Of a stretch of 64,000 nt of DNA, positions 1 through 64,000 are shown piece by piece (position 1 is the stretch's first letter; the number at the start of each line of letters is the position of its first letter). Below the pieces are notes generated by a model, which was not told the DNA's origin, ran no database searches, and was given only the letters and a program-made list of their open reading frames with translations. The translations under genes and the position numbers were made by a program. The DNA is taken from NCBI GenBank assembly GCA_947561395.2, contig OX387184.1, positions 41,468,766-41,532,765 of the forward strand, written 5' to 3'. The stretch comes from Buxus sempervirens. Lineage: Eukaryota; Streptophyta; Magnoliopsida; Buxales; Buxaceae.

Positions 1-1544
1 ATAAACATTTTACCATTTCTAAAATATGATTCGGATTAAAATATGCATCAATAGAAAATAAACGAATAAACAGAATAATTCCACAATAATATATCAATAA
101 ACACAAAGTAACCAGAATAAATCAACAAACCATAGCAGGACTCATGAAGTAAGACTGTCTTTAACCAGGGTAATCACAATGTCCACTATGCCACCTTCCG
201 GCTTAGGTGCGAAGCCGAGTATACGATCATCGTCTTATTGCGGGAGAACCCACCCAGTACAGTGATGGGTTGGCAAGAACTACCCAAACATGGTCTGAGT
301 ACACGATAAAATGAGTGAATAGCCGCAGCCAGCCGAGTACACGATCAGGCTTCACTGAGTACACAGTGGAACACGCGTGGGTGGACAGGGAATTACAACT
401 AGCAAAGAACAATCCCTTCCACTACCTAGCTCCTACATGGATCCATATAGCGCTATGCCTACTAGGTTCTAAAATCGAAACCAACCATGAAAATATAATT
501 AACACAACTCGTTCTAATCTCAACTAGAACATCCCGAGTACATGGGGCCTCTCAGAGTACACAGTAATAAAGCATCTACCCAATACATGGGCATCTAAAT
601 TTGACTCTCCAAGTACATGGAGAAAAATAAATCAAAACCAAAATTCCAACCGTTTCTATTTCAACTATTATTTTCCTAAAATTATTGTTCATGCAATATG
701 CCAAATTGCATCTCAACTATTACCTTTCTCTTTACTATTATTAAATTGTCATTATCTTATTTTTAAATTAAGTTACAAATCCTAAAATCCATTTTTAAAC
801 ATTTTTTTCCTTAAATTTTGATTTTTCTTTCAAAATATAACTAAAATGTAATTTTTTATTTGGGGTTTGAACTTATTTGTTGAAATAGAAACGGTTGGAA
901 TTTTTGGTTTTGATTTATTTTTCTCCATGTACTTGGAGAGTCAAATTTAGATGCCCATGTATTGGGTAGATGCTTTATTACTGTGTACTCTGAGAGGCCC
1001 CGTGTACTCGGGATGTTCTAGTTGAGATTAGAACGAGTTGTGTTAATTATATTTTCATGGTTGGTTTCGATTTTAGAACCTAGTAGGCATAGCGCTATAT
1101 GGATCCATGTAGGAGCTAGGTAGTGGAAGGGATTGTTCTTTGCTAGTTGTAATTCCCTGTCCACCCACGCGTGTTCCACTGTGTACTCAGTGAAGCCTGA
1201 TCGTGTACTCGGCTGGCTGCGGCTATTCACTCATTTTATCGTGTACTCAGACCATGTTTGGGTAGTTCTTGCCAACCCATCACTGTACTGGGTGGGTTCT
1301 CCCGCAATAAGACGATGATCGTGTACTCGGCTTCGCACCTAAGCCGGAAGGTGGCATAGTGGACATTGTGATTACCCTGGTTAAAGACAGTCTTACTTCA
1401 TGAGTCCTGCTATGGTTTGTTGATTTATTCTGGTTACTTTGTGTTTATTGATATATTATTGTGGAATTATTCTGTTTATTCGTTTATTTTCTATTGATGC
1501 ATATTTTAATCCGAATCATATTTTAGAAATGGTAAAATGTTTAT
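1..1544. repeat. Large inverted repeat (palindrome) with ~217-bp spacer
   Basis: Positions p and 1545-p are complementary from the window edge inward, so base 1 pairs with base 1544. One single-base indel occurs near 648/898. The arms run about 1-663 and 881-1544, and the spacer of about 217 bp (664-880) is AT-rich and not palindromic. The arms are nearly identical; a few differences are visible, for example GAGTATACG against the mirror CGTGTACTC near 219/1325. The arms carry repeated GTGTACTC-like motifs (about 927, 983, 1002, 1181, 1203, 1241, 1321). The left arm probably continues outside the window. I see no coding content. Confidence 0.95.
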
Positions 1545-1830
1545 GAGCATGCATAGGCTACTTACTGGGATATTCGTATCTCAGATCGTTTGTTTTGTTT
1601 TGTTTTCAGATTCTTGTAAGGTCGACACCTGCGGGTATATGCGAGGTTCATGTGAGTTAGCCTTGGTTATTGTATTTATTGTTGAGCTTGGGTTATAGTG
1701 CACTCTGTTTATCCAGTTATTGTTTTATTCATGTCCTTACTTCACTCTGATTTTGCTATCCTGGGTTATATATTAACCTTCAGAGATAAGTTACGGTTTT
1801 CTCTACGTAACTTGGATCCGGGGCATTACA
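881..1830 (+). mobile_element. LTR-like element end, relative of the 3666 and 8038 elements
   Basis: The right arm of the palindrome continues past 1544 into GCATGCATAGGCTACTTACT (from 1548), then a CTCA-ending stretch and a T-rich tract ending TTTTCAG. It stops at a GGATCCGGGGCATTACA end near 1830. The same module occurs near the 3' end of two TSD-flanked elements in this window (4828 and 11031). I infer this is the 3' part of an LTR-like element whose 5' part has been replaced by an inverted copy. No target duplication can be checked because the other end lies outside the window. Confidence 0.6.
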
Positions 1831-1842
1831 AAGATGGGAAGA

Positions 1843-2535
1843 TGAACATAGGTACAACCAAGTCAGCATGGGGTACAACCCTCTTAGCAACGGGTACAAC
1901 CCAAGTCAGCATTAGGGTACAACACAACCGATGAACATGGATATGAGTCAAGTGAGCATGGGGTACAACTCCCTTAGCAACAAGTACAAACGAAGTCAGC
2001 TTGGGGTACAACACAACCGAAGAACATGGGTGCAACCTCCTTAGCAACGGGTACAACCCAAGGATGAATTAGGGTACAACACCACTACTGATGAATATGG
2101 GTACAATCCGAGTCAGCGTGGGGCACAACCCCCTTAGCAACGAGTACAAACCAAGGTAGAATTGGGGTACAACATCATTGATAAACATGGGTACAACCCA
2201 AGTCAGCATGGGATACAACCCCCTTAGCAACGGGTACAAACCAAGGCAGCATTGGGGTACAACACCACCGATAAACATAGGTACAACCAAAGTCAACATG
2301 GGGTACAACCCTCTTAACAACGAGTACAACCCAAGTCAGCATTAGGGTACAACACCACTAACGAACATGGGTACAACCCAAGGCAGCATGGAGTACAACC
2401 CTCTTAGCGACGGATACAATCCAAGTCAGCATTAGGGTACAACACTACTAATGAACATGGGTACAACCCTCTTAGCAACGGGTTCAACGAAAGTCAGCAT
2501 GGGGTACAATACAACAGATGAACATGGGAGCAATC
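1843..2535 (+). repeat. Minisatellite array, ~90-bp unit, about 8 copies
   Basis: Units begin GAACATGGGTACAACC and contain four GGTACAAC-type boxes alternating with AAGTCAGCAT and TTAGCAACGG segments. Unit starts lie near 1845, 1933, 2023, 2094, 2184, 2274, 2363, 2453 and 2520. Two units (2023 and 2453) are shortened to about 70 bp. Divergence between units is moderate. Open frames across the array are a by-product of the repeat and are not treated as genes. Confidence 0.93.
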
Positions 2536-2543
2536 TAATTTGT

Positions 2544-2958
2544 GTTCTACCCCAATGCTGACTTGGGTTGCATCAGTTGCGAAGAGGGTTGTACCCATGC
2601 TGACTTGGGTTGTACTCATATTCATCAGTTGTGTTGTACCCCAAGCTGACTTAGTTTTTACCTGTTGCTAAAGGAGTTGTACCCCATGCTCACTTGGGTC
2701 GTATCCATGTTCATCGGTTGTGTTGTACCCCAATGCCGACCTGGGTTATACCGTTGCTAAGGGAGTTGTACCCCTTGGGTTGTATCCATATTCAACGGTT
2801 GTGTTATACCCCAATGCTGACTTGGGTTGTACTCGTTGCTAAGAGGGTTGTACTCCATGCTGACTTGGATTGTACCCATGTTTATTAGTGGTGTTGTACC
2901 CCGATGTTGTCTTGGGTACCCCATGCTGACTTTGATTGTACCTATGTTCATGTATAAC
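2544..2958 (-). repeat. Same minisatellite in reverse orientation, about 4-5 copies
   Basis: From about 2544 the array continues as the reverse complement of the previous unit (TTGTACCCC, ATGCTGACTTGGG, TTGCTAAG.GGGTTGTACC). The orientation switch falls at about 2536-2544, making the whole 1843-2958 block a large imperfect palindrome. It stops near the TGTATAACACC at 2951. Confidence 0.92.
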
Positions 2959-3660
2959 ACCATATAACCTTATCACAGGTCACTCCAGACCAGAACAGTA
3001 ACTCATGGAACTTCGATAGATGTCTAACCCAAAAACCAAATCCCACTGGTAGTAAAGGCCTTTTACTCACACAAAGATAATTTTACAAATACGGCTCAGC
3101 ACTTTACAATCCAATAAACTCAGGTTAAACAAGTTCACAATTGAAAACAATTGCAAAACATAGATAAAACTTGAATACTAACTCAGGGTATCAAGAACAG
3201 CAATTAGACTACAAACAGTCCTTCGAATATCACTTTTGGAAACTCATAAAACTTACCAATAATAGGCCCAATGATCTCCGAAGGTTTTGAGCAAATTAAA
3301 ATACTTCTAACATCCTAATCTAGTTTTTGGCTAAGAAGTTTAAGCCTTATAGTACCATAAAATTGCCTCAAAATGGCCAGTCGCACATTCCCTGGAAAAA
3401 TGGAGGGTGTGCTGACCTCGAGCCCCTTGGTGCCAGCTCGGCGCCAGCTCGGCGGACCCAAAAATTTGTATGCGCTAAGCTGCCACTAAGGAGAATTAGT
3501 AGACGGCAGTTTGGGGGATGCTCCCCTGTTTTCTCGATGTTGTTTTAACTCACTGTTAACACGATCTAGCCATGACTGTCCTAGTTTCAAACCTCTACAA
3601 CAATTTTTCTATGCTTCTACCACCTTCAATAGACGATTCAATTTAAATCGAAATTAATCT
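2959..3660. other. Non-coding, probably part of a reverse-oriented LTR-like relic
   Basis: No gene is seen. A GC-rich patch near 3410-3460 repeats CAGCTCGGCG. Together with 5364-7194 this may form one older reverse-strand LTR-like element that was split by the 3666-5358 insertion. Its possible ends are TGTATAACACC at 2951 and GGGGTTTCACA at 7194, but I found no matching target duplication. Confidence 0.35.
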
Positions 3661-3665
3661 AATAC

Positions 3666-5358
3666 TGTAAGATCCCAACTCTCTGATCAATGTTTAAATT
3701 ATAATTGTAATATTATAACTAATACAAGGTTTGTGTTATGAAGGTAATCCTTCAGAGGCATAGATTGGAATTATGAAGCAGAGTCCTCAAATTAAGAAGG
3801 GACCTTAAGCTTGGAGAGAAAGAACAAAGCTGGAAATTTGAAGAAAACGGTATTTTGATTTCATATTTGGGTTGCCAAAGCTAAGAAGAAGGTGATTATA
3901 GCTTCAAGGTAAACAACACCCTTCTAAGAAAACCTTGCTTTAGTTTTCTTGAATTCAAAATGAATTTTCGGATTTCTGTTGCTAATATGAGATTAGTATT
4001 ATTATATGTTGCTGTTAAATGAGTTTGCAATTTATTTTAGATGCATATGACTATAGTATGTTTGCAAATTGAGATAAATGTGATGCTCTGTTTGCATAAG
4101 AAAGTATTGCCTGAATTTATACATGAAATGTATGGAAGCATGAGGGCATAGGCCCATGATCTAAAAATGAAATGTAAACCATGGGGCAATGGCCTGAATA
4201 ATTGTGAATTAGTAGCCCTACGGGCTGTGTTTGAGAAACATAGTTCTATTGACATGGAAATGATTGTGTGAGATACCAAATAAAATGAAAGGCATAAAAT
4301 TTTAACTTAAGATGCGGATCCGTATAACTTAAGTAGGTGTGTTTAATTATAAATGTCGTGACCTTGGATACTATTGTTTCATCATGTGTGGATTCTATTG
4401 ATGCCGGCTGGAGGCCGATGGTTGTACTGAATTCCAGCACCAAGGGGAATCGGTGGCTAATGCCCAAGCTTCATCTGGATGCCCTACGCTAAGGGGAATC
4501 GGCGTTAGGATGCCCAATACCAAGGGGAATCGGGTTGGATTACTAACCTATATGGGAAACCTATAGAGTTAGATGTGGTCATGACGTTTACAATTAAACC
4601 ACCTAATTAACTCTATAAATGGAATAAGATCAACATGGTTGTTGTTGCAAAGAGTTAGTATGTTTTAATGCTTGTTTCCATTGATTAATGAATGCCCTTA
4701 TATGCTTGTGCAAAATGTTATGAATGATATGTAAAGATGTATATTGGCATTATTGCATCGGTTTTCGATCTATTGCTATGCATCACGGATTTGAAAAGAT
4801 ATGGCATGAACTATGATTTTCAAAAGCATGCATAGTGTTGCTTACTGGGACCCTTCGTCTCATCAAACGTGGTTTATCGGTTTTGTTTTAGATCCATCGA
4901 CGTCTGAAGCTAAAGCTGATAAGGGGAAGGAGAAAGCTTTGGGATACCGAGAGGAGGATTTCTTCAGGCTTGATAGGTTTTCCTAGATAATGTATATCTT
5001 ATTTTGGATTTATGTAGATAGAGAGAGAGAAAGAGAGAGATGTGAGATGCTTAGATGACCCACTTTTGTAAAACTATGTATATAACTTTTAATGGGTTCC
5101 TTTGATACCTTTCCTCCATGGCTTATACTTTAAATGCTTCTTTTATAGTTAGTTTTACTGTACACATATAGTATATGTTGCACCCACGTTTATCAAGTAT
5201 TTTTCACACTTGGATATCGTCCATTTTCTAGGCGTTATATACGCCTTTTGTCGAAAAAAAAAGGAAAAATTTTACCATCATGTTTATTAGGACCTGGTTA
5301 ACATCCCTTAGTTGATCATTGTCCAAAGGGACAAGATGTGGCTTATTGGGGTGTTACA
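3666..5358 (+). mobile_element. Solo-LTR-like element, 1693 bp, TSD AATAC
   Basis: It starts TGTAAGATCCC and ends GGGGTGTTACA. It is flanked by the perfect 5-bp duplication AATAC (3661-3665 and 5359-5363), as expected for LTR integration. No gag or pol coding is present, so it is a solo LTR or a small non-autonomous element. It carries three AAGGGGAATCGG repeats (about 4440-4530), the GCATGCATAGTGTTGCTTAC module at 4828 and a T-rich/AG tract after it. The shared termini and module tie it to the 881-1830 and 8038-11756 elements. Confidence 0.88.
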
Positions 5359-5363
5359 AATAC

Positions 5364-7334
<1,971 letters not shown>

Positions 7335-7859
7335 GGGCTTTTTGCGTCTATATCCTTACATTATGCTATATTTGCATATCTATCCTCTTATTTTTAATGT
7401 TTGTATTTATACCCCTCCATTTTATATATTTGTTGCAGTTTTACCCTTGGAGTTAAAGTCCATTAACTATTGTTGTTTATTCTTTTTAAATGACTAAAAT
7501 AACATTTTATAAAATAAAAATATTTTGCATTTATCCTCATATATTCACTTATATTTTCATTTATGTCCTTGTATTATTATATTTATTGCACATATCCCTT
7601 AGAGCATCGATGTTAATTTGCTCAATTAATAATTATTCATTAAATTGTAGCCTAGCCACATAGTCATTTAGCTATCTAATATTTTTTTATCTTATATAGA
7701 GGTTACTTCAGTCATTTAATAAAAATAAACAACAAAATTTAACTTCAATGGTACAAATGCAACAATTGTACAAAATGGAAGGGTAAAAATACAAATACTA
7801 TAAAAAGAGGATATAAATGCAAATATATCATAATGTAGGGAAAAGAGTGCAGAAAGCAC
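7335..7859. mobile_element. Foldback MITE, Mutator-like, 525 bp
   Basis: The two ends are long inverted repeats of about 190-200 bp (about 7335-7530 against 7680-7859), including TACATTATG.TATATTTGCAT on the left and its complement on the right. The outer 9-mers are TAAATAATT (7326-7334) and TAAATAGTA (7860-7868), matching at seven positions. This fits a decayed 9-bp target duplication of the Mutator type. There is no transposase inside. The superfamily assignment rests on TIR length and the imperfect TSD. Confidence 0.72.
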
Positions 7860-8663
7860 TAAATAGTATATTTATAGCCTAAATTATCTTTAACTAATAT
7901 CGTTGATCTTAGCTTTAAACTAACTGAATTTGACCTATTTTATAAGTTGATTCGACTGATCATGACAATTTCATGGGTTGGATGTCCATTTATTCTCCAA
8001 CTTCTTTCTTGTTTTTATTTCATTATTATGTCCCCACTGTAAAATCCGGAATTTAAATTATTAATTAAATTTGGATTTTTATAATTATAATTAAATATGT
8101 GGCGTATTTTTGCAAAAATTAAAAATAGCAAGGTGATTTGGAGATTTTAAATTAACTAAAAAGGTGGAAGGGATGTGCTATTAAGGTAAGTAATAAAAGT
8201 ATATTCTAATTATTGAGAGACAATATATATATCATGATTTATTTTAAGTTGACTAGGTGTGTGAATGTAGGTTATTGGTGTGGAAGAGCACATAGCCGAT
8301 CATGAAGAGAGCAGTTGTGATGGGCGGCAAGGACTCCAGATTATAAATAGAGGTTCAAATTTGTTTTGAGGTTTGGTCTAATGGAATCTAGAATGCTCTG
8401 GAGAAATTGAGAAAACTCCAGAGAGGCGTTCAGATCTGTGAGGAAGAGAATAGAGGGAGTTAACCGTGACTGAACCAGGAGGTCTTTCTTTCAGCTTATA
8501 CCTAAAGTCTGGAGTGATCAGATCGGTAGAACAGGAAAGAGATGAATTAGAATTTCAAAATTCTTCATCTAATTTCGTTGGAAGCTGAATTTAGATCAGA
8601 TCTGAGTTGTTGTGTTGGAATCATGATTAAAATATGGCTAATTGCAGTGGCTGAGTGGGAATT

Positions 8664-9560
8664 TTTGGACGACTTGATCATATATGGGTTGCTGAAGTTT
8701 TGAGATCCAAATCGGCTAGATCAGTGTTGTTTGGAGTGCAAAATTTGAATTAACAAGTAAATTGAGCTATAGGTTCGAATTTAGGTTGACTCATTGTAGT
8801 TCATAAGAATTGATCAAAAGTTATCAGATATGGAAAGCTGTAGATGAGGTATAACAATGTTAAAAATTATGTTTACAGTGGACGAAGGAAAATTTGGTTG
8901 AAATAGTTCAGATTTAGAAGAACATTTGAAGTAAGTAGCACCCTTACGAATTGATTTATGCATGAAATTTTGATTGAATGTATGGAGAATGCCACAAATG
9001 ATTATGATCAAGCTAAATGTTGATATTTAGAGATATTCAATGAAAATAATGGAACCGAATTATAGTTTTGTCAATTTATTATTTGATTTGGTAGGGAATC
9101 TTTGGACGACTTGATCATATATGGGTTGCTGAAGTTTTGAGATCCAAATCGGCTAGATCAGTGTTGTTTTGGAGTGCAAAAATTGAATTAAAAGGTAAAT
9201 TGAGCTATAGGTTCGAACTTAGGTTGAAGCATTGTAGTTCATAAGAATTGATCAAAAGGTATCAGATCTGGAAAGCTGTGGATGAGGTATAACAATGTTA
9301 AAATTATGTTTATAGTCGACAAAGGAAAATTTGGTTGAAATAGTTCAGATCTGGAAGAACAGAAGTCGAGGATCTGAATTGGAGCTCATTGGAAGTAAGT
9401 AGCACCCTTACGAATTGATTTATGCATGAAATTTTGATTGAAGGCATGGATAATGCCACAAATGATTATGATCAAGCTAAATGTTGATATTTAGAGATAT
9501 TAAATGAAAATAATGGATCCGAATTATAGTTCTGTCAATTTATTATTTGAATTAGTAGGA
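8664..9560 (+). repeat. Tandem duplication inside the 8038 element
   Basis: Copy 1 is about 8664-9100 and copy 2 about 9101-9560. Both begin TTTGGACGACTTGATCATAT and run to the AATT(A/G)GTAGG boundary. Copy 2 has a short extra segment near 9360-9392 and several substitutions, so the duplication is not recent. Confidence 0.92.
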
Positions 9561-11268
9561 AAGCTTTAGTTAATGATTTAGAAGGTGTTTACAAAGTTTT
9601 AGATGGATCAAATCATGTTTTGGTAGGTTAGATTTTGAAATTTCAGAAAAACTTCAAAACTGTTCACGAATTGTTGATTTGGCCAAGCGCCTGGGATCAC
9701 GCTCGAGCGCCCCACCTATGTTTTTTTTTTTAAATCTCAGAACCCAAAAGTGGACAATTCCAAATAAGCCGAGCACCCAACAGGACGCTCGAGTGCACTT
9801 CTAAGATTTCATTTCTTCTAACACCTCACCAAACGCTCGAACGCCATGTTGAACCCAACACAGATTTCTCTATTTTCATCATTTTAAATACCTTTTAATT
9901 ATAAAATGATTTTTAATTAAATCCAATCTATGTACAAATAAGATTTAGGTATTTTAAAGGTGTTTGCATTGGAATTATTTTAAAATTTAAATTAACAAAG
10001 AGTTTGAGCACATTCTACTAAACTAAGTATTTAAGATATTTTTGGTTCCAAATTATTATAGAATGAATTTATTTTGATTCCACCACTTGTAATACTTCCT
10101 TGAAATCCTTTCTAAGGAATTTTCAAAGGCAAATTGTAAAGTTGAGACCTTACCATATATGTGGCCACCTATTCCATCAAATTAGCTTATTTTGGGGTTA
10201 AAAAGGGTTTTATGGTTCCACAATAATTTGTAAGGATTCTAAGGATTTCTACTCACATTACCATTACTTATTCATGTTTATGTAAATAAACCTTTGAGGA
10301 AATAATGTTGGTCAGATTTGAGAAAATGGTGATTTGAGCTCTATTTTGTATTACTTTAGTTTAATTTGGCTTTGATTTAAAAACTTGCATTAGATTTGGT
10401 AAATTGTGAATTATTCTTATAGATTTGGATTATTTGTTTTATCTCATTATGGAGTTGATATAAATACTATTTTGGTTATTGAAATTCCCCTTAAGGGCAT
10501 TTATTTGAGATCCTCAATAATGGATTGGATTTGGTCATGATTGACCCATGATTATTTGTTGAGTACAATTGATTTACATGTTTGTTTTGTTTTAAGCTAT
10601 TTTGGGTTAGCTTGTTATGGATCCATAGTATACCTAGTAAATGAAGTTTGTCTATATTTGTTTTGATTAAGTTTAGTCTCCTTAATTCATTTCCTCCATG
10701 ATGGAGAAGCCTTCCATAAGAGAATGTGCTGCAGCAACTCTATTTCCACCATGAGGGTGATGACATTGGTACCGGATATGTTGCAATTGTTCTTAAATTG
10801 GATTGTTTGAAGCTAGGTCTTAATCTTTCAAAGTAGTCAAATTTCATGAGTCCTACTATGACAAATTGATTTGATATCTATATTACTGATTTGATTTACA
10901 TGCTTGATTATTTGAAATTCTTCTTATATGATTTGGTTTATAGACAGATTACTCGGATTAACTGTGTTATCGTCACTGTTATATATTTTATAACTGATTC
11001 ATGTTTTAGAACTGTATAAACTGTATTTGAGCATGCATGTGCTATTTGCTGGAATATTCATATCTCATTTGGTTTTTTTTTTTTTTTCAGCTCTTGGAGA
11101 AGACGACACTCAGAGAATAGATATTGCTGGTGATTACCCAAATTATAGAGCGGAGGATTACTACGTGAAGTAGTATTAGTGTCATTGATTGTATAAACTT
11201 GTTTTGGATTGTATTTTGATATTGTGAGTAATCATTTGATACATTGATATTGATTCTTGAGGATGGTA

Positions 11269-11591
11269 TGTGACATCCTGGCTTTCTAAGTGGGCGAGTG
11301 AATGGGTAATCTCACTGAGTGAGCTACCAAGCGAGGATGTGCATATAGTTGGGATCCCGCAACGCTCGGGGATGCTATAAGTAGTCTTAAGACTCTCTAC
11401 TAAGCAAGAGGCCTTTTAAGGTATAACATGGGACTAAATCCCCTTTGAACCCTGATGTTAAGTATGCTCGGGTGAGAGCAATGCTAGGATGGGTGACCAC
11501 TAGGAAGTTTTCTCATGTTATCCCTTGAGAACAAATCCATGAGGGCCTAGAGCGGACAATATCTTGCTGGGTATGGGTCTGGGGCGTTACA
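11269..11591 (+). mobile_element. Cassandra-type solo LTR, 323 bp, TSD TGGTA
   Basis: It starts TGTGACATCCTGGCT and ends CTGGGGCGTTACA. It is flanked by TGGTA on both sides (11264-11268 and 11592-11596). A 5S rRNA-like segment lies in its second half, the hallmark of Cassandra TRIM elements of vascular plants (known from the family). It is nested inside the 8038-11756 element. Confidence 0.9.
11420..11525 (+). other. 5S rRNA-derived segment of the Cassandra LTR
   Basis: The stretch contains the 5S internal promoter landmarks: GTTAAGTATGCTCGGGTGAG (compare GTTAAGCGTGCTTGGGCGAG), CTAGGATGGGTGACC and a TGTTATCCCT end. The 5' third is diverged, so this is not a functional 5S gene. In this element class the segment is thought to support RNA polymerase III transcription. 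Confidence 0.88.
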
Positions 11592-11761
11592 TGGTATTTA
11601 GGATTTAATTGACTCTGATATTGATGGTTTTATAATTTGATCATGTTCTATTCATGTTTTTTTTTTTCCTTTACTCTGGTATAAATCCTGTGATTTAATT
11701 AACTCCTTGGAAATGAGTTACAAATTTATTATGTAACCCGGATCCGGGGTATTACACCCAC

Positions 11762-12188
11762 GTGATGGATTTTCATTTTTTCCAATGTGTAGACTTCTTA
11801 TCCAATATTTACTTAACTGTAGTTTGATTAAATAAAAAGAGAACAAATGAGAAAAAACAAATATCAAATATATTCATCAATGAAGAGAAGATCATATTTT
11901 GCTTAGAGTTTTATATCATAATAATATAAAGGATAGTTCTTATTTTGTTAAAAGTTTTTTTCACAATAAAATACCAAGAAAATAAGAATTCTAATAAATA
12001 GAAATCTATATAAATCACTAAAAATTTTTTACATACCTTAAATATCTACATATATCCTTTAATTTTATGAATAAAAGCACAAAATAAACAAACAAAAAGG
12101 AATACGAAAAAGTTTTAAGAATTTGGAAATGCACATAATTTGGACTTGTAGACTTCTTTTCCAATAGAATCAACATGTTCAAAAGATG
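11762..12188. other. AT-rich non-coding stretch
   Basis: I see nothing recognisable here. Confidence 0.5.
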
Positions 12189-12570
12189 AGTATTACCGAG
12201 GTGAGGATGCTAAGATAGAGTAATGGGAAATCTAAGAATGATAAAATGGGACATAAAAACATTTGAAAGTGTTTAGGGATAGCATGCATTAATGATAAAA
12301 TGGAGGAGAGTAGAACTTAAGATGATTTGACTATGTAAAACGGAGACCTAGAGATTCACCTGTAAGAACTTTTGAGAGATGCATATTGAAAGGCCTACGC
12401 AAGTAAGAGAAAGATCTAAATAGATATGGATAGTGTGTAAAACAAGAGTTACAAAAATATAGATTAATTGAATATATGATTTTTTATAGAGCAAAATGGA
12501 GAGACAAGATTTGTGTTGCTGGCCCCACCCCACTTTGGTGGAAAGTGACTTGTGATAATGATGATGAGAC
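12189..12570 (+). pseudogene. RTE-type LINE reverse transcriptase C-terminus, decayed
   Basis: With stops and frameshifts, the plus strand reads pieces such as ITEVRMLR, NDKME and (12340 onward) RRPRDSPVRTF. It then reads SKMERQDLCCW followed by a stop region. These correspond to the conserved C-terminus of plant RTE-clade LINEs (DKMRE..LRWFGHV.RRP..APVR, ending in W..R...AD). The 3' end is a GATAATGATGATGAG-like trinucleotide tail, as is usual for RTE elements rather than poly(A). It is non-functional. Confidence 0.6.
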
Positions 12571-14289
12571 TTTTTTTGCGATACTTATCTAACTAAAATT
12601 CAATTGAATCAAAAAGAAAAAGTGAACAAAAAGGGGAATTTTATTATTTCCAAGACTCATTTAAATAAAAAGAAAAGAAGAATTTTATTATTGCTATGTC
12701 TAATTTTAAATGATTATTTGAATTATTAATTAATAACGGAAACACATCTAATTATTAATAGATTATTTAAATTACCAATTAACAGGTGAAAAAACTAAAA
12801 CCCCCAAAATTCAAAAAAGGAAAAAAAAAAAAAAAAGAAACATAAATTCAACAAAACTTCAAAGAAATTTATTATAATTTAATATTTTGTTATAATATAA
12901 AATTCTTATGAGTTTTAAAAAATGAATCAAAATAAAATATATTTTAATATTACAATAACTTTGTTTTTTTTATTTAATAATTACAAATCTGTTGCCAAAA
13001 AAAATGTATAAAATCAATCGTAACATGCAATGTACGTAAACCATTGCTCATAAAGTTACGTGTCTAAATAGATGTCATTTTTATCATGAAAAATGTTTAT
13101 TAAATCTCTAAGGATGTTAAAATTATTTCAAAAATATAATAGGAGGCTACTATAATTTTATTAAACCTCAATACAATATAAAGTAATTTTATATTTTTCT
13201 TTATTCTTCTTATATAAGCAAATGTCTGAATATAAAGAAAATGGCGGTACATTTCAGGTTCACATCCTATGGAGCTCCTATCTGCACGTTTATCTGGAGC
13301 TTTTCATTTCATATGATTGCGCCAAATGTACTAAAAATTTACAATTAAGCCACTCAAGTTTACATCCTTGGTTTTTCATGCACATGACATGATCTTTAAG
13401 TTATATGTTAATCCACCACAATCCAACTCAAATCGCCATGTGTAAACTGAATGATCCATCAAATTTTATATTTGTATATGGATTTAATACCTATTAATTT
13501 CTCATTCAAAAATAAACAAAAGCAATATATACATATGGTTGTGGTCTCATTGATAGACTAAATAATTTGCATACTAGGATTGACTTCCTTGATGAATCCC
13601 ATACAGTGAATTTATTTTTTCAAAATTACTTAAAGCAATGAGAGTTCTTATAAAACTACTCCCCTTTAAAGGAACAACTGAAATTAACTTATGTAAAGCG
13701 ATGAGAGTACTTCATGTGAAATCTTACAATCTGTGTAAATCTGAGAATGAAAACTTTGCTCTGAGGTCGTGAACAATTATCTATGATTGCTGAAAATGAT
13801 CTTGTAAACCGAAGGCTTTATATATCAGGGCTGCAAATCTGCTAAGAACAGTCAGCTTCCACAATAAGCTCAACTTCAACCCTGGAATAAGAATAAACTA
13901 AAAGAATGAAATTGTTAATCGAATTCCTTGGAATCATAATACACAAACTGATCACCCCTGTAACGAGGATTCTTCCGCAGCATTCAGGCACCACAAAGAT
14001 GACTAAAAAATGAAAATTAATCAGAAGTTACCAAAGAGATCTCTCACATGCAATTGCTAATCATTTTAAATTTTGAGCAACTTAAATATGTAGGGGATGC
14101 TAATTTTTGTAAAGCTTTATCAAACCCACCTTATGAGGATGTACAAAGGAAATTTCTTGAGGAGATATGATGACCCCAGTTGAATATATGTCTGTTAACT
14201 GTTGTAATGTTGAGGTTATATATGCTCACTATTTAAGTAACGAAGAACCATGTGATCCATCTTGGAGTGATTATTCGAATTTCATTTCT
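12571..14289. other. AT-rich non-coding flank downstream of the host gene
   Basis: Mostly A/T-rich sequence without clear genes. Two minus-strand pieces near 13846-13995 look coding-like (a 12-residue acidic tail VEVELIVEADCS after a TTATTCCAG, and NPRYRGDQFVYYDSKEFD before a stop). I could not build a convincing spliced gene from them. Confidence 0.4.
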
Positions 14290-14294
14290 AACTA

Positions 14295-14652
14295 TGTTAC
14301 ACACTCAATTTGAAAAGAAAATGAAATTGAATTATATCCAGAATATTAGAGCATTCGAGGTGCTCTGCCTCCTGTTACAAACGAAGAGAACCTATTCAAA
14401 ACCGAGAGAACATGATACAAAAACTTCCTCCTCAATGTTTCCCTCCCAGAACTGATAAAGGAAAACTAATAACAACAAAAGACCAAACTATCCTTAATAC
14501 ATTGACTTAATACCATGTAACCCATCACAATCCATCAGCATAAGGCTCAATGTCCTCTTTTTCCACCTTAGCAAAACTCAATCAAAAATCTGTTTTGTGA
14601 CTTCCGTCAAAGACGCCTCCTTTATTCTGCAACCCAAACCACGGTGGTAACA
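14295..14652 (-). repeat. 3' LTR of the Gypsy element
   Basis: 358 bp, running TGTTACACAC to GGTGGTAACA on the plus strand. It is identical to 19226-19583 except for one visible substitution. Confidence 0.97.
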
Positions 14653-14667
14653 ATTACCTCCCCATCT
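14653..14667 (-). other. Polypurine tract of the Gypsy element
   Basis: On the minus strand GATGGGGAGGTAAT directly precedes the 3' LTR, as expected for the plus-strand primer of LTR retrotransposons. Confidence 0.75.
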
Positions 14668-17600
14668 AAAACACCTTGTCCACAAGGTGTGGATAAGCAG
14701 CTTGGAGAGAATGGTAGTCTTCCCACACAGCATCGGAGTCGGATTGCCCTTGACGCACTGTCAGAAGCTGAGTCACCGCTTGGTTGTTGCGTTTCACAAC
14801 CCGCCGGTCAAGCACACGATCAGGTTCAGGAGCTAAAATGCCATGAATGTCCATAGGCGGAAGTGTAGGAAGAGAGGAGATGTGCTGTCCAAGCTTTTTC
14901 TTCAACTGGGAGACATGGAAAATTGGGTGAATGAGAGAATCTGAAGGTAGATCCAAGAGATAAGCCACCGATCCGATCCTTTTGAGCACTTGAAAGGGTC
15001 CATAGAACCTAGGTGAGAGCTTGAGGCTCTTGCGATGAGCAACAGAGAGTTGACGATACGGTTGAAGACGAAGGTAAACCCAGTCACCAACATCAAAATG
15101 CCGCTCTGCTTTTTTCAAATCATAGTACTTTTTCATTCGATTTTGTGCTTTGTGCAGATTATCACGGAGTATGGACCATACCTGAGTGCGAGTCCGCAAA
15201 AATTCTTCCACGGATGGCACATTTGAAGTCCCTGGTTCATACAAGAGGGTTGTCGGAGGTGCATATCCATAAACTGCCATGAAAGGTGACATCTTGGTAG
15301 AACTGTGGACATGAGTGTTGTAGGAATATTCAGCGGTAGGCAACCAAAGGACCCAATCCTTGGGTCTGTCTCCAGCAAAACAACGTAGATAGGTCTCCAG
15401 AACTTTGTTAATGGCTTCGGTCTGACCATCTGAATGAGGATGGTAGGCCGAGCTCATCGACAATTGAACCCCTTGAAGTTGGAACAATTCCTGCCAAAAA
15501 TGGCTAGTGAAAATGGGGTCACGATCTGAAACAATAGACCTTGGTAACCCATGTAATCGGTAAATGTGAGTCATAAAGGCAGTGGCCACGGACTTAGCAG
15601 TATAGGGATGTTGTAGAGGTATAAAGTGGGCATATTTGGTGAATCTGTCGACGACAACCCACACAACATCTTGTCCAGAAGATTTAGGCATCCCTTCAAT
15701 GAAATCCATGGAGATGTCACTCCATGGTTGCTGGGGAATGGGTAAGTTCTGTAATAAACCCCCTGCTTTGGCATTGTCGTATTTATTCCGCTGACATATA
15801 TCACAATTTCTGATGAAAGCTTTGATGTCATGTTTAATACCAGGCCAGAAAAACTCAGCTCGTGCCCGATGAAGAGTTTTATCAAATCCAGGATGTCCAG
15901 CGAGGGGAGAACTATGCAAATAATGCAAAATTTGGTTTCTCAGGTTTGGATCTGCACCCACAAATATTCTGTTTTTATATAGTATCAAACCATCTCTGAA
16001 TTTATACTTGGAAGTCAAATCTGTACCCTGTTGAAACTGTTGGAGAAGTTTTTGACTGTGAGGATCTTGTTGATAACTCTGTTTTATGTCTTGGATCCAA
16101 TCCATATGTGGAAAAGAGATGACTGCTAGTGTACCTTCAGAACTGTCTAGGCCTTCAAACTGTCTAGATAAGGCATCAGCAACTTTATTTTCAACTCCCT
16201 TCTTATACTCAACCCGGAAGTCATACCCTAGAAGCTTTGCCAACCATTTATGTTGAAGTGGAGTGCCAATCCTTTGCTCTAACAGATATTTCAAACTCTG
16301 GTGGTCAGTTTTAATGACAAAGGAATGACCTAACAAGTAGGGACGCCACTTTTGAACAGCTGTGACCAATGCGAACAATTCCTTTTCATAGGTAGACAGC
16401 AATAAGAACCTCCCCTTAAGAGCCTTGCTGAAGAAAGACAATGGCCTACCCCCTTGCATAAGCACTGCACCCACCCCCACACCTGAAGCATCACATTCTA
16501 TAAGGAAGGGTTTAGCAAAATCCGGTAAAGCCAACACTGGAGGTTGCATAACAGCCTCCTTAAGATGTTGAAAAGCTGTTTTTCCATTGTCAGTCCAAAT
16601 AAAAGAGTTCTTTTTTAGCATCTCTGTAAGAGGAGCAGCAATACACCCATAGCCTTTGATGAACCTCCGATAGTAACCCGTGAGACCAAGGAACCCTCGT
16701 AGACCCTTGAGGGTGCTAGGTAGAGGCCAATCCACCATGGCTTGGAGTTTGGAGTGGTCGGCCTTGACCCCTTCAGCTGAAATGAGATGCCCAAGATAAT
16801 CTATTTCCCGACAACCAAATTTACATTTAGATTTCTTGGCAAACAAGGTTTGTTGTTTTAGGATGCCTAAAGTCACCCTTAAATGTGCCACATGTTCCTC
16901 CATAGACTTGCTATATACTAAGATGTCATCGAAAAACACTAGGATGAATTTCCGGAGAAAAGGCCTGAAAATATCATTCATCAAAGATTGGAAAGTAGAT
17001 GGAGCATTGGTGAGGCCAAAGGGAATTACCAAAAATTCATAGTGTCCATCATGAGTCCGGAAAGCTGTCTTATGCACATCTACAGGACGGACCCTGATTT
17101 GGTGATAACCAGATCTTAAATCCAACTTAGAGAAATAGGTGGAACCATGAAGTTCATCAAGCAACTCTTCAACCACTGGTATAGGGAAACGGTCCTTCAC
17201 TGTTACTTTGTTTAAGGCCCGATAGTCCACACACATACGCCAACTGCCATCAGCCTTCCTCACCAACAATACCGGACTGGAATAAGGACTTTGTGACTCT
17301 TGGATAACACCAGTTTGCAGCAAATCCCTCACAATCTTTTCAATCTCCTCCTTTTGAAAATAAGGATAACGGTAGGGTCTAATTGACACTGGTTTAGCAT
17401 CTGGTACAAGAGGGATACTGTGGTCATGAGACCTTGGTGGTGGTAAGCCCTTGGGCTCAAAAAAAACTTCAGGAAAGTGAGCAAGTAGTGCTGCAATAGG
17501 AGCTGGTTCAGGTGTGGATGAACTTGGTACTGCTCCAACTGCCTCCACCAGTTGAAGTACTACCCCTTTCCTCTCATGCTTTGGTAGTTTAAGCTTCGTA

Positions 17601-18244
17601 TCTTCATTCCACAGCTTAGTAAACTGTAGGCCATGTAATTCTATAGATTTTCCCTCACTTTCAAACTTCATGGAGAGGTCTCTAAAATTCCACATGATGT
17701 TGCCAAAATTATGGAGCCATTGCACTCCCAAAACCATATCACATCCAGCAAGTATCAGAATAAAAGCATTTATAGAAAACATATTACCTTGTATATGAAT
17801 AGGTATATTTGTGCAACCTCCCGAGCTGTTAAGGACATCACCATTAGCAATTTTAACCTGTATTTTAGTGCTATTATCACTGACCAACTGCGCCCTTTGC
17901 ACAATAGAAGGATCCACAAAGTTGTGTGTACTCCCACTATCCACAAGGATTACTACCTTGTGGTTATTGATGTGTCCCACTAGCCTCATAGTATTAATGT
18001 GTACAACTCCTTGTATAGCGTGTAAGGATATTTCAGGTTGAATTTCTTCCTCATCACATGTTGCTGGAGCTTCTTCTAACTGACCTTGTTCTGTTTCACC
18101 ATTGCAGGTAACAATGTCTTCAATAAGAAACAACTTTGGTGAGGTACAACGGTGGTTTGGGTTCCACTTGGAGTCACAGTAATAACATAACCCCCTTCTT
18201 CGGCGCTCCTCCATTTGCTGGTGGCTGATCTTTTGCACTGGCAC
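14666..18244 (-). CDS. Gypsy Pol polyprotein with chromodomain-like tail
   Basis: 1192 residues, open throughout. Domains in order: zinc knuckle C20-x2-C23...H31-x-C33; aspartic protease with DSG at 102-104; reverse transcriptase with FFDD at 437-440 in place of YVDD; RNase H with D585, E620, D647 and D690; integrase HHCC region about 774-816 and DDE at D847, D907, E943; GPF-type C-terminal module about 1085-1125; and a chromodomain-like end from about residue 1140 (VLDRRVVKRNNQAV then AVWEDY). The upstream limit given is a GTG codon and is nominal: the frame continues upstream to about 18460. A 55-bp tandem duplication separates it from the gag frame. All catalytic residues are present, so the enzyme part could still be active in trans. 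Confidence 0.95.
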   Translation of the reverse strand: MPVQKISHQQMEERRRRGLCYYCDSKWNPNHRCTSPKLFLIEDIVTCNGETEQGQLEEAPATCDEEEIQPEISLHAIQGVVHINTMRLVGHINNHKVVILVDSGSTHNFVDPSIVQRAQLVSDNSTKIQVKIANGDVLNSSGGCTNIPIHIQGNMFSINAFILILAGCDMVLGVQWLHNFGNIMWNFRDLSMKFESEGKSIELHGLQFTKLWNEDTKLKLPKHERKGVVLQLVEAVGAVPSSSTPEPAPIAALLAHFPEVFFEPKGLPPPRSHDHSIPLVPDAKPVSIRPYRYPYFQKEEIEKIVRDLLQTGVIQESQSPYSSPVLLVRKADGSWRMCVDYRALNKVTVKDRFPIPVVEELLDELHGSTYFSKLDLRSGYHQIRVRPVDVHKTAFRTHDGHYEFLVIPFGLTNAPSTFQSLMNDIFRPFLRKFILVFFDDILVYSKSMEEHVAHLRVTLGILKQQTLFAKKSKCKFGCREIDYLGHLISAEGVKADHSKLQAMVDWPLPSTLKGLRGFLGLTGYYRRFIKGYGCIAAPLTEMLKKNSFIWTDNGKTAFQHLKEAVMQPPVLALPDFAKPFLIECDASGVGVGAVLMQGGRPLSFFSKALKGRFLLLSTYEKELFALVTAVQKWRPYLLGHSFVIKTDHQSLKYLLEQRIGTPLQHKWLAKLLGYDFRVEYKKGVENKVADALSRQFEGLDSSEGTLAVISFPHMDWIQDIKQSYQQDPHSQKLLQQFQQGTDLTSKYKFRDGLILYKNRIFVGADPNLRNQILHYLHSSPLAGHPGFDKTLHRARAEFFWPGIKHDIKAFIRNCDICQRNKYDNAKAGGLLQNLPIPQQPWSDISMDFIEGMPKSSGQDVVWVVVDRFTKYAHFIPLQHPYTAKSVATAFMTHIYRLHGLPRSIVSDRDPIFTSHFWQELFQLQGVQLSMSSAYHPHSDGQTEAINKVLETYLRCFAGDRPKDWVLWLPTAEYSYNTHVHSSTKMSPFMAVYGYAPPTTLLYEPGTSNVPSVEEFLRTRTQVWSILRDNLHKAQNRMKKYYDLKKAERHFDVGDWVYLRLQPYRQLSVAHRKSLKLSPRFYGPFQVLKRIGSVAYLLDLPSDSLIHPIFHVSQLKKKLGQHISSLPTLPPMDIHGILAPEPDRVLDRRVVKRNNQAVTQLLTVRQGQSDSDAVWEDYHSLQAAYPHLVDKVF

Positions 18245-18388
18245 AATAGCTCGTGACCCTTCCTTGGGGTTTCTATTAGAGTTTACTGATGTAGTGGGAC
18301 TAACTGAAATTGTAGAAGGCTTAACAAAGCCCCCTGTTGTATAAGATCTCCCATAACCAGCAGCAGTAGATATAGGTATAGAACTGAA

Positions 18389-18498
18389 TTTAGTAGTCTT
18401 CTTTATACTACTAGATAAGGCTTCTTGGGTCTTGGCTAACCCATTTAGTAGTCTTCTTTATACTACTAGATAAGGCTTCTTGGGTCTTGGCTAACCCA
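18389..18498 (-). repeat. 55-bp tandem duplication breaking gag-pol
   Basis: Two perfect adjacent copies, 18389-18443 and 18444-18498, each beginning TTTAGTAGTCTTCTTTATAC on the plus strand. Because 55 is not a multiple of three, the reading frame shifts. Gag ends at a TAG inside the copy nearer pol (18411). Confidence 0.97.
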
Positions 18499-19202
18499 TA
18501 AGCTTCAGTGATAGTCTTAGGATTGAACATTCGCACCGACAAGCGAATTTCATCCTTAAGCCCACTAAGGAAGCAACTCAACTTATGTGACTCCGTTAGA
18601 TCCCGTATTCTATTGGCACACAATTCAAATTTGCCTTTGTAGTCATCCACAGTAGTCTCCTGTTGTAATTTGGTTAAATTCTCCATTGGATCGTCATAAG
18701 AAGATGGTCCAAAACGAACCAAAAGAGCCTTGGTCAAGGCATCCCAACTAGTGAGGCCACCTGAAGCTTCCAATTCTTGAAACCAAATTAGTGCCTGGTC
18801 CTCCATGTGAAATGATGCTAACATAATTCGTTGCTGAGGACTAGATCTATAGAAATTGAAGAATTGGTTGGCCTTGTAAATCCATCCCTGTGGATCCTCA
18901 CCCCCAAACTTAGGAAAATCCAAACGTAATGGACGATATTGAAATTCTTCCCCTGCTAAGGTGTCTCCATGATGCCCTGATTGCCTAGGATGGCTAGAAC
19001 CACTAGATCCACCCGATCCTAGTAATTCCACCTTTTGAATGAGTAGATCAAGGCTAGAATTTATACCTGAACACTGTTGTTGAAGATCTCCCATCTGATG
19101 GCCCAGATCTCCAATTGCAGATTTATGAGAATCCTGGACTTTCTTCAATGTTTGAAGCATCTCTGCCATCTCCTTCATTCTAGTTCCTTCTGCCATCTTC
19201 AA
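18411..19202 (-). CDS. Gypsy Gag, cut short by tandem duplication
   Basis: 263 residues. It begins with a methionine just after the primer binding site, then a coiled-coil-like N-terminus, a Ser/Gly linker near residue 65 and a retrotransposon gag core (LDFPKFGGEDPQGWIYK, then DQALIWFQ and RFGPSSYDDPME). The last residues, from KWVSQDP onward, come from the frame-shifted second copy of the 55-bp duplication. The zinc knuckle that normally follows is in the pol frame. Counting one copy of the repeat only, the two frames agree, which shows that the duplication is the sole break. Confidence 0.93.
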   Translation of the reverse strand: MKMAEGTRMKEMAEMLQTLKKVQDSHKSAIGDLGHQMGDLQQQCSGINSSLDLLIQKVELLGSGGSSGSSHPRQSGHHGDTLAGEEFQYRPLRLDFPKFGGEDPQGWIYKANQFFNFYRSSPQQRIMLASFHMEDQALIWFQELEASGGLTSWDALTKALLVRFGPSSYDDPMENLTKLQQETTVDDYKGKFELCANRIRDLTESHKLSCFLSGLKDEIRLSVRMFNPKTITEAYGLAKTQEALSSSIKKTTKWVSQDPRSLI

Positions 19203-19210
19203 GGATCACA

Positions 19211-19222
19211 GCTTTGATACCA
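19211..19222 (-). other. Primer binding site of the Gypsy element
   Basis: On the minus strand TGGTATCAAAGC lies three bases inside the 5' LTR. It matches the initiator-tRNA-Met primer site TGGTATCAGAGC with one mismatch. Confidence 0.88.
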
Positions 19223-19225
19223 AAC

Positions 19226-19583
19226 TGTTACACACTCAATTTGAAAAGAAAATGAAATTGAATTATATCCAGAATATTAGAGCATTCGAGGTGCTCTGCC
19301 TCCTGTTACAAACGAAGAGAACCTATTCAAAACCGAGAGAACATGATACAAAAACTTCCTCCTCAATGTTTCCCTCCCAGAACTGATAAAGGAAAACTAA
19401 TAACAACAAAAGACCAAACTATCCTTAATACATTGACTTAATACCATGTAACCCATCACAATCCATCAGCATAAGGCTCAATGTCCTCTTTTTCCATCTT
19501 AGCAAAACTCAATCAAAAATCTGTTTTGTGACTTCCGTCAAAGACGCCTCCTTTATTCTGCAACCCAAACCACGGTGGTAACA
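19226..19583 (-). repeat. 5' LTR of the Gypsy element
   Basis: 358 bp. On the minus strand it contains AATAAA (plus-strand TTTATT at 19552-19557) about 26 bp from its outer edge, facing the 3' end of the host gene. Confidence 0.97.
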
Positions 19584-19701
19584 AACTATTGGAAAACCAA
19601 CTGCTCAAGTTCAAGCCTGCACCACTCTAAATACAACGATCTGGGAGAACCAAAAGACCATTGTAACATTGTCATGTGGGCAGATGAACCATTGAAGGAT
19701 G

Positions 19702-19797
19702 TTAATCGTCCTTGCAGTATGTTCGAAACAAATAAGATAAGATCTTCTTGTAGTGACCCAGCTGAGTACCAGTGTTGGGATCAATAAGGTATGGTAC
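19702..19797 (-). CDS. Host gene exon 10 and stop
   Basis: 96 bp encoding [31 protein letters not shown] and TAA. CATTTGCAG acceptor. The remaining 3' flank to the Gypsy insertion is only 113 bp (19589-19701) plus the 5-bp TSD. Confidence 0.92.
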   Translation of the reverse strand, partial: VPYLIDPNTGTQLGHYKKILSYLFRTYCKDD

Positions 19798-22700
19798 CTG
19801 CAAATGAAAACTCATTCCATCATTAATGCTCCAAGAAGACAAATTGTACGAATTGCAGTTTCTTATCAACAAAAGTTGATATCATGCTTATATAGAAATA
19901 TTCAAGCATTCATGTATATTTCTAAAATATAAAATAGACAGGAATCTGCATCAGCAAGCCATGATTGTGAATCACAGCTTCTATGACAACCAAAAGATCC
20001 CATAAACTATGTATGTCCTCTGATTGCACAACCAGTTCTACAATTTTTGTTGTAAATTTACTTTTATTGGGTTTTTTTTATACTATTCCAACTGGTTAGG
20101 TGTTAAGGCCAGTATATCCAGCTCAGTTGTAAACACAGGCCCATCTTCAACATGTCAAGACACAAGCCCATCTGATCATCATCTTCCAGAATCTTCAAGA
20201 GAATGCTAGACTGTTTGTTGTAACGGTTTTGATTCTTCAGAATACATGTATAAATAAGGTCTAATGTAATACAGTGAAAGAACAAGAAATAGAAACCATT
20301 TGTTTTAACATGGTATCAGAGCCCTTTTCTGACTAACGTCCACCATGACGAGTTCTTCTTCTTCGGAGTCATCTTCCTCCTCTACTCTTTCTTCTTCTTC
20401 TTCTCCTTCACCCAACCTTCCCCTTCCCAATTTCTCCCACATTCTCTCGGTCAAATTAACCCCTGAGAATTATATTCTATGGAAGGCTCAACTGGTTCCT
20501 TACATGGGCAGCAGCTTTATCAATTCGTTGATGGTTCTCATCCTTGCCCACCCCAACTTCTTGCAAATAATACTCCTAACCCTGCATATGATGTATGGCT
20601 GCAGCAGGATCAATTGGTGATGTCAACCCTTATTTCTTCTTTGTCTGAACCTCTTATCGCCCAGGTTGTTGGCTGCATCTCCCCCCGAAAGGTTTGGATC
20701 TCTCTTGAATCAATGTTTGCTTCATCATCTCAGGCTCGCCTTGTTCAAATTCAATTGCAGCTTGCATCCCTCAAGAAGGGCAGTGACTCTATCTCTACTT
20801 ATTACTGTCGAGCCAAGCATCTTGCTGACACCATGGCGGCGGCTGGACGCCCCCTCTCAGCATCAGAATTTGTTCCTTATTTACTTGCAGGACTTGGTCC
20901 AGATTATGACTGTTTAGTCTCCTCTGTTACCACTCATATTGATCCTGTTTCCCCTGAACAACTCCTTGGTCACCTTTTGGCACACGAAGCACGACTGCAA
21001 CATCATTCCAGTACCTCCTCTTTCATCACTGATCCCTCTGCTAATGTTACTTCATGATCACCCTCCTCTGGCTCCCGTGGATGATCTTCTGTTCGTGGTG
21101 GCCGCACAAGTTATTCTCGTGGACGAGGTGGTCGATTCAACACCAATCGTGGTCGTGGTTCCTCAGGCTCTGCTGGGTTTTCTTCTTCAAATCATTCTTT
21201 ATCTGCTGGTAATCGAATTGTATGCCAGGTGTGCAACAAAATGGGTCATACAGCCCTCACATGCTTTCACCGCTTCAATCAAGCATACACAGCTACTGAT
21301 CCTGTCTCTACTAATTTCATGGCATCCAATGGCACTTCTGATGCCCTTTGGTATCTGGATACTGCAGCCTCTCATCATGTTACCAGTGATCCTGACAATT
21401 TGAATATACAAGCATCAGAGTATTCTGGCAAGGAGAGCCTTCATGTTGGTAATGGTAATCTTGTCTCCATCTCTCATTCTGGCACTGCTTCCTTTCCTTC
21501 CAGCTCTTCTCCTTTTATCCTTAATCACATCTTGCAAGCCCCTTCTTTCACAAAGAATCTCATATCTATTCGTAAGTTTTGCCTTGATAATGATGTTTAT
21601 TTTGAGTTTTATGCTCACCATTTTTATGTCAAGGCATGTGCTACCGGGAAGCTTCTACTTCAAGGAACAGTTCATGATGGACTCTATGTCTTCTCTCCTC
21701 CATTGTCACCTCCTCAAGCTCTTACTACTGCTGCTCCTTCATTACATGTTTGGCATGCTCGAATGGGACATCCTTCCTTATGTATTGTTCGTATTGTTCT
21801 CCTGCAACACAATCTTCCATTTACTGTTTCTGCATCTCCATTTTGTAATGCCTACATAATGGCAAAAGCTCACCAACTTCCCTCCCCTCCCCGTCCTTCA
21901 AAATCTACAGAACCATTAGCTCTTATTTTTTCAGATCTTTAGGGACCATCTTCTTATGTATCTCTGGAAGGTTACAAATATTACATTTCATTTATGGATT
22001 TTTACTCACGCTATACCTAGTTGTTCCCATTAAAGTGCAAATCAGATGCCCTTTCTGTTTTCTTTACTTTTAAAACACATGTTGAACTCCAATTTAATAC
22101 CAAAATTAAACAGTTTCAATCAGATTCAGGTGGTGAATTTAAGGCTCTTTCCTCTTATCTTTCTACTGCCGGTATCATACATCGTTCACATGTCCACATG
22201 TTTATACCCAAAACGGCGTCATCGAGCGCAAGCATCGTCATATCGTTGAATCAGGACTTGCATTACTTGCTTACGCTTCTGTCCCTCAACACTTCTGGCC
22301 GTATGCCTTCCTTCATGCTATTTACTTGATCAACATTCTACCATCTCCAGCTCTCAACAATCAGTCCCCCTTTCAACTTTTATTTCACCAGCCTCCCTCA
22401 CTTAAGTCTCTTCATATCTTTGGCTTAGCTTGTTGGCATTTTACTAGGCCCTTCAACCCACACAAAATGGATTACAGATCCACTCAATGTGTCTATTTTG
22501 GCTTAAGCCCAGCCCATCAAGGTTTCCTTTGTTACAATCCAAAAACAGGTTGGTGTATCATCTCCCAGGATGTCCAATTTGATGAAAGCTCTTTTCCTTT
22601 CTCTCAACCCAATACCCCTACTTCCAAGCCCACTTTGTCAACCACCCATGCCCTTTTACCAATTCTATCCTATTCTCCTTACTCACTTCGTCCAGGCCCA

Positions 22701-25700
22701 TCTACTTCTTCTCCTTCTCTTCTTGGTCCTGGTCCATCTACTTCATCTTCTTCTTCCGATCATGCTTCTTCTTCCTCTCCCCAGGTATCCACAGATCCCC
22801 CTCCTCCATCCTCTCTACTGCCCACACATCCGATGGTTTAGAAAATGTAACCAGTTTTCCTATATGTTCTAGTTTAAATATTGAAGAAAGCAGAAATTCT
22901 TAATTGCTCTTTCATTTTCTTTTTCAGCTCTACCCAAAATCAGATTGGATCCTTGTTGATTTAAGAGATCCTCTCTACGTCAAACTTAGCATCAAAGCCA
23001 AAGAAATTACAGTTATTTATTGCTATTACACCAATAATAGGGAAAAAAAAATATTAGCATCAGATTTTCATGTGGAAGCATACACAGCATTTCTCATGTG
23101 GAGTGGAAGAACATGGTTCTTAAGTTCCGAAATCTCCCATCAAATATTTAATTCATCCACGTAATTAATTTCAACCAATGTGTGTTCATCTCAAGGTAAC
23201 CTTTGGCATTAAAGGTCCTTGTATGATACCCACAATGAAGAGGTGGAGAGCCCCTTGCTGGCGAAGAAGCCTTAGTCGTTAGTTCCGACCTATCTGTGTC
23301 TATCTCAAAGTAGTAATAAATCATGAATCCTCATGTAATATAATAAATAATTTCCTTTCTTTTCCTCACGGTTAAAAGAAAGGCAAATTTAAATCCTTTT
23401 TCTACTCTCCTTGTGCTGTTTTATGGTATCAGAATTGTACCGCATGATCATATGCCAGTCTCTTTCAAGTGTTCAACAGGAGATGAAATAGACCCCGATA
23501 AACATGTTAATTGAACTAATGAGACAGCACTGATGACAGTAAATAGGCCAAGACAAAGGATCTAAAATAACACAAAAGGCTGAAGAAAACATAAATGGGA
23601 TTGCAAACTAAAAGCATGTGCTAATCAGACCTAAGGCTTTCTTAATAAAAATTGAACAGCAGTGCACCGTCTCTAACAAGATAGGGAGAGACATTGTTGC
23701 CTATTATGACAAGAAAATCTGGAATTTTAGAAATTAATCTTAGGTTTTTGGGGCTCACCTCTTCAGAACCAGATGTTTCCATAAGTAACTTCAGTCTTGA
23801 TGAACCTTCTCCAACATTCTGAAGGACATAAGGAAGCTCTAATTCACAAAGTGCCTCGCGAACAATCCGTGCATACTGAAAAAGATAAAATAAATGAAAA
23901 TAAACAGAGATAAAAATTCAATGACATCTACATTACAAGATAAAACTTTTATAAGACTGCTAAAGCTAATATATTTGACTGCCATTCTTAAGAATCAAAG
24001 AAAAGAACTTGGCATCTATGGGTGCAAAAATGTAGCTTACAGGATTGTTTTCATAAGAGAAAAGTTCCAACTTTTTAAGTGGGGGTTCTATCTTGGATTT
24101 TTCCCACAATGTCATTCCTCTACCTGCTCGAAGAATAGTTGGCATCCATCCCGTGAACAATGTGCTGTATGATACAAATAATAAATTAGAATGCCATCAA
24201 AAGAAAGGAGAAAAGCCTGATACTTATAATGGACTTAATTGCTAAACCAAGCTAAAATGCTGTATGATGAGCAGAAAATATTGATGGCGTTTTCAAGTTT
24301 GTATTGCCACAACAAGGATAACGAAGTTACTAAGACTTGATATGAATGTTCATGCATAACAGTCATTTACTGAAGCCAAAAATGAACTGAAAATTTCTAA
24401 TGGCAAGATAAAACATACGAATCAATTCATCTTTCTTATAAACATAAAAAATTTCCTAGGAGTCCCTAAAGTGATACATCAATCCTTCGTTTGTTGGCAT
24501 CCATCCCATGAACAATGTGCTGTATGATACAAATAATAAATTAGAATGCCATCAAAAGAAAGGAGAAAAAAAACCCCGAAGGGTTGGCCTAGGGGTGTGC
24601 TCCCTCCAAGGTCTCAGGTTCAAAAACCTCTTAGGTGCTATCAATTCTTTGGGGCTACCTACATAAGGTCCATGGGCTTTAGACTTAATTGGCCATATGG
24701 GCTGCAGGGTCTTGCATGGGCCCTCAAGGATTAGTCGGTTGAGCGTAAGTAGGCCCGGATACCCCGAGTTCCCAAAAAAAAAAAAAATCCTTTGTTTTAT
24801 CTGTCATTTTTATGGCAAACACAAGGTTTTCAATGTCATGTCGATTAACATTTCGCCAGGCACTGCCAGTGAAACGTTGCTGAATTACAGGAAAAATCGT
24901 CAAGTCAAGAAAATAAAAAAAAAGGCATAAAATAATAAATTAATCTAATGCTATGCTATTCCTAGGCTTAAATGAGGCCAAGATATGCATTAAAACATAA
25001 GAATAGTGACAAAAATATATGCAAATGGCTCATTTGCATGTTAAAAGGAAGTTTAATTAAGAATTGAAGATACAATGAAAATGCATACAAAAATAGAAAG
25101 TGCACGAAGATACCAAGGTCACAGACAATCTTATAGCTGTTAGTCATATACGTGAGCTGGCCTATGTGAACTGGCATTGGCAGCTGGCCTTGACTATTAA
25201 GGCAGCCCATCAGCTGGCCTATGTGAGCTGGCCTTAACTATTAAGACAGCCCTTGATTTATGGGATGTATATATGCTAATTAGTATTCTGTATATATGCT
25301 GATTAATTCAAATCATTTGACATGGTACCAGAGCCCTCATTTTAGATTTCCTCTTCGATTCTTTTTAATATTATCTCAGTTAAGGGTTTTCTTATTTTCT
25401 GGGTGTTTCAGTTGAGAGAGTCTTGGTTTTGAGGTGTCGGAAACCTCTATAGAGGTTCTATCGGCATTTTTCTATGGATTGTCGGAGTTTTGGGTTGTTG
25501 AAACTCCCTTTGGTTCGTTTTTTGGAGTTTTTTTTTTTTTTCAGTTGGCAAATTCTGTCCTTGGGCCATCATCAATTTTCTTGTTGGTGGTTTGTTTCCT
25601 TGTGATCAACTTCTTGTTCGTGAGAATTGCTGTGAATACTTACTGTCCAGTGGGAGTCATGTCAGGTGAACATTCAATCGTTCGCTTTAATGGGGAGAAT

Positions 25701-28700
25701 TACGGCAGTTGGGAATTTCAGTTCAGGATGTTTGCATAAGGGAGGGAACTTTGGGGGCATTTGGATGGGTTTTTTAAGGCTCCTACTGATCCCAAAGAAC
25801 TTAGTTCATGGGACAGCAAGGATGCCAAAATTGCTTCCTGGCTACTGAGTTCTGTTGAACCATATATGGTCAACAATCTTCGTTCCTTCACTACTGCTAA
25901 GGAGATGTGGGATTATCTCTGGCGCGTTTATTATCAAGACAACACTGCCCGGAAATTTCAACTGGAGTTAGAGATTGCCAACTACGAACAAGGTAATCTT
26001 TCTATTGAGCAATTTTATGCTAGGTTTCTTAATCTGTGGAGTGAATATTCTGGTATAGTTTATTCTAAAGTTCCCAAGGAAGGTTTAGCAGTACTACAAA
26101 TTGTTCATGCGGAGAGTCAAAAGAGATCAATTCTTGATGAAACTAAGATCAGAATTTGGGATGGTGAGGTCTAGTTTGATAAACCGAAATCCTGTTCCCT
26201 CATTGGATGTGTGCCTAGGTGAGTTATTACGTGAAGAGCAGCGTCTTGCCACTCAACTTGGCATTACTCAAGAAATGACGACTACTGAGATGGTAATGTG
26301 GCATATGCTGCTCAAGGGAAAGGTAAATACAAGGACCAGATACAGTGCTACAGTTGCAAGGAGTTTGGACATATTGCAAAGCATTGCAGCAAGAAATTCT
26401 GCAATTATTGAAAAAAGGAAGGACATATTATTTAAGACTGTCGCATACGGCCTCATAATAGACAAGGTCAGGTCTTTCACAATGCTGTCCAATCCAATTC
26501 TACTGTTGTCTCCTCTGTTCTCGCTTCAGGCCAGCAATCTATATCCGGATCTTCCTCTACCCTTACACCAGAGAAGGTCTAACAGATGATCGTTTCCGCC
26601 TTCTCTGCATTTGGTCTTTAAGATAAAGGAAAATTATTCACTTCCCCTTGGTTGATTGACTCCTCCAATCATATGACTGGCAGTACAGATGCTTTACATG
26701 ATGTTTGTAAATATAAGGGTGACCAACATATTCAAATAGCCAATGGTAGTACTCTTCTTATTACTGCAATTGGAAATCTGGGGTCTTCTTTCACTGATGT
26801 ATTCGTGTCACCTGAGTTATCCATGAATTTAATCTATGCTGGACAATTGGTGGATAATAATTGTGAAACTCACTTTGATCGTAATGGTTGTTGTGTGTAG
26901 GATCAAGTGTCGAGAAAAGTGATCGCGAAGGGGCCTAAAGTGGGACTATTATTTCCTCTTCAGTTTTCCATTCCTAGTTTTGATTCCTTTGCTTGTACTG
27001 CTATTACTAATAATAGTAATGTCTGGCATAAGAAATTGGGACATCCCAATTCTAATGTTTTGACTCATCTCATGAAAAACGGTTATTTGGGAAATAAAGA
27101 TTCATTTTCTAATGTGTCTTCTGACTGTAGTTCTTGTAAACTTGGCAAGAGCAAAACCTTACCTTTTCCATCACATGGCAATCGAGCTTCCAAATGTTTG
27201 AGATTATTCACACTAATGTGTGGGGTGTAGTCCCATAATTTCTCATGCTCAGTACAAGTATTTTGTGACCTTCATTGATGACTATAGTCGCTTCACTTGG
27301 GTATATTTCCTTTGTTCTAAAGCTGAAGTGTTCTCCATTTTTCAGTCCTTTGTTGCCTTCGTTGAAACCTAATTTTCTGTTTGTATTAAGATTCTAAGCT
27401 CTGACTCTGGAGGGGAATATATGTCTAATGAATTTCAAAATTATCTCAAAACAAAGGGAATTATTTCTCAATGTTCTTGTCCTTACACTCCCCAACCAAA
27501 TGGGGTTGTTGAACATAAAAATCATCATCTTTTGAACGTCGTTCGTACTTTGTTGATTGAATCTTCTGTGCCACCTAGATTTTGGGTAGAAGCCTTATCT
27601 ACAGCTGTTTATTTGATTAATCGTCTACCCTCTCAGAGTTTACAATTTGATTCTCCGTATTCTCATTTGTTTGGTAATGCTCCAGAATATAACTCTCTTC
27701 ATATATTTGGTTGTCTGTTTTTTCCACTTGCCACCCACTGAACGTCACAGGCTTATTGCACAAGCTACTCGGTGTGCATTCGTGGGATACAGTAATGTAC
27801 ATAAAGGGTTTGTGTGTTATGATGCGGATACTAACAAGCTTCATATCTCTCGAAATGTGGTTATCTTTGAAAACCAATTTTTCTTCCAGTCTCGTGTTTT
27901 TCATGATTCTGCTTCTGCTTAGCTTCCTAAATTTGATGTTGTGTCTTGTACTTTTGAACGCTTTAAGCCAGGAGTTGTGTACCAAAGACATCATCCACCA
28001 TCCCCACTGCCTCCTTCTACACTAAACCAACGCCTAATCCTATCATTAAACCTCAACGGTCTTCTCGAGTTTCTCGCCCCCCCGGACAGGTATGGGTTCT
28101 CACATACTGCTCATCAAGCTACCTTCAATACTACTTCTGTGCCCAAATCTTACTCTTAGGCTTCTACTCAAGCTTGTTGGTGACAAGCTATGCAAAAATA
28201 ACTTCAGGCTCTTCAGGACAATCATACTTGGGACATCATTCCATGCCCTGATGGAATAAAGCTCATTTGGATGCAAATGGGTATATACCATCAAACTTCG
28301 GTCTGATGGAACTATTAAGAGGTATAAAGCCCGTTTGGTGGCTCTTGGGAATTGTCAGGAGTATGGCCTTGATTATGAGGAGACCTTTGCACCTGTGGCT
28401 AAGATGACTACTGTGCGAACCATTATGGCTATAGCTGCTTCTAAACGATGGTCTCTTAGACAAATGGATGTTAAAAATGCGTTCTTACATGGGGATCTGA
28501 AGGAAGAAATATATATGACTCCTCCTCCTATTATGTTTACTCACTCTTCCACTAAGGTTTGTCGGTTGAAGCAGTCTCTGTATGGATTAAAGCAGGCACC
28601 GCATACATCATTTGAGAAGTTCCGTACCACTCTTCTTGATTTTCACTTTACTCAAAGTCAGTTTAATTCTTTACTCTTTCTTAAGAAGACTGCTAATGGA

Positions 28701-31700
28701 CTTGTGCTTTTAGTATGTGTGGATGATATTGTCACCATAGGATCTGATCCTCAGTTGATTGAGCAACTACAGCAACATCTCAAAACTATCTTTCATATGA
28801 AAAATCTTGGTCCACTACAGTATTTTCTTGGTCTTGAGGTGTATTCCTATTCTTATGGTCTGCTTCTGCATCAGCACAAGTATACCCAAGAGATTCTAAC
28901 CATGGCCGGTCTTCAATCTGGGAATTCAGTACTTACACCTTTGGAGGTTAATGTGAAGCTTTATCAGGAGAAAAATAAACTATTACCTGATCCATCTCTA
29001 TATCGACAGCTTGTAGGGAGCTTGAATTATTTGACAATTCCTTGACCTAATATTTCATTTGCTATACGACAGGTCAGTTAATTTATGCAGACTCCTCGCC
29101 ACTCTCACTTAGCAGTTGTACAACGGATTCTTTGTTATCTCAAGGGTACATCTGGTCGAGGGTTATTCTTTTCCACTTGGAATTCCTTACAACTAATAGG
29201 TTATAGTGATGCTGATTAGGCGGGTTGTGTGGATACTTGCCATTCAATTACTGGTTGGTGCATGTTTCTTGGCAATGCTCTTATTTCTTGGAAAAGTAAG
29301 AAGCGAAATCGAGTTTCAAAGTCCTCTACCGAATCCAAGTATCGTGCTATGTCATCAGCCTGTTCAAAGATTATGTGACTTCAAGGTTTGTTGGGTGAAT
29401 TTGGTATCTCTCAGCTTACTCCTACTCCTCTTCATGCTGATAACACAAGTGCTATCCAGATTGCTGCCCATACTGTATTTCATGAGCGCACCAAGCATAT
29501 TGAAGTAGATTGTCATTCCATTCATGAAGCACTTGACCAACGTGTGATTACACTTCCTCACATTTCTACCGAACATCAAACTGCTGATGTTTTTACCAAG
29601 GCTCTATCTCGCCACCGCCATCAATTCATGATTGAAAAATTGATGCTTCTTGATCGACCAACATCAATTTGAGGGGCGATGTTAGTCATATACGTGAGCT
29701 TGCCTATGTGAGCTGCCCTTAACTATTAAAACAACCCTTGATTTATGGGATGTATATATGCTAATTAGTATATTCTATATATATGCTAATTAATTCAAAC
29801 CATTTGACAATAGCCACAAAGAATGTCAACAGGGCTCGAAGTCATCTCTAACACTATTGTGATAGTGTGCTGATGGATACTGTATGTACTCCGAGGTATG
29901 ACAATAGTGCTATCAACTCATAGTCTGATGGTACCAATTCATGTAGTCTCTCACATACCACTTGTAATTTTCCATAGTCGTGTACTAGAATGCTCATAGA
30001 TGGATATTGAGGATAGTAAGCGTACATAATAGACACACTAACAGGCATGAAGACAGGCTATAGTGATGGTGGTGGTTGTAGATGCGCATACATCTGAGGA
30101 TTGTACCCTGCAAGGTTTGGATGCTGTGAGAAAATACCATAATCAATACAGTGAGTCGCACATAGGGTCCAATATAGGCTATACTTCTCCTAAATCATAT
30201 TTCTTGCCTTCACATACACACTCCCATTTTTTAGTAACAATGTACACCACGTTCTTCCAGCCAACTTCTTTCATAATTGATTTCATCAAACCTGCTATAT
30301 AATTAGAATCCTTAATTTTGTCATTGGAATCCACTGATCTAAGAAAGATGGCCCTACCCTTGCAATATATCATGAAGTTTATAATAGATAACCATGTTAA
30401 ACCAATCCAATCGTCACACGTAATGATAACACCAAACTCCTCCAAGTATGGTCGTAGGCTACCTATATAATCTCTTATCTCTTGCTCTTCCTCATCTAAA
30501 TATTTGCTCATTATCTCATGGGGTGTAGAGGCAATACTCCTCTTCCAGCTTCTTGCACAACATCTATCATATTCTTGAAATATGGAAAAGCTGCTGCATT
30601 TGCTGGAATGTGACTAAGAATGAAGAATTTTGAGATAAACTTACCCATCTGCTCCCTCATACTGCCCTCTCTGTATACATCTTTCAATCTTTTCTGCTTT
30701 GCATCCTTTGATTTGTAAAATGAAGGTTTCATAGGAAGATCTAGCATCCTCATGCTATGGCATCATTTGAAAGCTCCCCCTCCACCTATAGGATCCTACC
30801 ACTACCACCAAACCCTCTACCTCCTTCTCCAGATGTCCCAGCCCTCCTAGACATCCCAAGCCTCTCAGACTCGCTCCTCCCAAACTTCAACTACATATAA
30901 GCCCGCCACCGAACCCCAAAACTAGCCCGATCCTCCTCTATGACACAATCAAACAGATATGCAATGTTCCCATCTGAATCTCTATCTAACACTCATACAG
31001 GCTCTGCCACTTCCACCTCACATCTTCCTGTCTCTCCCTCCTCTCTACCATACTCCTACTAAACCAATCAAGATGCTCATTCATCATCTACTTAACTTCT
31101 GGAGGTACACTAGGGCAATTTGACACATTCTTATAGCCATGTGCTAGATACTGCTTTACTAACCCCGGTAATATGATTGCAATAATTGCAAACTACCTTG
31201 TTCTTGTTGCCGTCATATGGTGTACCATGACTCCATCCAATATCTTCCTTCCTTCCTACCATATCGTCTCAGACTCTCAAATACAACTATAGAACCAAAT
31301 GAAAAAACAAATCACAAGCAATCAAAACTACTTCAGAAAATGTAAACGACTTCAATCCATCAATTTTATCACAATTTAATCACATACTAATTGCATTGAA
31401 GCCCTAGTTTACTCCTAAATTTTTCCTCAAATTTTTAAATATTTTTATTATTTAAATAATTTTTAATTTAGTTAATCATAATTATAAAACAAATTTTACT
31501 TAATAGAGATGTAAACAAATTCATAATATTTTATAATATATATTTGAAACATTAATATAAATGTAATATGAAAATATTCCATTTAGAAGTATTTTTTAAA
31601 TATTTTTTCACCAAAAAATTAAAAAACAATATTTTTTATAATAAAAAATTCTAACAACACCCATTGATAGATCGGGTGTCATTACATGTTATATCAAATT

Positions 31701-34700
31701 TTCATGCGATTCTATTAAGTTTAGCCCTAAATAAATTCAAAAACAAGATTTTACCTCATACATAATGCCCAAATCACTTGAATCCTTCCTCCATGCCTTA
31801 TTGAATCACCTTAACCTTCAACAAACACTTCTTTGAAGTGTTTAGAAAGGATTTAGACGGAAAAAATGGAAGAAAATTGGAAATCTGGGCCAGATTGAGG
31901 GTTTTGGAGCTCGAAATGTTGCTGAAATCACGACATTTCGAGCAATCGCCCTTAAAAGGGCAACTTACTTTACTGTAATGTCATCGACTTATAAGAATGC
32001 TCAGTATTCCCTTTTCTATGGTGGTTTCATATCGCCACCTCTCAAATGGTGACATTTCACGAAATATCGCAGACATTGAGGACACTGGTCAAACACAACA
32101 TTAAATGGCTATAGGTATAGTATAAGGGTCTCATGTATCAAATCAAGGTCACTAGATTAGATGAAACTTTCTAAATTGAACGTAACCAAACCTCTGGACA
32201 CATCTCCCATTTAAGTCATCCAGATGGTAGTTAGTATTCTCCGTTGCAATTTTAGTAGTTTACACGCTAGGAATTTTGTCCCAAGTTTTCAGTTTATTTA
32301 TAAGTTTTGTGATTCATATAGTTGCTTGGTTTCTCTATTGGATATACATATCCGAATATAGGTATGGTTTGCTTTTTTATGTATTAGTCAAATTTTTTAT
32401 TGTTTCTGATGAGGGAAAGGAAGGGTAAACAAAGAGAGATTCAAGAAACTCCAAAACAATTACAAGAAAAGGAGAACAAAGAGAACAAAGCTCCAGCAGA
32501 TTTTCTGATATTCAAATATTCAATCAATTGTCTACCATCTCCTTCTACAAGCTTCCTTTACATAGTCAAAGCATAAGTACAATATACTAGCCCATTACAA
32601 CTTACTAGAAAGACTAGGCACAACTTACTAGCCCATCACAACTTACTAGCAAAATACAACTTATTAGAAAGACTATTCAAAGCTAAAAATAGAAACTAAA
32701 GACTTTCCTTTCCCTATATTTTTAGTCTTCAAGAGCCTTCAAGATTACTCAATTTCCAAGATTACATCAACCTTCACCAGTGAGAAAGAACTCACCCATG
32801 AGTTGTCTTCCAGCTCCCCATGATATGAGGATAAATCTTGAACATTGAAGGTGGGATGAGTATTGACATTTGAAGGGAGTTCAAGCTTGTATGCATTATC
32901 ATTTATCTTTTTCAAAATTCTGCAAGGACCAATCTTCTTTTCCTTAAGTTTGTTGTAAGACCCAGAAGGAAATCTTTCTTTCTTCAAGAAAACCCACACA
33001 AGATCACCTTCATTGAAAACTTTGGCCTGACGATGAACATTAACTGCACGCTCATACTTCTCATTGCTTTCCTTGAGCTTTTTTCTTACCTCCTCATGAA
33101 TTCGTTCCATTGTTGTAGCAAAATCTTCAGCTCTTTTGTTCTCTAAAGAGGAATTGGAAACGGGAGTAAGATCAAGATAGTGTAGTGGAGATTTCCCATA
33201 TATTACCTCAAATGGGCTCATTCCAGTAGATGAATTCACCACTGAATTGTAAGCAAATTCAGCTTGTGGAAGGGTCATATCCCATTGCTTAGGCCTCTTG
33301 GCCAATAATGATCTAAGCAAATTTTCCAAAGTTCGATTCACTACTTCGGTTTGCCCATCAGTTTGGGGACAATAAGCACTACTATAGAGCAAATTCGTCC
33401 CGGTTCTCTTCCACAAACATCTCCAAAAATGACTAAGAAATTCAGTGTCCCGATCCGAAACAATAGACTACGGAACACCATGATGCTTCACTATTTCATT
33501 GAAGTAGAGGTGAGCAATATAAGAAGCATCCATAGTCTTCTTGCACAGAATAAAATGAGCCATTTTAGAGAATCAATCAACAACAACAAAGATGGAATCA
33601 TTACCTCTTTGAGTTCTTGGAAGGCCAACCACAAAGTTCATGCTAATATCTTCCCAAGGAGCTTTAGGAAGGGGAAGTGGAGTGTAACAACCAGTGTTTT
33701 GAGTGTAACCCTTGCAAGTTTGGCATATCCGGCATCTCTTTACAAAATAATTCACATCTCGATAGATTGAAGGCCAAAAGTACTTCTCTTTTACCAATGA
33801 AATGGTTTTATCTCTTCCAAAGTGTCCACCCAAACCTCCAGAATGTAATTATTTGACAAGATACACCCTAAGAGAACATTTAGGTTTGCACAAGCAGTTT
33901 CCTTCGAAGAGAAAATCACCTTGGATAGAATAGTCGCGATGATTCCTTTCTTTGCAAAGTTGCCGAATCTCGCCAAAGTCTTCATCTTTGTCATACATTT
34001 CTTTGATTGCATCAAAGACTTCAAGTTGAAAACTCATTGCATTGAAAAGAGCCACTCACCTACTTAAGGCATCCACCACTTCATTAGAACTTCCACTTTT
34101 GTGTTTCAAGACAAAAGTATATTCTTGTAGAAAAGCCACCCACTTTGCATGCCTTTGATTCAAACTTCCTTGGCTATCGATGTGCTTAAGTGCTTCATGA
34201 TCAGAATTCAGAATAAACTCCCTTTGGATCAAATAAGAACACCAAGTTTGAAGAGCTTGAACAATGGCATAGAACTCCACGTCATAAGTTGAATACTTCT
34301 TGGCTTCATTAAGCTTCTGGCTGAAGAAAGCAATAGGATGACCTTCTTGGCTAAGTACACCGCCAATGCCTACATAAGAGGCATCACAGTCCACTTCAAA
34401 TACCTTCTCAAAGTCTGGTAAACAAAGCACAGGAGCACTAGACAGCTTGTCTTTTACTAGCTGAAAACTCTTCTCGACCTCCTTTGTCCAATAGAAAGCA
34501 CCTTTCTTCATACAATCAGTTAAAGGAGATGAGATTGTGCTGAAATTTCTAATGAATTAGCCATAGAATGACGCTAATCCATAGAAACTTCTTAGCTCAT
34601 GTAAACTCCTTGGTGTAGTCCATTCTTGCACTGCTTTGATCTTTTCTTCACCAACTGCAACTCCTGTAGAAGTTAACACAAAACCTAGGAAGGCTAGGCT

Positions 34701-37700
34701 ATGGGTCATGAAAGAACACTTTTTGAGGTTTACATAAAGCTTTTCACCTCTCAAAGTGGTTAGAACAGCCACCAAATGCTCTAAATGCTCACTCTTGTTT
34801 TGGCTATATACAAGAATATCATCAAAATAAACAACAAGAACTTTACCAATAAAAGGACGAAGGACTTGATTCATTACCCTCATAAAGTTACTTGGAGCAT
34901 TTGTGAGACCAAATGGCATAACAACCCATTCATATAGCCCTTCCCTTGTCTTGAAAGCTGTCTTCCATTCATCACCTGGCTTGATTCGAATCTAATGGTA
35001 GCCGCTCCTGAGATCAACCTTGGAAAACACTTTTAGCACCCGTAAGCATATCAAACATATCATCAATTCGAGGAATGGGAAATCAATATTTGATAGTAAT
35101 GTGGTTAATAGCACGACCATCCATGCACATTCCCCAAGAACCATCTTTCTTTTAAGTTAGTAATGCCGGCACCGCACAAGGACTCATACTTTCTCTAATG
35201 TGTCCTTTTTTTAATAACTCCATGACTTGACGATTCGACTCTTCATGTTCTTTCGAACTCACTGTCGCAATCTTGCTATGACTCGTCCTCTCTCTCTTTC
35301 GTAGGTAACCAGATTCTTCAAAAAGGGAGCAATCTTCTTCTGTTAGAGGGCAATCTTCTACAGTTGGGAATTTTCGAAGCTTCTTTCAGTCACACACTCA
35401 ATCTCTCTGCAAGAATCTTTCACTCTCGCAATTTCTCTGTGACACCTTCACCCTCTCTTGCTATTACCCCCTGTCAAACCTCTCTCTCTCTCTCGTCATC
35501 TTTTTGTCACGGCAGTAGGTCTCTTGGCTTTTTGTCTCGGAATCTCAATCGCACTTCTCGGACTCTGATCTTCGGCAACATTGCTGTAGCATCACTGTCC
35601 ACTATACAACTGTTGTCTTCAGGTAAGAGGACCCTTTGTTATTATCTTTATTTGTTGCCTGAAGTCTGTAATAAAGGAGAGATAGTTCGTAGGATAGTTT
35701 GTAGTTTTCTGTAGATGATCATAGAATTTGGGTGTTCTTTATAATGAGATCTTAATGAAACAATGTAGAAATTCCAGCATGAATGTACTGATTTTGTATC
35801 TGATTAATTCACTATCTTGCATCTTTTTTGGATTTCTTCTTGCCATATAGGAATAGAAACGTATTTAAATTTACTGTTTTATGATCCTGAGGATATAAAC
35901 ATTATGCAGATCTAAATTTTTTATGAATGAAGGGTTGTTTCAATATGGGTTGCTTCAAATACATGAACCTTATCTTTAAGTTTTTTTTAGATTTTTGACT
36001 TGTAATGCAAAAGGTTTTTTATTCATTTATTTATTTATTTTTAGTCCTTCGTCCAAGTAAATTTCAATAGAATAAATCTAAAAAAGGAATTTGTAAGTTT
36101 AATGATTGCTCTTAAAAAAAAAAAGAAAAAAAATGAAAGTGAAAAAATAAAAACTAAATTAGGATCTTTTATTTTAGAAAATCTGAATTTAATATTTCAT
36201 TTTTAGGAATTTAAAATTCTAGGAATGTTGTAGGATTTTAGAAATTTTTGCCATTTTAGGATTTTAGAAATGTTTCCTTTTTTAGGATTTGTATATATTA
36301 GTAAATTTAGAAACATTTAGAAAATTAAAAACTTTGCTTTTTAGTAAATTTAGAAACTTTCCTTTAATATTTAGAAATTTGTAAATATTGGGATTTAGAA
36401 ATAATTCTCTTGTATAAAATCTAACAAATTTAGAAATGTTGCCTTTTTAGGACTTGTAAATATTAACCAATCTAGAAACATTTAGAAACTTTCCCTTTTT
36501 AGTAAATTTAGAAATTTTCCTTTTAATATTTAGGAATTTGCAAATATTAGGATTTTAGAAATAATCATTTTGTATAAAATTTAGCAAACTTAGAAACTTC
36601 CTTTTCTTTAGGATTTGTAAATATTTTTTCATTAGAATTTTAGAAAATTGTAAATAAATTCTTTTTAGGGTGAAATTTAGATAAGGTAATTGGTTCATTG
36701 AACCAGGGGTGGTTGGGTGCCTAACACCTTCCCAACCACTTAATTGAACCCCCGAACCCAAACTCTGGTTGAACCAAATTTCAAATTCTCACTTAAATTT
36801 TCTTGGTGTCCATCCACACCCAAAATTGAACCATGGATGGTGGCGACTCCATTGACCCGAACCGACCCCACGGGACATGTTCCCACAATTACTACATGGA
36901 ACAAAATGAGCCATTTTTTAAGGATCTATCAAATAAGACATTAAATGAAGTCTTCCCCCATCAAATATAAAATTCATGCTAATATCTGGAAGAACATTAG
37001 TACCAGTAATGTAATTGTTATCTTTCATTCACGCTATAAAAATTGGGAAAAAACTTTTAAAAATTTTGAATAACATATGAATAAAAGCAATATGTACTTA
37101 AAAATAATTTGCTACATTTATGACTAAAATTAGTAAATATCATTATTTTTTATCATTTTATTCAAAAAAATTGAAATAAATTAGGAAAAAAACTTAAAAA
37201 GATTCTAAATAACATAATAACATTTGACTAAAATAAGTAAGTACTTAAAAATAATTTGCTACATTATCTATAAATAAAATTAGTAAATATTATTATTTAA
37301 TAATATTTAATGTAAAAATTTATTAAAAAACAAAAATTTAGAAAAAAAATTTATAAATAACATGTATTTGTTTTATAATTGCTTAATGCTTATAAAGGTT
37401 ATCTTCTTCTTTTTTATATTTACAGCTACAGGTGCACTGTACTATCAGTCTAGACTCTAGTGTTTTGCTACTTCTGCTTTTAACGATGTCTGGGGAGGAC
37501 GAAAGGGTAGATCTGGAGGCGGGAGTCGACGAGAGGATATTGGATGAAGTCATGGGACTCCACATGAGGGGAGCAGATCACAGTCAGTTTGCAACTATTG
37601 CCATCAGGTGATCAGGGGTGGAGGGGTGTCAAGAGTCTCAAGATTGAAGCAGCATTTGGCACATGGATTCAAGAATGTGGCCAACTGTCCAAGTGTGCCA

Positions 37701-40700
37701 CCAGAGGTTAAAAAGTTGATGAAGCAGAACCTACAGTCTACTTCTTCAAGCCGAGTAGGTAAGAGAGAGAAAGAGAGGAGGATATAAGGATGCGACTTGC
37801 AGGTGCTAGATATGGTGCCCCCAAGGACATTGAGGATCTTGACGAAGAGGATGATACGCCGTATCTCGCAAACATACAAACTCCAACTGAGAGGAGAGGC
37901 GGGGCTTCTCACGTGAGCTGGGTCATCTGGAGCAAGTGGTGGCCCATCAGGACGTAGAGATCCACCTTTGAGGAGGGCACAGAGTACAAGGTTTCCTGAT
38001 CCTCCTATAGAGCCATCCCTTTATAATGGCAAGGATTCCAAACAAAGACGCTTGCCTGATATGTTCAATGGAGTCAACATTAGGGAGAAGATGGGGAAGT
38101 TCATCTCCAAGTTTTTTATCTTCAACCATCTACCGAAAATGCAGCATCCTCTCCCCATTACAGGAATATGGTTGATCCAATATAGCTGGCAAGTAAAGGT
38201 GTTCTACCCCCCACTCCTCGTAAGATTATGAGGAAGTACTTGGATGAGGAGGACAAGGAGCTGCGAGATTATATTGATGAGTTGAAGCCTTATTGGGAGG
38301 AATTTGGGTGAACCATAATGTGTGATGGCTGGACGAGTCCGACCAGACTCTCAATCATAAATTTTATGGTTTATTGCAGAGGTCGAGTAGTTTTCCTTAA
38401 GTCTATGGTTGCATCTGATCGTATCCAAGATGTAGATTATATTACTGGGTTAATGAAAGGGGGTGATCAAGGAGGTGGGGAAAAAAATGTCATTCAAATT
38501 GTAACGGATGATGGGGCAAACTATAAGAAAGCCGGTCTCATGATGCAGGAGAAGTATAGGCTTTATTTGACACCATGTGCGGCTCATTGCATAGACCTCA
38601 TGCTAGAGGCTATTGCACGCAGGAAGATTGTATTGAAGACACTCACTTATGCCAGGATGATGACAACATTCATCTACAATCATTCTATCATCTTGGCTAT
38701 GATGAGAAAGGCACGCCATGGGAACATAATCAGGCCTAGTATTACACGGTTCGCTACGAACTATATTGCCTTTGAGAGCAATCAGCAGCATAGGATTGGA
38801 TTGAGAGCCATGTTCACATCTCCTGCTTGGTTTGCTTCCCTTTTGAGCTGCACCACCATGGGAAGGAAGGTGGAGAACATTGTTTTGTCATCTAGTTTCT
38901 GGGATAAAGTGCAGGAATTGCTAGCCATGTGGAAGCCTATTTATAGGGTGTTGAGGGCCGTTGATAGTGATGCATACCCCACCCTAGGCAGTATTCATGA
39001 ATCCATGAGACTCATGAAGAAGCATATTCAGGCTACATCTCCCAAGATCATACTAGTGGATCCATACGATTATTGATAAGCGATGCTATGAAACACTGGA
39101 GCATTCTCTCCACCATGCCGATATGTTTTGAATATTTAATTTTACATGTTAATATGTTGAAATTGATTAATTGTATATGTATACTTATGATTTATCATTT
39201 ATGAATCCTTATATAATTATATTTGTTCCATAGCAGCCCATTATTTGAATCCTAAATACTTCAACTCTAGATAGTTCTGGACCCAACATGAGTTACGGAT
39301 TGCCGTTGATAACTTGATAATGTATATTCAAACTTGTTCCCCAAGTCAAAGACAAAGGGATAATTTGGTAATGAGGTAATAAGCTATCTATTATGTTGCA
39401 ATTTAATGCATTAATGCCATGCAAATGGTTTATTTACTTAACTTCAATTGCGGTCTCTTGTTCTATAAAGCTTCTCGTGTATCATAATGCCTTGGGCTCA
39501 TTTGGCCGCCAAACTGTTATTGAAGCACGGATGAGGATGATGTGACGTACGTAGTTAACTTATTACTTATCATTTTATACATATGTTTTTGCTTTGTGTG
39601 ATTACGTTCGTTAATATTTTTTAATATTGACATCAAGTTGTAAGCTTTTCTCATGTGAGTGGTGGGCTATGTACGCCACAAATGCGCCCACACTCCATAA
39701 GGTGGCATGCCGAGTGCTTGCACAGACTACATCTTCCTCTGCTTGTGAGATGAATTGGAGCACGTTCTCCCTCGTCCACACAAAGCAAAGGAGCCGTCTA
39801 GTGTACGAGAAGCTATAGAAGCTTGTATTCTGCCATTACAACATGAGACTCAAGCAGAAGCAATTGGAGATTGAGTCACAAAATGTCAATACAAAGGATC
39901 CACTTTGTTGCAATGTATAGTGATGCAATTGAGGAGGATGACCCATTTACAGGGTGGGTGGCAGCTGCTGAGCTTGACGAGGCAGGCGGGCAACCGAATG
40001 CAGATATTTCTAGGGCAACTATTGATCTAGGCATCGATGTCAATGCAGTGATGGAGGAGGAGGGACCTCAAGGTAGCATGGATTCTTTTGATAGGTGGTT
40101 AATTCCTCCACCAGCTAGGACTGGGCCTGGGAGCAGTCAGCAGGCCAAGGAGAGAGGGAAGCAGGTAGCTGATCCTCAACCTGAGCCGGATGACCCGGAT
40201 GATGAGGAGGATAGTCGTGGTCATGGAAGTGGTGAGTCTAGTGATGGGGGTGACAATGCTTCAAGTGAAGATGATGGTAGTGATGGTGGTGGTGGTGATG
40301 GTGATGGAGGCGATGGTGGTGATGATGTGGCACAGGTAAGGGGAGAGGGAGCCAATGGCAACTCTTATGGAGTCGGGCAGTTTACAAGAGAGACTTGGTT
40401 TCGTGGTGCCACAAAGGATACAGACCACGGTAGATGGAAAGGGAAAAAGCCTTTCACAGACATCGAGGCAATACCACCGAAGGGGAGGAGAGGAGCCATG
40501 GATGCAGAGCAGGAGAGTTCCATATCATTTAGTTTTGGATCGATGGACCTAGAGGCATAAGGCCGGCCCTTCACACTCGCAGACGCAATCATATTGGACA
40601 GGAGGGTATTATGACTATGATACAGCAACATCATATAGAGGTGGAGGAGTATTTATAAAGCAGGTTTTTGGCTATCCTACACATGGATACCCACCACCAC

Positions 40701-43700
40701 AACCATCTGACCCTTACCATCCACGATATGGGATTTTTGGCTACATCGGCACCGATGAGTACCAAAGACATATATATGAGTATGAGACCATATACCGTTA
40801 CACTATGACATGGAAGCAGTATGCCGAGCACATCAAGCAATCATCTTATGCCTAGCAGGAGCAGAGTGAGAGTAATTATGATGATATAGAGCCTGGGAGA
40901 CACTCTTTGAGGATGTGACACTGACTTTGACTCATTTTCTATGTTTACTTAGTTGTATTTGTATTTTTAATGACTTGTATTGGCTTCTTATTCAATGAAT
41001 GTGTCATTTTCTATCTTTATTTAGTTGTATTTGTATTTCTAATGACTTGTATTGGCTTTTTATTCAATGAATGTGTGTTTTATGTACAAATCCATGATTA
41101 TTGAGTGTTATTTTAAGCTTATTTCCGTATTAAATGATTTTAACGGCAAAAAATTGCAAAAAATAAGCTCATTTCCCCTGTTTTCCCCCATTTCGCCAGC
41201 GTGCGGGACCTTGCTTAGTAACTTCATGGCCACAAAATCTTTGTAATTTGTTGCCTTCATTTTTTTAAAAATAATTGTGTATCAGGTAACAAAATATCTT
41301 CTCATATCCAAAGAGATTCCTTTCCTACATCTCTAAAAATATGTAGATCTGTTGATGTACACAATCAAAGACAACATTCTTTAGCTCATTACATTTTTTT
41401 AAGCATCAAAACCAACAACCCTATATGGCATAATGAACGTAGAAACTCCAACGAAGTTCAGTGATTCCTAGTGAATTTCTTTTAACACCCATGAATTTCA
41501 CAACACCATCAATGTCATCGACTGTGGAAACCAAGCGGAGAGATGGAAATTAGTTAACATTCCATGTGGTGTCACTCCCACGGGGAACAAAATTATCAAT
41601 TTTTAGGTATCTATCTAATAAGAACTAAAGCCCTTACCAATGAAAACACAAAATCCATGCTAATATCTTCTGAGAACCATTTGCATCAGTAATAGAGTGT
41701 ACAACCATTACACTGTGTGTGTATCACTCGCTAAGTGATAAACACTTGTCATGTGTTGCCTTTGTTGTGGTCTGAAATAATTGTGTATCAACTAAGAGAG
41801 AGCCTTCTTGTCTCCAGTGATTCCCACATCTCTAAAAATATGTGGATCTATTACAGGTAATATCCAAATACAACCTTCTCTGGGTCACAATATTTTTAAA
41901 ACATCAAAATCAAGCTCCTCATAGAAATTATTAAATTCACATGGGCATTTACAAATTTGCTTGGGATTCTGGATCTTTCTGCAAAAAAGTCAATACTGAA
42001 TTCTTTCACCATGAATTTCTTGAAGTTTATCTCCAATATAGTGGGAGGATTATGATTTGTGGAAATTGTCTCATATTTGATGTAATCATAGAGACACATC
42101 GTAAGACAATATTGATGAGAGGAAAAGATACAGAGGGACAACAGCATTGTCTCATATTTGTAGTAGTCATAGAGCAGTGAAGACACATCGTAGAACAAGA
42201 TAGATGAGAGGAAAAGATATGAGAGGGTCAACAGCATGCTCTCCAGGGATCCTTGGTTCATTTTCACCTGGTTGTCACTTGTCAGTAGGTATCTTTGCCT
42301 AGTATCCACTGGCAAGCCAAAGCAACAATTTCAACTTAATAATCTTCAAGTCACTTGAAGATCTGCCCTTTGCTTTGCCCCATTCTTTCTCTCCAGTAGC
42401 TCAGCGGAAAATGTTGCAGTCAAGTTCCCTTCCCATTCTCATCAACCAAAAGACTATCATACACATCCTTTCCCAGCAAGCTACCATCGTCAATTCCATG
42501 ACCATATCTACCATTATCATGTGTTTTCAGATGTTTTCCACAATTTTTTTTTTTAGTTTTTCAAGGACCAACTCTCACTTCTAAAATGAAGCTTTAATCA
42601 CTATCTTTAACCAACATATCTACTTACTATCCCAAATTCTGTAAATTCAGAAATTTGAATAATGATGCCCCATTCAACATCAACCCTAGGATTCTTTATG
42701 AAAGTTTTCCACACCATGCGACTGTTACATCAAAATATTCTTTAGTAAGTGCATCCCTTTGCATCAAAACAACATCCCAGCCATGTCTCGCCATAATGAA
42801 AACCTTCAATAAGCATCCACTACCCCCTTCATACAAAGAGCAAGTAGCCATTTTCTTGAAGATAAACAAATATGCTAAGTGATCTAAAGTCGATTCCCCA
42901 AGAGAGTTACAAGTTACATTAAAAGCACTACCTTATATCCTCTTATGGAATCCACCAAACGACCCCATGGGATAACCTTAACAACACTTCAGCTTAAGCC
43001 ATTTTCAACATATTTGTGATCCACTCTTTGTTCCATATAAAGATTTTAATAGAACATATATATATATATGGGGTACTGTCAATAACTTATTAGAACATTC
43101 ACACAATATACATATGCATCATGTTACTCCTAAGTAACCTAAAAATTTATTAGTTACATCCTAAAACAAACAATGTTAATGGAAGATATGGATGTAGGTC
43201 ACAATTAGATGCATCAAAGGATAGCATGGCATATCTCTTTCAATATAGAACATCCACAACTTTGGTTCCCTTCTTAGAACAATGTTCTCCCAGCTCTTCT
43301 CGCATCAAGGAATTTCAAATTTAAAATCCAAAGCTTTAACATTAGCAGCTCAAACAAGTTAACAATCATGGGATATTCCAAAAGGTTATGTGGCTTAATA
43401 TTTGCCAATATTGGAACTGCATGTCAATGAACCTTGCTATATATGGGCAGGAACTATTTAAGGAAACACTTTCTTATGATACTTGTTTATCATAAGTTGA
43501 GAGAATATAATTAACCTCAATCTTTCATCAAGAAGAAAAGTAATCATTATTTGTAACTTAGCAATAATGTTATACATTGTTGCCATCTTTTCCCAGTTAT
43601 GATTTCTTGACTTCCGCATAATATTAATGCAAATACAGAACTACCACACAGGACATGCAAAAGTTGTATTTTTTTACCTTTTAACACTGAAGAGCACAAG

Positions 43701-46700
43701 ATGAATAATTTAAACTTTTAATCAAATAATTAGAATGAATGTTACGAATTAATTATCATGACATAACTATATTTGAAAATATCCACAATCAAAAGCAACA
43801 GAAAGATATAAAAACTTTCATGGTACAGATAAATCAAAAGCTTATTAATCCATGAGATCATGATAATATTTGGTGTATCTAAACGGAACATATTGGTTTT
43901 ATCATCATTTTTCACTCATATTGCCTTAATAACATGCTTGTTTAATAAAAGTATGAGCAGATTACCTCTCCAAGAGCCCCACAGAAGGACTTCCTTGGCC
44001 ATATTGCTGGAACAAGTACTTCACAATATCACCTATTAAAAGGTATGCAGCTATTGTTACCTTATATGACACTTAACTAGATATTGCATCAAGTATATAG
44101 AAGGAAATAATTCAAACATGATAAATGGTTGGGAGAACAAACAACAGGCTTGTATCAAAAGACCAGCCATCCCTCCCAAAAATTGGTCATTTATAAAGAT
44201 GCACTACCAACTTACTTATTTAGCAACGATGGATATAATTTCATTTAGTTGGTAGATTGCTCTTTTGAACATAATGTTTTAGATATTGTACAACCATGAC
44301 ATCATAACTGTATCATTCGTTTTTTATGGATCACAAGCAACCTTTCCTTGAATCGAATAGTTAAAATTAGCTTTGCACATTTTTGTTACGGTTATCTTTA
44401 TTATTGTTGAGCCTTTCCACAAAAAATCATGAAAGTGATCAAGTTTTTAAATCTTGGCTGGTATCAATACGATTTCCAGGATTTAAAACACTGGAAGTGA
44501 TAAGATTTATGTGTAAGCACCTATTTTTTGCACCCCTCTAAATGTCAGAAATGAAAACCCTAAAAGGCAGGTCAAACCCTAAGGAGCAAAATTTGACTTT
44601 CTGATCAAGCTTGAATTAACTGTCATACCCTATCTCAATGGATTAGAAATCCCGACACGGTTCCAACGCAACAGAATTTGCCAGAATCGGAGTCCACATG
44701 AAGAAGATATGAGCAGAACAATCCTAAGGGTAAAATTGTAAATAAATGCAGAAAGTCTGTCCACATGGCAAATGTGCAACCCACATTAGCCAAGTGGCAA
44801 ATTAAAGGAGAAAAGGACGAAATAGAAGTAAGACAAAACATAAAAGAAAATATCTTGGATTAAAATAATATTATTTCTTAAAATATCTTAATTTAATTAA
44901 TTAATTAAATCAAATATTCGGATTTTCTCATTAATCAGAAATCATGGCAAAATCCAACATCATTTCAGCCAAATAGGAGAAAGAAAACAAAAATCTAAAA
45001 AGATTCGTTTATAACCGAAATTAAATTTCGGTTATAAACAAAACAATGTATAACCGAAATTTAATTTCGATTCAAAGATTTTTTGTACAGATTCTTGTGT
45101 CAGACTGTTCATTGCAAATCTCTGACAAAATCTATTTGATTTGATATTTAAGGTGATAATTTTGGTCATGAACAATTTGGCTGTAGCCGAAATTGTATTT
45201 TGGCTATACACAAAAATGGTATAACCGAACTGAGATTTCGTTTATTTCCTTTTTGACTATAAAAGCCAAATCTCATCTCATTTGCAGGTTCAGACATTTT
45301 CTCTTCTCTACTCTCTCTCTCCTACGAACAGAGCTCCCTCCTAATCTTTCTCCTTCACTCTCTAAGGTCCTCTAACCCTTTCCAATCCTCATCAAACCAC
45401 TCCAAACCCACACTATTCTTGACTTTAACCAAGAAGAAGCGAAAAGGAGACCTTGGACTTGAAGAAGGAGGGTACCAATTGCTGCCTACGCAACAAGAGG
45501 TCTTCAAACACACTCAAAAAGCTCTTTCCCTTCCAAGGTGAGTCTTCTTCATCCCTTTTGTAGAACATATGTAAGATTCAAGGTAATAAGAGCATGCTTT
45601 AAGATAGTTGTTCTAAATGCAATGCTTACCTGGTTCCTCCTCTTCTACTTCTTCTCTTCTTTCTATATTTTACCCTCTCTCCCTTAAGGAAGAGCTCCCA
45701 TAGTAAGGGGAAGTGTTTGAATCAAGAGGGAGAGGATGAGAGACTCTGGCAAACTCAATCTAAAGTCTCATTTTAAGTATATTTTAGTGCTTCTTTGTTT
45801 TATTTATAAAGGAAGAGCATGTTCTTCCTCTTTCTCTATCCAATGTACCCCATAAAGCCCCCCACTTCCTTTCTTTACAAGCTTTCTAGTCCTTCTTAGC
45901 ACCTTAATTTATTATTGGTTACATGAGATGGGTTGAGTGTGATCATCGCTTTACATGAACAAAAAAGGTGATACACACACATTACAGTAGCTACATGCCT
46001 CTTTGCTCATTGATTCAAAAGCCTCTCATGGCATATTAACACACAAAAAAAGCATGACCACACCCACTCACATGCTTATTGTTCTAAGTGATGTCTAGCA
46101 TATCTCTAGTTTCCATGTGCACCCCATTTCACACACAAAGCATGCTAATATCTTCTTACTTGTGATTCATTTCTTGTCTCGTGCACACTCCATGCTTACA
46201 CCCACACACTAATATCATCTTTAAAGCATCTTAGACTATATTTTGACCATTTTAATGCTTGTTTGGTTATGTTGATTGGGTATGCTTCATGGATTGGCCG
46301 AATTAGGCCATGACAAAGGCCAATCAGGCCATCTCTTTTTCTTTTCTTATAGAGAGAAAAGGGATGTCATTAACAAAAAAATAGGGACATTTAAGGTCCC
46401 TGTTTTTCCACTTAAGTTTCAGCTCAAGTTGGGGGAGCAAGGCCCCTAAGCCTTGGTCCCCCTTTTCTTTGGATAAATCCATTAAATTAGTTTAATTAGG
46501 GCTAATACTCCAATCTTAGACCACTGTGGGCCTGCCCAGGGGCCCACAGTAATCCTAGTCATCCCCAAGAACCAATGAATCCATTCCATGTCCACATAAT
46601 GCAAAACTGTGATTTTCCATACTTGACCGAAAACTCAGTTCGGTCAAGCATACAACTGTTCATAGCCTAAATTGAATTTTGGCTATACATATTTTTCAGT

Positions 46701-49700
46701 ATGACCAAAATTGAATTTTGGTCATGAACAGTTATTGGGTTGACCGATCTGTCTTTTCGGTTCAACCTAGAGAAAACCAGAAATGCAATTTTCAGACCTT
46801 TTTGGTTACTTTAATCCCCTTTAATCAAAACTTAATTGAATCCAACAGGGTTTTGGGGTTTTCCCCTAACCCAAATGGGACTTGTGCCCTCCATGGCCCA
46901 AACTTAATACCGGTGGGCCTTCCAATAGGGCCCACCCATTCCTACCAACTCACTTAATTAAGCTAAGCAAGAGTTTACCTAATTAAAGGGCCATACCCTT
47001 TGAGGCCTAAATCAAAGCCCAATTTGTAGCATGTTTTTTAGGTTTAGATGGTTTGGCCGTGACTTAGGGCTTGGGCCTATCGGGCCCTATCTCTTTGAAG
47101 GGGAGCCCCACTCTTTAAACTAAGAAATGGAAGGGATACATATCCCTTATCCATAAAAATTTTGGGTTTCCTAACCCAAATCTAGGAGATGGGCCCCAAG
47201 CCCATCCCTTGTCCAATTGGAATCAAATCAAAACTAAGATAACAAAACTAAAGGAAACCACAGTGACGCCCACCTAAAAGGCCCCCAAATCATCAAGGCC
47301 CACTAGAAAGCATAAAATTCTATATTTAATCTTTTCAACCTTAACCTAATAATTAATTAAACAAACTTAACCAAATCCCTACGAAGCTTCTAGGGTCAAA
47401 CTAAAGGGCATATGGGCTGTCCCTTAGCCCATCTTGGGTTCCGCGGGCCTTCCAATGGGGTCCGCCAACCAGACAAAGATCACTTAATAAAGAAGATAAA
47501 ATCTGAACGGAAACTACACCACTTAAGTAGTCCCCACATAGACCTAATCAACGAGTGCATATCTATTTAAGACGGATGAGATAAAACGAAATGACTCATA
47601 ACCAGGATGACCTAGGAGACCCATCACCCGACGGGGCGAACCGAGATGTCTACGGACTTCCTTGAACCGTAACCGAGTACTTAACCGGAATCTCAAGCCG
47701 CAGACCACCTAATAGACAAACATTAGGCATCCGGGTGTCTATCTGCATCCCATCGAGCAGTGGCAACTCCCCATTTCCCCTACATCCTTTCCCGATCCCG
47801 AAAGCATACAATTCTTCGTGCTTTCACCGAATAACGCGCCAGGACATTTCCCTAAAGGAGGCAGACACACGTGCACCTCCCAGCAAAGGTTCAAACCGCG
47901 GATCGATGCGCGCGCATTATGTTTCAAATTATATAGGCAATAAGACCCCAAAAAGACATGGGAGCATACTGTGTTCAATTTCACTAGAATTTTGCCCGTG
48001 CTGGTGAAATTCTGCTTGCTACAGGGGATTCCAATTACATTAGGGGTTTAAAAAACCCTTTATTTCAACCTGCACAGGTGATATTAAATCTTGTGCCAGT
48101 CGAAATACAACCAATTTCGATGCATGGCATACCATGCAGAATATGTAAAAAGAAAATTGTTGAGACAGAGTAAAACTATAGAGCAGAGAGGCCTATGTGT
48201 GTGTGAGAGAGCGAAGGGATAAGGAGATGAAAAGGAAGAATGCAAAATCTATAAAAAAAAAATAGTTAACAAAGCGGACCAAACAAAAGAGAGCTAAAAA
48301 AGAGAAATATGGCTAAACACAGAGAGAAAGAGAAAAGAAATAAAGGGAGAGGACTGGGTGGTTATGTACCTATCTCACTCCTTGGATTGTACCTGCTTGC
48401 TTAGCATTGACTGAACACACAAATAGAGAAAGGGGGAGTAGGTGTGGGGTCATTGCTGACCCCTCCTCATTCTTTTCTAAGTGTCGGTCAAAAAGGGGAA
48501 CAAAAGAAGGAAGGAGTGGTGTTAGGTGTGTGTGTCTATATATATATATACTTATATAAATACACACACACACACACATGTATATATATATATACGTATA
48601 TATTTAATTAAAATACACAAATAATATAAAAATGTTGATAACATATATATAATTCATCAAAAAATATTTATATGTGCATATAATTAAAAAAATATATATT
48701 AATAATTAAACAAACAATCTATATATATATATATATAGAAATTCTTTCATATTTTATACAAATATATTTCGACTTGTTTTAATTTTTATTCTTTAAAATT
48801 TTCAATATATTTCAGCATGACGAAACAAGAAACACAACGGCACAAGCAACATTCCAGCAAAGCGACACTGAAACCGGCATGATGAGCTTTGGGGGAGAGA
48901 AAATTAAGTCTCACTTTTACTTTTGAGATCAAATCACTAAGTAATTAAAATGCCTCACAAGCTATTAAAACATAATTCAAATAATTTAACCATTTCTGTA
49001 CTATCAACATATTGAAAAATCAAATTATGCCCTATCATCAATTAATATTAAAAGGTAATCAAAAAGAAAGAATTAGACTCCATAAGACATTGAAAACTAA
49101 GTTAGTGATGAGTTGCAATGAAACAGGTAGACCAAGCCCTTGAAACTTGACAATGAAATAGGTAAAAAATTGTAAAATTTCAAAAGGGCTAAAAGAAGCA
49201 GATCTGTTAAGCCTAATAAATAAGATTTTGCTTTTAACATTCATATAAAACACAAAATAGTAAATACATATAAATATGAATATAATATATATGTGTGTGC
49301 ATGTGTGCATGTGCGTGTATGCTTGCGTGTGTGTCAAGAACCAGCAATTAATTGTTAAATATTGACAACACAGAGAATGATGACTTGAAAAATAGCACAT
49401 TTCAACATAAGACCGTGAAGTCATAACAATAATAATATAACTGCTAGTAAAAGATAAAAAGAGTACATAAAACCATGGAGGTTGATTGCTTACCACTTTC
49501 ATACATAGAAACGCCAGTATTTGGATCAACAAGGAAAGGAAATCTGCATGAAGTAATTTGTAAGTTTGAAAATATGCAAACAAGGGAGAGAGGGAGAGAG
49601 AGAGAGAGATCAGTTCAGGCTTTAAAGTACTTAATGATCCTTGGGCTGAATTTTGACACATTGCAACTAGATTGAGGAATGACAGCACAAGAGAAATATG

Positions 49701-51124
49701 TGATACAATATGTTATATGTCACCCATTTTAGATCATCTCTTCGCACGAATTTCTTGAATACCACCTCTAACCTTGATGATGACCGGAAATAGGACGACT
49801 GATGGCTCACATGTATCAGAGTCATTCCTTAATCAGTCAACATGAGCTCATCATTGAACAATAGCTGTAAAAAAAGAAATTGTAATACTTACAGCTCCTT
49901 GCCACCAATTCTTCTAACCACATCCCTATGCTTCACAGACCCTTTAGGGCAAGGATATATCTGCATTCTCTTCAAGAAATCAAAATCAATCAAGATGAAT
50001 TATAAGAAAACCAAAAAGCAAGCATCCATAGAAAAATTACATTTTTCCCAATCCCAATATTGCAAGGGACATTTTAACTTATCAATTACGACGTTCCAGA
50101 GAAGTCACATTCCAATCTTTCTAAGGTAAATTTTGATATTCTATTACAATTTTCCATTTTTTCCATTTTTAAGGCACATATATTAGTCAGGTTAGTTTAC
50201 TGTAATGGGTAAGCTAAGGCCGACTACATTGAAGTGTGATGACACTAATGCACATAATCACGAAACAAAAGGAAAACCATTTCAGGTAAACATGTCTAAG
50301 ATATCAATCACACCTCCACAGAGAGATCCAGTTCAGTCATTGCTTCTCGAACTCTCCTGCAGAAAGGGCATGCCTCTGTGACAAACAATATTTAGAACAT
50401 CCATTTGTGAAACATTGCAGTCCCTAAAAGCAAAAATTAAGATCTCACGATTAAAATCATACTACAACAGAACTATTTAAAGTACTACACATTTCAAGAA
50501 AAGAGGGAGGGGTGTTTGGAGAGAAGCATCTTGATGCCTCAAAACTTTCAGCAACTTCATTAACTGCGGGTATCACAAACAAGAACTCCCTCAACAGATG
50601 GAGTTATTATGAGATGGTGTATTGCAAAGAAAAAAACATATAGTTAACTATCGGACCATCCGTTCAGTCATACAAAGCTCCCTCAATGGACAAAAATTCT
50701 TCGAATCATACCAAATTCAAAGAGTTGCAAAGGCATTGGCAGATCCACTTTAGAAGTCCCTTGGCTATGCGAACTGTTCAATAGTGATTTTGATCCCCAT
50801 GGAAATCTCGCCAAAGAAGATAATGTTGATGTTGCTGCCTGTCATTAAGCAACACCAGTGTAGTAAGGGGCAGCTAAATAAAATATTTAAAACTCTCCTC
50901 ATATATTTCGAGAGAGAGAAATGATGATGATGCTGCTGAAAGAAAAGTTAAACTCAACTCAACAATAAGGAAATGGAAAATCCATAAAATCATTCTACTG
51001 CATAGTATAAAACTCCATACTTATTGAAGCGAGCCACCCAAAAGATCTTTAATCATAGAAGATAAGATAAGTACTACTTATATTCCTAGTGAAGTGACAA
51101 CCAAATAAGCCTTCAAACACTTAG

Positions 51125-51177
<53 letters not shown>

Positions 51178-51848
51178 ACATAATACGTGAGAATAAGACA
51201 ACCTCTAACATGTCATTCCTTTCTTGAGATGGATCTCCTCCCTGCAAAAGACAAGAAATACAATAATCAAATAGAAGTATGAGAAAAGTAAAAGGCAAAA
51301 GAAGACTATCATAATGTTTTATATATATATATATATGAAAGGCTCCAACATATAACAACTCCACACTCCCCTACACGTGCAACTTTGCATGGGAATATAC
51401 ATTGGAAGGAGAAACACCTGGCAAATACCTTGGAAACAAATATACAAATAAATGCAAAGGCAAACTCGGCCCTAGGAATTGAACACAACACCTCCTACTC
51501 CGATACCCTACTAAACATCTGTTAAACCTAAAAGCTTAAGCTTTTTGGTGAAGGTGTAACTATGTTCGCCTATAAGCTTAAGCTTTTAGGTGTAATGTTT
51601 GTTTTACATGGTACCAGAGCGGGAGGTCTCATGTTCAACTCCTAGGGGTGAGTTGCCTTGAACTTATTTGTATTCAGGATGTATGTACCCAATGTTTGTC
51701 CTCCCCATGTATGTTCCCATGCGAAGTTGCACATGCGGGGAGTGTTGAGATACCGTATTTGGGCCCTTTGATATACATAGTTACCTTTACCTATAAGCAT
51801 AAACTTTTAGGTCCAACGGTTGTTTGACTTTGACTATATATGTATGTA

Positions 51849-51892
<44 letters not shown>

Positions 51893-54800
51893 CATACATA
51901 CATACATACATACATAAATTGTGTATAGCATAACACATACAAATGTTGTCCAAGGAGAAACACCATAAAACTATCAAAAGTAAAACGAAGCTACTCTAGG
52001 ACATCCAATAGATGTCCAAAAAGTACCAAAGACAATATAGATATGAGCTTCTATTAAATACCAAAGAAAATTAGCATCACACCCTTGTTAATAATTCCTA
52101 AGATGGGATCCCTTAAAATAATTTTTTTTGCTCCAAGCCCCCTCTAGCCAAGTTTTCTGCTAAAGCATTTGCATCCCTGGTAACACAAGAAACAAGCAGT
52201 GCATCCCTCGAGCAAATTGCCAAGAGAGCCTTACAAAATTCAGTAACATCCAATCGCACTCCAATCAGAAAGTTATCAAATAAATAACAGAATAAGAGTT
52301 GTCCTCTATCTCAATAAGCATTGACCCCAAAGCTCATGCCAACTTAGACACAACAATAGTGCCAATATCTCTGCACAAATATAATCCTCCTCTCCAGCGA
52401 GACCTCAAAATGGATGAAAAATGTGTCCCCTCTCGTCCCTGAAGATATATCAATCTCCCAAAGGCCCACTTTTTCCTGCATATGTTCAATCAAAGTTTAT
52501 GCATTCACACCGACGGGCGGAGCAATTGAGCATAGGATGAGTTTACAATGGTAAACCACCCACTCAGTATCATAACCACTGAGAAGTCTATAAATTCTAA
52601 ATTTACTCCTAGCTAAGAAGCAATAAATAGCACGATGGAGACAATAATAACACCAAACATGCTCTGTTGATCCTCAAAAATGAGATTGCTTCTTCCAGCA
52701 CGAAAGTCCTATAAAACAGCCAAAAAGAGTGAATCCTATTTCATCTTACCTCTATTTCCCACTCCTGGAGTCCCTAGTGCACCAATAGCAATCAACATCC
52801 CACTAGCTGTAAAAAATAAAAAATAAAAAAATTCATATCTGACTTGCATAGTTTCAGTAAACAAAAAAATGGTCCACCAACTATTCATAGCCTATGAACA
52901 TGAAATATATAAGTAGGGATAGAGCTCAGTTGCTTCCCCATTTGTTACAAGTTATCCTATATAAAATGGAAGTCCATCTAAACTTTGCATCTGCATCTTT
53001 TTAATCACCCAAATAAGTGGGTTCATAAGAAAATTCCTTTTCTACCAATGCTTCATTGGTTTCAGGAAATTGAGAAGGGACAATAGCACCCATTTCTAGA
53101 GTGGAATCAGCACCAGGAACAGAATAAGCAGAGAAAAAGGGAAAGGTAGGCAGTTCAACGGACTTTCAGATATAGAGCATGACCCAATGGAGCACTCTTT
53201 TAAGAATAAAGAAGACGAATAGAATCTAATTCACATTCATGCTAAAATAAAAGAAGAGCCAATACCAAGTCAACTTCTGTCCCAAAAGTGTAGCAAGTAC
53301 TTGAAAACTTTTTGGGAGGTTTCAATGTTAGCTCGAGTGAATGATGTATTTGGATTTATGTCCCTACAAAATTATCAAAGAAGGATTTGATGTTGTTACC
53401 ACAAGACACCAAACTCCAAACGCTAGAATCAGGTATATGTAACTCAGTGAAGACATCTTTTAGATGCTCAAGCAGTTATCCTAATCTATCTCATCAAAGA
53501 AAGATGTAGGCATGGTCCCACAACCCACCCCCTCCTTGGTTCTCAATTAACGCAAAGGAGACAAACACTCAGGTACACCTGCCCCCTCCTCTTCCTCCTC
53601 TTTATCTCTCCTTCCTTCTTTTTACTCCTTTTTCTTTTTTTTTCTCAATCCATGAAGAAGAGGGGGGAGGCAGACACTCAATAAGCCCATCTCTCCTCCC
53701 TTCACCCCCTCTACCTCTTTCTCCTCCCTCTGTCCCTCCCTCCCTCCCTGTCTTTCTCTCTCTCTCTTTGCTCCCATCTTTTTTCAACATAAAGGGACAA
53801 GAAGAGGCGGAGGGCATTCAGGTGCACCCACTTCCCCATCAATTCTCCCTCCCTCCCTCTCTTTCTCTCTCGCTCTCTCCCCTTCTTTTTTGTTATTTTT
53901 CTTTTCAATAAATTCTGCACAATGCTGTGTAGAATATAGCCATTTTGGTGGCACACGCTTCATGCTGTTGAAATCCTACAAATTTCTGCCAAAAAGTAAT
54001 ATCCACAAAGGATCTCATTAGTTCATGTCCATGGGGGAAAATGACTTCAAAAATGATCTAGCAAAAAGCATCAGTCAATTACCCGGGATAGAATGATATA
54101 GGTACACCCTATGAAAACTCATTTTTCTTAGTATTCTACATATTATTTGGATTTTCTTCCCTCCCATTCAACCAAGGAGTTTAATATCAAAAATATTGAT
54201 TGGAGTAATTGGCAATAGAGCTGAAAATGCAAAAAGAAAAAAGATTCATGAAGCATGGAAGAGAAAAAGTGTTCAATTTTCAATTTGCTTTCTTTTTTCT
54301 TTCAATTTTTTATTTTCTTTTTACCGGCAACATTTCTTAATATTTTTTCAATCATCCCTCATTTAGTTAAGTTTTCAGCGGTTGATAGCCGTATGAATTT
54401 TGTCTCACAATGTTTCTATCTTCTTTTCCTTCTTCAAACCACTATAATGTGTACTTCCTGAATTTCAAAATGCAATTAGTTCTGCATTCCTGTTTTTCAT
54501 TTCCATTATAACTTCTTGGTAAATGGGAGAACTATGCACCAACATCAGTATTTTTGGTACTATACCAAACAACTAACTGTGCTGAAGTGCAACCTTTGAC
54601 ATTCTTAAAATTATAACCTTGCTTTGTATAAATCACCTATGTGTTAGAGACTTGTAAAGATTTCTAAACAAATCGCCGCCATGTTGACAATTTGTGCGGA
54701 GGGAACACAGTTCGATTTCGATTTCAATACCACAACATAACTCATTGGCTGAACATAATTGCAGAAGGGAACAGAAGTTTGAGGGGCCCATATATTAAAT

Positions 54801-55125
54801 AACAGAGACAGTGCATGGGGGTACTCACACCGAAGAGCTTGAGCAGGGGGCAGAGAATAGACAAGAAATTGGTGGTTGGGTTCCGATTATTGTCTGGAAG
54901 TGAAGCCGTTGCGTCAGTATCTGTCTCCGATTTAGCCGATTTGGTGGGAAATCTCTTTCTGCGGAAAACCCAGTTCCGATTTCCCGATGCTTGTAAAGCC
55001 CCAGTTGAGCAACTCTTGTAGGAGATCGAAACTCGTGGTATTTCGAATGGGAGTTCCTTGTTTCCGTCCAAGCAACGCCATGACTGTGAGAAACAGAGGG
55101 GCTTACTGAAAGTCACTGACTGCAT
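19702..55125 (-). CDS. Plastid-type tandem GST-N/thioredoxin-fold protein (spliced host gene)
   Basis: Coding exons (minus): 54829-55125, 51203-51241, 50712-50838, 50314-50375, 49893-49960, 49494-49543, 43966-44032, 24041-24164, 23759-23875, 19702-19797. They total 1047 bp, or 348 residues plus stop. All introns have GT..AG ends and the phases agree at every junction. Residues 1-99 are Ser/Arg-rich and plastid-transit-like. The linker [14 protein letters not shown] leads to a first GST-N/thioredoxin-like domain (about 150-230) with redox-type CPFC at 157-160 and cis-Pro [10 protein letters not shown] at 199-208. A second such domain (about 270-345: [30 protein letters not shown]) has no CxxC. 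From memory of the family this matches the plant 'thioredoxin family/GST N-terminal domain' plastid proteins of about 340 residues; the exact substrate is unknown. No stop or frameshift is seen, so it is probably functional despite a 35-kb span full of transposons. Confidence 0.9.
20101..20310 (+). repeat. 5' LTR of truncated Copia
   Basis: It starts TGTTAAGGCC and ends TTTTAACA immediately before the primer site; 210 bp. No second copy is in the window, so the left boundary rests on the TG...CA ends alone. Confidence 0.75.
20311..20322 (+). other. Copia primer binding site (initiator tRNA-Met)
   Basis: TGGTATCAGAGC, a perfect match to the standard plant Copia primer site. Confidence 0.92.
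20345..21290 (+). pseudogene. Copia gag with zinc knuckle, broken
   Basis: A Ser-rich start ([10 protein letters not shown]) is followed by the gag core [17 protein letters not shown], then a frameshift near 20500-20530. The main gag body follows ([49 protein letters not shown]). Two in-frame TGA codons at 21055 and about 21085 interrupt the Gly/Arg-rich linker ([10 protein letters not shown]). It resumes in the same frame with the zinc knuckle [14 protein letters not shown] near 21223-21264. Confidence 0.85.
21291..22842 (+). pseudogene. Copia protease-integrase remnant
   Basis: Protease [14 protein letters not shown] has DTA where DSGA/DTGA is usual. It is followed by the integrase zinc region (VWHARMGHP...) and the catalytic core pieces FMDFYSRYT and [18 protein letters not shown] at 21940 and another stop at about 22018 break the frame, and a frameshift lies near 22195. 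The last part (22326-22842) is the integrase C-terminus [20 protein letters not shown] with a Pro/Ser-rich tail ending PTHPMV. Non-functional. Confidence 0.83.
22846..23758. other. Host intron 9, rest; possible LTR remnant
   Basis: No gene is seen. At 23180-23437 an LTR-like stretch (TAATATAATAAATAATTTCC, then CTCTCCTTGTGCTGTTTTA) is followed by TGGTATCAGAATTG, which resembles a Copia primer site. It may be the relic of another element. Confidence 0.4.
23759..23875 (-). CDS. Host gene exon 9
   Basis: 117 bp, phase 0 at both ends, encoding [20 protein letters not shown] through to [16 protein letters not shown] acceptor, GTGAGC donor. Confidence 0.93.
24041..24164 (-). CDS. Host gene exon 8
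   Basis: 124 bp encoding (S)[19 protein letters not shown] through to ELFSYENNP, starting the second domain. CATACAG acceptor, GTAAGC donor. Its 5' edge and acceptor are duplicated at 24493-24569. Confidence 0.93.
24138..24214 (-). repeat. Source copy: exon 8 start plus intron acceptor region
   Basis: 77 bp spanning the first 27 bp of exon 8 (24138-24164) and 50 bp of upstream intron with the acceptor. A second copy with one mismatch (G24153 to A24508) lies at 24493-24569. Confidence 0.95.
24493..24569 (-). repeat. Duplicated partial exon 8 with splice acceptor
   Basis: The copy keeps the T-rich tract, the ATCATACAG acceptor and 27 bp of exon 8, but lacks a donor. It abuts the SINE directly. 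Both lie together between 12/13-bp near-matching direct repeats AATCCTTCGTTTG (24481-24493) and AATCCTTTGTTTT (24786-24798). Confidence 0.9.
24570..24788 (+). mobile_element. tRNA-derived SINE with poly(A)
   Basis: A tRNA-like head with an A-box-like GGCCTAGGGGTGTG (24586) and a B-box-like AGGTTCAAAAACC (24617) is followed by an unrelated body. It ends GGATACCCCGAGTTCCC plus about 14 A. It is inserted in host intron 7, antisense to the gene. Confidence 0.82.
24800..25137. other. Host intron 7 sequence
   Basis: AT-rich, nothing recognisable between the SINE and the Copia element. Confidence 0.5.
25138..25322 (+). repeat. 5' LTR of Copia, 185 bp, with internal duplication
   Basis: TGTTAGTCAT...CATTTGACA. 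A segment of about 55 bp containing AGCTGGCC(TATGTGA) and CTATTAAG.CAGCCC occurs twice in tandem, making it 55 bp longer than the 3' LTR. Confidence 0.92.
25323..25334 (+). other. Copia primer binding site
   Basis: TGGTACCAGAGC directly after the 5' LTR; one mismatch to the initiator tRNA-Met site. Confidence 0.88.
25660..26480 (+). pseudogene. Copia gag, broken
   Basis: It begins [20 protein letters not shown], the usual Copia gag opening. It has a stop near 25739 and a frame change, and continues with [40 protein letters not shown] and [19 protein letters not shown]. After 26174 the C-terminal part and knuckle region are in other frames. Confidence 0.82.
26640..27741 (+). pseudogene. Copia protease and integrase, broken
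   Basis: Protease region [11 protein letters not shown] has lost the DSGA core. The integrase zinc region ([10 protein letters not shown]...[14 protein letters not shown]) and catalytic pieces ([42 protein letters not shown]) follow. Stops occur at 26898, 27228 and 27371, and there are frameshifts near 27720. Confidence 0.83.
27742..29672 (+). pseudogene. Copia reverse transcriptase and RNase H, broken
   Basis: The longest open part (28335-29045) contains [32 protein letters not shown] and [14 protein letters not shown], with CVDD in place of YVDD. It continues to [11 protein letters not shown] before a stop at 29043. RNase H resumes with [20 protein letters not shown] and ends in [15 protein letters not shown]. 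It is inactive because of several stops and shifts. Confidence 0.87.
29669..29679 (+). other. Copia polypurine tract
   Basis: TTGAGGGGCGA just before the 3' LTR, the usual Copia polypurine position. Confidence 0.8.
29680..29809 (+). repeat. 3' LTR of Copia, 130 bp
   Basis: Same ends as the 5' LTR, TGTTAGTCAT to CATTTGACA, without the internal duplication and with several substitutions. Confidence 0.93.
29840..31250 (-). pseudogene. hAT transposase copy with internal deletion
   Basis: Read on the minus strand: a BED-type zinc finger (CNYCNHI, then [18 protein letters not shown] in another frame, about 31100-31210), then [20 protein letters not shown] and [14 protein letters not shown] (30511-30753). 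A DUF659 region follows ([20 protein letters not shown], 30179-30511). It then jumps to [11 protein letters not shown] and a Tyr/Pro-rich tail (YAYYPQYPS). The catalytic middle and dimerisation region present in the 37490-40560 copy are missing. Non-autonomous relic in host intron 7. Confidence 0.78.
31251..32408. other. Host intron 7, AT-rich
   Basis: No gene is seen. A short palindromic patch with CTCGAAATGT...ACATTTCGAG occurs near 31911-31941. Confidence 0.45.
32720..35275 (-). pseudogene. Ty3/Gypsy pol fragment (RT, RNase H, integrase)
   Basis: On the minus strand from 35275: [19 protein letters not shown], then RT with internal stops ([15 protein letters not shown]), [20 protein letters not shown] and YFDDILVYS (34557-34919). 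RNase H follows ([30 protein letters not shown]; 34056-34511), then the integrase zinc region ([19 protein letters not shown]) and integrase C-part ([20 protein letters not shown]; 32745-33416). Gag and protease are absent, so it is 5'-truncated near 35275. Chromovirus-like, but the lineage is uncertain. In host intron 7, same strand as the gene. Confidence 0.87.
35276..35855 (+). other. Possible exon-like segment in host intron 7
   Basis: A plus-strand open frame from 35364 ([20 protein letters not shown]...) is Ser/Leu-rich. At 35620 it meets a strong donor-like TCTTCAG|GTAAGAGG. I recognise no family; it may be chance in CT-rich sequence or a captured first exon. Confidence 0.2.
35860..37015. 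mobile_element. Decayed LTR fragment and Gypsy integrase scrap
   Basis: A very AT-rich stretch with recurring TTTAGAAA motifs leads to GGTGGTTGGGTGCCTAACAC (36706) and GGATGGTGGCGACTCC (36836). The latter resembles the GTGGC(G/A)ACTCC block near the 3' end of the two giant solo LTRs. At 36900-37010 the plus strand contains CAAAATGAGCCATTTTTTA and AAATTCATGCTAATATC. These are also found, less decayed, in the integrase part of 33550-33650, so it is an integrase scrap in reverse. Confidence 0.5.
37490..40560 (+). pseudogene. hAT-superfamily transposase, frameshifted
   Basis: Plus-strand pieces in order: BED zinc finger CNYCHQVI...[18 protein letters not shown] (about 37590-37700); [20 protein letters not shown] and [14 protein letters not shown] (37968-38231); DUF659 ([48 protein letters not shown]; 38318-39076); dimerisation region [20 protein letters not shown] and [20 protein letters not shown] (39650-39810); and an acidic Gly/Asp-rich C-terminal extension (39871-40560). 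Stops and frameshifts separate the pieces. No clear terminal repeats found. In host intron 7, antisense to the gene. Confidence 0.85.
40561..43960. other. Host intron 7, rest
   Basis: 40620-40860 probably still belongs to the hAT copy (Tyr/Pro-rich coding-like tail, compare 29900-30060). From 41250 to 41900 two related, decayed blocks share AATTGTGTATCA and ACATCTCTAAAAATATGT.GATCT. 41590-41700 again resembles Gypsy integrase antisense (AAATCCATGCTAATATCTTC). 41905-43960 shows nothing I can name. Confidence 0.45.
43966..44032 (-). CDS. Host gene exon 7
   Basis: 67 bp encoding [20 protein letters not shown] and LE. TTTAATAG acceptor, GTAATC donor. The following intron is 19.8 kb. Confidence 0.9.
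44033..44506. other. Host intron 6 sequence
   Basis: AT-rich, nothing recognisable. Confidence 0.5.
45008..45246 (+). repeat. Hairpin cluster A: four 27-nt palindromes
   Basis: Units at 45010-45036 (perfect, extended to 31 bp at 45008-45038), 45049-45075, 45182-45208 and 45220-45246. Spacing within pairs is 39 and 38. The shared stem is TATAACCGAA/TTCGGTTATA. Confidence 0.9.
46622..46766 (+). repeat. Hairpin cluster B: four palindromes at 39-nt period
   Basis: Units at 46622-46648, 46661-46687, 46700-46726 and 46739-46766. Starts are exactly 39 nt apart, with 12-nt linkers. Stems are CTTGACCGAA/TTCGGTCAAG, CATAGCC.AAAT/ATTTTGGCTATA, ATGACCAAAAT/ATTTTGGTCAT and GTTGACCGA/TCGGTTCAAC. Confidence 0.92.
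47922..49493. other. Host intron 6 with simple repeats
   Basis: Simple repeats cluster at 48521-48607 (TG, TA and CA runs), 48720-48737 (TA) and 49280-49330 (TG-rich). No gene is seen. Confidence 0.6.
49494..49543 (-). CDS. Host gene exon 6 (cis-Pro segment)
   Basis: 50 bp encoding [16 protein letters not shown] plus one base. CATGCAG acceptor, GTAAGC donor. The following intron is 5.5 kb. Confidence 0.92.
49893..49960 (-). CDS. Host gene exon 5
   Basis: 68 bp encoding [20 protein letters not shown] and KEL. AATGCAG acceptor, GTAAGT donor. Confidence 0.92.
50314..50375 (-). CDS. Host gene exon 4 (CPFC motif)
   Basis: 62 bp encoding [20 protein letters not shown] and a final Glu. It carries the CPFC redox-type motif of the first domain. 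GTCACAG acceptor, GTGTGA donor. Confidence 0.93.
50712..50838 (-). CDS. Host gene exon 3
   Basis: 127 bp encoding [17 protein letters not shown] through to PLQLFEF, between GACAG acceptor and GTATGA donor. It ends in phase 1. Confidence 0.9.
51128..51174. repeat. (GA)n microsatellite
   Basis: A GA run of about 47 bp in host intron 2/1 border region, immediately downstream (minus strand) of exon 2. Confidence 0.95.
51203..51241 (-). CDS. Host gene exon 2
   Basis: 39 bp encoding [13 protein letters not shown] between a TTTTGCAG acceptor and a GTTGTC donor, phase 0 at both sides. Confidence 0.9.
51365..51760. repeat. Foldback: inverted pair of ~170-bp arms
   Basis: Left arm about 51365-51545 is the imperfect reverse complement of right arm about 51575-51755. 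The two meet at repeated TAAGCTTAAGCTT motifs. The right arm contains TGGTACCAGAGC (51610), a Copia-type primer site, then GGAGGTCTCATGTTCAACTC and ATGTTCCCATGCGAAGTTGC. Probably two inverted copies of a small LTR-retrotransposon fragment in host intron 1. Confidence 0.75.
51840..51915. repeat. TA and CATA microsatellite
   Basis: A (TA)n run followed by (CATA)n, about 75 bp, in host intron 1. Confidence 0.95.
52100..52450 (-). pseudogene. Decayed LINE RNase H-like fragment
   Basis: On the minus strand the pieces [16 protein letters not shown] and [12 protein letters not shown] resemble the C-terminal (R.AN..A..LA) part of RNase H domains of plant L1 LINEs. Upstream sequence is eroded. It lies in host intron 1 in the gene's orientation. 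Confidence 0.45.
52451..53570. other. Host intron 1 sequence
   Basis: No supportable feature; possibly more of the eroded LINE. Confidence 0.4.
53575..53905. repeat. Pyrimidine-rich low-complexity tract
   Basis: CT/CCCT-rich sequence with a degenerate unit seen about three times (CAGGTACACCTGCCCCC-like; near 53570, 53665 and 53815). Arg/Glu-rich open frames on the minus strand derive from it. Confidence 0.8.
53906..54828. other. Host intron 1, first part
   Basis: AT-rich, nothing recognisable besides the GTGAGT donor of exon 1 at its upper edge. Confidence 0.5.
54829..55125 (-). CDS. Host gene exon 1 (transit peptide region)
   Basis: 99 codons, starting at the ATG of [12 protein letters not shown] and ending CPLLKLFG before a GTGAGT donor. 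Two upstream in-frame ATGs exist (55242 and 55209). The inner one is preferred because it begins a typical Ser/Arg-rich plastid transit sequence. Exon 1 is the least conserved part, so the start is the weakest point of the model. Confidence 0.82.
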
Positions 55126-55284
55126 GCTTAATCTTTTCGCTTCAGCCAAGAAATTAGCGATTCTGAATAGAAAATGGATTTGGTGGAGCACATTTATAGT
55201 GTGGGTCATAAGAACTTTATCCGGTTTGAAATCGTCTACCACTTCTCTACCCTGCTAGACTGAAGGCTGATGTCAAGTTGTCAA

Positions 55285-55494
55285 CTGCTGGGCACCCAGC
55301 AGCCAATGGGACAGGGCCACATCACCGGCAGCCCTGACACAAACCAGGCTGACACAAACCAGGCTGCCGGTGATGTGGCCCTGTCTGGGGGATTCCCATT
55401 GGCTGCTGACACAAACCAGGCTGCCGGTGATGTGGCCCTGTCTGGGGGATTCCCATTGGCTGCTGGATGCCCAGCACTGCAGGGCACCCAGCAG
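55285..55494. mobile_element. Foldback MITE-like element upstream of the host gene
   Basis: The left arm CTGCTGGGCACCCAGCAGCC then AATGGGACAGGGCCACATC is matched by the reverse complement of the right arm. Between them a 57-bp unit (GACACAAACCAGGCTGCCGG...) is present twice, plus a 16-bp partial copy at 55335. It lies 160-370 bp upstream of the host start codon. No clear target duplication; superfamily not assigned. Confidence 0.75.
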
Positions 55495-56838
55495 GGGATT
55501 TAAATCCGTTGTCAATGGATAGAATCTACAATATGTATTCGAACCAGAGATTCAAATACGGCCAAGGAGTCGTATTTGAATCTCGACCAAACGTTCCATA
55601 GTTCTAATTTGAACCTTTGAACCGTTTGGTTTTCTATTGAAAAGACAAACAGGATTTAAGCCAAGCATTGGTTGGGAAGGGGAACAAACAGTCGAAATTC
55701 TCACTAACTATTTAAGCCAAACATTAGTCCTATTTATAAGGAAGTTTTTTTTTTTGGTAGGCCTATTTATAAGGAAGTTGACAGAAGAGAGAGCATTACC
55801 ACAAAAAAAAAGAGTTGAGAGATCAGAGCGGTAAGATCACTTGTAATCATGATTTGTACTTTTATCAATTGATTTATACAATATTACGTCCTAACCTGTA
55901 TGTCTACAAAGAAACTTATACAAGTCAATTAATAGAAAGTACAAGTCAATTGATTGAGCTGTACAAGTCGGTACATAATATTGTAAAAGTCATTTGATTG
56001 AGTAATACAAGTCGTCTTATAATTATGTAAGTCAATATACAATATTGTACAAGTCAATTAATAATTGATACAAATATTCTTAAGTATTGAGTCACTTTTG
56101 GGCTTTCCGGGTCATTGGACTAGATTATTTCATTAATGACATTTATTATGTTCCGGTATTGAGAATCTAATTAAAACCTTTCCTTTTTAGTTTATTTGTT
56201 CAAAAAATAAATCTTTCATGAGTGCTCGTCTTGAACAATTTGTTGAATATGCACATTAAAGAACTTGTTGAGTCGTAGAAGGCATTTGCTCGGACCCCTT
56301 CCCTCTTCTCTTCTCTCTCTCTCTCTCTCCATCTCTCCCTTAAATGAGAGAAGGGCATTCAGGGTTCATTTTGTTGTGTGGCATTAAAATGTTACTACAA
56401 GTTAATTATTTTGGTAAAGTTGTGTTGAAAGTTAATTATTTTCAAACAGTACTGACTGAATTTTAATTTTTCAGAAACTATCACAAAAAGTTAACTTTCT
56501 ATCTTCCACTAAAAGTGTCATTGGTATCTTTCTAACCCTAATGTGTACACTCAATTTTAAGTTTTTTCAGTTTCCAAACACGTCTATCAATTTTTAATTT
56601 TTAATTTTTAAATTTTTTTCTTTATTGTCCAAATTATCATACCATAGCAAACTCAATATATATCTATTATCCCTCGATTTTTTCCCTCAGTGTTGTGATT
56701 TTATGTGTTGTAGAGGATGCCAACACTCTCGAGAGTGCAATGAGTCAAGAAAGTTTTGACCTTGGGCGCTTGACTCATGCAGGAAATTGGAACCATTATC
56801 GAATCAATTGTACGATAAGTTATCTAAGTGATTGTTAT
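55495..56838. other. Upstream flank of the host gene
   Basis: No gene is seen. At 55840-56070 short repeats of TACAAGTCAATTGATTGA in both orientations surround ACAATATTA-type motifs. A CTCTCT run lies at 56310-56330. Confidence 0.5.
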
Positions 56839-56851
56839 GTGTGAAGTGATC

Positions 56852-57350
56852 TGGGGAATCGTTGTTCTCGGTTTGATATTAGGGTTCATCGAGTCTTTCC
56901 ACCCTAATAGGGTTTTGTTTAGGTTTTTTGTTGTTTGCGTGGTGTCTGGGCGTTGCTATGTATCTTTTGTAGTGGTGTGTAAAGTTTGGGTTCACAATGC
57001 CTTCTCTAAACCCTGCATATTTCAGGTTTGTGATTGGGTAAGTATTGGATTTTCCTTTACTTACCCACTCCTATCTCATGTCCAACGATGATAGAACTCT
57101 CCCCTTCGCTAGGTATTTCAATCCGCCATTGTGCAGACCCTTTTGCAAACACCACTAATAGCTTGCTGTTGGTATTGGTGGTTTTAACTACCGGTCTGTT
57201 GCCTCTGTTCATCCCTGAAAAATGCTTTGTTGAGAAGAAGGATATCTTGTGCCCCTTTGTTGATGGTATCCATGGAAGTTTAACTGTTGATGTAATCCTC
57301 TTTTTGAGTAATGAATATACATAGTATAGCTTCTTATAAAAAAAAAAGTT
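56852..57350 (+). mobile_element. Poly(A) retroposon with TSD (truncated LINE or processed transcript)
   Basis: The insert ends with about 10 A (57338-57347). It is flanked by the near-perfect 13-bp repeats GTGTGAAGTGATC (56839-56851) and GTGTGAAATGATC (57351-57363). The inserted sequence has no convincing protein family. Its 3' end (TTTGAGTAATGAATATAC, then TTCTTAT before the A-run) resembles plant LINE tails. The duplication and tail support target-primed insertion. Confidence 0.7.
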
Positions 57351-57363
57351 GTGTGAAATGATC

Positions 57364-59039
57364 CTTCGAAGGTTGGGGTCCTTCCTTGAGTAGAGGTTCG
57401 GTTTAGTAAACAAAAATGGTATAGTTTTCTAATATAACCCTCATTCTTTTTCTTATATTCCATCGGCAACATGTCTCTTCACGATCTTGTCTTTTCAAAT
57501 TCCCTACGCATCTCTCCATGTGGACTCTTCTAGTTAGTCAGTTTACTGGTGTAAACAATATCTTATTTCTAATTTTTAGAGGATTTCTAAATGATTTCTC
57601 TCAAATCTTATCGTGTGCTGATGTGGCCTGATCCGTGTCACTAAATTTAAAATGCATTTAACCCAAACGTGAACGCATGTCCTCTAAAGCCAAAATCTTG
57701 TGAGAATGTTGTACATACAAATTTCATGTATTTCACTTCAAAACAAAATATGATGATTACAAATAATAAGAATAATAAAAATTTGATGAAAAAAGAGATT
57801 GTACTCTCTTTTGGGTGCTCGATCACGTGAGCATCCTCTAATTGATAAGCAGTTTGGTGTAGACGAATGCTAGATGGCGTTCTTGGATTTCAGAGTGATT
57901 ACAGGTATTCTTCACTCCAGGATTTGCGCTTGCTTCAGCTTATCTATTGGCTTGAAAGAGGATTTTATATTTGTAGAGAAGTGCCCCTTTCTTCTTTGGG
58001 AGGAGGAAGTGCCTCTTTCTTTTTTGGGAGGAGGAAGTGCTCATTTCTTCTTTGGGGTAAAGGATTTGCTCCTGGCTTCTTTGGGTGGAGGATCTGCTCT
58101 TGTCTTTGAGTAGTTTTGGCCTTTGGTGGAGGGTTTTCTTTTCAAGAGAATTTTTCCAGGACTTCTTTGATCTACTTCTCTTTAGATGGAGGGTTTTCTT
58201 TTCAAGAGAATTTCTCCAGAGCTTCAGCCTTTGATCTCCTTGATTTGATTTGTATCCTCCTTGTAACCAAGCCCCCTATTTATAGAGTTAAAATTACAAG
58301 GAATTGACAAATTTACCCTTAAGGGATAAATGAGAAGATTTTAAATTAAAATAACACATATTTATCTTATGGGATATGGACTCACAATTTGGGCTTAATG
58401 AACTAGTTGAAGCCCATTTACAAACTTGGGTTTTGGACCTTGCAAATTTTGATGCCTACAGATGTATTTTGGGGTGTGGGTCCCCCTATTGAAAGGGGAT
58501 ATCCATTTTCACGCTGGTACCACAAAACAGCACTAGATGAAACGGTCTCCACAAATGTTGCTTTTTCTTTCCACACAATTACTTCATTTATGTAAGTCCA
58601 TAATTGGGACATTTGTCTCTCATCCGAGAACTAGGAAGCCGATTCTTCTGTTACAACTTCCCTGTGCCTATCATGTTACGTTTGTATGAACGTTACGCGT
58701 GTCCCATTAGATGGTCCCCATGAAAATAGACGCAAACGTCTAACTCTAACACCCGTTTCAAAAGTTTTTTGAATTAAAAAAAAAAAAAGTAACTCAAAAT
58801 GCTTAGGCGCATCATTTTTTGAATATTTTAAATCTAAAAACGAGCTCTTTTCACTTGGCACCCAAAGGAATGACATTTTGGACGAGTTTTGGTGAGTTCA
58901 GCCCGCCATTGTTAGCATCTTTCTGGGGAGTTTATTGTTAGCGTACTTCTGGGGAGTCAAGTCTTGCCATTGTTTGCCTCTTTCTTAGAGGGTTCTTTAA
59001 TTGAATTGGGTTACATATTGAATGACAAAAGAATTTTAT
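57364..59039. other. Non-coding stretch
   Basis: No gene is supported. A short duplication, GGAGGGTTTTCTTTTCAAGA, occurs at 58127 and 58187, and GGAGGAAGTGC(C/T)(T/C)-type repeats lie at 57990-58070. Confidence 0.45.
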
Positions 59040-59495
59040 TCATTGTCACATACTAGCTTAATGCAACGTTTTTGTTATACATTCTTTTTATTCACATATA
59101 CTAATTATTCATCGGCCATATACCAATTGTTCATCAAATATACCAAGCTATTCATCGTCACATACTAGCTTGATGTAACATTTTTGTTGCACTATCTTCC
59201 CCTGTCATATAACAATTCTTCATCGCATATACTGTTTTTCATCAAATATACCAGCGTATTCATCGTCGCATACTAGCTTGAGGAAACGTTTTTGTACACA
59301 ATATTTTTATTCTCATATACAAATTATTCATTAGCTCTATACCATTTTTTCATCAAATATACCAGGCTATTCATCAACACATACCAGCTTAATGTAACAT
59401 TTTTGTTGCACTATCTTCCCTTGTTATATACCAATTACTCATCGCATATCTATTTTTCATCAAATATACCAGCATATTCATCGTCATATAACATT
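59040..59495 (+). repeat. Tandem repeat, ~110-bp unit, 4 copies
   Basis: TCATCAAATATACCA occurs at 59131, 59239, 59350 and 59458, about 108-111 bp apart. It is accompanied by CATA(C/T)(C/T)AGCTTGA and GTTTTTGTT segments. Copies 1/3 and 2/4 are more alike, suggesting a ~219-bp higher-order unit. Confidence 0.88.
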
Positions 59496-59518
59496 TTTAA
59501 TTAAACAGAAGAGGAAGC

Positions 59519-59543
59519 AGAGAGAGAGAGAGAGAGAGAGAGA
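59519..59543. repeat. (AG)n microsatellite
   Basis: An AG run of about 25 bp. Confidence 0.95.
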
Positions 59544-59880
59544 TCTAACGATTACCTATTGGGTGGTTGTAGAGCGGACGTAATGGCAAATCGCGGTTGT
59601 AAGTTTCTGATTGCACGGTAGGTGGGACTCCAAAGTGAATAGCAAAGAGGAAGAGGAGGCTCAAATTTTGATTTCCGACTTCCATTTTGCGTTTGGGGTT
59701 TTTGTTTTAGTTTTGTTTTAATTTTTTTCTTAAAAAAGTACCTTAACGAAGACAAAAGGAGGGCATGAATGCTATCTTTTTTTTTTTTTTTGGTGGAAAA
59801 CAAACCTGATATTATTGAGGGACCATCCTTGGTATAGAAATACCGAAGGTGTCCGAAAGGAGTACAAGATGAAGCGGAGA

Positions 59881-59902
59881 GGGGGGGGGGGGGGGGGGGG
59901 GG
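59881..59902. repeat. Poly-G run, 22 bp
   Basis: An uninterrupted G run inside the LINE tail (a Pro run on the minus strand). Length may be unreliable, as such runs are hard to sequence. Confidence 0.95.
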
Positions 59903-59929
59903 AAGAGAGCCAAGTACAAGAGTAATTAT

Positions 59930-60402
59930 CTAACGCAAAGTTAGCTAATGTATCCGCAACAATGTTTCCCTCCCGATAATAGTGGTGAAATTGGATAGAA
60001 GAGAATGAGTGACACAACACTTTAATTTCTGAAAGCAGTCCTTTGAGACGCCAAGGGTAGGTTGGGGTCGATGCAATCAATAGGCCAATGATAGTCTGAG
60101 AGTCTCCTTCTAGAAGAACATGCGAAAATCTTCTTGCAAGTGCCATTTTGATTCCTTCATCTACCGCGAGAGCTTCTGCATGAATCTACTTAACAAGCAA
60201 AGCCTCCGAGGAATTTCTCTTCTGCATTTTTGAAGACACCTCCAATTGCTGCTTTGTTACAAGACTTTGTCCAAGCTCCATCAACATTAAGCTTAATGAA
60301 AGGATGGAGAGGTCGTTGCCATGTAATGAAGGCCTGAAACTTCTGAATATTCTGAGCATGTGAATGTTTCCTTAACAAGTTGGAGTCCTCCTTGAGTCTC
60401 TG
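59930..60402 (-). pseudogene. LINE RNase H (RVT_3-type) domain
   Basis: It reads FIKLNVDGAWTKSCNKAAIG, VFKNAEEKFLGGF, then after a frame change ALARRFSHVLLEGDSQTIIG, FHHYYREGNIVADTLAN. The pattern D..G(A/S)W, E.DS and N..AD.LA is that of the RNase H found at the end of plant L1 LINEs. Frame is lost near 60190. Confidence 0.85.
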
Positions 60403-61015
60403 TGTAAGCACCCAAATTTTGATCAAACCAAAAAGAAAAGAAGAAGAAGAAGAAGAAGAAAACAAAAAGTGTGTGCAAAAAGACAGCAGAAAAATCAAAC
60501 CCTAAGGGGTCAAAAATTGACTTTTTGATCAAAAGAAAATTGGTCACCATGCCCTATCTCAATGGATAGAGAATCCCGACACGAGTCCAACGCAACCGAG
60601 TTTGCTGGAATCGGAGTCCGGATGAAGGTTCTGTGGGCCGGTCAAACTTGAGGGTGAGCCGAAAGTTGACTTTTTTCGAACCCCAAGCCAGGTGCTTAGC
60701 TCTATATCATTGGATAGAGAGCTCCGATACGAGTCTAACGCAATTGAGTTTGCTCAAATCGGAGTTCGGATGAGGGAGATATAAGTTGTCGAAGTTTCCA
60801 CGCAGCAAAACCGGAAACTGCACACGTAGCGAAGAAACTGCGCACGTGGCGATGAATGCAGTGAAATATCTCAGGGACTAAATCTCAAATATCCAAAAAT
60901 CATCAAATATCTCAGGGACTAAACCAAAATTCGCAGGGGGCAATTCGTAGATATCCAAAAGTGTCAAATCAGTCGAATCGGTCAAGTTGAGGGGCAAATC
61001 CGTAATTTTTCTATT

Positions 61016-61224
61016 TGTATCTGACCAAATATGCCGGATACACTTGCTCCTCTTCATATCCGAACTCAAATGTCGGATACAAAGATTTGCTCGGCGAGAT
61101 TTGCGCCGATTCGCCGACAAATTCGCGGCGGCATTTAATTTTCGAAATTATTATGTTTTGTATCCGATATAATATGCCGGATACAAAGGAAGTGTAGTGT
61201 ATCCGGCATTAAATGCCGGATACA
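61016..61224 (+). repeat. Hairpin cluster A': four 27-nt palindromes
   Basis: Units at 61016-61042, 61055-61081, 61159-61185 and 61198-61224, as two pairs each spaced exactly 39 nt. Stem TGTATCCGGCAT/ATGCCGGATACA; the last unit is a perfect palindrome around a single A. Confidence 0.92.
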
Positions 61225-62256
61225 TTAAGTTTTCTATAAAAAGGCACCAGCAACCCCATTTCCGGGGTTGGCTTCCTTTTGGTTGATTTCCACCCCTTCT
61301 CCCCCTTTGTCTCTGATCCGAAACCCCCCACTTTCACCCTTCCTTGACCCTTGAACCCCTAGAACCCCACCTAAAGGCCATCCTACCCCTCTCCACTCCT
61401 TTCCTCCACCCTTAGGAACTTGAAGGAGAAGAGGAAGCTACTGCCGCCGTGGGAAGGTGCTGCTCCGGCCCTTGTCATAGCTTCAAGGAGATCCTAGCCC
61501 ACCTCTCCAGGGTTTGTAATCCCCAAGGTAACGTTTCCTACGATCTTTTGTTCAATATAAGTCAAGATGAGCCTATTTCGAGCATATGTGGGTATCTTTT
61601 ATGTGTAGTGTCTCTTCTCCTTGTTTTTTTCTCTTCATGTTGAATATGGAAGCCCCATGATAAGGGGGAGATGCACGTGTGGTCCATGAGGGGTGAGGGA
61701 CCGTCTAAGCATGTATTCCATAGCCTTAATGGCATAATCTCGTTATTGATGTCCCATTTGCAAGAGGAAGCATGTTTCTTCCTATTTAGCCTTCTTCTGT
61801 ACTCCATGTAAACCCCCCTGTATTCCCTTCTCGTGGTTGCTCTCCTCTCTCCCCGTTACTACTTTTCGGCCGTCCGTGGTGGTGGTCACGAGACTTCCCT
61901 CTCGCAAGATCCAAGAGCCAAGGTTTGTGAAAGCGTGTGCATGTGTAAGCACCCACTTCGTTTAATTTGTGTTACTTTTTTGTGCTTGTTGTTTTGGGTG
62001 AAATTAGAAACCAGAATAGGGACTCCTTGGTCCCTGTTCAGTCATGGCATATGGTCCTAAACAGAAGAGGTAAACGCAATGCCTCTTCCCTTTCTTCTTC
62101 CGTGTGGTAAGAATCACCAAAAGTGACCAAGAGGAGGTCTTCCTCTCACTTGAACCACTGTGGGCTCACACAGGAGCCCACACAATCCCTGGAACACCCC
62201 AAGGAGCCTAAAAACCCAACCCCAATGCAAAAATCCGAGAAAAAAGGCTTCTGGGG

Positions 62257-62362
62257 GTTGATCCGGCAACTCAGGCTGGATCAACAGGAACCCATGTGTA
62301 GCCGGCTAAAGATGCCGGATACACTGAGCCTAGTGTGTAACCGGCATTTCAGGCCGGCTACA
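62257..62362 (+). repeat. Hairpin cluster B': three 27-nt palindromes at 39-nt period
   Basis: Units at 62258-62284, 62297-62323 and 62336-62362 with 12-nt linkers. Stems TTGATCCGGC/GCTGGATCAA, TGTAGCCGGC/GCCGGATACA and TGTAACCGGC/GCCGGCTACA. Confidence 0.92.
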
Positions 62363-63420
62363 CTGCCAAACTGCTTTTTTGCTATCTTTGTGATGATGTG
62401 CTGATTTTTTGGCTTGTTTGATCAATCCGGACGAACCAGAAGGGTTTCCGGGTCAACCGGAGACCCAAGATGGGACTTGGACCCCCGGTCCAATTGGACT
62501 CTCTGTGGGCCTTCCAACGGGGCCCACCACGCTCGACCAACTCGTTTGTTTTAAATAAACAAAATAAATTGAACCCAGTGGGCCAGGCCATGTGAGGCCC
62601 ACCAAAGCCCAAATTGAAGCATGCTTGCTAATCTATAGGTCTGGTTTGGCCGTGACTCGGGCTTGGGCCTATCGGGCCCATCTCCCTTCAAGGGAAGCCC
62701 ACAAAACCAAAGGATAGGGTCCAAAGCCCTAGTCCACTATTGCCTTGGGCTTTTAAGCCCAAATCTAGGTAATGGGCCCCAAGCCCATTCCTAGCCCATT
62801 TTGGCGCAAATAAATCAAGATAAATCAAAATCACCTGGTCACCATTGTGTGGCCCACCTAATGGGCCCGCAAGTCAATCCCAGACCAACTTTTGCATGGA
62901 ATTAAATTTAATCTCAAACTTGAACCATCAAATAAAATCAATTTACTTGAACCAAGCCCAAAGGGCCTCTCAGGTTTAGACTGAGGCCCGCCAGGGGATA
63001 TGTGGGCTTAACCGAGCCCACCAAGGAACCCGCAGACCTTCCAACGGGGCCTGCCCAATCAGACTCAGATCACTCTAAATTCAAAAAGATAAAAATCAAG
63101 TAAAGGGACCCACACCACTTTGGCGGTCCCGCCAAGACTTAAACAAGTAGAATGCTGGAATAGGAATCGGGTGAATGAGAGACCAAAGAATTGACTCAAA
63201 CCAGGAAAACCTATGGGACCCGTCCTCCAACGGGGTAGACTGGGGTGTCTACGGACTTCCCCAGACCGTAACCGAGACCCTACCTTAGAATCTCTAGCTG
63301 CAGACCAAGCCTAATAGAAAATCTAGGCACCCAGGTGTCCGCCTGCACCCCATCAGGCGGTGGCGACTCCAATTTCCCATTTTTACCCAGTGCGACCCGA
63401 AAACAGGTGCGCACACTCTG

Positions 63421-64000
63421 CATCATTGAACAAGCCGCCTCTAGGGATGGAACCTTAGCTTCCATTTTAAACAATGTCTTTTGTTTCCATAGCATTTGCT
63501 GCATCTGCTAGGAAGTTAGTTACATCAAATTGAGGGGGAAGATTCTGCATTGAGGTTAGATGAACAAACCAGTGGAAGAAAGAAGTTTGCGGTCCTTTCT
63601 CTTGGGCTGTTCCTCCCAACATCTTAAACCAAACATCCCTAGAGAAAGGGCATTTGGGCCACAAATGCTCAGTAGTTTCTTGATCAGTTGCACAAAAAAC
63701 ACAGGAGGCATCAATGTTAATGTTTCTGTTTCGCAAACACATAGCAGTAAGGAGACCATTGTTAAGACATTTCCACATGAAGAGTTTGATAACACCAGGA
63801 CAATTTAAATGCCAAATTTTGAGCCAAATGGGATTATTCTCCAAAGTAAGGCCACCCAGAAGAAGCCTATAAGTAGAAGCCACTGTAAACCTACCTGTAG
63901 CCGTAGCCATCCAATACCTTTTATCCTTCCCAAGCACAGAACTAATAGGAGTATTTAGAATTTTTTGAACTGTAACCAAATTCCAGTATCTATGAAGCAA
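63421..64000 (-). pseudogene. LINE reverse-transcriptase zinc-binding domain (zf-RVT)
   Basis: The frame open from the window edge to 63467 contains YWMATATGRFTVASTYRLLL, FMWKCLNNGLLT and the zinc-type CVFC...TEHLWPKCPFSRDVWFKML, diagnostic of the domain following RT in plant L1 LINEs. It ends at a TAA 44 bp before the solo LTR. Partial; its start is outside the window. Confidence 0.9.

Follow-up and report, generated by a model that had tools for sequence, protein, structure and literature searches.

The window analysed here, a stretch of 64,000 nucleotides of Buxus sempervirens contig OX387184.1 (in a genome of 676.5 Mb), carries two related long terminal repeats, LTR1 and LTR2. LTR2 is a solo element with the TG...CA ends and 5-bp target-site duplication of an LTR; around LTR1, whose limits are approximate, no clear target-site duplication was found by eye, and BLAST alignment between the two is confined to parts of them, with 956 columns at 68% and a further 134 at 81%. 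LTR2 contains seven 27-bp palindromic units arranged in two clusters: cluster A, two pairs before the TATA box with centre steps of 39, 104 and 39, and cluster B, three units about 1.1 kb downstream with steps of 39 and 39. The plan of LTR1 is A1, A2, a remnant of A3, A4 and A5, then B1 to B4. The features are as follows.

44510..47810, plus strand: LTR1, related LTR, limits approximate
45010..45036, no strand: LTR1 unit A1, 13/13 pairs
45049..45075, no strand: LTR1 unit A2, 10/13 pairs
45182..45208, no strand: LTR1 unit A4, 10/13 pairs; the preceding A3 has an internal deletion
45220..45246, no strand: LTR1 unit A5, spacer CTGAGAT, centre 25 bp before TATAAA at 45258
46622..46648, plus strand: LTR1 unit B1, loop AACTCAG (46632-46638), 10/13 pairs
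46661..46687, plus strand: LTR1 unit B2, 11/13 pairs
46700..46726, plus strand: LTR1 unit B3, 12/13 pairs
46739..46765, plus strand: LTR1 unit B4, 7/13 pairs, absent from the preliminary description
60398..60402, no strand: target-site duplication CTCTG, left of LTR2
60403..63415, plus strand: LTR2, solo LTR, TGTAAGC...GCGCACA
61016..61042, no strand: LTR2 unit A1, 9/13 pairs
61055..61081, no strand: LTR2 unit A2, 8/13 pairs
61159..61185, no strand: LTR2 unit A3, 11/13 pairs
61198..61224, no strand: LTR2 unit A4, 13/13 pairs, centre 24 bp before TATAAA
61235..61242, plus strand: TATA box of LTR2, TATAAAAA, predicted from sequence only
62258..62284, plus strand: LTR2 unit B1, loop AACTCAG (62268-62274)
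62297..62323, plus strand: LTR2 unit B2, stem position 5 unpaired (G/A)
62336..62362, plus strand: LTR2 unit B3, stem position 5 unpaired (A/C)
63416..63420, no strand: target-site duplication CTCTG, right of LTR2

The layout of LTR2 given in a preliminary description of this DNA, with 39-spaced pairs and a run of three, holds over 61016-62362, and the loop AACTCAG is indeed common to 46632-46638 and 62268-62274. In the best unit of LTR2, A4 (61198-61224), the two 13-bp arms are perfectly inverted and flank a single base. The alignment of A4 with a unit of LTR1, quoted in that description as TATAACCGAAATT against TGTATCCGGCATT, does contain four changes per arm, all matched in the opposite arm, but the units do not correspond, the first unit of LTR1 (45010-45036) being compared with the last promoter-side unit of LTR2. 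The true counterpart, unit B1 with its loop AACTCAG, does covary between the two LTRs. Measured against 300 dinucleotide shuffles, pairs of centres 39 apart with at least 8/13 pairs in both units numbered four in LTR2 (mean 0.08, maximum 3) and three in LTR1 (mean 0.23, maximum 3), so that LTR1 alone is weak on this count; odd-centred palindromes with at least 10/13 pairs numbered four in LTR2 (0.47, maximum 3) and eight in LTR1 (0.74, maximum 5), also against dinucleotide shuffles.

Judged by their ends, target-site duplication and primer-binding site, these LTRs belong to a group of the Ty3 type. In a related element, L048, the LTR end GGGTGCGCACA is followed by GCC and then by TGGCGACTCCACTGGGGA, which we take to be a tRNA primer-binding site of the Tat/Athila kind; a pattern containing this site matched 1199 genome places at up to two mismatches, and none in the control. 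The interior of L049 has a gag match (PF03732, with the related PF19259, Ty3_capsid), preceded by a 166-residue frame that is a low-complexity repeat. Neither gag nor pol was found in ten frames of L048, and the window's own Ty3 pol had no match in L048-L050, which are perhaps non-autonomous or decayed copies; a pol frame of the window had no match in a plasmid collection. The window's retrotransposon genes, and four plant proteins related to gag, accord with a plant host. No element-encoded DNA-binding protein came to light in 20 open frames, ten from L048 and ten from L049/L050, the other matches there, all with E above 0.04, being taken as chance. Further observations concern the structure of these elements. 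On the minus strand of L049 (6900-7950), before the gag frame, an imperfect palindrome of the form AACCTCC-GAAGT-GGCGGTT is matched 28 times in a row, the steps being chiefly 30, 38, 19 and 35 bases; L048 has six matches as well. The LTR start motif TGTGTAAGCACCCA is found again inside LTR2, at window positions 61942-61955, and TGTAAGCACCCA is present in one of 40 pieces of the LTR2 family, perhaps as the trace of an inserted LTR end.

Copies of both LTR types are abundant in the genome. We examined 40 copies of family 2, to which LTR2 itself belongs, and 40 of family 1, the window's own included, and the promoter array is present in LTR1 and in 78 further copies of the two families. Candidate places for cluster A number 3582 for family 2 and 881 for family 1 (40 scored in each). 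With up to three mismatches allowed, a 28-nt motif taken from the LTRs towards their 3' end occurs at 1099 places (control 1), and a B1-type pattern with mostly free outer bases at 9479 (control 2), 16 of the roughly 100 places listed for the latter being, by eye, other, non-palindromic repeats. Since these genome-wide counts settle what LTR1 alone leaves weak, the arrays are beyond chance. The non-palindromic repeats, of the type CCGTAAACTCAG..CGGTCC, fit the B1 pattern by its core only. By visual reading, units of this kind occur in 14 of 20 subfamily pieces selected, from the places of the 28-nt motif, as likely to contain cluster B (L110-L112, L117, L118, L120-L122 and L124-L129) and were not seen in the other six (L113-L116, L119 and L123). 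Among 12 cluster-A pieces an array was found in four (L136, L137, L139 and L140), a single unlike palindrome in one and nothing in seven, misses that are no proof of absence, as the position of cluster A in these pieces was guessed.

The step between units is nearly always 39 bp. Among 104 gaps within cluster A of the 40 family-2 copies, a length of 39 bp is found in 63, 143 in 28, 104 in 10 and some other value in three; the gap of 104 bp lies between the pairs, and that of 143 is 104 + 39 where A2 was not called. Cluster-B gaps of the same family are 39 bp in 37 of 39 cases and 78 in two, the B units being called in 23 of the 40 copies, some pieces of which stop short of cluster B; one such unit, in L040, looks spurious and is kept in the counts. 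Family-2 units were chosen by half-site similarity and at least 8/13 pairs, a rule that misses weak units. Unit number varies in whole 39-bp steps, as in the two or three units nearest the promoter. In a single copy, L042, cluster B has five units, every step being 39 bp. The last A unit lies 24 bp from TATAAA in 36 of 40 family-2 copies (62 bp in two, 33 in one, none in one), and in family 1 its distance to the TATA box is 25 bp in 25 copies of 40 and 24 bp in two; the family-1 remainder comprises one gap, one copy at 29 bp and 11 in which TATA[AT]A was not found at the right place. The same distance is 24, 24 and 25 bp in L140, L142 and L143; the 64 bp that separate the last called unit of L139 from its TATA box count against a fixed phase. 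Within a family, spacing and TATA distance may be plain inheritance, and it is the agreement between families that supports constraint.

Paired changes in the two arms occur in many units, and neither chance nor one recent duplication explains them. In the covariation search the core was fixed and the outer arms were left free, so that units were not picked for symmetry; the one restriction was at the first outer base, where the pattern barred G in the left arm and C in the right. The 17-nt core CCGAAAACTCAGTTCGG occurs at 53 genome places (control 0), and in these 241 of 265 outer cells are paired, against 153.6 (sd 7.8, maximum 182) in 2000 arm shuffles; reduced to 21 distinct sequences, 85 of 105 are paired against 56.2 (sd 4.5). 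One of eight perfect stems is present at 38 of the 53 places: TGTGA/TCACA at 13, TTTGC/GCAAA and CTTGA/TCAAG at six each, CTTAC/GTAAG at five, CATAA/TTATG at three, CTTGC/GCAAG and TGTAA/TTACA at two each and TGTAT/ATACA at one. For a further core, CCGAAATTnAATTTCGG, 50 of 723 places gave 212 of 250 paired cells against 169.8 (sd 4.7), and the 34 distinct sequences among these 50 gave 139 of 170 against 110.5 (sd 4.0). A separate covariation count of 31 distinct B1-type units, which include ten hand-picked ones, found 92.6% of cells paired where shuffles gave 73.1 (sd 1.5), and a covariation score of 0.510 where they gave 0.167 (sd 0.020), with partner-slid controls at or below 0.065. In these 31 units, neither pairs changed on both sides (7, shuffled 6.2) nor further pair types (15, shuffled 12.9) showed an excess over shuffles. 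The shuffles leave kinship between copies in place. The stem class GTGATCC/GGATCAC dominates the list of a 1827-place pattern (control 0).

The earlier proposal that the arms change together is thus borne out by genome-wide copies (241 of 265 against 153.6). It had also been suggested that uncompensated stem changes in additional copies would reduce the match to chance or recent duplication. Many subfamily differences are in fact compensated, with fixed exceptions, of which AATAACC/GGTTAAT and ATTAACC/GGTTAAG (one mismatch each) and CATATCC/GGATACA (two) are recurrent. In single old copies uncompensated changes are numerous, most of all at the CCG/CGG core, which is what C-to-T decay following insertion would produce.

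In each unit a spacer separates two half-sites in inverted orientation, each some 8-10 bp long and made up of five variable bases on the outside, CCG and about two more; the inverted core that units share is CCG-N11-CGG, repeated at the 39-bp step. In the 40 family-1 copies, outer-arm identity is 0.723 inside a unit against 0.530 between units of the same copy, the observed permutation statistic being 164.2 against a mean of 127.1 (sd 2.8, maximum 135.4); the test covers 227 units, 22 having been dropped (14 B units that duplicate the sequence of an A unit in their own copy, and eight misaligned B4 rows). Positions 6-8 of this family give 0.661 within and 0.654 between units, and positions 9-13 0.774 and 0.749. 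As the core is similar both within and between units and the outer arms only within, the whole array shares its core, and each unit has an outer stem of its own that is nevertheless mirrored. The resemblance of all stems within one LTR, asserted in the preliminary description, therefore holds for the core and fails for the outer five bases, which are unit-specific (0.72 inside against 0.53 between). Unit A2 of family 1 is an exception, with unmatched outer arms (0.35 within, 0.51 between), and in family 2, where one outer stem is common to nearly all A units, the comparison says little.

Where the symmetry ends is less sharply defined. At the edge of the 27-bp unit, pairing in family-2 cluster A drops sharply, position 1 standing at 0.93 and position 0, just outside, at 0.35, whereas in cluster B of that family it runs one base past the edge (0.81, then 0.76 at position 0, then 0.23), and slots A4 and A5 of family 1 stay paired beyond it. 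Because of cluster B and these family-1 slots, the edge is weak evidence.

The preliminary description took the matched changes as a sign of base pairing or of homogenisation of palindromic sites; the covariation stands, homogenisation alone fits it poorly and RNA pairing is not favoured. Hairpins in the element RNA (in its leader, and in U3 at its 3' end), acting for instance in packaging, dimerisation or translation with stems that pair while their sequence drifts, would account for the 92.6% pairing and the score of 0.510 against 0.167 in the 31 B1-type units, for the loop AACTCAG kept on changing stems and for predicted folding well below shuffles. That folding is strong on both strands (z -4.6 to -10.4), with no common direction, and the mismatches show no consistent excess of G.T over A.C: in the outer stems the G.T/A.C counts are 68/16 in A and 20/10 in B units of family 1, with 44 of the 68 coming from two slots (A2 position 4 and A3 position 2), against 3/22 in A and 1/32 in B units of family 2, the latter presumably transcribed. 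Strand-specific tolerance of G.U pairs was thus not seen, the direction differing between families. The loop is, moreover, inverted in the U3 array of some elements: in L140, L142 and L143 the last A unit has CTGAGTT, with AACTCAG in B1 of L142 and L143, and of 34 family-1 A5 units 16 have CTGAGTT and seven CTGAGAT, the latter being also the A5 spacer of LTR1, one base from the inverted B1 loop. AACTCAG itself is found in four of 16 family-1 B1 units, most others being one or two bases off, and the inverted loop in none of 144 family-2 A units. By eye, no antisense TATA box mirrored before B1 was seen in the two LTRs of the window. A duplex site is indifferent to orientation and an RNA loop is not, so the inverted loop speaks for DNA, and together with the lack of a consistent strand bias in the mismatches it leaves RNA pairing not favoured. 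Its absence from family-2 A units counts on the other side, as do two pieces taken as promoter-side, L136 and L137, in which the AACTCAG units are forward and no TATA box was found near. The near-constant TATA distance also sits poorly with hairpins, and no Rfam family reached its gathering score over 60300-63600; the two candidates there, snoR9 over B2-B3 (21.3 bits against 90, E 0.057) and ST7-AS1_2 (18 against 50), were taken as chance. Overall, loop orientation, mismatches and folding lean to DNA without proving it, and RNA hairpins as the role of the units are somewhat less likely, indeed improbable in our estimate.

The symmetry could also be mutational, if template switching at hairpins during reverse transcription copied one arm onto the other and selection acted only on the CCG core and the spacing. 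Such a process would explain why outer arms match within a unit and differ between units of one LTR, and symmetry past the 27-bp edge (family-2 B position 0, at 0.76, and family-1 A4 and A5) is what it would leave. It would also suit position 4 of the family-1 A5 unit, which is A-T in 17 of 34 and G-C in 16, with one A-A and neither G.T nor A.C as an intermediate. On a tree built from flanking DNA these states require 9 changes, against 11.2 when shuffled, and so do not form one clade; recombination between elements would equally explain their scatter. Arm copying should reach the inner arm first, however, and the inner positions 9-13 of family-2 A units are paired in only 0.64-0.92; 37 of 41 family-2 B units other than B1 lack a pair at stem position 5; and the drop from 0.93 to 0.35 at the edge of family-2 cluster A is likewise unexpected. 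In the family-1 A slots (38, 38, 31, 30 and 34 clean units of 40, units with indels being dropped), mismatches at positions 6-8, 68 G.T and 76 A.C, were left uncorrected in inserted copies. We regard this process as an unlikely source of the pattern as a whole, slightly more so than RNA hairpins. Far less probable again is plain growth of a functionless 39-bp minisatellite, amplified by slippage, with a palindrome present by chance. Unit number does vary in whole 39-bp steps, up to the five units of L042 cluster B, and family-1 units are barely better conserved than linkers (column conservation 0.788 against 0.759, a slight difference), but the 12-bp linkers of LTR2 (CTTGCTCCTCTT, AAGGAAGTGTAG, CAGGAACCCATG and CTGAGCCTAGTG) differ while the stems are alike, and the TATA distance common to two families is left unexplained, as are the compensated stem changes, so that covariation already contradicts it.

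We tentatively prefer, as a possible reading of the sequences, that the arrays are phased dyad-symmetric DNA sites for a putative dimeric factor in the regulatory part of the LTR. This factor, made by host or element, would read the CCG of each half-site and might bind, perhaps cooperatively, in rows set in fixed phase with one another and with the TATA box, thereby driving or protecting transcription of the LTR. Cluster A (2 + 2 or 3 units) lies upstream, ending 24-25 bp before the TATA box, and cluster B (usually three or four units), some 1.0-1.4 kb downstream, would be transcribed; in family 1 and in L140, L142 and L143, and not in family 2, the inverted spacer gives the two clusters a mirrored arrangement about the putative transcription start. 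One dimeric factor predicts one half-site in all units, and this is at odds with the identities found in family 1 (0.53 between against 0.72 within). For outer bases that vary from unit to unit but are mirrored inside each, two guesses can be offered, a different homodimer for each unit or a need for symmetric DNA shape. The constant AACTCAG loop on a changing stem also tells against dyad DNA sites, having the classical look of an RNA hairpin. A variant that we think rather unlikely, if worth keeping in sight, is that symmetry is itself selected, the units being DNA foldbacks or shape-read sites in which CCG alone is read, or else that each unit is bound by its own homodimer from one protein family. 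Were symmetry selected, a retrotransposon promoter would evolve by base-pair covariation, as structured RNA does; were each unit bound by a different homodimer, the array would amount to a per-unit code.

Several known systems resemble these arrays in part. Plant LTR retrotransposons carry tandem enhancer repeats in U3, such as the boxes of tobacco Tnt1, short motifs upstream of the TATA box whose number varies among subfamilies. The likeness lies in the short repeated motifs before a TATA box and their varying copy number; unlike these, the units described here are 27-bp palindromes with covarying arms, at a step that is nearly always 39 bp, and have a second array downstream of the promoter. 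Yeast Gal4 sites, CGG-N11-CCG, are dimer-bound upstream activating sites, and share with the present units the inverted triplets at N11 and the placing of several consecutive sites before a TATA box. Here the orientation is CCG-N11-CGG, the flanking bases covary, the host is a plant and the reading protein is only putative. In Arabidopsis, VANC proteins act against silencing through short target motifs in VANDAL transposons, which are comparable in that a changing DNA motif is repeated many times in a mobile element. VANDALs, however, are DNA transposons with a known element-encoded protein, whereas here one interior has gag and the other nothing.

Covariation is the standard proof of RNA structure, and it is strong here, where DNA sites fit at least as well. 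With 9479 places matching one B1-type pattern, any reader of these sites would face thousands of them. The natural stem variants at a constant core offer a system for telling apart symmetry, sequence and pairing as what is read, and could show whether a host or element factor follows LTR evolution. In the general LTR model of Benachenhou et al. 2013 (PMC3601003), LTRs have terminal short inverted repeats and a TATA box in U3, and residual conservation in long R regions is tied to stem-loops; the passages concerned describe no phased palindrome arrays in U3 of the kind found here. One title in the literature treats palindromes as insertion targets. A search of titles and abstract openings returned no phased or covarying palindromes in LTRs, most subscription journals lying outside its coverage.

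Two minor observations remain. Other palindromes, for example AGGGTTTCCGGGTCAACCGGAGACCCA, lie in the same LTR region (window positions 46378-46550 and 62441-62467) and recur in other subfamilies (L111, L112, L117 and L119), with changes that are apparently matched. Elsewhere in the genome (G000:C1:8476216-8568177), seven identical AATGACC...GGTTAAT sites follow one another about every 15.3 kb, suggesting that a large unit is repeated there in tandem.
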